Virus record (IMG/VR): IMGVR_UViG_3300049846_000713
Location: 1-27,762 of that record
Strand: one strand, 5' to 3'
DNA length: 27,762 nucleotides
Origin: a virus
Below the pieces are notes generated by a model. It made no database searches, was not told the origin of the DNA, and saw only the letters and a list, made by a program, of their open reading frames with translations. Both the position numbers and the translations under genes were made by a program. Of the stretch, positions 1 to 27,762 are shown piece by piece. Numbering within the stretch: position 1 is the first letter of the stretch; each line of letters starts with the position of its first letter.

Positions 1-18
1 TTTCCCAACAGTACCTAT

Positions 19-46
19 AAAATACCATAAAAGCCCCTGCTGGGGC
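19..46 (-). terminator. rho-independent terminator closing the leftward block
   Basis: On the minus strand the stem GCCCC-AGCA-GGGGC (46 to 33) is followed directly by TTTTATGGTATTTT. This is a compact GC stem with a U-rich tail in the leftward direction, placed after the last leftward gene, so it probably ends the early transcript. Confidence 0.75.
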
Positions 47-59
47 AAATGTGGTTCAG

Positions 60-87
60 TAATTCACCTGCAATAGATAGTGAATTA
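60..87. repeat. 8-bp inverted repeat after the last leftward gene
   Basis: TAATTCAC (60-67) and GTGAATTA (80-87) are perfect reverse complements separated by 12 bases. It lies between the stop of the secreted-protein gene and the terminator. It could be a second 3'-end hairpin or a protein-binding site, and nothing in the sequence decides between these. Confidence 0.4.
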
Positions 88-132
88 TCTAAGTAATTGA
101 CCCCCAGTTTCCCGAGGGTCAGATACATTCTA

Positions 133-462
133 TCACGTTACTATCTCGCCTGTCCTTTGCATGGCGTACATCTTTACGTCTCCGAAGTCGATTTCGATGA
201 GCCTTGCTACGATGCCCAAATGAACGTAATCCTTAATGTGTTTGACTTCCCCGATTGCTGGTTCGGTCATAAGTCCACACTTTCTTTCGGACATGAGGGC
301 GTTTGCTGTTTGGAGGGCAACGTCCTCTCCGCCTTTTGCGTAGGCTTCTCCGATGGCTTCTGCCGAGGATTGCTCATGACAGACAAAGCCTTGGATGATT
401 TGTGGTTCTGCGTGTGCAGAAGTAATAGTAAGAAAAAAGAGCAGTCCTAGAATAAGCCTCAT
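133..462 (-). CDS. secreted or periplasmic small protein of unknown function
   Basis: This is the last gene of the leftward block, 109 residues. I start it at the ATG at 462, not at a longer upstream start, because AGGAGG sits seven bases before it (the best Shine-Dalgarno site in the window) and because the protein then begins with a textbook signal peptide. That peptide is MRLILGLLFFLTITSAHA, with probable cleavage after AHA. The mature part of about 91 residues carries two cysteines (FVCHEQ and ERKCGL) that could form a disulfide outside the cytoplasm. I recognise no catalytic motif. Short exported proteins of this kind with a paired Cys occur in many phages. A role in lysis or superinfection exclusion is possible but not shown. 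Confidence 0.8.
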   Translation of the reverse strand: MRLILGLLFFLTITSAHAEPQIIQGFVCHEQSSAEAIGEAYAKGGEDVALQTANALMSERKCGLMTEPAIGEVKHIKDYVHLGIVARLIEIDFGDVKMYAMQRTGEIVT

Positions 463-482
463 GGCTTTCCTCCTGTGTGTTG

Positions 483-554
483 GTGCGGTATCTCGGAGTA
501 GAACCGAGAGCAAGTGACAAAAACGCGTCTACGCTTGCAATCCCATTACCGCAC
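483..554 (-). promoter_or_regulatory. structured leader upstream of the secreted-protein gene
   Basis: GTGCGGTA (483-490) and TACCGCAC (547-554) form a perfect 8-bp inverted repeat. It encloses a second hairpin, TCTCGG (491-496) with CCGAGA (504-509). The nested structure fills the 108-base gap just upstream of the AGGAGG-led gene. It could be an mRNA-stabilising or translation-control leader. I see no clear promoter in it. Confidence 0.45.
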
Positions 555-570
555 GGCTCCTAGAAGTATA

Positions 571-747
571 TCATTTCAAATCCTCCTCAATATCCCCCTT
601 GGTCTGTTTTAGAAACGCAATGACTCTTTTGGCCTCACATCCCGCACAGCCTATTTGATAGGTTTTACACGTTCCGTAGTGTATCTTTAGGAATTTCGTG
701 AGGTCGTTAATGGCTTCTATAACAATGCGTTTTTCAAACTTTTTCAT
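571..747 (-). CDS. small Cys-containing hypothetical protein
   Basis: The product has 58 residues from the ATG at 747. A TTG nine bases upstream is an alternative start. The protein is basic at its N-terminus (MKKFEKR) and has a C-x6-C-x2-C cluster (GTCKTYQIGCAGCEAKR) at about residues 27-36, which could bind metal. Its start lies inside the 3' end of the preceding 52-residue gene (734-892), so the two are translationally coupled. No family recognised. Confidence 0.6.
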   Translation of the reverse strand: MKKFEKRIVIEAINDLTKFLKIHYGTCKTYQIGCAGCEAKRVIAFLKQTKGDIEEDLK

Positions 748-892
748 AGTCTTCAATGAATATCTTTAGTGTCTTCCCATCATCCTGTAGAGAGAGGGTA
801 ATGTGCGCTTTGTCGTTCCAAAACACATACTCTCTACCCTTGTCCTCGAAGTGATTTATAACTTCTATTCTTTTTACGCGGTCAGTGTTCAT
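734..892 (-). CDS. micro-protein, 52 residues, unknown
   Basis: A short open frame from the ATG at 892 to the TGA at 734 encodes a mixed-charge protein that starts MNTDRVKRIEVINHF and ends FIEDYEKV. It overlaps the next gene by 14 bases and fills what would otherwise be an unexplained gap, which is the main argument for it. A weak purine run (AAAGAACAG) precedes the start. No motif recognised. Confidence 0.5.
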   Translation of the reverse strand: MNTDRVKRIEVINHFEDKGREYVFWNDKAHITLSLQDDGKTLKIFIEDYEKV

Positions 893-901
893 ATCTGTTC
901 T

Positions 902-1000
902 TTAGATGTGATTTGATAGGTGCGCCAACCACACAAGAGACCACAGCACGTTATTGATTAAAAACATCGTCCCCACAGTGTTTCCTGATATTTTATCCAT
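902..1000 (-). CDS. possible micro-protein with one hydrophobic segment
   Basis: An open frame of 32 residues starts at the ATG at 1000 and ends at the TAA at 902. It has a hydrophobic stretch at about residues 10-28 (GTMFLINNVLWSLVWLAHL) that could span a membrane. It fits snugly between the neighbouring genes (3 bases after the upstream stop, 9 before the next start). There is no clear ribosome site, so it may be chance. Confidence 0.35.
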   Translation of the reverse strand: MDKISGNTVGTMFLINNVLWSLVWLAHLSNHI

Positions 1001-1003
1001 ACA

Positions 1004-1288
1004 TCATTTCTTAACCGATAGGTTCTTATACTTACTGATAATGTCTAGGGTGTCTGATTTGCTCACTAAATCCTGCGTTGTTCCGTCTCCAGCAATTTTA
1101 TACCAAGGCAAATTACACACCTCCCCCTCAATCTTCTCCAACAGTCTTTGGTTTTCTGAGTGGATGGAGGCAGTAATCTCTTTTGCAACCATTTCTCTGT
1201 GCTCAAATGAACAATCAAGTGGCAAATTCCTCATCATTATGATTTCTATCTTTTCTTCCATTGTCTTCTCTTCGTTTGGTTCTTTCAT
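1004..1288 (-). CDS. hypothetical protein, acidic-basic, 94 residues
   Basis: A soluble, highly charged protein of 94 residues with two Cys (PLDCSF and EVCNLPW). The ATG at 1288 follows the stop of the preceding gene by nine bases. An internal ATG at 1261 is preceded by AGAGAAG and is a credible alternative start. No family recognised. It sits among the small accessory genes downstream of the methyltransferase. Confidence 0.6.
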   Translation of the reverse strand: MKEPNEEKTMEEKIEIIMMRNLPLDCSFEHREMVAKEITASIHSENQRLLEKIEGEVCNLPWYKIAGDGTTQDLVSKSDTLDIISKYKNLSVKK

Positions 1289-1297
1289 TTTGGTTGG

Positions 1298-1495
1298 TTA
1301 GGGATGAGCCAGTCTCTCTTGTAAATCTCTTTCAGGCATTCTTCTCCAAACCTTTACATAGCCCCACCAGTGCTTACCACATTCTTCACACCAGCGATGA
1401 ACAAGTGTGCGGTTCTTTGTGTCTGAATATACTGCATGTTCTACTGAGAAATAGTGTTTGTGTGCCACCCTCTTCTTAGCTTTTGGTTTTGTCAT
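1298..1495 (-). CDS. small basic protein with a CEECG knuckle
   Basis: This 65-residue, Lys/Arg/His-rich protein has one CxxC knuckle (WCEECGKHWWGY, about residues 36-47) plus several histidines that could complete a zinc site. Its ATG overlaps the stop of the cytosine methyltransferase gene (ATGA), so it is translationally coupled to it and probably co-expressed. A nucleic-acid-binding role is plausible from composition only. Confidence 0.65.
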   Translation of the reverse strand: MTKPKAKKRVAHKHYFSVEHAVYSDTKNRTLVHRWCEECGKHWWGYVKVWRRMPERDLQERLAHP

Positions 1496-2523
1496 GAGTC
1501 GATTTCTTTAATCACTTTCATAATTTCCGCTGCGACTTGCGGGACGATCGCATTTCCAAGAGCTTTGAGTCTGGGAGTTCTGTCCAGCCGTTTGGGTATC
1601 CCATCATCCATTCGACAAAGGCGGGTTGCAACTTCAAGCCAGTTTTCACTCCAGTCATGTGTGTAGTCAGACCAATTTGTTTCCCCAGTTTGATTCTCCT
1701 CTGTATCGCTGGGTTCTCCATTGTTCCCCTGTCCCTGTTGTCGCTTGTGTTTGGTGTTGGAAGCATTCCCACCATTTTTATCTTGTCGTTGAGTGTCAGT
1801 TGGGCGTGCTGTCCGCTTTTCCGTGTTGGTTTCCACTCTTTCATCTCTCCTCGATTCCCCATGTTTGAGTCTGGGGTTGGAAGCATGGATATTTGAGTTG
1901 TCAGGTTCGGTGTGCAGTTCTCCGACCTGTCCCCCATCCTTTTCACGAACTTGCTCTGGTCTTCTTGTATCTCTAGAACTCGTGGAGTGTGCAATAATCC
2001 AGACCCTATCCCTCCTGTGTGGGGCGTTGACGGCAACAGCTGGAATAATAAACGCTTGTACTTCGTAACCTTCACTTTCCAAGTCAGTGTGGACTTGTTC
2101 GAGTACCAAACCTTCGCTCCAAGTAACGAGGCCGCCAACATTTTCACCAATGACCCACCTCGGATGAAACTCTCGTATGACTCGTAACATTTCTGGCCAG
2201 AGATGGCGATCGTCCTCCGTACCGAGTCTTCGTCCTGCTTGGGAAAAAGGCTGGCAGGGGAATCCACCTGTGAGGAGATGGACTCTATCTCGTATGCCAG
2301 ATTTGGTGTGAAGTCGGGACGGCTCTGCGGAGTCAGCTTGTTCGTTCTCGGCGTAGGTAAGAGTCCTGATGTCTCCGTAGATTTTGGCCGTTGGCCAGTG
2401 TTTTTTGAGGATTTCTTGTGCATAGGGTTCATTGTCGCAAAATACATGTTCTACGTTATCCCAGACCATCTCCGTAGCGAGTGCGAATCCTCCGATTCCT
2501 GAGAAAAGGTCAAGGTGCTTCAT
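1492..2523 (-). CDS. C5-cytosine-specific DNA methyltransferase
   Basis: This enzyme transfers a methyl group from S-adenosylmethionine to carbon 5 of cytosine in DNA, probably to protect phage DNA from host restriction. The family's motifs are in order: motif I LDLFSGIGGFA (residues 4-14), motif IV GGFPCQPFSQAGRR with catalytic Cys90, motif VI GENVGG (126-131), motif VIII region ending NAPHRRDRVWIIA (166-178), and motif IX-X RLKALGNAIVPQVA (318-331). At 343 residues it is close to the usual length. Residues about 180-290 are hydrophilic and poorly conserved-looking, as expected for the target-recognition stretch. There is no restriction-endonuclease neighbour, so it looks like an orphan enzyme. 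A second long frame on the same strand overlaps most of it. Confidence 0.95.
   Translation of the reverse strand: MKHLDLFSGIGGFALATEMVWDNVEHVFCDNEPYAQEILKKHWPTAKIYGDIRTLTYAENEQADSAEPSRLHTKSGIRDRVHLLTGGFPCQPFSQAGRRLGTEDDRHLWPEMLRVIREFHPRWVIGENVGGLVTWSEGLVLEQVHTDLESEGYEVQAFIIPAVAVNAPHRRDRVWIIAHSTSSRDTRRPEQVREKDGGQVGELHTEPDNSNIHASNPRLKHGESRRDERVETNTEKRTARPTDTQRQDKNGGNASNTKHKRQQGQGNNGEPSDTEENQTGETNWSDYTHDWSENWLEVATRLCRMDDGIPKRLDRTPRLKALGNAIVPQVAAEIMKVIKEIDS
1518..2447 (-). other. long overlapping +1 reading frame inside the methyltransferase gene
   Basis: In the +1 frame relative to the methyltransferase, 309 codons stay open. The conceptual protein has recurring LPTP-type motifs (LLPTPRT, LLHTPRV, MLPTPDS, MLPTPNT). 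It ends with FVEWMMGYPNGWTEL, a phrase I recognise from database proteins next to or annotated as phage methyltransferases. Each LPTP/LHTP motif lies opposite an A-H/N-S/T phrase of the enzyme, and FVEWMMGYP lies opposite LCRMDDGIP, so the two frames constrain each other. No convincing ribosome site precedes the ATG at 2447. It may be a real dual-coding gene or a by-product of conserved enzyme codons. Confidence 0.35.
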
Positions 2524-2545
2524 AAAGTGTAATTACTCTGGTGGG

Positions 2546-2758
2546 TTAGGGATTGTGTTTTGTTAGATTCGCTACGTCTCCCACCTTTGACTGGTGGTTG
2601 GGTGACGATACTACCGATACTATTTCAGTAGGTATTGGCTTGCCACAGTGCGGACATTTATCCTTGTCCTCGTCATTCAAAACCTTCAAGAAAACCACAG
2701 GACTGTATGCACCCCCCACTTCCTCAACTAGCTTTCCGTCAAATGTTCCTATCTTCAT
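2546..2758 (-). CDS. small protein with a CPHCGKPI zinc knuckle
   Basis: 70 residues. The middle contains CPHCGKPIP, a half zinc-ribbon typical of small phage proteins, after a beta-rich N-terminal part. A partner Cys pair is not visible, so metal binding may need a dimer or may be absent. It begins in an ATGA overlap with the preceding gene and lies 22 bases upstream of the methyltransferase start. Function unknown. Confidence 0.65.
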   Translation of the reverse strand: MKIGTFDGKLVEEVGGAYSPVVFLKVLNDEDKDKCPHCGKPIPTEIVSVVSSPNHQSKVGDVANLTKHNP

Positions 2759-2967
2759 ACCGTTTCTTCACTCTCTTTAGAGGAGCGGGGTTCTAATCTA
2801 TGACTCGTCGGGCTTATCCCCCCATGTTCTTTACCAAAGAGCACGTTTACTTCGTCTACTACTGCGAGGTACTCTGAAGGGGAGGAGGATTCGTTGCAGT
2901 AGACAAGAGGCTTCCAGTGATTCCCGTCTCTGTAATGGTCGGCGAACACATATGTGATTACTTTCAT
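2755..2967 (-). CDS. hypothetical protein, 70 residues
   Basis: An acidic 70-residue protein starting MKVITYVFADHYRDG. Its last codons overlap the next start (ATGA). The C-terminal third is Ser/Glu/Arg-rich and probably disordered. No recognised domain; supported mainly by its place in the tightly coupled gene run. Confidence 0.6.
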   Translation of the reverse strand: MKVITYVFADHYRDGNHWKPLVYCNESSSPSEYLAVVDEVNVLFGKEHGGISPTSHRLEPRSSKESEETV

Positions 2968-2984
2968 ACTCTTAGTGATGGGGG

Positions 2985-3254
2985 TTAGTAGCCTTTCGGG
3001 CTGTAGTTGTTGTCTCTTTGTGTAATGTCTGACTTAAACGGGTGCTTGGCACAGTCCTTGTTCACTAACCAGCGTATGATTTCTAGTAGCTCTTGCCTTC
3101 TGTCATTGCGCTCAACCATCAGTGCTTCTTCTGTTGGGCGCAGAATCCCCTGCATCCTAGAAAGTTCTTTATCATACTTGTTGTTTTCATTCGTCAACTC
3201 AATAATTCTTTTTCTTTGTTGCTCATTTAGTTCAGATAGTTTCATACATTCCAT
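2985..3254 (-). CDS. coiled-coil hypothetical protein
   Basis: 89 residues. The first two-thirds (SELNEQQRKRIIELTNENN onward) is a charged heptad-like helix that should form a coiled coil, followed by a short polar tail. A start at 3245 (MKLSEL) is as likely as the ATG at 3254. It follows the Cys-rich gene upstream by six bases. An oligomerising accessory protein of unknown role. Confidence 0.6.
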   Translation of the reverse strand: MECMKLSELNEQQRKRIIELTNENNKYDKELSRMQGILRPTEEALMVERNDRRQELLEIIRWLVNKDCAKHPFKSDITQRDNNYSPKGY

Positions 3255-3260
3255 GATTAC

Positions 3261-3467
3261 TTAATCTGATGGGGCCGACTTATACGCATCACTGCATTTT
3301 TGACACCATGCAGACCCATTTCTGCGCTCGTTCTTACAACCAGAGTACGCAAGTTCTTTTTTCTCGTAGTCATAGGAAACCTGCGTGTTTTTACACAATC
3401 TCTGTTTCTCATCACGAATGAGCTTCTCTCGCGCCATTCTTTGCTGGTAAGTTACTTCGTCTTCCAT
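3261..3467 (-). CDS. small zinc-finger-like protein
   Basis: 68 residues, with a helical charged N-terminal half and then four cysteines: LCKNTQ, SGCKNE and WCQKCSDAY. The last three resemble a treble-clef or ribbon-type zinc site. AAAGGAT precedes the ATG, one of the better ribosome sites in this block. Probably a small nucleic-acid or protein-binding factor. No family name can be assigned. Confidence 0.65.
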   Translation of the reverse strand: MEDEVTYQQRMAREKLIRDEKQRLCKNTQVSYDYEKKELAYSGCKNERRNGSAWCQKCSDAYKSAPSD

Positions 3468-3485
3468 ATCCTTTAAGTTATTTAG

Positions 3486-3722
3486 TTAAACCATCTCGAA
3501 ATCTGTGAATCCTGAAACCGTACCCCAACCCTTTTGATCGTCCTGTCGCTTCCTTTCCAGTGCAGCGCATACGCCACATGGTTGTTTTTTCCAGTCCACG
3601 TAAAGCCATTTGAATGGTCTGCGCTTTTGTGGTGGAAGAACGAGCCCACACACTGTTTTGATAATCTTCTTACCATTGACCTTTAGATCATGGTCGCCCT
3701 CTTTTGTTCGTGCGTACAACAT
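3486..3722 (-). CDS. basic Cys-containing hypothetical protein
   Basis: 78 residues, rich in Lys and Trp, with Cys in KTVCGLVLPP and PCGVCAALERKR. The start overlaps the upstream stop (TAATG), and AAAGGATA precedes it. This frame is preferred over a 64-codon frame covering the same bases because of the coupling and the ribosome site. The composition suggests nucleic-acid binding; function unknown. Confidence 0.65.
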   Translation of the reverse strand: MLYARTKEGDHDLKVNGKKIIKTVCGLVLPPQKRRPFKWLYVDWKKQPCGVCAALERKRQDDQKGWGTVSGFTDFEMV

Positions 3723-3961
3723 TATCCTTTGTCTTTACCCTCCTCTACAGGCCAGCTTTTAATGGGTTCTGCACATAAATCCTTATTCCTGTTATAGAAG
3801 TCTGGTTTATTGCAATCTCTAACCAAGTCAATAGGTTCGCTTACTGGAACCCCAATCTTTGACCTTTCGTCTATGTAGTACCTCAACCAAAACGTCCCGA
3901 TCATTCCGAGAATGGCTACTGCAAAGATGAATATTGCGCCCCAGTCTATTCGTTCGTTCAT
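3722..3961 (-). CDS. small single-pass membrane protein next to the lysozyme gene
   Basis: 79 residues from the ATG at 3961. A longer frame reaching 4060 would run through the end of the lysozyme-like gene and is rejected. A transmembrane helix spans about residues 7-26 (WGAIFIFAVAILGMIGTFWL), followed by a polar tail with two Cys (RDCNKP and DLCAEP). It starts one base after the stop of the upstream lysozyme-like gene, so a holin or spanin-like lysis role is an obvious guess. The sequence itself only shows the topology. Confidence 0.7.
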   Translation of the reverse strand: MNERIDWGAIFIFAVAILGMIGTFWLRYYIDERSKIGVPVSEPIDLVRDCNKPDFYNRNKDLCAEPIKSWPVEEGKDKG

Positions 3962-3962
3962 G

Positions 3963-4460
3963 TTATTTATTCCAACACTGCTTAGAGTGTACCCAGGGTT
4001 CAGTGCCGTAGTTTTCGTACAACCACTCGCCGAACTTTTTGTTATCGGCTTCAACCGCAAGGTTCAGTCCCATTTCACTGGCTTTCTTGCCCCAGATTGG
4101 TAGGTGAATCTGCATGATGCCCATATCCTGTGTACGATTTATAAGTACTTGCCCGTTCTTGTCGTAGTGCGAACCACCTGACTCGCACTTTGCAATCCTT
4201 TCAAGGACGGGAGCGTTGCGTGCCACTTCTACAATCTTTTCTACGATGACTGGCTTTTCTTCTGCCCGTGTGTAGTTGAGTGTCGATCCCATAACGAAAC
4301 CAACAACCAACCCTCCGATCATTGCGCCACCGAGACCAATACCGAGAACAATTTTAGTCCAGAGCCACATTTTCGCGCACCATTTAAGAAAACGCTTCTT
4401 ATAATCCTGTGAGATAAACTGACCTGTTATATCTCGCCCCATGTAAGTAATCTTTTTCAT
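3963..4460 (-). CDS. membrane-anchored lysozyme / lytic-transglycosylase-like protein
   Basis: Likely cleaves cell-wall peptidoglycan during lysis or entry. Its 165 residues divide into a basic cytoplasmic start, a transmembrane helix at about 34-58 (glycine-rich), a short linker, and a lysozyme-fold domain at about 82-163. The domain opens VLERIAKCESGG with probable catalytic Glu93, has the DMGIMQIHLPIWG phrase (112-124) typical of goose-type/SLT folds, and ends GTEPWVHSKQCW. Cys92 and Cys162 are positioned for a disulfide, as in relatives. I know this short domain version, with CES...and...SK.CW ends, chiefly from Patescibacteria genomes, which bears on host choice. The downstream gene is a small membrane protein. 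An N-terminal anchor would hold it at the membrane outside the cell. Confidence 0.85.
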   Translation of the reverse strand: MKKITYMGRDITGQFISQDYKKRFLKWCAKMWLWTKIVLGIGLGGAMIGGLVVGFVMGSTLNYTRAEEKPVIVEKIVEVARNAPVLERIAKCESGGSHYDKNGQVLINRTQDMGIMQIHLPIWGKKASEMGLNLAVEADNKKFGEWLYENYGTEPWVHSKQCWNK

Positions 4461-4483
4461 ATTGTGTGATTAGGTTTCTCCAC

Positions 4484-4654
4484 CTACTCACCCTTTAATT
4501 TATCGAACGCGTACACCATCAGATCACTCATAGTTAAAACATTTTCATGTTTGTACTCTTTGACCGTCTTACGAATGAGAGACTTTTTACTCGCAGTCGT
4601 GCGGACGGAAATAAGTGACCGACGTTGTTCGTGTTTTGGCTTTTTGTGTGCCAT
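4484..4654 (-). CDS. small basic protein, possible DNA-binding factor, first gene of a leftward transcript
   Basis: 56 residues, strongly basic at the N-terminus (MAHKKPKHEQRRSL), then RTTASKKSLIRKT and a short helical C-terminus (SDLMVYAFDKL). The pattern is loosely like ribbon-helix-helix or antitoxin-type proteins, but I cannot confirm a family. Its ATG lies exactly six bases after the -10 hexamer of a good promoter, so its mRNA is probably leaderless. Being first in its transcript and small, it could be a regulator of the downstream lysis and methylation genes. Confidence 0.65.
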   Translation of the reverse strand: MAHKKPKHEQRRSLISVRTTASKKSLIRKTVKEYKHENVLTMSDLMVYAFDKLKGE

Positions 4655-4660
4655 ACCTAT

Positions 4661-4714
4661 AGTATAGATGCTAGATGCTAATAATGCAAGTGTCTAATAA
4701 TTTAGTTGGGGATA
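4661..4714 (-). promoter_or_regulatory. leftward promoter with shared upstream box
   Basis: Minus-strand -35 TTGCAT (4684-4689), 17-base spacer, -10 TATACT (4661-4666), then six bases to the ATG at 4654. The spacer carries TAGCATCTAGCATCTA (4665-4680). Ten bases upstream of the -35 lies TATCCCCAACTAAAT (4700-4714 on the minus strand). The same box stands at the same distance from the -35 of the promoter near 7160. Confidence 0.75.
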
Positions 4715-4718
4715 GTGT

Positions 4719-5063
4719 TTAGGGGCTCAACCAAGCCATTAATTCGGCTATTGCGTCTGATCTCTTCACCAATGATCGTGCTTTTTTCTCTAGTTTATCG
4801 TAGCCGCCCTTGCCTAACTGTTCGATCTTTTTGTCTCGGTACAACCCCTGTTTGTTTCCCTCGTGTCTCATGTGACATCCACCGCAGATACCGTCACAGT
4901 TCAACGGATCATATCTAGTAGAAGAATTGCCACGTCCCCAAAAGTGAGAGTTCTGTGAGGCAGGATTCTGGCAAAAGAAACAGATTTTGTCTCGATCTCT
5001 AATCCACTTAGAAAAAAGTTTGTCTGCTTTCGCACTCGTCCACAACTTACTTTTTCTTTTCAT
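4719..5063 (-). CDS. NinG/Rap-type HNH-like recombination protein
   Basis: 114 residues from the ATG at 5063, which lies inside the end of the upstream gene (17-base overlap). A longer frame to 5105 would overlap further and is not needed. The core matches NinG/Rap proteins: C28-x2-C31, H40 followed by FWGRGN, an S-T-R-Y-D-P-x-N phrase (48-55), then C60-x2-C63-HMRH. Family members in lambdoid phages are structure-specific nucleases acting on branched recombination intermediates, and the Cys residues bind zinc. The neighbours (ssDNA-binding candidate and PD-(D/E)XK nuclease upstream) agree with a recombination/repair role. Confidence 0.85.
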   Translation of the reverse strand: MKRKSKLWTSAKADKLFSKWIRDRDKICFFCQNPASQNSHFWGRGNSSTRYDPLNCDGICGGCHMRHEGNKQGLYRDKKIEQLGKGGYDKLEKKARSLVKRSDAIAELMAWLSP

Positions 5064-5325
5064 TCCAAGCCATGTGCTTAGTAATATGCGCCACGTAGTT
5101 TTCACCCCTACGTATTCTGTCCTCGACTTGAGACTTCAATGCATACATTTCCGATAGAGTGAGGTGAGAGAGTTTAATAGCTGTCAACTTCACTGTATAC
5201 GGTGCTGGAAGTTTGAAAGCAAAATACTCTAGCAACTCTCCTCGTTCGTTACGTTTCTTCTGTGCAATCTTTCCCTCCTTTGTTTGGGAAGTAATGGGTT
5301 TCACTAGATCAGATAGTTTTTTCAT
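5047..5325 (-). CDS. conserved-looking phage protein of the recombination cluster
   Basis: 92 residues, basic N-terminal region (KEGKIAQKKRNERGELLEYF), then a helical segment with LSHLTLSEMYALKSQVEDR. I have seen this L-L-Y-x-L-K pattern in small phage proteins next to NinG-like genes, but no function is known to me. It lies one base from the next upstream gene and overlaps the NinG-like gene. Probably a partner in DNA processing, by position only. Confidence 0.65.
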   Translation of the reverse strand: MKKLSDLVKPITSQTKEGKIAQKKRNERGELLEYFAFKLPAPYTVKLTAIKLSHLTLSEMYALKSQVEDRIRRGENYVAHITKHMAWNEKKK

Positions 5326-5326
5326 G

Positions 5327-5611
5327 TTAGTAATATCCCTTGGCGTGATTTTCTAATGTATGTAGGAATGAGTTTATTGCAGAAAGCTCTTTTTCGATTG
5401 CCTTTTGTCTGATCTTTATAAGCTGTTCATCTACTCCATCCGTGCTCATTTCCCACATACGGTCTGCTTCCGCCACACTTTTTACATTCTTTCTCATTTC
5501 AGGCCACACCACGGCCTTGTTTTTCACAATAAGCGACTCCTGTTCTGATAAACGAGAATACTCCTCAGATAAAAGTATTCTTTTTTCCGCAAGAACATGT
5601 GGATTTTCCAT
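5327..5611 (-). CDS. coiled-coil phage protein next to the ssDNA-binding candidate
   Basis: 94 residues and mostly helical. N-terminal SEEYSRLSEQESLI, a central W-P-E-M-R-K...A-E-A-D-R-M-W-E segment, and a C-terminal IEKELSAINSFLHTLE helix. This layout (helix, Trp-containing turn, helix ending with short aromatic tail) is common in small proteins encoded beside phage recombination genes. Function unknown. Two bases separate it from the upstream gene, so it is co-translated with it. Confidence 0.65.
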   Translation of the reverse strand: MENPHVLAEKRILLSEEYSRLSEQESLIVKNKAVVWPEMRKNVKSVAEADRMWEMSTDGVDEQLIKIRQKAIEKELSAINSFLHTLENHAKGYY

Positions 5612-5613
5612 AC

Positions 5614-6072
5614 CTAGAAAGGACTATTGGCTGGATCGAAGTCAGGCTCCGGCATGTCATTTACTGGATAGGTATATCCCCTTTTTGCTTCCTCAGCCAA
5701 TGCTCGTAAATCCTTTACCTTTAGTCCGGCCTTATACGCAAGAGCCTCAACGCAGATTTCTAGTTCTTCTACTTTGAAATTGAGTTTGCCGAGTCTTGAT
5801 TTTATCCCCGTTATTTCTTCGTGTGCGATATCTTCTTTTTTAGGTAAATCAAAATTAAGATATTGTCCGTTTTCCTTGATGATTACCTCAACAACGTCCC
5901 CCTCCTTCCAATTTTTGTTCTCATTCTTCTCAAATCCTGAAATCCATCTTTCACCAAACTCAGCAGATTGAACGCGGACGCTAGTATATGGTCTGCCGTC
6001 TTTTGTTTTTAACGGATTACCACTCTTATCGGTGGTGAATCTTGATACCTTTGTAAGTGTTAGTTTTGTCAT
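5614..6072 (-). CDS. putative OB-fold single-stranded DNA-binding protein
   Basis: 152 residues. Residues about 20-75 look like a beta-barrel strand series (RPYTSVRVQS, ERWISGFEKN, WKEGDVVEVIIKENGQYLNF). A helical middle follows, then an acidic tail ending EPDFDPANSPF, reminiscent of the acidic Pro-Phe tips by which SSB proteins recruit partners. This supports a phage SSB-like role, coating single strands during recombination or replication. The ATG overlaps the stop of the PD-(D/E)XK nuclease gene (ATGA), so the two are tightly coupled. I cannot assign a named family from sequence alone. Confidence 0.6.
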   Translation of the reverse strand: MTKLTLTKVSRFTTDKSGNPLKTKDGRPYTSVRVQSAEFGERWISGFEKNENKNWKEGDVVEVIIKENGQYLNFDLPKKEDIAHEEITGIKSRLGKLNFKVEELEICVEALAYKAGLKVKDLRALAEEAKRGYTYPVNDMPEPDFDPANSPF

Positions 6073-6791
6073 GCCCAGTTTTTTAGAGTCCTATAAAGAT
6101 CAAGTGCTGCTAGGAAGCCTTTCGTGTCTCCCGCAACGTCATATGACCACCTCACATCCTTTTCAGGATTGTGTGGCCGTTCCTTTGGGAGATTGAATAC
6201 ACAGTACCCCGCAACCTCTGTCCCCTCGGATTCGGTGAGCATCAAGCCATACGCGGCGCATTGAAGCATCGGTACGCGGTCATACAATGCCTTGTATGTT
6301 TTGAGATCGCCAACGTATACTTTGCCATCTTTCTCGAAAAGAAAGTCCATGGTTCCGGCAATGCCTAGAGATTTAGAGTAAACCATCTTTTCGCTTGCTA
6401 GAAACTTTACGTTGTTAGCAAATGACCAGTCTATGAATGGCTGGATTGGTGAGTAGTCAACGTCGCGAAAGATGTGATTTATTTGTTCGTTGATCCAATC
6501 CTCCACCATTGCGTGTGTGTCGGTTCCCTTTTTTGCGCCGTCCTCTTTTTTCTTTGTATGTGCAACGGATGCTTCCTTTAGTTCTTCCTCGGTCACCAGA
6601 TATTCGCCTGACTCGGTTTTCTCACAGTTATCACGAATGAATTGTGAGGTCATTTTTGCAGCCCACGGTATAAGTGCGCTTTTAGATATGACATTAAGAA
6701 TAGAAGTCACGCCATCAAGTGCGCGGCCGTCTAATGTGTAAACGTGCCTACCCGCGTCAAAATTAAACTTTGTGGTAGCTTCCATATTCAT
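6069..6791 (-). CDS. PD-(D/E)XK superfamily nuclease (RecB/Cas4-like exonuclease)
   Basis: 240 residues. After an N-terminal HVYTLDGR...LDGVTSIL segment come the signature residues of a RecB-family nuclease: GT-x2-H (89-93), Glu134 (SEKMVYS), Asp149 (GTMDFLF), Asp162-x-Lys164 (GDLKT) and the Q177-x3-Y181 motif typical of this branch. It probably degrades DNA ends to give single-stranded tails for phage recombination, working with the coupled SSB-like protein. No single-strand annealing protein is seen nearby, which is unusual for such modules. Starts at 6791 or 6785 are both possible, and both overlap the preceding gene. Confidence 0.85.
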   Translation of the reverse strand: MNMEATTKFNFDAGRHVYTLDGRALDGVTSILNVISKSALIPWAAKMTSQFIRDNCEKTESGEYLVTEEELKEASVAHTKKKEDGAKKGTDTHAMVEDWINEQINHIFRDVDYSPIQPFIDWSFANNVKFLASEKMVYSKSLGIAGTMDFLFEKDGKVYVGDLKTYKALYDRVPMLQCAAYGLMLTESEGTEVAGYCVFNLPKERPHNPEKDVRWSYDVAGDTKGFLAALDLYRTLKNWA

Positions 6792-6921
6792 TGACCCAAT
6801 CTAAGAGACGCTGATATTCGTTCCACTGCTGAACAGTTCCCATCCATCCCCACTCTCCGCAATCATCAGTCAGTGTGAGTCCTGCTTGAGTAGCACAGAC
6901 AATTTGTTTTGCGTACATCAT
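6763..6921 (-). CDS. small hypothetical protein, 52 residues
   Basis: I start it at the ATG at 6921 because that codon overlaps the upstream stop (ATGA). A longer GTG-started frame to 6969 would overlap the upstream gene by 52 bases. The product is Trp-rich (GEWGWMGTVQQWNEYQRLLDW) with two Cys near the N-terminal half. It overlaps the nuclease start by 29 bases. No family recognised. Confidence 0.6.
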   Translation of the reverse strand: MMYAKQIVCATQAGLTLTDDCGEWGWMGTVQQWNEYQRLLDWVNEYGSYHKV

Positions 6922-7118
6922 ACAGAGAGTTCTATTGCGTGTATTTCTTCTGCATGATTCGACCTCCACTCATCCTCCCAAATGACTGCTTCATTTCCAT
7001 AACCATTCTTCGTCATGTCGTTGAATAACTCAATCATCGTGTCGTAATCAAGTTTGTACTCTTCATACGTTGCTCGGTACGCTTCTAATTGATTTTCCTC
7101 TCCGGGTAGTTTGCTCAT
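6918..7118 (-). CDS. acidic small protein, first gene of the recombination transcript
   Basis: 66 residues, acidic and helical (MSKLPGEENQLEAYRATYEEY...), ending EEIHAIELSV. It is the first gene after the promoter at 7145-7172, with a short AT-rich leader and no Shine-Dalgarno. The stop overlaps the next start. Small acidic proteins at the head of early phage transcripts often inhibit host proteins, but nothing here shows a target. Confidence 0.6.
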   Translation of the reverse strand: MSKLPGEENQLEAYRATYEEYKLDYDTMIELFNDMTKNGYGNEAVIWEDEWRSNHAEEIHAIELSV

Positions 7119-7144
7119 ATTTATACGTTAGCTGGTATACTGGT

Positions 7145-7197
7145 ATTCTAGCATCTAGGTAGGATGGCGCAAGGGGTTCAATATTTAGTTGGGGATA
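7145..7197 (-). promoter_or_regulatory. leftward promoter sharing the upstream box
   Basis: Minus-strand -35 TTGCGC (7167-7172), 16-base spacer, -10 TAGAAT (7145-7150), leaving about 26 bases to the ATG at 7118. The box TATCCCCAACTAAAT (minus strand, 7183-7197) lies ten bases upstream of the -35, exactly as at 4700-4714, and TAGCATCTAG (7149-7158) overlaps the -10/spacer edge. Here the box also encodes the last residues and stop of the zinc-ribbon gene. Confidence 0.65.
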
Positions 7198-7340
7198 ATG
7201 ATTTTCTTCATGTATTGCCTACACATGGGGCAGCACTTTGGCCTCTCCACCTTAGGTGACCACACATACAGGCAATTCTTGTTTGTGCACACCACTATCT
7301 TAGGCACACTTAATTTGTCTATTTCTTTTGTTTTTTTCAT
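7185..7340 (-). CDS. micro zinc-ribbon protein
   Basis: 51 residues from the ATG at 7340 to the TAA at 7185. The core VVCTNKNCLYVW...ERPKCCPMCRQYMKK is a compact zinc ribbon: a C-x4-C knuckle, an aromatic strand, then C-C-x2-C, with basic flanks suited to nucleic-acid or ribosome contact. It starts four bases after the stop of the DUF3440-tail-like gene and closes the cassette before the next promoter. There is no Shine-Dalgarno. Function unknown, but the metal site is clear. Confidence 0.7.
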   Translation of the reverse strand: MKKTKEIDKLSVPKIVVCTNKNCLYVWSPKVERPKCCPMCRQYMKKIIIPN

Positions 7341-7344
7341 TTTT

Positions 7345-7614
7345 TTAGAAAAGCGTTAACTGTACCCTTACCCCACGTTCCATTAACTCTTTTCTTTTTA
7401 TAAGATAATAAGCCTCTTTTTTCGTGGCGGTGAACCCTAGTGTTTTGAGGTGTGTGTCGTTTTTCATAATTGCCCTACAAACCGCCTTATAACTTGGAAC
7501 CCTGTTCGACCTCTCCAGCCCCGCATCAATCTCGTCCGGTATTCCACTTGAATAGCACCTGTGTTCCCACATCACGATATAATCTCTTATTTTTTCTTTT
7601 GTTTTCCCATTCAT
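7345..7614 (-). CDS. small protein repeating the DUF3440 tail motif of the IbrA-like protein
   Basis: 89 residues from the ATG at 7614, chosen because AAGG lies seven bases ahead; a GTG-started form reaches 7635. Residues about 39-65 read VPSYKAVCRAIMKND...LGFTATKK. This closely parallels IPTYKRMCICIMKND...MGFSLTKG at residues 386-412 of the IbrA-like protein three genes upstream. It is thus a free-standing copy of that tail, without the PP-loop domain. It overlaps the preceding gene by 89 bases in another frame. It could modulate or partner the enzyme. Function unknown. Confidence 0.7.
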   Translation of the reverse strand: MNGKTKEKIRDYIVMWEHRCYSSGIPDEIDAGLERSNRVPSYKAVCRAIMKNDTHLKTLGFTATKKEAYYLIKRKELMERGVRVQLTLF

Positions 7615-7948
7615 AAATAGCCTTGTCTGCTTCACTGTTGGCCAAATCTTGTTGTTTTTTGGTTAATCTACCCCACGCCTGACGCGTTATATCCTCAGGA
7701 CACTGGATTGCGTAAGCAACAGCCGCATGACCGATCCACGCCCTTCTATTTTGTGACATGTCGGTAAGTGCATTTTCGCAACTATACTTCCAGTCCCTCA
7801 CAACAGCCCTCATCCACTCTCCATACAGCTCGTGGTCACCCGTAAAATCAATAGCCCTGCCCAGCATTTCTTTTTTGTTTTCAGCGTGGCCCCACATGTT
7901 GTATTTATTTTCCTCCCACAAATCATAGGGATGATATATTCTTTTCAT
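7526..7948 (-). CDS. conserved phage protein accompanying IbrA/IbrB-like genes
   Basis: 140 residues. It starts MKRIYHPYDLWEE and contains AIDFTGDHELYGEWMRAV (about residues 32-49), SQNRRAWIGHAAVAYA and ITRQAWGRLTKKQQ...ANSEADKAI. From memory, proteins with the same F-TGDHELYG and R-RAWIGHAA phrases stand beside ParB-like and PAPS-reductase-like genes in other phages, so this looks like a regular third member of the cassette. It is a soluble, helical protein with no catalytic motif I know. The start overlaps the IbrB-like stop (ATGA). The last 89 bases overlap the next gene. Confidence 0.75.
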   Translation of the reverse strand: MKRIYHPYDLWEENKYNMWGHAENKKEMLGRAIDFTGDHELYGEWMRAVVRDWKYSCENALTDMSQNRRAWIGHAAVAYAIQCPEDITRQAWGRLTKKQQDLANSEADKAIYEWENKRKNKRLYRDVGTQVLFKWNTGRD

Positions 7949-8439
7949 ACAGTGGTAAACTCCCTATCAATAAACAATGAGGCAAGGCCTGTGATTTGTT
8001 TCAGCCTGAGAAGTTCATCTTTGTCCATACCTATGTGTTTTAATATCCACGCGTCACTCATTCCCGACTCAACAAGTTCCCCAACAATATTACTCATCAA
8101 TTGAACAGAGTGTGAACCCCTTGCGCGGTTGTGCCTAATTGTTGAGGCCATTCGGTTTGATATGTCTTTGTCTATAACCACAACCGGCAACATTCCACCC
8201 TCACGTCCATATATTCTTTTTGAGTTTTTTAGGGTCGTGTATCTATGGTAGCCGTCAACTATCTCATAAATATCTTGCTCTGGGATGTAATAGCACACTA
8301 CTGGCATGGTAAAGCCGTCTTCCCATATGGAAACCTCCAACAGATCCATTTCTGGCTCTGCAACAGAGTTTGGGTTATATGAGTTTGCGCGCACTTTATC
8401 AACCGGCACTGCCCTGACGTTATATACTGGTGATTTCAT
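7945..8439 (-). CDS. ibrB: IbrB-like ParB-fold protein
   Basis: 164 residues from the ATG at 8439, one base after the IbrA-like stop; a longer frame to 8496 would overlap that gene. ParB/Srx-type features are clear: NPNSVAEPEMDLLEVSI, the VDGYHRY motif (61-67), the RMASTIRHNRARG segment (97-108) and a C-terminal helix-turn-helix-like part. The family includes E. coli IbrB, encoded beside IbrA and reported to act with it in activating eib genes. ParB-fold domains can bind or hydrolyse nucleotides. Here it is one of four coupled genes, so a joint activity with the PP-loop enzyme is likely. Which substrate is unknown. Confidence 0.85.
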   Translation of the reverse strand: MKSPVYNVRAVPVDKVRANSYNPNSVAEPEMDLLEVSIWEDGFTMPVVCYYIPEQDIYEIVDGYHRYTTLKNSKRIYGREGGMLPVVVIDKDISNRMASTIRHNRARGSHSVQLMSNIVGELVESGMSDAWILKHIGMDKDELLRLKQITGLASLFIDREFTTV

Positions 8440-8440
8440 A

Positions 8441-9733
8441 TTATTTATATATATTCTTATAATTATTTTCAGCCGCACTCCTCCTTTCAGTCTCACCCTT
8501 AGTTAAAGAGAAGCCCATGAACTTGCACAAATGGTCGTTCTTCATGATACATATACACATTCTTTTGTATGTAGGGATTTCCCTAAACTCCACAATGTTA
8601 ATATCATCAAGATATTCCATCTGAACTGGTAATTTATCTGTGTCATAGTTTGTTTTCTTCCCAACAGTAATAGGTATTTTCATTTTTTTTAGTTTTTTAA
8701 TTAACCTCTTACTAAGCACTCCACCCTTCTTCCTCCAAAACACCTGACTGATTTCTAGTTTTTTTTTATAATTCTCTGCTGCTTTTTCTGGTAATGTGCT
8801 GAGAAGAAAATCCATGTAGCTTTTCCACGTGTGTCCCTTGGGTAAAACAATATTCCGCCAACCCATTGCAGTTGTCCCGCCATATAGGCCGGTAAAGTTT
8901 ACACCGTTCACTCGGCCAATCATCCGACCCCAATTGTTCGGGTCTATAACCTTGTAATATTTTAGGCTTGCTGGTGCAGCGTCGTTGAACGGACTCGCAC
9001 ACCTCATTTGTCCTAAAGACAAACCAGCCTGATAGAACAAGTCATATAGCTTGTTATACTCGAAACCAAACTTGGCATTAGCGGTCCATATGTCCTCTGC
9101 AAGCCAATCATATATCGGGTACATGTTATAAACATTGCGATACATTTTTTTTGACCAATCGAGTCCCTTATATTTGTTTATGTTTTTGTCTGAGTGTATC
9201 GCGCGCCAACGGTTTAGGCTTTCTTGTGTTCTTATGCCGACAAGGCACGCTGTTTTCTTTGCGTGTTTTTTGTTGTGAAGCCACAAACTAAACTGCTCTT
9301 GTAGGTCATAGTCCCACATTTCCTTTTTAAAAAAATCGAAATTATGGTTGTCTTCATTTATACAATTTTCAGGCATCGGCCTAACCCACAAGTCCTTTTT
9401 TTCTTTCTCCCACGGTACCCAATGGTCCTGATATGCTGAAGTACAGCACTGCGCTGATATTGGTAAACAGATTCTGTAATATTCCAATATGTCTTGATTT
9501 GAACTAAAAACCGAATCAACGTAATCGGTGGTCATTTGATACTGCGCCTCATAGTCAATGTGGAATACTCCAAGCTTTCTATTGGGTGCAAGGTCTCTTA
9601 TGTATTTAACACAAAGACTTAACAGCAATCCACTGTCCTTCCCACCACTAAAAGACACATAAACGTTGTCGAAGTTATCAAAAACGTACTTGATTCGTTG
9701 CATTGATTCTGTATACACATTTTTGTTTTCCAT
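8441..9733 (-). CDS. ibrA: IbrA-like PAPS-reductase-family PP-loop protein with DUF3440-type tail
   Basis: 430 residues. The N-terminal PP-loop nucleotide-binding motif SGGKDS is at 29-34, followed by VFHIDYEAQYQ (56-65), a CC pair (96-97) and GIRTQES (166-172). YPIYDWLAEDIW (205-216) and RCASPFND (244-251) follow, and a DUF3440-type tail closes with IPTYKRMCICIMKND (386-400). The architecture is that of IbrA and phage 'phosphoadenosine phosphosulfate reductase' proteins, which activate a substrate with ATP. True sulfate reduction is unlikely for a phage gene, and modification of nucleic acid or another macromolecule fits better (inference). The first gene of its transcript, it starts six bases after the -10 box. 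Confidence 0.9.
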   Translation of the reverse strand: MENKNVYTESMQRIKYVFDNFDNVYVSFSGGKDSGLLLSLCVKYIRDLAPNRKLGVFHIDYEAQYQMTTDYVDSVFSSNQDILEYYRICLPISAQCCTSAYQDHWVPWEKEKKDLWVRPMPENCINEDNHNFDFFKKEMWDYDLQEQFSLWLHNKKHAKKTACLVGIRTQESLNRWRAIHSDKNINKYKGLDWSKKMYRNVYNMYPIYDWLAEDIWTANAKFGFEYNKLYDLFYQAGLSLGQMRCASPFNDAAPASLKYYKVIDPNNWGRMIGRVNGVNFTGLYGGTTAMGWRNIVLPKGHTWKSYMDFLLSTLPEKAAENYKKKLEISQVFWRKKGGVLSKRLIKKLKKMKIPITVGKKTNYDTDKLPVQMEYLDDINIVEFREIPTYKRMCICIMKNDHLCKFMGFSLTKGETERRSAAENNYKNIYK

Positions 9734-9739
9734 TTATGT

Positions 9740-9768
9740 ATACTATCATCATCATCACCACTACACAA
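9740..9768 (-). promoter_or_regulatory. leftward promoter of the IbrA/IbrB-like cassette
   Basis: Minus-strand -35 TTGTGT (9763-9768), 17-base spacer and -10 TAGTAT (9740-9745), then six bases to the ATG at 9733. The spacing predicts a leaderless mRNA. A TGATGATGATGA run fills the spacer. It is divergent from the rightward promoter at 9793-9819. Confidence 0.65.
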
Positions 9769-9792
9769 TCAGTGGGTGTGGATAAAGTCACT

Positions 9793-9819
9793 TTGACAAT
9801 AAAACGAGTATGATATAGT
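9793..9819 (+). promoter_or_regulatory. rightward promoter with extended -10
   Basis: A perfect -35 TTGACA (9793-9798), a 15-base spacer, and extended -10 TGATATAGT (TG at 9811, hexamer 9814-9819). Six bases later comes ATG (9826). It is the best -35 hexamer in the window and drives the structured segment and probably the late block. Confidence 0.75.
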
Positions 9820-9825
9820 GTAGAC

Positions 9826-9933
9826 ATGCACAACCTGAAAACATCAGATATTTTCACAGTAGCGTGGCGCAATCGGGTTGTGCAAACTCTGTCGCGCTAT
9901 GGTGAAAGTATCGGAAAAAACAGCTCGCTTTAA
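9826..9933 (+). CDS. possible leaderless micro-protein, or non-coding start of the rightward transcript
   Basis: From the ATG six bases after the -10 hexamer, 35 codons are open (MHNLKTSDIFTVAWRNRVV...). Its first 13 bases, ATGCACAACCTGA, recur at 10237 inside the next gene. The same bases lie within strong inverted repeats, so the region may be an RNA element and not a gene. No family recognised. Confidence 0.3.
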   Translation: MHNLKTSDIFTVAWRNRVVQTLSRYGESIGKNSSL

Positions 9934-9946
9934 TTGGCGGGCTGTT
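9827..9946 (+). ncRNA. structured RNA-like segment at the start of the rightward transcript
   Basis: Three pairings stand out. TGCACAACC (9827-9835) pairs perfectly with GGTTGTGCA (9876-9884). TTTCAC-AG-TAGCG (9852-9864) pairs with CGCTA-TG-GTGAAA (9895-9907). AACAGCTCGC (9919-9928) pairs with GCGGGCTGTT (9937-9946), with one G-U pair. The first two cross, so they would form a pseudoknot or compete. The third resembles a terminator without a good U tract. Candidate regulatory leader or small RNA. Confidence 0.5.
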
Positions 9947-10159
9947 TGTGTACAAACGCAATACGGAGACATCTCATTGGCACGTCTCTCTAAAAAACGC
10001 TGATGCCTCGTGTTTCTATAAAATTCCCGCTCTGTTTTCGCCTAACAACGGGGACTTCAATAGGAACAAGAGGAAACTGAGCAATCAGTAACAGCAGGAC
10101 ATCTGACTTAGGAGGACCAGGAACTAACTGCACAGTATCGCGCACACAAGAACCAAGCC
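9947..10159. other. intergenic stretch with no recognised gene
   Basis: Between the structured segment and the 10165 promoter all frames are short. The longest ATG frame I followed has 25 codons. TAGGAGG-like bases at about 10110-10117 have no start codon behind them. GTTTG-TGTA-CAAAC (9944-9957) is a short hairpin, and GGAGAC with GTCTCT flank a small loop further on. I see no tRNA or attachment site. Confidence 0.6.
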
Positions 10160-10194
10160 CCCCTTTGAAGGGGTAAAGGCGGTTATAGTATAAT
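10160..10194 (+). promoter_or_regulatory. rightward late-block promoter with overlapping inverted repeat
   Basis: -35 TTGAAG (10165-10170), 18-base spacer and a consensus -10 TATAAT (10189-10194), six bases before the ATG at 10201. The -35 lies within CCCCTT-TG-AAGGGG (10160-10173), a perfect 6-bp inverted repeat well placed for an operator or, in RNA, a small hairpin ending read-through from 9826. Confidence 0.7.
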
Positions 10195-10200
10195 GACTGT

Positions 10201-10398
10201 ATGATCCCCTCTCCTTACCAAGGACACGTAAAGAAGATGCACAACCTGACAGAGTTTTTGGATGGATTTAAGAAACAATTGGGAGCAAAAGCCATATTCT
10301 TGGCAGTCTTTGAAGAAAACGATGACTACACGATAACTGATTTGACAGACCAAGAGATTAGAGCCTTAGCGAAGGATATGTTAAAATTTAAGGAATGA
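10201..10398 (+). CDS. small hypothetical protein ahead of the terminase genes
   Basis: 65 residues from the ATG at 10201, which would be leaderless. Starting at 10237 instead gives 53 residues beginning MHNLTEFLDGF, with AAGGA about 13 bases ahead. The protein is acidic with an alpha/beta look (AKAIFLAVFEENDDYTITDLTDQEI). Its stop overlaps the small-terminase start (ATGA), so it is co-translated with DNA packaging genes. Function unknown. The start choice is uncertain. Confidence 0.6.
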   Translation: MIPSPYQGHVKKMHNLTEFLDGFKKQLGAKAIFLAVFEENDDYTITDLTDQEIRALAKDMLKFKE

Positions 10399-10793
10399 CT
10401 GCCGGAAGACCAACAGACTACACACCAGAGCTTTTAGAGAAAGCAAGAGAGTATTTAGCTCTGGATCACGAAACAATACCGAGCATTGCTGGCCTTGCAC
10501 TGTACTTGGGTATTCGCAGAGAAACCTGTCATGTGTGGGCGAAAGAGGATGGAAAGGAAGAATTTTCTAACATTTTGGAAGAATTACTTGCAAAACAAGA
10601 GAATAAACTTGTATCAAACGGCTTAAAGGGTAGCTATAATTCAACAATCACAAAGTTGATACTCACCAAACACGGCTACACAGACAAACAAGACGTAACA
10701 AGTGGTGGTAAGCAACTACCAGCACCAATTTTAGGAAATGTACTCTCTCACGACAGCAACGAGGAAGATAGCGAAACTAAAAAAGAAGATTAG
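10395..10793 (+). CDS. terS: terminase small subunit
   Basis: 132 residues. It has the family opening GRPTDYTPELLEKAREYL and a helix-turn-helix-like DNA-binding part (SIAGLALYLGIRRETCHVWAKE, about residues 29-50). The central oligomerisation helices follow (LEELLAKQENKLVSNGL), then the ITKLILTKHGYTDKQ phrase common to these subunits. It recognises phage DNA and hands it to the large subunit for packaging. The last 56 bases overlap the large-subunit gene in another frame, as often seen. The charged tail (EEDSETKKED) is probably the contact with the large subunit. Confidence 0.88.
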   Translation: MTAGRPTDYTPELLEKAREYLALDHETIPSIAGLALYLGIRRETCHVWAKEDGKEEFSNILEELLAKQENKLVSNGLKGSYNSTITKLILTKHGYTDKQDVTSGGKQLPAPILGNVLSHDSNEEDSETKKED

Positions 10794-11943
10794 GGCCGTT
10801 CAGGGTGGAACTTCTGCTTCTAAGACAATAAGCATTTTACTGTACCTCATTGACCGCGCCCAATCAGATAAAACAGCAACACTTACCAGTGTTATCTCAG
10901 AATCTTTCCCACACCTACGCAGAGGGGCGATGAGAGATTTTAAGAACATAATGACCGCCCACAACTATTGGAAAGATGATCGGTGGAACGTCTCTGAAAG
11001 CACGTATACATTTGAAACAGGCTCTCAAATAGAGTTCTTCTCTGCCGACCAATCAGACAAACTCCGAGGAGCAAGACGAGACAGGTGTTTTATGAATGAG
11101 GCAAACAACATGACCCTCGATGTTTTTGACCAACTAGAAGTACGTACAAAAGAGCTTCTATTTATGGACTGGAACCCAAGCAACGAATTTTGGTTTTATA
11201 CCGACATCAAACCAAACAGAGAGGACGTTGACCACATTACCCTTACCTACAAAGACAACGAAGCTCTATCGCCGGAAATAGTATCTGCCATAGAAGCGCG
11301 CAAGAACCGTAAAGGATGGTGGCAGGTGTATGGATTAGGACAGCTTGGCGAGGTGGAGGGCAAGATTTACAAGGATTGGCAGATCATCGACACAATACCC
11401 CATGAGGCGCGTTATTTGCGAACAGGCCTAGACTTTGGGTATACAAACGACCCATCAGCCATAGTGGATGTTTACAGATACAATGGCGGGCTAATTTGGG
11501 ACGAATTGACGTATCAGAAGGGTCTCAGCAACAAACAATTGGCAGACATTCTATTGGCAGACGGTATGAAACGTGTTGTGGTTGCAGATGCGGCGGAGCC
11601 TAAAAGTATTGATGAAATTAAGTCCTATGGCGTTACTGTTCTGCCATCAAACAAGGGTGCCGGCTCTGTTGCCCACAGAATACAAACTGTTCAAGCCCAG
11701 AGAATTAGCCTCACAAAACGAAGTGCGAACGTGATTAAGGAGTACCGTAACTATCTTTGGGAGACGGATAAAGACGGGAAAATCCTGAACGAACCAGAAC
11801 ATCAGTGGAGCCATAGCATGGACGCTGGGGGATATGCAACAGAGTCAATATACAAAACAGAAAACGAATATGTGCTAAATGATATACTACAAGCACAATT
11901 CTCTAAAAACATTGCACGCAGAAATCTTAACTCCACACGATGA
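10738..11943 (+). CDS. terL: terminase large subunit
   Basis: 401 residues; the motor that pumps DNA into the prohead and cuts it. ATPase part: Walker A variant GGTSASKT (23-30), a probable Walker B ending at Glu121 (RCFMNEANN), and an MDWNPS coupling-type segment (143-148). RNase H-like nuclease part: Asp232 (GLDFGYTNDPSA), Asp284 (VVADAAEPKSI) and Asp362 (HSMDAGGYA). All acidic positions expected are present, and the length is normal for a compact subunit. The start at 10738 puts the Walker motif at the usual distance from the N-terminus. TAGGAA directly precedes it. Confidence 0.95.
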   Translation: MYSLTTATRKIAKLKKKIRAVQGGTSASKTISILLYLIDRAQSDKTATLTSVISESFPHLRRGAMRDFKNIMTAHNYWKDDRWNVSESTYTFETGSQIEFFSADQSDKLRGARRDRCFMNEANNMTLDVFDQLEVRTKELLFMDWNPSNEFWFYTDIKPNREDVDHITLTYKDNEALSPEIVSAIEARKNRKGWWQVYGLGQLGEVEGKIYKDWQIIDTIPHEARYLRTGLDFGYTNDPSAIVDVYRYNGGLIWDELTYQKGLSNKQLADILLADGMKRVVVADAAEPKSIDEIKSYGVTVLPSNKGAGSVAHRIQTVQAQRISLTKRSANVIKEYRNYLWETDKDGKILNEPEHQWSHSMDAGGYATESIYKTENEYVLNDILQAQFSKNIARRNLNSTR

Positions 11944-13790
11944 AACAAGTCGAAAACATTTGTGAATTAGTTCGTAAGGCAGAGGACAATTATCTTAACG
12001 GTACTGTAAGTCTGGGGGCTTATGTCGATTGGTCAATGCACGACACTGTCGAGACAATAGACGCATACCTAAACAACAAACACATCTCGGGCGCAGAAGA
12101 CTCTCTGGGTAGAGAGAAGCCGTTTTTTAACATTGTAAACGCAGACGCGAACATCTGGTATCGCGCCACTGACATAGACCGCAAAGACATACGATTGCTT
12201 CCTAGTTCCATAGACCAAACAGGCATGGCATTTGTTGCCACAATCCTGCTACATCAGTGGATGCGTGAGTCACGCTTTGGACAATTCTTGAACGACTGGG
12301 GGCGCACGCTGGCTCGGTATGGTTCGGCCATTGTGAAGTTGGTAGAAAAGGACGGAAAGCTCATACCGTCCGTTGTACCGTGGAATAGATACATCCCAGA
12401 CCCAATACAGTTTGATGCTATTCCTAGAATAGAGAAGTTTTACATCACCCCAGCACAGCTCCAGAAGAACCCCATGTACGATCAGGAGGTTGTCAAAACA
12501 CTGATAGAAACAGCCTCGTCACGTAAGACTCTGGACGGATTCCAAAAGGACAACAAGAGTGATTTTATAGAGATATACGAAGTACATGGAGAACTTGACT
12601 CCCGTCTTCTGGAAAAAAAACCGAAAGATACTGAGAACATTGAATACATACAGCAAATGCATGTTGTTTCGTACATCCAGACAGGAAAACCCGGGGAGTT
12701 TAACGACTTCACTCTGTACAAAGGTAAAGAGAAGAAAGACCCGTACATGATTACTCACCTCATTGAGGAGGATGGACGCACTCTCGCACGCGGGTCAGTA
12801 GAAAATCTATTTGAGGCGCAGTGGATGGTTAATCACTCGGTTAAGCTACAAAAAGACACTCTTGAGCTTGCCTCTAAACTTATTTTCCAGACAGCCGACA
12901 GCTCGTTTATCGGCAGGAATGTTCTCTCTGCTATTGAGACCGGGGATATATTTGTTCACAAGGAGAACATGCCCCTTACTCGTCTTGCTAATGATAAACC
13001 AGACATTTCCGCATTTCAGAATTATGCGCTCATGTGGAAGTCTTTGGGCCAAGAAATTAACTCAACACCGGATGCGGCACGTGGAGTAACACCACCATCC
13101 GGCACGGCACTGGGTACAGTACAGATTGTCACGGCGCAGGGATTGTCTTTATTCGAGCAAATGACTGAAAACAAAGGTCTTTACATTGAGGACATGCTAC
13201 GTGAGTTTGTGATTCCTTTTCTAAAGAAGCAAATGGACAATAAGGATGAGGTTGTCGCTATATTGTCGTCAGAACAGATTGACGAACTAGACCTGATGTA
13301 TCTACCAGCGCAAGCTAGGAAGAATTACAACAAGAAAACCACACAGAAAATGTTTGAGAGTGTGGAGACTCTTATTTCGGGAGGTGAACCAGAACCCCTC
13401 GATCCTTTCAACGAGGAACAAGAACAAGCTGAAATAAAGCAGGGCATGGCCCCACTTGGGAATAAGAGATCATTCAAACCAGATGAACTAGATCAGAAAA
13501 CATGGAAGGAAGCACTAAAAGACTTCGAATGGGAGGTAGTTGTTGAGGTAACGAACGAAACCAGCGACAAACAGGCCGTACTCACTACCTTGTCAGGTAT
13601 TTTGCAGACTATTGCGGGCAACCCACAAATGTTGCAAGACCCAAATGCTAGAATGATATTAAACGCGCTACTTACTGAAACTGGCAGGATTTCTCCACTC
13701 CAGCTTGTTGCCTCACAAGCACAACCAGCAAAGGTAAGTGGTGCGCCATTACAAGAAATAACAAAAGCCAATGAAGAAGTACGAGTATAA
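11940..13790 (+). CDS. portal protein
   Basis: 616 residues, overlapping the large-terminase stop (ATGA). Position, size and composition fit the dodecameric ring at the capsid vertex through which DNA passes. The alpha/beta body includes WGRTLARYGSAIVKLVEK and VVPWNRYIPDP (wing and stem region, about residues 120-160). A conserved-looking ARGVTPPSGTALGTVQIV loop (around 380-400) is followed by long helices, and the C-terminus is Gln/Ala-rich and helical. Length and the lack of a fused protease resemble podovirus portals. The family could be confirmed by structure comparison. Confidence 0.85.
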   Translation: MKQVENICELVRKAEDNYLNGTVSLGAYVDWSMHDTVETIDAYLNNKHISGAEDSLGREKPFFNIVNADANIWYRATDIDRKDIRLLPSSIDQTGMAFVATILLHQWMRESRFGQFLNDWGRTLARYGSAIVKLVEKDGKLIPSVVPWNRYIPDPIQFDAIPRIEKFYITPAQLQKNPMYDQEVVKTLIETASSRKTLDGFQKDNKSDFIEIYEVHGELDSRLLEKKPKDTENIEYIQQMHVVSYIQTGKPGEFNDFTLYKGKEKKDPYMITHLIEEDGRTLARGSVENLFEAQWMVNHSVKLQKDTLELASKLIFQTADSSFIGRNVLSAIETGDIFVHKENMPLTRLANDKPDISAFQNYALMWKSLGQEINSTPDAARGVTPPSGTALGTVQIVTAQGLSLFEQMTENKGLYIEDMLREFVIPFLKKQMDNKDEVVAILSSEQIDELDLMYLPAQARKNYNKKTTQKMFESVETLISGGEPEPLDPFNEEQEQAEIKQGMAPLGNKRSFKPDELDQKTWKEALKDFEWEVVVEVTNETSDKQAVLTTLSGILQTIAGNPQMLQDPNARMILNALLTETGRISPLQLVASQAQPAKVSGAPLQEITKANEEVRV

Positions 13791-13914
13791 GATGGTAGTA
13801 CTTCAAACGTATTTATCAAGTGAAGAAGAACTCCAACGATATGGTCAAGAGGGATGGGAGCTTGTCTCCGTAGTTAACCTCTCCGGAACGTTGCTGTTTT
13901 ATCTAAAGAAATAA
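13771..13914 (+). CDS. DUF4177-like micro-protein
   Basis: 47 residues from the ATG at 13771, which overlaps the last 20 bases of the portal gene. The sequence YEYKMVV...EEELQRYGQEGWELVSVV...LLFYLKK is the classic DUF4177 pattern: two strands, a short helix ending in GWELVSV, and a closing strand F-Y-L-K. Members are small proteins of unknown role found in phages and bacteria. Its place between portal and scaffold genes is unusual for the family but the match is good. Confidence 0.75.
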   Translation: MKKYEYKMVVLQTYLSSEEELQRYGQEGWELVSVVNLSGTLLFYLKK

Positions 13915-13916
13915 CC

Positions 13917-14291
13917 ATGTCAGATCAAGCACGACTAAAAGACATCCTCAATTACCCGGTGGACAGCTATATCACCGAAGAGGACAGACAAATTATTAAA
14001 GACCACTTCCACGGTAACTGGAAGCTACTCGCAGTTATACGAAAGGTTTTCATGCCCACGGTATCAGATGCATCACTCCCAGTAGAGGAGATGGCGAAAG
14101 ATATGTGGTTTGCAGGCACAGACTTCGCAGCACTTACTAAAGATGAGGCGTATGTCCGCATACTTGCCCGTCAAGAAGCAATAAAATTTGTCGCGGGGGG
14201 AATCATGTCATTAAAACAAATTGCGCACATTTCAGAGGAAGAAAGCCCTGCACAAAAAGCACTCCGCAAAGCAAAGGATTCCGCAAAATAG
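13917..14291 (+). CDS. head-module hypothetical protein
   Basis: 124 residues, mainly helical and soluble: DILNYPVDSYITEEDRQIIKDHF, then LLAVIRKVFMP, VEEMAKDMWFAG and VLARQEAIKFVAGGI-type segments. It starts three bases after the preceding stop with no Shine-Dalgarno. Position between portal and scaffold suggests a head-assembly or capsid-associated role. I do not recognise a named family. Confidence 0.7.
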   Translation: MSDQARLKDILNYPVDSYITEEDRQIIKDHFHGNWKLLAVIRKVFMPTVSDASLPVEEMAKDMWFAGTDFAALTKDEAYVRILARQEAIKFVAGGIMSLKQIAHISEEESPAQKALRKAKDSAK

Positions 14292-14295
14292 AGTG

Positions 14296-14304
14296 TGATA
14301 TAAT
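14296..14304 (+). promoter_or_regulatory. extended -10 promoter before the scaffold gene
   Basis: TGATATAAT is a perfect extended -10 (TGn-TATAAT). No good -35 is present at 16-18 bases. It could give extra transcription of scaffold and capsid genes, and lies nine bases before the TTG start at 14314. Confidence 0.5.
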
Positions 14305-14313
14305 TAACTTAAC

Positions 14314-14868
14314 TTGGTCGCGTTGGCAGACCTAAAAAGCCTCCTAAAAATGGAAGATGAAACACAGGTAACACCCGAAACCTTAGAAGGGAATGAGATT
14401 CAGGAAGCAGAGCAAGCAATACAAGCAGAAGAATCAGTAGAAGAGATTAAAACCCGTTTGGCAAAAGCTGAAGAGCTTGCGGAGAACTATAAAATCCGCG
14501 CCGAGAAAGCTGAACGATCAAAACCAAAACAACAGGAAAAAGGACTTTCAGATAGAGACGTAATTTATCTAGCTAAGGCAGATATACACGAGGAGGATAC
14601 GGACGAGGTGGTGGCATACGCACACAAGATGGGTGTCAGCGTATCAGAAGCCCACAAGTTCTACCAACCGATTCTCAGAGAAAGAAACGAATTCCGTTTG
14701 ACGGCACAAGCAACTCAAACAAAAGGTGGACGCGGTACAAATAAAACTACCGGAGAAGACCTTTTGCAAAGGGCTGAACGCACGGGCGAAGTACCTACGG
14801 ATGACGCAGGAATCTACGCCCTCGCACAGGCACGTATGGATCGTCGAAACTCGGCAAAACAACGATAG
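14314..14868 (+). CDS. putative capsid scaffolding protein
   Basis: 184 residues if it begins at the TTG at 14314, or 172 from the ATG at 14350. Neither has a ribosome site, so the start is open. The protein is highly charged and helical: a coiled-coil at about 40-80 (EEIKTRLAKAEELAENYKIR), a middle part with DRDVIYLAKADIHEEDTDEV, and a basic, probably disordered C-terminus (RMDRRNSAKQR). Composition, size and position directly before the major capsid gene are those of a scaffold, which shapes the prohead and then leaves. Confidence 0.75.
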   Translation: MVALADLKSLLKMEDETQVTPETLEGNEIQEAEQAIQAEESVEEIKTRLAKAEELAENYKIRAEKAERSKPKQQEKGLSDRDVIYLAKADIHEEDTDEVVAYAHKMGVSVSEAHKFYQPILRERNEFRLTAQATQTKGGRGTNKTTGEDLLQRAERTGEVPTDDAGIYALAQARMDRRNSAKQR

Positions 14869-14899
14869 AGGGATGGGGATATAAGTTTATCCCTTACAA

Positions 14900-15766
14900 A
14901 TGGCTAACACATTAGGAACAGACGCACTACGTCGTAAGTATTTCAAGAGCACTCTACAGACGCAGTTGCGCAACGCAGTAGTTTGTGAAGAGGTTTGTAA
15001 AGTTGATCGTTCAGACCTCAACTACATCGCAAACCCCTACATCACTGCACAAAGTGCAACAATTCAGGCAAAAGCTGGTACTTACACCCCAGCAGCGATG
15101 ACAGTAACGAATGATAACCTCACCGTTACTGACGAAGTATGGGCATCAACGCACATCTTCGACTTCGAGACACTTACATCAAACTTCAACCTTACTGCAG
15201 ACTTCCTCGATGATCTTGCTGCGCAGGTGTTGATTGGAGTAGATAAGTTCGTGTTGAACAACCTCACGGAAGACGGAACGGGTGCTTACACGACCCCAGC
15301 TGGTGGTTTCACCACAGCAGCAAACATTCCTGTTATCATGTCGAGCCTTCTTTCAAAGGTTGCGGGCTACCAACAGCCATCATTCCAGAAAGGATCAAGC
15401 TACTTCCTCGTTATCGAGAACACTGACTTAGTAGGTTTCATGCAGACACAGGTATCGTCAGGTTACGCATACGCAGATTCAGCACTTAATTACGGCTTCA
15501 TGCCTAATTACATGGGTGTTGATATCTATGTAGTTCGCTCAGGTACGTTCGTTTCAGCAACCATCGGTTCTACTTCTGTTACAAACTCAGGACACCGAGT
15601 ATTCGGAGTCAAGGGTGTATCTACATACGCTTCACCTCGTGGCGTTCGTTACGAAGAGAAGTCTGTAACAGGTAAGACTGGTATGGAAGTTGTCGCAATC
15701 GCGCTCGTAGGATTCAAGCTCTGGGCTACGAATACGGACTTGATTGTTGACATCACGCTTGCCTAA
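14900..15766 (+). CDS. major capsid protein
   Basis: 288 residues. It has an Ala/Thr-rich, beta-heavy sequence with DDLAAQVLIGVDKFVLNNL (the long spine-type helix region), a central P/A domain, and a C-terminal strand GMEVVAIALVGFKLWATNTDLIVDI. This fits an HK97-fold coat protein of compact size. There is no obvious N-terminal delta domain, so the separate upstream protein probably scaffolds. Codon choice is visibly more uniform (many GCA, TTC, AAC, CGT) than in neighbours, as expected for the most highly made protein. Two hairpins follow the stop. The start ATG has no Shine-Dalgarno. Confidence 0.85.
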   Translation: MANTLGTDALRRKYFKSTLQTQLRNAVVCEEVCKVDRSDLNYIANPYITAQSATIQAKAGTYTPAAMTVTNDNLTVTDEVWASTHIFDFETLTSNFNLTADFLDDLAAQVLIGVDKFVLNNLTEDGTGAYTTPAGGFTTAANIPVIMSSLLSKVAGYQQPSFQKGSSYFLVIENTDLVGFMQTQVSSGYAYADSALNYGFMPNYMGVDIYVVRSGTFVSATIGSTSVTNSGHRVFGVKGVSTYASPRGVRYEEKSVTGKTGMEVVAIALVGFKLWATNTDLIVDITLA

Positions 15767-15772
15767 GTAATT

Positions 15773-15818
15773 ATCAGCCGTTCGTCGGCTGATTGGGGGC
15801 TTCCCATCCCGCCCCCCA
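15773..15818 (+). terminator. tandem hairpins after the capsid gene
   Basis: ATCAGCCG-TTCGT-CGGCTGAT (15773-15793) is a perfect 8-bp stem. Directly behind it TGGGGGC (15794-15800) pairs with GCCCCCCA (15811-15818) with one bulge. No U tract follows, so they more likely protect the 3' end of capsid mRNA or attenuate than terminate fully. Confidence 0.6.
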
Positions 15819-15845
15819 CCAGTCGATGAACAACTAAATATCACT

Positions 15846-15995
15846 ATGGCAGAAAAAAAAGAAGAAAAAGTAAAAGACGCGCGTGCTGAACGCTGGGCAG
15901 AGCACGTTGCGGCATACAAAAAGAAGAACCCAGCAAAGTTCGCTATCAAGGAAAAGCGCGGTGAATTTGCAAACATTCCCGCATCATTCCAGTAA
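15846..15995 (+). CDS. small basic Lys-rich protein after the capsid gene
   Basis: 49 residues from the ATG at 15846 to the TAA at 15995. The N-terminus is a dense Lys/Glu helix (MAEKKEEKVKDARAERWAE), followed by YKKKNPAKFAIKEKRGEF and a short hydrophobic end (NIPASFQ). No Shine-Dalgarno. It is too short for a domain. It could bind DNA or the inner capsid surface. The clean frame and its tidy fit between genes support it. Confidence 0.6.
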   Translation: MAEKKEEKVKDARAERWAEHVAAYKKKNPAKFAIKEKRGEFANIPASFQ

Positions 15996-16005
15996 CACAA
16001 CCACA

Positions 16006-16563
16006 ATGAATAATATTAAAAACTTAGGAGTTAGTGCGCTTGTGGCAGGACTGGTGGCAGCGTTTCTTGGCGCATACGTCATAGAAGGTCAGCCGGGTCG
16101 TGATGGTAGAGACGGGCAAACACTTTCTGGTGTTAGCCCAGTACTAAACTCACCATTCTTCCGATTCGGTGATGTGGATGTATATTCTGCTCGCACGGAA
16201 GCATTGAACACTGCGTCTACAACGATTTGTTCGATTCAGTCTCCTGCAGCAACTTCCACTCTCGTTAGTGCCTCGGTGGATATTTCAGTCTCTACATCGT
16301 CGAGCTATATCTTGACGCTTTCAAAGGCTAACACTATTGCCGCATCCACCACTCCGCTGATTGAATCTGCATCTATCGCATCGGCAGCAAAAGCAACTCT
16401 GACCGCATCTTCAACTTCTTCGGGAGGTGGAGTATGGGGGCCGAACACTTTCTTGAACGCGACGGTTCGAGGAGGATCGGGCGGAGTCTCTTATGGCTTC
16501 ACGATGGGCAAGGGTTCATGTCACGCAAAGTGGGAACAAGTAAGTTACACATCGTCCATATAA
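16006..16563 (+). CDS. membrane-anchored protein with short collagen-like stretch and Ser/Thr-rich ectodomain
   Basis: 185 residues from the ATG at 16006; an upstream in-frame extension to 15883 overlaps the small basic gene and is rejected. A signal-anchor helix spans about residues 8-26, followed by GQPGRDGRDGQ (28-38), two collagen-type triplet repeats. An ectodomain follows that is rich in Ser/Thr/Ala (TASTTICSIQSPAATSTL...). It has two Cys (ICSIQ and GSCHAKW) that may pair. I recall very similar ASTT/ATSTL exported proteins in Patescibacteria genomes. A membrane anchor is odd inside a head gene block, and it may act on the host surface and not in the virion. Confidence 0.7.
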   Translation: MNNIKNLGVSALVAGLVAAFLGAYVIEGQPGRDGRDGQTLSGVSPVLNSPFFRFGDVDVYSARTEALNTASTTICSIQSPAATSTLVSASVDISVSTSSSYILTLSKANTIAASTTPLIESASIASAAKATLTASSTSSGGGVWGPNTFLNATVRGGSGGVSYGFTMGKGSCHAKWEQVSYTSSI

Positions 16564-16571
16564 GACAACAT

Positions 16572-16628
16572 AGCCCCTAGCGGGCTGTGCCCTATATATC
16601 AACACTGGTGTATAGATTTAGCCCGCTA
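16572..16628 (+). promoter_or_regulatory. mutually exclusive hairpins between two late genes
   Basis: AGCCC (16572-16576) can pair with GGGCT (16582-16586). The second arm and its neighbours, TAGCGGGCT (16578-16586), can instead pair perfectly over nine bases with AGCCCGCTA (16620-16628). The larger loop holds CTATA/TATAG and CAC-TG-GTG pairings. This is the arrangement of an attenuator or processing site ahead of the gene at 16639. Confidence 0.5.
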
Positions 16629-16638
16629 ACAATTAACA

Positions 16639-16920
16639 ATGGCAAAACAAGATAACTACAAATACCTAAACGGCACCACCTCACAAACAATCGTGACTGG
16701 AAATGGCGCAGTATATGGCGTATTGGTTAACTCACACACCAGCGGCACATTAAAATTCTGGGACAACACCGCTGCCTCGGGAACTGTGATTATGAACACA
16801 TTCACATTCCCGGCAGGATCAGGTATCTACATGTTTCCTGGAGGAATATCCTTTTACACGGGACTATTCGCCACTGTGGGTGGTACTTTGGACTACACGA
16901 TCCTTTACGACACGAACTAA
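16639..16920 (+). CDS. small beta-rich virion protein
   Basis: 93 residues, almost all short strands: TIVTGNGAVYGVLVNSHTSG, LKFWDNTAASGTVIMNTFTF, a GIYMFPGGISFYTGLFATV segment and a LDYTILYDTN end. I know many small phage proteins with this one-beta-sandwich pattern (strand, 'GTLKFWDNT', 'FPAG', 'TGL-AT'), often in the head-tail region, but without an agreed function. Capsid decoration or head-completion are reasonable guesses. It lacks a Shine-Dalgarno (AACAATTAACA before ATG). Confidence 0.65.
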   Translation: MAKQDNYKYLNGTTSQTIVTGNGAVYGVLVNSHTSGTLKFWDNTAASGTVIMNTFTFPAGSGIYMFPGGISFYTGLFATVGGTLDYTILYDTN

Positions 16921-16923
16921 TAT

Positions 16924-17664
16924 ATGCAGTTCTCGAATACGACAACTAAGGATGGTCTCCTTCAACACATGGAGTTTTGGACAAACTCCGGTGACGCGGG
17001 AATAACGGGTGATGCAACCCTACTCAAGGTGGCAACAAACCGAGTAAACTTTGCGTTCGACCGACTGATGCCCCTTTTATTGTCGTATTCTGATCATATT
17101 CGATGGGATGACGTTAACCACACAGCAAATCCGTGGGGAACCTTCACACTCACAAGTGGTCAAGCCGACTACAATATAGGCGATGACGGTTCTTCACTGG
17201 ACGTATTGAATGTTACACGGGTAACAATCCTCCCAAGTTCAAGCGCAACGGTACACGTAGAGCTAGAAAGAATGACCGTGGACGATGAATTAGCCCTAAA
17301 AGCAATGACTGGGGCTGATTCTGGTATTCCTACCCACTTCCTAGAGAGAAATAATGCAATATACCTCTATCCCAAGCCTAATTACACTGTTTCAGCAGGG
17401 ATAAGAGTATTCTTTGAGCGTGAACAGAGCTACTTTGTCTCTACCGACACGACAAAAGAGCCCGGAATACCCAAACCCTTTCATGGCTTGCTTCCCCTCT
17501 ACGCGTCATACGACTGGTTGTTGGTGAACAAACCCGATAACCAGATGCTTATCACACGAATTGAGGAGCAGATTGTACGCATGGAACAAAACCTAAAGGA
17601 CATGATTGCATTTAAGGTTCCTGTGGTCTCACGAGTACGGCCAGCAACACAAGATAATAGATAA
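16924..17664 (+). CDS. head-tail connector (neck) protein
   Basis: 246 residues. The helical N-terminus LLKVATNRVNFAFDRLMPLLL is followed by IRWDDVNHTANPWGTFTLTSGQADYNI, a domain whose 'W-DD-N...P...L-SGQ-DY' pattern I know from head-completion proteins of podoviruses. Then come strands with GIPTHFLERNNAIYLYPKP and FFEREQSYFVSTDTTKEPGIP. A C-terminal helix ends the protein. It would close the portal after packaging and begin the tail. It starts three bases after the preceding stop. Confidence 0.7.
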   Translation: MQFSNTTTKDGLLQHMEFWTNSGDAGITGDATLLKVATNRVNFAFDRLMPLLLSYSDHIRWDDVNHTANPWGTFTLTSGQADYNIGDDGSSLDVLNVTRVTILPSSSATVHVELERMTVDDELALKAMTGADSGIPTHFLERNNAIYLYPKPNYTVSAGIRVFFEREQSYFVSTDTTKEPGIPKPFHGLLPLYASYDWLLVNKPDNQMLITRIEEQIVRMEQNLKDMIAFKVPVVSRVRPATQDNR

Positions 17665-17666
17665 CT

Positions 17667-18044
17667 ATGGAACTCGCTTCACTTGAACAATGGACTCGCG
17701 ATCACGACAGCGCAGACGAGCGCAGGTTTGATGAGATAAACGAAAAGTTTGAAAAGTTACCAGCTGACATAAAGACCACACTCAACGGATCAGTAGAGGC
17801 GACAGTAAATAAACAGATGTGGGGGTTTCTGAGGTGGATGGGTGTTGGTGGAGTTGCATTATTCTTCTCAATGGCAATGGCGTGGGGGTCTCTTACGACA
17901 CAGGTATCTCAACATTCAGAACAACTTAAAACCGTGCTTGATTCAAAAGACCTGAACGCTATTCAACTACAACTCGACACACAAACAGACTCGATCATGG
18001 AATTGCGGGGAGATATAAAGACTCTCATAAACAAAATAAAATAA
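17667..18044 (+). CDS. single-pass membrane protein with flanking coiled coils (holin-like candidate)
   Basis: 125 residues. The acidic N-terminal helix (DERRFDEINEKFEKLP, 18-32) is followed by a transmembrane helix at about 57-75 (RWMGVGGVALFFSMAMAWG) and a C-terminal coiled coil (EQLKTVLDSKDL...MELRGDIKTLINKIK). The layout resembles XhlA-type or other single-pass lysis accessory proteins and also small tail-associated membrane proteins. Its place in the structural block, away from the lysozyme-like gene, leaves the role open. Confidence 0.6.
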   Translation: MELASLEQWTRDHDSADERRFDEINEKFEKLPADIKTTLNGSVEATVNKQMWGFLRWMGVGGVALFFSMAMAWGSLTTQVSQHSEQLKTVLDSKDLNAIQLQLDTQTDSIMELRGDIKTLINKIK

Positions 18045-18045
18045 T

Positions 18046-18180
18046 ATGGTAGTCACAATCACCAATGGCACAAAAAACTCCGCACCAACCGTGACGAACG
18101 GTACTAAGAACAGTGCCCCAATCGTTACCAACGGGACGAAAAGCTCCGCACCAACGATCACTAACGGCACCAAGGCATGA
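18046..18180 (+). CDS. micro-protein built from 11-residue repeats
   Basis: 44 residues. After MVV the entire product is a tandem repeat: three full units TITNGTKNSAP, TVTNGTKNSAP and IVTNGTKSSAP plus a partial TITNGTKA. The regular T/V-T-N-G-T-K spacing predicts a thin beta-solenoid or stacking strand peptide. The start is two bases behind the preceding stop, and its end overlaps the next start (ATGA), so it is certainly co-translated with tail genes. I recall similar TNxTK-repeat micro-proteins in environmental phages, without a function. Confidence 0.75.
   Translation: MVVTITNGTKNSAPTVTNGTKNSAPIVTNGTKSSAPTITNGTKA
18055..18177 (+). repeat. 33-bp tandem repeat, 3.7 units
   Basis: Units at 18055-18087, 18088-18120, 18121-18153 and a partial at 18154-18177 code the TNGTK(N/S)SAP repeats. 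The bases differ mainly at third codon positions, so the repetition is kept at protein level and is not a fresh duplication. Confidence 0.85.
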
Positions 18181-19655
18181 ACCGACCGATTCTAAAATTA
18201 ACAACAAAAGATTTTGTCAGTGGTTTAGCACCATCGTCTCATTCAGAAAAAGGTGGTCTTTGGCATATTTTGCAGGGTGCCACACCCGTATACGATCCTG
18301 GGGGCTCAGAATCAAACGAGGTGGGATTACTACAATCATCTCCCGCAGGAACCAATTTAACGGGCTCGACAATAGTAGACACACCATTTGCTTCGTGTGT
18401 CGGGTATGAATCATCAACACCATATCTCTATGTCTGGGGAGATGCAGGACACCTCTACCGCATTACCGTTGGTGCGGGGACAATAACAGATTTACAAAGC
18501 GGATCACCTGTTACTGATCCTGCGAACGGCATTTTTATATACCAACCACGCGGAGGTACAAAATATCTCTACTACATGCAGAAAACGCAGGTCGGAAGAT
18601 ATGCAATGGATGGGGCTACTTTTGTAGACAATCACGACACAGGGTGGGATTCTACATCGCTACACCCAGTACACAGACTATTCGATGTTGTATATATTGG
18701 GAACAGATCAAAGCTTGGGACCCTAAGAGACAACGGTGCGGGGGGCGTTACGTTTTCAAAAAACGATCTCGACTTACCCGATAACATGTACATTACAGGT
18801 CTCTGTAATGATGGTTTTAATGTGGTTATCGCAGCGACTGAGAATATAAACTCAACGTCTAATTTCGCAGACAACCGCATTTTTTTCTGGGATGGTTTCT
18901 CATCTTCTTGGCAAAGGGAATATCGAATAACAGAAAAGTTTATATGGGGAGTTGCCAACGTTGGGCCGATCGTCTATGCGTTCGGCGCGTTCGGTGTATA
19001 TCAGCTGTCGTTCAACTCACAGCCGCAAAAGATTGTCTCTCGAAGCATAGGATTTTCTTCCGACCTACATCTCGGTGCTGGATATGGTTCCAATCGCGTG
19101 GGGCTTTACAACATGAACGGCGTATTGTTTGGCACACAAAACTCCATTGACTCAGTTGGGAGGCTTTCTGTTGACCTTCCCAGCGCGTACTTTAGACCGT
19201 ATCTTACGGAATCATCACCGGGAGATATTACGATGATTGAAACTCAATTTGAGGCTGGCGTTGTATATTTTGGAGGATCAAATGACAAATTGTATTCAGT
19301 GTCTCTAGCTGCGGCAAGCAGACAAGCAAGCTCTGCCAACCGCGCGGAAACGGTATATATTCCTCTAAATACGAAATACAATATAACGGGTGTTTCGTTG
19401 ATATTTGGTGAGCCACTCGCGTCAGGAGATTCCGTAGAAATTGACCTACAGAGCGATGCCGATACTACGGAAGTCGTGTGGAATACATGGACATTCAGCG
19501 CGGATGGTGCAGTGAGGCGAAAGTACAAAGCTGGAGCACTAGGGGTAACTCTATCCACTGACGTATTAAAGATTAAAATACGCTTCACTGGTGGTGCTGT
19601 AAAAATTAAGGGCATTGAAATATATGGAAACCCCCTCACCACAAACGACAGATAA
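18177..19655 (+). CDS. putative beta-propeller tail protein (nozzle/hub candidate)
   Basis: 492 residues, nearly all beta. Repeating blade-like phrases occur: CVGYESSTPYLYVWGDAGHLYRI, IFIYQPRGGTKYLYYM, HRLFDVVYIGNRSKLGTL, NVVIAATENI, NIFFWDGFSSSW-type and YAFGAFGVYQLSF. These point to a propeller of 6-7 blades followed by a C-terminal beta-sandwich (about 390-492, ...SGDSVEIDLQSDADTTEVVWN...). Podovirus tail nozzles and P22 gp10-type stabilising proteins have this build and lie after the connector gene, as here. No enzyme motif is seen. Overlap ATGA with the repeat micro-gene. Confidence 0.65.
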   Translation: MNRPILKLTTKDFVSGLAPSSHSEKGGLWHILQGATPVYDPGGSESNEVGLLQSSPAGTNLTGSTIVDTPFASCVGYESSTPYLYVWGDAGHLYRITVGAGTITDLQSGSPVTDPANGIFIYQPRGGTKYLYYMQKTQVGRYAMDGATFVDNHDTGWDSTSLHPVHRLFDVVYIGNRSKLGTLRDNGAGGVTFSKNDLDLPDNMYITGLCNDGFNVVIAATENINSTSNFADNRIFFWDGFSSSWQREYRITEKFIWGVANVGPIVYAFGAFGVYQLSFNSQPQKIVSRSIGFSSDLHLGAGYGSNRVGLYNMNGVLFGTQNSIDSVGRLSVDLPSAYFRPYLTESSPGDITMIETQFEAGVVYFGGSNDKLYSVSLAAASRQASSANRAETVYIPLNTKYNITGVSLIFGEPLASGDSVEIDLQSDADTTEVVWNTWTFSADGAVRRKYKAGALGVTLSTDVLKIKIRFTGGAVKIKGIEIYGNPLTTNDR

Positions 19656-20163
19656 TCTTGCAGAGGATTACGGCAAGTCTTCTAGATTTATACGGGAGAA
19701 CAACTCAGTGTTTCTCCCCGATGAAAGAGAGCAACAGGATACTGGTATTGATTTGCAAAGAATCACAGGCAGACTTCCCAATGATCGCTGGAAGTACACG
19801 GGTAGGATGTTCCAATGGAAAGTGTTTGGAGACACACAGACCGTTACAACGGGTGATGATAAGTTAGTATTTTTTATTCCACCAGAATTAGACGGGACTA
19901 AGCTAGTACGAATTGTCGCGGCTCTTTCTACCAATTCATCTTCTGGTGCGGTAACTATTCAATTCGCAAACACAACACAAGCACTCGATGTGCTTTCTAC
20001 AGCACTCACGATAGACGCAAACGAACCAACCTCTTTAACAGCGGCCACACCGGCTGTGATTAAAGACACAGTAGTGTTCAGATCAGGAGATATTGTTGCG
20101 ATCGACATAGACGGGGCTGGAACTTCTGCGAAGGGCTTATTAGTACACTTCTCATTTATCTAA
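19624..20163 (+). CDS. beta-sandwich virion protein, tail/fibre-associated
   Basis: 179 residues from the ATG at 19624; a TTG at 19615 is possible but less likely. The start lies 32 bases inside the end of the preceding gene. The N-terminal 55 residues are charged and probably attach the protein to its partner. From about residue 65 a single beta domain follows (DDKLVFFIPPELDGTKLVRIVAALST... TVVFRSGDIVAIDIDGAGT), with the 'IPP-L-G..L' and 'GD-..IDIDG' phrases I know from many phage fibre or head-decoration domains. Likely structural. Confidence 0.6.
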   Translation: METPSPQTTDNLAEDYGKSSRFIRENNSVFLPDEREQQDTGIDLQRITGRLPNDRWKYTGRMFQWKVFGDTQTVTTGDDKLVFFIPPELDGTKLVRIVAALSTNSSSGAVTIQFANTTQALDVLSTALTIDANEPTSLTAATPAVIKDTVVFRSGDIVAIDIDGAGTSAKGLLVHFSFI

Positions 20164-20164
20164 G

Positions 20165-21571
20165 ATGGCACTATCTGACAACTTAGTATCATACTGGCGT
20201 TTCAACGAGAGCAGTGGTAATGCCGTTGATGATGTGGGTTCTAATGACCTAACCAATACCGGCTGTACCTACACAACAGGAAAAATAAACAATGGTGTTG
20301 ATTTGGAAGCGGGGGATTCAGATTATCTTTCAATAACTGACGCATCCCAAACAGGCTTAGATTTTTCAACAGCACTAAGCTTCTCAGCGTGGGTAAAGGT
20401 TGAGTCTACATTTGGCGGTGTTCGGTATGTTGTTCTTTCTAAGTGGTCTGGTGCTGGAGCAGATCGTTCGTATTGGTGGTATTTATTGAACAACGACACG
20501 ATGACACTTCAAACAAATGATGGAGTCACGACAGAAGAGTTTGCATTTCAATACACCCCCGGATTCTCTACAGGTACGTGGTATCACATTGTCGTAACAA
20601 TGGAACAACAAACCCACACGCTCACTAAAACCGTTGCAAAGGGTTATGTAAACGGCGATTTGGTTAATATGTTTTCAGTAACGGCTGTCACCATTCAAAA
20701 TGGCGCAGCAGACTTTATTGTTGGTAATAAAGCGTCAGCAGATTATTTCGATGGAATGATAGACGAGCTTGGTGTGTGGTCTCGTGCGCTTACTCATGTC
20801 GAGGTTTTACAGCTTTATAACTTGGGTTCAGGTCTCACTGAACCATTTACCAATCCTCTTGGAATCTATACTACTGGTACGGCGGGAATTGAACTAGACG
20901 CTTTTACACAAAGTGATGGGTCGGGAGCTGGAACGGGTACTGATCCCTTTAACCATACGTGTACCAATGCCGGTATTTTATTTGTTTGGGTTATTACTGA
21001 TGGTTTGGGCATCACCGTGAGTGGAGTTACATATAATTCCGTATCATTAACACAGCAATACACGGCAACAATAGGCCCACTCAACGTGTGGTTGGGATAT
21101 TTAGTTGGCCCGTCTGGAGGTTCGAACTCGGTAGACGTAACGTGGGCAGGAGGAACGCCAACTGTATTTAGAACTGGTGCTGTTTCATTTATTAACATAG
21201 AGCAATCTAACCCGATAGGAACCACATATAACCTAGAAGACTCCACAAACACAGATACGGTGGAGTTTAAGAAGATTTTTGCTATTACCGCAGAAAGAGG
21301 AATGACGCTCGATTTCTTTGGTTCACTTAGAACACAAAACACCTACACGGAAGACGCACAAACAGACTTAATGTCAAATACTGGAACGTGGGGAGGCGGT
21401 GTAGAGCACGTTGGTCTTATGTCCTACAAACCACACTGGGGGTTTGATACGGGAATGATGATTGTTGAATCTGATGCGAACGGAACTGCGCCCAATCCCG
21501 CACAGAGAGCCTATTACGCACTAGAACTGAACTACGGAGGCTTCATCGCCCAGAACGGAATGATTATGTAA
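20165..21571 (+). CDS. LamG-domain adhesin, probable receptor-binding protein
   Basis: 468 residues. Residues about 1-225 are a LamG/concanavalin-like domain: LVSYWRFNESSGNAVDDVGSN, LSFSAWVKVES, WYHIVVTME, GYVNGDLVNMF, DGMIDELGVWSRALTHVEV. These domains bind sugars or wall polymers. The second half (TGTAGIELDAFTQSDGSG... GVTYNSVSLTQQYTA... AVSFINIEQSNPIG) is a beta domain I have seen in secreted proteins of environmental bacteria. Together with its place among fibre genes this suggests attachment to a surface glycan of the host. It starts two bases after the preceding stop. Confidence 0.8.
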   Translation: MALSDNLVSYWRFNESSGNAVDDVGSNDLTNTGCTYTTGKINNGVDLEAGDSDYLSITDASQTGLDFSTALSFSAWVKVESTFGGVRYVVLSKWSGAGADRSYWWYLLNNDTMTLQTNDGVTTEEFAFQYTPGFSTGTWYHIVVTMEQQTHTLTKTVAKGYVNGDLVNMFSVTAVTIQNGAADFIVGNKASADYFDGMIDELGVWSRALTHVEVLQLYNLGSGLTEPFTNPLGIYTTGTAGIELDAFTQSDGSGAGTGTDPFNHTCTNAGILFVWVITDGLGITVSGVTYNSVSLTQQYTATIGPLNVWLGYLVGPSGGSNSVDVTWAGGTPTVFRTGAVSFINIEQSNPIGTTYNLEDSTNTDTVEFKKIFAITAERGMTLDFFGSLRTQNTYTEDAQTDLMSNTGTWGGGVEHVGLMSYKPHWGFDTGMMIVESDANGTAPNPAQRAYYALELNYGGFIAQNGMIM

Positions 21572-21573
21572 AA

Positions 21574-21582
21574 TGCTATAAT
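21574..21582 (+). promoter_or_regulatory. extended -10 promoter before the ejection-type genes
   Basis: TGCTATAAT (TGn-TATAAT) eleven bases before the ATG at 21594, in the only gap of this gene run. No good -35 is visible. It likely boosts transcription of the two large downstream genes. Confidence 0.5.
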
Positions 21583-21593
21583 TTATCAATACA

Positions 21594-23255
21594 ATGGCTT
21601 CTACTCTATACGAATTTTACGGAGGAAAACTACCCTCCATACAAGAACGCGCCAAAACCTACGAAGCACAGGGCCTTGGGTCTGCTTCTACCTATTCCGG
21701 CACCTATGACCAGAACGTGGCTCTTTTGGGTAAACTCCAAGCTGCCCCAGCACCACAACCAGCACAGACCAACACATCGACCATCCCAGCAAATACGCTC
21801 AATCAGTCACAGCAAGTGATGAATATTCCCCCTGCACCCGTTGAACAGCAACCAGACCTCACCACACTACTTGCAGATGCGATGAAATTGCAAAATCAGC
21901 AAACCCCCGAACAACAGAAACTCGCCCAGCAAGACCAAACGCTCTCCGGCCAACTAGAGCAGATGATTCTCGCTAGTGGAAATCAGGGCGCACGAAAAGC
22001 AGAACTCGAACAACAAGCCGGACTCCCACAACTCGGCCAACAGTTAAATGAGATCAACAATCAGATAAGAGCGATCAACTCGTCTGCTTTTGCTGCTACC
22101 CAGAACGCTGAAAACCGTCTTGCTCCTACGTTTGCCATCACCGGAGAACAAGCGGCCATTGAACGTCAAAAAGCCGTACAAACATATGGACTCGCTGCGG
22201 CCTCTCAGGCCCTACAAGGGAATATCGCTCTCGCGCAGGATAATATAAAACGTGCACTTGATAGTGAGTTTTCACAAATCGAAGCTAAAACGAAATACTA
22301 CGAGTTCGCCTTGAACAGGAATCGAGACTTAATGGACAAGGAAGATCAGAAAAAGGCCGATGCCCTAACTATCGCTCTCCGTCAATACGAACAACAGGTT
22401 GCTGAACAGAAGGCAAATAAGAGCGATATATATAAGGTATATCTAGAGGCTGCTAAGGCTCAGGCTGACAACACCACACTGCAAGCTATCCAAAACGCCA
22501 AGACACCAGAACAAGCTCTAGCTATTGCAAGTCAGGCCGGAATATTTAAGCCAGAAGTAGAGACACAGGTTGTTCAGTTGGATAACGGAAACGCTGTGCT
22601 TATAAACAAACAGACTGGTGAGGTTGTGAAGAACTTGGGAGGTGCTGGAGGAGGTGCGGGAGGTAATAAGTACACTCCAGCACAAAACAAAACAATAGAC
22701 CAAATCAACACAGGTGTATCAAATAATTTCTCATATAAAGCAGTAAGTTCAGCAATGGGATTCACTAATTCTGTTTTGGCCTCTCTGAGTCAGCAGACTG
22801 GAACTGGAGACATTGCAGCCATTAATCAGTTCCAAAAGGTAATCGATGAGGGTGCCGTCACACGAGATCAAGACGTTAAGTTGATTCAAGGTGCTCAATC
22901 TTTTGTTAACAGCCTAAAAACTAAAATTAAAAAACTTGAAAGTGGCGAACAACTGTCACCAGAGCTGCGACAAGAGATGGCCAATGCCGTTGTTGAAATA
23001 TACAAAACAAAAGTCAATGCCCTGAAGAGTGATCCATATATAGGTTCTCAAATTGATAAAGCTGAACGGAACGGTATCAGTGAAGAGGACACAATACTTG
23101 GGCAACTGGGATCGTTTGGCATTGCGGTTTCTGCTCAGCCCGATAGCCAATATATTCAGGAAGCACAGGCTGCTGGCATAGAGCTAACAGGACAAAGCAA
23201 CACAACACCACAGAAGTCGTCTAGTGGCATTTGGTCGTTCCTATTTGGAGAATAA
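21594..23255 (+). CDS. large helical internal-virion / ejection-type protein
   Basis: 553 residues. The N-terminal 45 residues (LPSIQERAKTYEAQGLG...YSGTYDQNVALLGKL) form a short compact motif. A Pro/Gln-rich linker follows, then a long Gln/Ala-rich helical region (about 85-300). A Gly-rich hinge GGAGGGAGGN comes at about 350, then a second helical region ending SSSGIWSFLFGE. Such Gln/Ala-rich helical proteins just before fibre genes are typical of podovirus internal proteins injected with the DNA. No transglycosylase motif is visible. Assignment rests on composition and place. Confidence 0.6.
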   Translation: MASTLYEFYGGKLPSIQERAKTYEAQGLGSASTYSGTYDQNVALLGKLQAAPAPQPAQTNTSTIPANTLNQSQQVMNIPPAPVEQQPDLTTLLADAMKLQNQQTPEQQKLAQQDQTLSGQLEQMILASGNQGARKAELEQQAGLPQLGQQLNEINNQIRAINSSAFAATQNAENRLAPTFAITGEQAAIERQKAVQTYGLAAASQALQGNIALAQDNIKRALDSEFSQIEAKTKYYEFALNRNRDLMDKEDQKKADALTIALRQYEQQVAEQKANKSDIYKVYLEAAKAQADNTTLQAIQNAKTPEQALAIASQAGIFKPEVETQVVQLDNGNAVLINKQTGEVVKNLGGAGGGAGGNKYTPAQNKTIDQINTGVSNNFSYKAVSSAMGFTNSVLASLSQQTGTGDIAAINQFQKVIDEGAVTRDQDVKLIQGAQSFVNSLKTKIKKLESGEQLSPELRQEMANAVVEIYKTKVNALKSDPYIGSQIDKAERNGISEEDTILGQLGSFGIAVSAQPDSQYIQEAQAAGIELTGQSNTTPQKSSSGIWSFLFGE

Positions 23256-23256
23256 T

Positions 23257-25200
23257 ATGGACATAAACGAATACAAGCGATTGCGTCAACAGGGATTCAC
23301 ACCAGAGCAAATTGCATCGGGTGATACCAAGAAAAAAGGCCTTATCCGTGGGGCTGCTAACTTTTTGGGCATGGAGGAGTTCGGTAAGGGGATAGGAACG
23401 ACACTTGCCAATCTTTCTGGTTCAACAAAAGGACTCGAAGAAGCACAGAATCGAGGAATGGGTATAGCAGACACATTGTTCCAAACGATTAAAAAGAACA
23501 AGGCGATGGGTAAAGATACCTCTAGGCTCGAAAAAGCCCTACAACAGCAAAATCTGGTCTTACGGCAGGGTGCAAAAGACATAGGAGACATCGGTACCGC
23601 TGGACTTTCTAACAGACAAGTACTTGGGTCTGCTGCGTTGACTGGACTAAACCTTGCTGGGGGTTCGTTCAAAGCTGGTAGCGGATTCGTACAGGGCGCA
23701 AAGTACGGAGCTATTCAAGGCACTGCGTTTGGTGCAGCACAGGGTCTAAAGGACAAGGAACTAGGAGTTGGTACAGGAGCAATCACAGGAGCCGTTACTG
23801 GTGGTGTGGTTGGTGGTGTGTTGGGAGCAATAGCAAAGGGACTCGGTAATTTAAAGAGCGGAGAAACGTCAGAGTATTTCGCACAGAAGATTCTCAAACA
23901 AACACCGAAGGAGCGCGCTCGCGAAGCCGCTGGAAAGGCACCAAATCTTGCTAGTCAGTTTGTCAAAGATGGTCTGACTGGCTCGCGTGAAAGAATTGTT
24001 GAAAAGTCGGCAGAGAAGCTTGCGGGACTCGAAAAGCAAATCAACGAAGCCGTGCAGAGAAACAAAAATACCTACATTGATACTGTTAAACTTGTTCGCT
24101 CTGTAGATAGGTTGGCCGAGAGAAACAAAGACGTATTCGGCCAGAAGGGCGTGGAGCAGATCAACGAGTACAAAAAGTTTCTTCTATCAAAGGGAGATAA
24201 AATTGCACTACCGGATGCACATAAGTTTGTGAAAAATATCTATCGTGTACTCGGAGACACGGCGTACGCAAAAGACACACTACCTGTACCAAAAGACATG
24301 CTTAAAACCATTGCCGGCGCAGCACGTGCTGAGATTGGTAAAGCATCAAAGCCATTGGATGCGTTAATAAAACAACAGCAGAAGTATATTCGATATATCG
24401 ACACACTGGAGAGAACGATCTTTCGCAACAACCGCAATAACATGATCGGCCTTTCTGATTCTATACTCGCAGCTGGAGGTATCGGAGCTGGGGAGCCTAT
24501 CACTGGTCTAACTGCCGGTCTCACAAAGAGAGCACTGGAAGCCCCACAAATACAATCGAGACTTATGAACGCCGCTACTGCTGTAGGCCAAAGACTACCA
24601 AATGCGCCCGGACTACAACAAGGCCTACAGACTCTCGGAGCTAACGCTGTGCCGGATATTATTCCAAGCCAGACATCCACACCAGAGCAACCCCAACAAG
24701 CACTCCAATCGCAATCGCTATCATCCCCCGAATCTACCATAACATCGACCTTTGGTGAAGCTCGAAACACTTTAAAGGAGTTTATGTCTAATTTTAGACC
24801 CAAAACAGTTGGTGAAGCGAAAGAGAGCATGATGGTGCCACTCAATTTCTCTTATAAGGATGAGTCGGGTAATCCTCTACCAGACGACACACCAATACCA
24901 GAGGGTACTGTTTTTCTCGATCCCAGTATGGGTGCTGGCACCGCGAAACGTGTTGCTGGTAAGGTAATATCTAAAATTCTACCAGACGACACACGCGCTC
25001 TCACGGCTTACATAGACAACATACGAAACAAGATTGAGGCGCCGGAGTGGCTACTGAAGGGAGCAGAGCAAATACTCGAAAAGCTCGGAGCAAACATGGA
25101 TGACAAGGCACAAAAGCTTGCAGACATGGCCGAAGACATACTAAGAGGTAAAATAGACATCACTCGGCTGTATAATAAGGGAAAGTTTAAGGGAGAATAA
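23257..25200 (+). CDS. second ejection-type protein with glycine-zipper membrane segment
   Basis: 647 residues from the ATG at 23257, chosen because GGAG precedes it; an in-frame extension to 23224 runs through the previous gene. It opens MDINEYKRLRQQGFTPEQIASG. A small-residue-rich part follows, with a glycine zipper at about 172-196 (GTGAITGAVTGGVVGGVLGA) able to insert into membranes. Then come a long helical region (240-420), a Gln/Ser/Pro linker and a C-terminal helical end. Pairing with the preceding gene, size and zipper fit a DNA-ejection channel component. Confidence 0.6.
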   Translation: MDINEYKRLRQQGFTPEQIASGDTKKKGLIRGAANFLGMEEFGKGIGTTLANLSGSTKGLEEAQNRGMGIADTLFQTIKKNKAMGKDTSRLEKALQQQNLVLRQGAKDIGDIGTAGLSNRQVLGSAALTGLNLAGGSFKAGSGFVQGAKYGAIQGTAFGAAQGLKDKELGVGTGAITGAVTGGVVGGVLGAIAKGLGNLKSGETSEYFAQKILKQTPKERAREAAGKAPNLASQFVKDGLTGSRERIVEKSAEKLAGLEKQINEAVQRNKNTYIDTVKLVRSVDRLAERNKDVFGQKGVEQINEYKKFLLSKGDKIALPDAHKFVKNIYRVLGDTAYAKDTLPVPKDMLKTIAGAARAEIGKASKPLDALIKQQQKYIRYIDTLERTIFRNNRNNMIGLSDSILAAGGIGAGEPITGLTAGLTKRALEAPQIQSRLMNAATAVGQRLPNAPGLQQGLQTLGANAVPDIIPSQTSTPEQPQQALQSQSLSSPESTITSTFGEARNTLKEFMSNFRPKTVGEAKESMMVPLNFSYKDESGNPLPDDTPIPEGTVFLDPSMGAGTAKRVAGKVISKILPDDTRALTAYIDNIRNKIEAPEWLLKGAEQILEKLGANMDDKAQKLADMAEDILRGKIDITRLYNKGKFKGE

Positions 25201-25202
25201 CA

Positions 25203-26012
25203 ATGCCTAAAAAACTTCAAAATCTAGAGGGGGTATACAAGTTCCTTAATGATACCGTGAGTGTTGAGGATTTTCTTGATGCCTTCAAAAAGATAATGAA
25301 GTTTCTGGACGAGAAGCGCGGAGAGGACAGGGAAGAACTAAACAAAATGTCTGCGCTGGTAGCTGAAAAGCTGGTCGAGGCGATGGACAAGATAGAAAAA
25401 GAAAAAGACAGGCTGAATGATGAGGAAAAGAAACTAAAACAAATTCAAAAAGAAACGCTACTTGATTTGTCAGACAAACAAAAAGCATTTGCTGAATTGA
25501 TAAGAAGTAAGGTGGAGTCGATAAAAGTACCAAAAGATGGTAAGGACGCAGACGAGGTAGACCAAGAAGAAATAGCAATGTCTGTATACGACATGCTTTT
25601 AGAGAAAATCCCATCACTGGACGAATTAGAAAACGATTTACCTAAACACGGGGAAAGAATACGCGACTCACTGGAACTGTTACAAGGTGATGAAAGACTC
25701 TCTATTGACGCAATCAAAGGATTAACTGAGGAATTAAAGAAAATCGGCCGATCGGTTGGTGCGCTTGGTGGTGCTGGTGCTTCACTCCCCCTCGCAAGCT
25801 GGCCTGTACACGAACAATTCACTATGGACGGTGTGGCAACAAGCGTTGTTCTCTCTGGTGGTATCGGCGCGGGGGGCAACGCATGTATCATTCGCTATCA
25901 GGGTCAAACTCTAGACATGACATCTCAATATACGGTTTCGGGTAACACGGTTACTTTGGTTGGTTTTGTACCAGAAGTAGATACGATTATTTCAGTCACA
26001 TATTGGAGGTAG
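25203..26012 (+). CDS. coiled-coil fibre/stalk protein with C-terminal beta tip
   Basis: 269 residues. GGGAG precedes the ATG by seven bases. Residues about 15-105 form a charged coiled coil. A collagen-like remnant PKDGKDADEVD follows, then the helical segment DELENDLPKHGERIRDSLELL...GDERLSIDAIKGL, a pattern common in environmental phage fibre proteins. The last 75 residues are beta (WPVHEQFTMDGVATSVVLS... ISVTYWR) and probably form the distal tip or a coupling to the next fibre. Likely a trimeric tail fibre or its chaperoned stalk. Confidence 0.7.
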   Translation: MPKKLQNLEGVYKFLNDTVSVEDFLDAFKKIMKFLDEKRGEDREELNKMSALVAEKLVEAMDKIEKEKDRLNDEEKKLKQIQKETLLDLSDKQKAFAELIRSKVESIKVPKDGKDADEVDQEEIAMSVYDMLLEKIPSLDELENDLPKHGERIRDSLELLQGDERLSIDAIKGLTEELKKIGRSVGALGGAGASLPLASWPVHEQFTMDGVATSVVLSGGIGAGGNACIIRYQGQTLDMTSQYTVSGNTVTLVGFVPEVDTIISVTYWR

Positions 26013-26014
26013 TT

Positions 26015-26023
26015 TGATATAAT
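26015..26023 (+). promoter_or_regulatory. extended -10 promoter before the last fibre gene
   Basis: TGATATAAT is identical to the site at 14296-14304 and lies seven bases before the ATG at 26031, again predicting a nearly leaderless mRNA. No clear -35 is visible. Confidence 0.5.
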
Positions 26024-26030
26024 AAAAACA

Positions 26031-27762
26031 ATGCACGCACTCCTTATAGGCATACTTGTATTGGCGAATCTCGGGGTATGGGGTTCATATACCTATGATA
26101 ACTATGTCCAACCACAATTGGGTGCGCTTTCTGTATTAAAGGCGAGTCAAGGAGGTACAGGGGTTGGAACCGCAACAGCGGGAGACATTGGGAAATGTTT
26201 AACAGTGCTGGACGACTCTCCGTTTACTTGGGAAATAGGTGACTGTGCAGCCGCAGGCGCAGGAGACATCACGGGCGGTGCGTCTTTGGGTAATGGTGTA
26301 AATATATTCGACTCCGAATCAGCTGGAATACTGCGTTTTAACGAAATATCTGCTGGTACAAACATTTCATTCTCCACCACGTCTAATTCCAACACCATTG
26401 TTATCTCTGCATCAGGAGGTGGAGGATCGGGTACTGTATCAACATCATCGTCAGAAACTGCAACATATATCCCATTTTGGACAACCACAGGAGCGACACC
26501 CGCCCTACTTTCTGGTGGTGAATCAACGTTTGCATACGACTCACTACTCAATAAGCTAACCATTTCAAATGCTTCGACAACCGATGTCTCCGTTTCGTCA
26601 CGCCTGTTTTTGGCTGATGGTGACACAAGTAACCCTGCTTTATCTTTCACTTCTGATCCTGATACTGGTGTCTTTCGCGCAGGAGCAAACAAACTCGGAC
26701 TTGCAGGAACAAACGTCTCTGTAGAATCCGTCATTGAAAGGGAGGGAGACACGGACACCACATTTACCTTTTCAAACGATCAAATCACCCTAACGGCTGG
26801 TGCGGTAAACATCTGGGATGCAGTAGAGGCCGTGCAAGACTATTTCCAAGTCGGATCATCGGGAACTGATGTAGATTTCATTGTTCAATCCAATGGAGTA
26901 GCAGATGCTTTTCAAGTTATTGGCTCTGATGGATCAATTGATCTCGGAGCATACGACTGTTCAGCCAATGCAAACGGAGGTGCTTTGACCGTAGACGCTT
27001 CTGGGAATCTTTCTTGTTCAGACGATAACTCAACTTCTGGTTCTGGTGTGGGAACCGTTGCCACATCGACCGTAGAAGCAAATGAGCAAGTAGCAGTATT
27101 TACTTCAACGGGTGCCTATCCAGCCCTCATCGGTGGGGACTCTGGCTTCACTTACACAGCAGCGAGTGATCGACTCACTGTAGTTAATGCATCGACAACA
27201 CGTCTCACGATAAACAATTGGACAGTTTCCACCACAACAACCGTCTGTGCCAACGGCTGTGAATACACATCTATTCAAGGAGCTATCACTGACGGCAGAA
27301 ACGACATTATCCTAAAAGATGAAACGTATGCTGGCCCTGTATCTATCACGCGCTCGGACTTCCGTATGCGTGGCGCAGGAATGTACTCCTCACTCATTAC
27401 TTGTGATGCAACTGTAGCGGGTTCGGGTAATTGCGTATCTGTAGCAACAACATCCAACCTCACAAGAATAAAACTTGAAAGTTTTGGTATTGATAATACC
27501 AATGCAACAAAGGCTGGTATTGGTCTTGATACTTCTGGTACATCAAATGTCTACGCAAGCGACATTCGCATTACCGACTTTGAACTTGGTCAACTCACTG
27601 GTGACGACAACAAACAACAGACTTTCTACCATGCCTACTACAACATGGTGTACTTCGACAACAATAACTGCTTTAGAACTGCATCAACCACAAATGCTTG
27701 GACAGGGAACCTCGCCAATTCACACGCCATGTTTAGCCCGCGTTGTAGGATTGATTCTGCTT
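26031..27762 (+). CDS. long tail fibre/spike with N-terminal hydrophobic segment (partial at right edge)
   Basis: 577 codons open to the window edge, no stop. It begins with a hydrophobic segment MHALLIGILVLANLGVWGSY (1-20), then a fibre-type linker with ASQGGTGVGTATAGDIG. Two related modules follow at about residues 146-185 and 354-390, both with TGA-PAL-GG-S-F-Y...LT..NASTT. Between them lies SNPALSFTSDPDTGVF, a familiar fibre phrase. From about 406 (VCANGCEYTSIQGAITDGRNDIIL) a right-handed beta-helix (pectate-lyase-like) begins, as in phage spikes with or without depolymerase activity. The catalytic part, if any, is outside the window. Confidence 0.75.
   Translation, partial: MHALLIGILVLANLGVWGSYTYDNYVQPQLGALSVLKASQGGTGVGTATAGDIGKCLTVLDDSPFTWEIGDCAAAGAGDITGGASLGNGVNIFDSESAGILRFNEISAGTNISFSTTSNSNTIVISASGGGGSGTVSTSSSETATYIPFWTTTGATPALLSGGESTFAYDSLLNKLTISNASTTDVSVSSRLFLADGDTSNPALSFTSDPDTGVFRAGANKLGLAGTNVSVESVIEREGDTDTTFTFSNDQITLTAGAVNIWDAVEAVQDYFQVGSSGTDVDFIVQSNGVADAFQVIGSDGSIDLGAYDCSANANGGALTVDASGNLSCSDDNSTSGSGVGTVATSTVEANEQVAVFTSTGAYPALIGGDSGFTYTAASDRLTVVNASTTRLTINNWTVSTTTTVCANGCEYTSIQGAITDGRNDIILKDETYAGPVSITRSDFRMRGAGMYSSLITCDATVAGSGNCVSVATTSNLTRIKLESFGIDNTNATKAGIGLDTSGTSNVYASDIRITDFELGQLTGDDNKQQTFYHAYYNMVYFDNNNCFRTASTTNAWTGNLANSHAMFSPRCRIDSA

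Follow-up and report, generated by a model that had tools for sequence, protein, structure and literature searches.

What does an IbrA/IbrB-type gene pair do in a phage when two further genes are coupled to it? To our knowledge, activation of the eib genes is the sole role reported for IbrAB in E. coli. We analyzed an IMG/VR virus contig of 27.8 kb (hereafter the window, the whole stretch of 27,762 nucleotides), which carries a cassette of four genes, A to D, on the minus strand from 9733 to 7345.

Organization of the cassette

All four genes described in an earlier note on this DNA are present and tightly coupled:

8441-9733, minus strand: gene A, IbrA-type PP-loop ATPase with DUF3440 (PAPS-reductase/FAD-synthase/CysD fold), long form, 430 aa
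9632-9649, minus strand: SGGKDS PP-loop of A, residues 29-34, conservation assessed in 38 relatives
8525-8527, minus strand: Cys403 of A, in KNDHLCK, sole invariant cysteine in 38 relatives
7945-8439, minus strand: gene B, IbrB-type ParB/sulfiredoxin-fold protein with DGYHR and IRHNRARGSH motifs, 164-165 aa
7526-7948, minus strand: gene C, all-helical family with FTGDHELYG and RAWIGHAA, 140 aa
7345-7614 or 7345-7635, minus strand: gene D, free DUF3440 tail, putative adaptor, 89-96 aa
7534-7560, minus strand: RCYSSGIPD tail motif of D, absent from the window A and supplied in trans
7348-7362, minus strand: QLTLF, extreme C-terminus of D, matching the beta-clamp-binding consensus QL[S/D]LF / QxxLF

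The start of B is most likely ATG 8439, which leaves a gap of 1 nt to the stop codon of A; the alternative GTG 8496 is disfavoured. The start codon of C sits in the stop codon of B (ATGA overlap). D begins at GTG 7635 or at ATG 7614 and shares 89-110 nt with the 3' end of C; ATG 7614 has an AAGG Shine-Dalgarno-like site. A programmed frameshift between C and D was considered and dropped, because the only in-frame slippery heptamer (A_AAA_AAT, found by eye) enters the third frame and not that of D, and because D has its own start with the AAGG site. In L019, L039, L092 and about 65 more loci, D starts (MSxxxWQxxKQ) up to about 130 nt inside C; both frames are open and conserved in the overlaps of L019, L039, L092 and their kin, making them a long overlapping gene pair.

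The cassette is the first leftward gene block, as previously described, and faces the rightward terminase and structural genes. The promoter of its own with which it had been credited was not recovered: a sigma-70-type scan found nothing on the minus strand upstream of 9733, and the 9 matches that it gave in all are close to the mean of 8.1 after shuffling.

Linkage of the four genes

The same four-gene set was found in hundreds of virus contigs, above what chance would give. A profile of C matched at least 571 virus contigs, no plasmid, and one of 84,980 bacterial and archaeal genomes, a Planctomycetota MAG; C is essentially a phage-only family. Six records of a phage collection contain C, and A and B lie beside it in all six. 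Among 160 C-seeded virus loci, C always adjoins or is fused to B, with A alongside wherever the contig reaches; the loci covered were the best 80 of at least 571 contigs, two earlier ones, and 80 seeded on a divergent C. The gene order varies between A-B-C-D, C-D-A-B, B-C-D-A and B-C-A. Fusions join B to C (26 ORFs, corresponding to 5 changes on the tree of A), C to D (L252) and D to A (L146). The retention of linkage despite shuffled order, together with the fusions, strongly indicates one complex, and A, B, C and D almost certainly form one system; the single joint activity proposed for them withstood the co-occurrence check. That C and D are merely neighbours of an IbrAB pair might be argued from the frequency of A-B alone in phages and its presence in E. 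coli K-12 as ybdN-ybdM, but none of the 160 seeded loci has C apart from A-B. This reading is refuted by the linkage and fusion data, and we put its probability close to nil.

When virus loci were seeded with the window A, 59 of 80 held A-B alone, and C was absent from 37 A-B-only virus contigs searched over their whole length. Since A-B often stands without C, A-B is the core and C-D an add-on. For the same reason, the activity of A-B itself may be something else.

The IbrA/IbrB-type core

The domain composition of A (DUF3440, PF11922, 5.9e-86; PAPS_reduct, PF01507, 3.3e-14 in Pfam) and the adjacent IbrB-type gene place the pair in the IbrA/IbrB group. IbrA/IbrB of E. coli prophages, K-12 ybdN/ybdM and the Listeria pair lmo1310/lmo1309 (PMC7020466) likewise combine the A and B families in adjacent or overlapping genes; the window proteins share 33% identity (A with YbdN) and 47% identity (B with YbdM) with the K-12 pair. 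These three pairs differ from the cassette in lacking C, D and a clamp-type terminus. In E. coli K-12 (L096, 635-637 kb) ybdN-ybdM lies near dsbG and ahpCF, and YbdN has no clear GIPD motif. The literature we searched, which left most subscription journals uncovered, describes neither C nor the free tail nor the clamp motif, and leaves DUF3440, IbrAB and YbdMN unexplained. A-B is already known as a pair; its C-D extension with the clamp consensus is a new variant.

In an alignment of 38 relatives of A, residues S29, G31, K32, D33 and S34 of the PP-loop are invariant, the GIRxxES and YPIxDW segments are invariant or nearly so, and C403 is the one invariant cysteine. The structural model of A (pLDDT 73) matches the PAPS domain of human FAD synthase (Z 15.8, rmsd 3.6 over 183 residues), CysD (Z 14.5) and APS/PAPS reductases (Z 13-14.6), with the match covering residues 1-264. 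Judged by sequence and modelled fold, A belongs to the PP-loop ATP enzymes of the PAPS-reductase fold, and its signature residues are intact. TilS, NcsA, TtuA and LarE are matched at lower scores (Z 10-12 against 13-16). The identity of A as a CysH-type PAPS reductase was rejected: the ECG motif is absent from all 38 proteins, and the NCBIfam cysH model scores far below its cut-off. In PADLOC, A shows weak similarity to DndC/BrxP only, with a partial DndC match at 1.7e-7. As A has neither a DndC-like cysteine set nor ECG, no claim to phosphorothioation or to PAPS reduction can be made for it.

B matches phrog_2159 at 4.6e-76 and falls just short of the Pfam cut-off for ParB_N (25 bits against 26.3). 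B retains DGYHR and IRHNRARGxH and is, by its sequence, the ParB/Srx-fold partner of A. A cupin of the ectoine-synthase type (PF06339) is fused to or placed before B in 67 of the 73 loci of A-B-C-D order. It is absent from the window and from the A-B, B-C-A and C-D-A-B orders, and is therefore an optional extra. The cupin was observed among L015-L095, with L015:6085-7002 and L002:4075-4464 as examples.

The pairing of a putative modifying enzyme with a ParB-superfamily protein recalls two known systems, by analogy only. Dnd/Ssp also combines an enzyme of the PAPS-reductase fold (DndC) with a ParB-superfamily protein, DndB (PMC12839542). The cassette differs in having no DndD/DndE or SspB/SspC, and A in having no conserved [4Fe-4S] cysteine set, C280 of DndC being a ligand of such a cluster (PMC11662687). 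PADLOC returned nothing for B, C and D and named no defence system. Membership in DndC/Ssp/BREX-4 was rejected, as the partners and the cysteines are missing. In Dpd, 7-deazaguanine modification of DNA involves the TGT enzyme DpdA and the ParB-like DpdB (PMC12839542), so that a ParB-like NTPase again stands beside a nucleic-acid-modifying enzyme; the enzyme there is a TGT, and there is no TGT among the four cassette proteins. The Fusobacterium phage phiFN37 carries a Dpd-like pair, in which a second ParB-like gene overlaps a queuine tRNA-ribosyltransferase gene (L009:8745-9266), about 3 kb from its IbrAB pair.

The C protein and the detachable tail module

The window C has no match in Pfam, PHROGs, NCBIfam or PADLOC, and 40 members of its family share no consistent Pfam or PHROG match. 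It is predicted by AlphaFold2 to be all-helical (pLDDT 92). Comparison with the PDB gave a best E value of 0.79 in Foldseek and, in VIA, a Z of 3.6 (rmsd 4.8, 86 residues). These matches are unconvincing, and a known fold was not assigned; nor can a new fold be claimed from them.

The homology of D to DUF3440 covers the final ~45 positions of that domain and nothing else (PF11922 C-terminus, 2e-9). A itself exists in two forms. The short form, of about 395-411 aa, ends in RGYxxGIPD...NDYWCKGLGF and is found in all B-C-A loci, which are of the E. coli phage type. The long form, of about 425-445 aa, which includes the window A, lacks RGYxxGIPD. The motif is present in all 60 D sequences of the first scan, and D of the C-D-A-B group reads 'WEKKGYKQGIPDEAP...VPSYRMICKAILRNDFALTSLG'. 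A census of 225 distinct A proteins placed the GIPD of C-positive loci in A in 75 cases and in D in 83, with no locus having it in both. These counts overstate independence, since the split between cis and trans GIPD goes back to a single deep event: on a tree of A from which the tail was left out, the cis tail changes once. L250 and L251 have GIPD in neither A nor D, and both contigs are cut right after C. In 62 C-negative loci the motif is wholly absent.

Because GIPD of C-positive loci occurs in A or in D and never in both, D looks like the tail of the short-form A set free, supplying in trans the motif that the window A lacks. C and D change together in three of three independent, well-supported contrasts on the tree of A (starred branches) and were gained jointly at least three times. 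We infer that C works with the GIPD module, whichever gene encodes it. C, a large family of phage proteins with no annotation, is thereby put forward as a required partner.

A clamp-binding consensus in D

For clamp binding in bacteria the consensus is QL[S/D]LF, or more broadly QxxLF. It stands at the very C-terminus of PolC, as QLSLF, and a tight-binding peptide has the sequence QLSLPL (PMC12309361). The window D ends in ...VQLTLF, with QLTLF as its last five residues. Most D proteins share such an extreme C-terminus with beta-clamp clients (QLTLF, QLELPL or QxxLF), and differ from them in being a DUF3440 tail module and not a polymerase or repair protein. QxxL[FLIMP] occurs in the last 11 residues of 62 of 80 D proteins, a phylogenetically clustered set, against 31 of 1007 other ORFs of the same loci (3%), none of 62 A proteins from A-B-only loci, and 4.6 expected from shuffled D tails. 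Near-variants such as QLKLDL and QLELAL are found in other D. In an alignment of 33 D sequences the Q of the motif is invariant and the flanking residues are variable.

The motif is missing from at least nine apparently intact D proteins (L097, L100, L103, L104, L106, L109, L110, L113 and that of phage Gaia, L003), the first eight belonging to the C-D-A-B group and its kin. It is not enriched in short-form A (4 of 77). L146, the locus with the D-A fusion, instead has QLGLF near the end of its C protein, followed by five last residues. The D of L058 continues in frame into a DNA polymerase processivity factor (phrog_947, 1.1e-34) and has no such motif, as though a covalent link to the clamp had replaced it; this fusion is seen in one metagenomic contig and could come from misassembly or from loss of a stop codon. 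The length of this ORF had raised the suspicion of a second full IbrA after C, which proved to be D fused to the sliding clamp. From its terminus, D probably binds the clamp in the window phage, and recruitment to the clamp is likely there.

A clamp-binding D could also serve other ends. One is takeover, in which D occupies the host clamp and blocks host replication or repair, with A-B-C unrelated or acting in counter-defence. The clamp-binding consensus would suit this, and blocking a clamp is a plausible task for a small early phage protein. D, however, tracks C, is fused to C and to A, and replaces a motif of A, which makes it part of the enzyme system, and the D-clamp fusion of L058 would hardly suit a blocker. 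We consider takeover very improbable. Somewhat less remote, yet still decidedly unlikely, is a clamp-coupled activator that switches on phage or host genes after replication, with eib activation as the same activity. IbrA/IbrB are annotated as co-activators of prophage genes and D carries a clamp-type motif. Late transcription in T4, reported to be activated by a sliding clamp (PMC7892883), offers a precedent. Against this, A retains the full signature and fold of an ATP enzyme, which would be unexpected in a pure tether, and no RNA-polymerase-binding or sigma-like domain was found in the four proteins.

Genomic surroundings

The neighbours of the cassette in its relatives include an SF2 helicase (directly after D in many loci), a RecE/Cas4-type exonuclease, RecT and a primase-helicase. 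The leftward region of the window contains the following genes:

1492-2523, minus strand: C5-cytosine DNA methyltransferase
4719-5105, minus strand: NinG/Rap-like junction endonuclease
6069-6791, minus strand: PD-(D/E)XK exonuclease
7185-7340, minus strand: zinc-ribbon-like ORF, CxxxxC...CCxxC, 51 aa, beginning 4 nt past the stop codon of D

The 51-aa ORF has no relative in about 240 loci and is therefore not counted as part of the cassette; it is probably a lineage-specific gene. Integrase genes were found in 2 of 21 carrier contigs, which are possibly fragments. A replication neighbourhood is commonplace for early phage genes.

These surroundings bear on whether A-B instead modifies RNA (tRNA) or a small molecule, in a TilS/TtcA-like or sulfur-transfer-like manner, with C and D setting specificity and the links to DNA incidental. 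The lower-scoring matches of the A fold to TilS, NcsA, TtuA and LarE are compatible with such chemistry, and the cupin on or beside B points to small molecules. On the other side, D ends in a clamp-type motif and is fused to a clamp in one locus, the neighbours belong to replication and recombination, and no RNA-binding domain was recognised. We regard modification of RNA or a small molecule as unlikely, though it is the most probable of the alternatives.

Discussion

The earlier note held that the sequence does not choose among nucleic-acid modification, host-gene reprogramming and defence or anti-defence as the activity of the cassette. This still applies to the chemistry. As to the site of action, the QLTLF terminus, the D-clamp fusion and the replication and recombination neighbourhood now point towards DNA at the replication clamp. 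We rate the chance that DNA is the target of A-B-C-D as somewhat better than even.

In the reading that we prefer, and to which we would give an even chance, IbrAB is an ATP-dependent modification enzyme and C-D the adaptor by which it reaches phage DNA under replication. A and B would form the ATP-dependent modification core, and C would bind the GIPD tail module, which one branch has in A and the other in D. D would bridge the complex to the beta sliding clamp, bringing the enzyme to newly replicated phage DNA. There, A-B would modify DNA covalently, on the base or the backbone, through an adenylated intermediate, and the modification would probably protect or mark the phage DNA. Covalent modification of phage DNA falls, in our estimate, slightly short of an even chance. 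The fullest version, a replication-coupled hypermodification machine consisting of an IbrAB core, a C-D clamp adaptor, an undescribed modification and, in some relatives, an optional cupin, is tentative and rather doubtful as a whole.

IbrA/IbrB-type proteins are widespread, and an adaptor carrying a clamp consensus offers a concrete pointer to DNA at replication. If the preferred reading is true, phage DNA would be expected to carry a modification that has so far escaped notice, and the cassette would show a general route by which modification may be recruited to new DNA.
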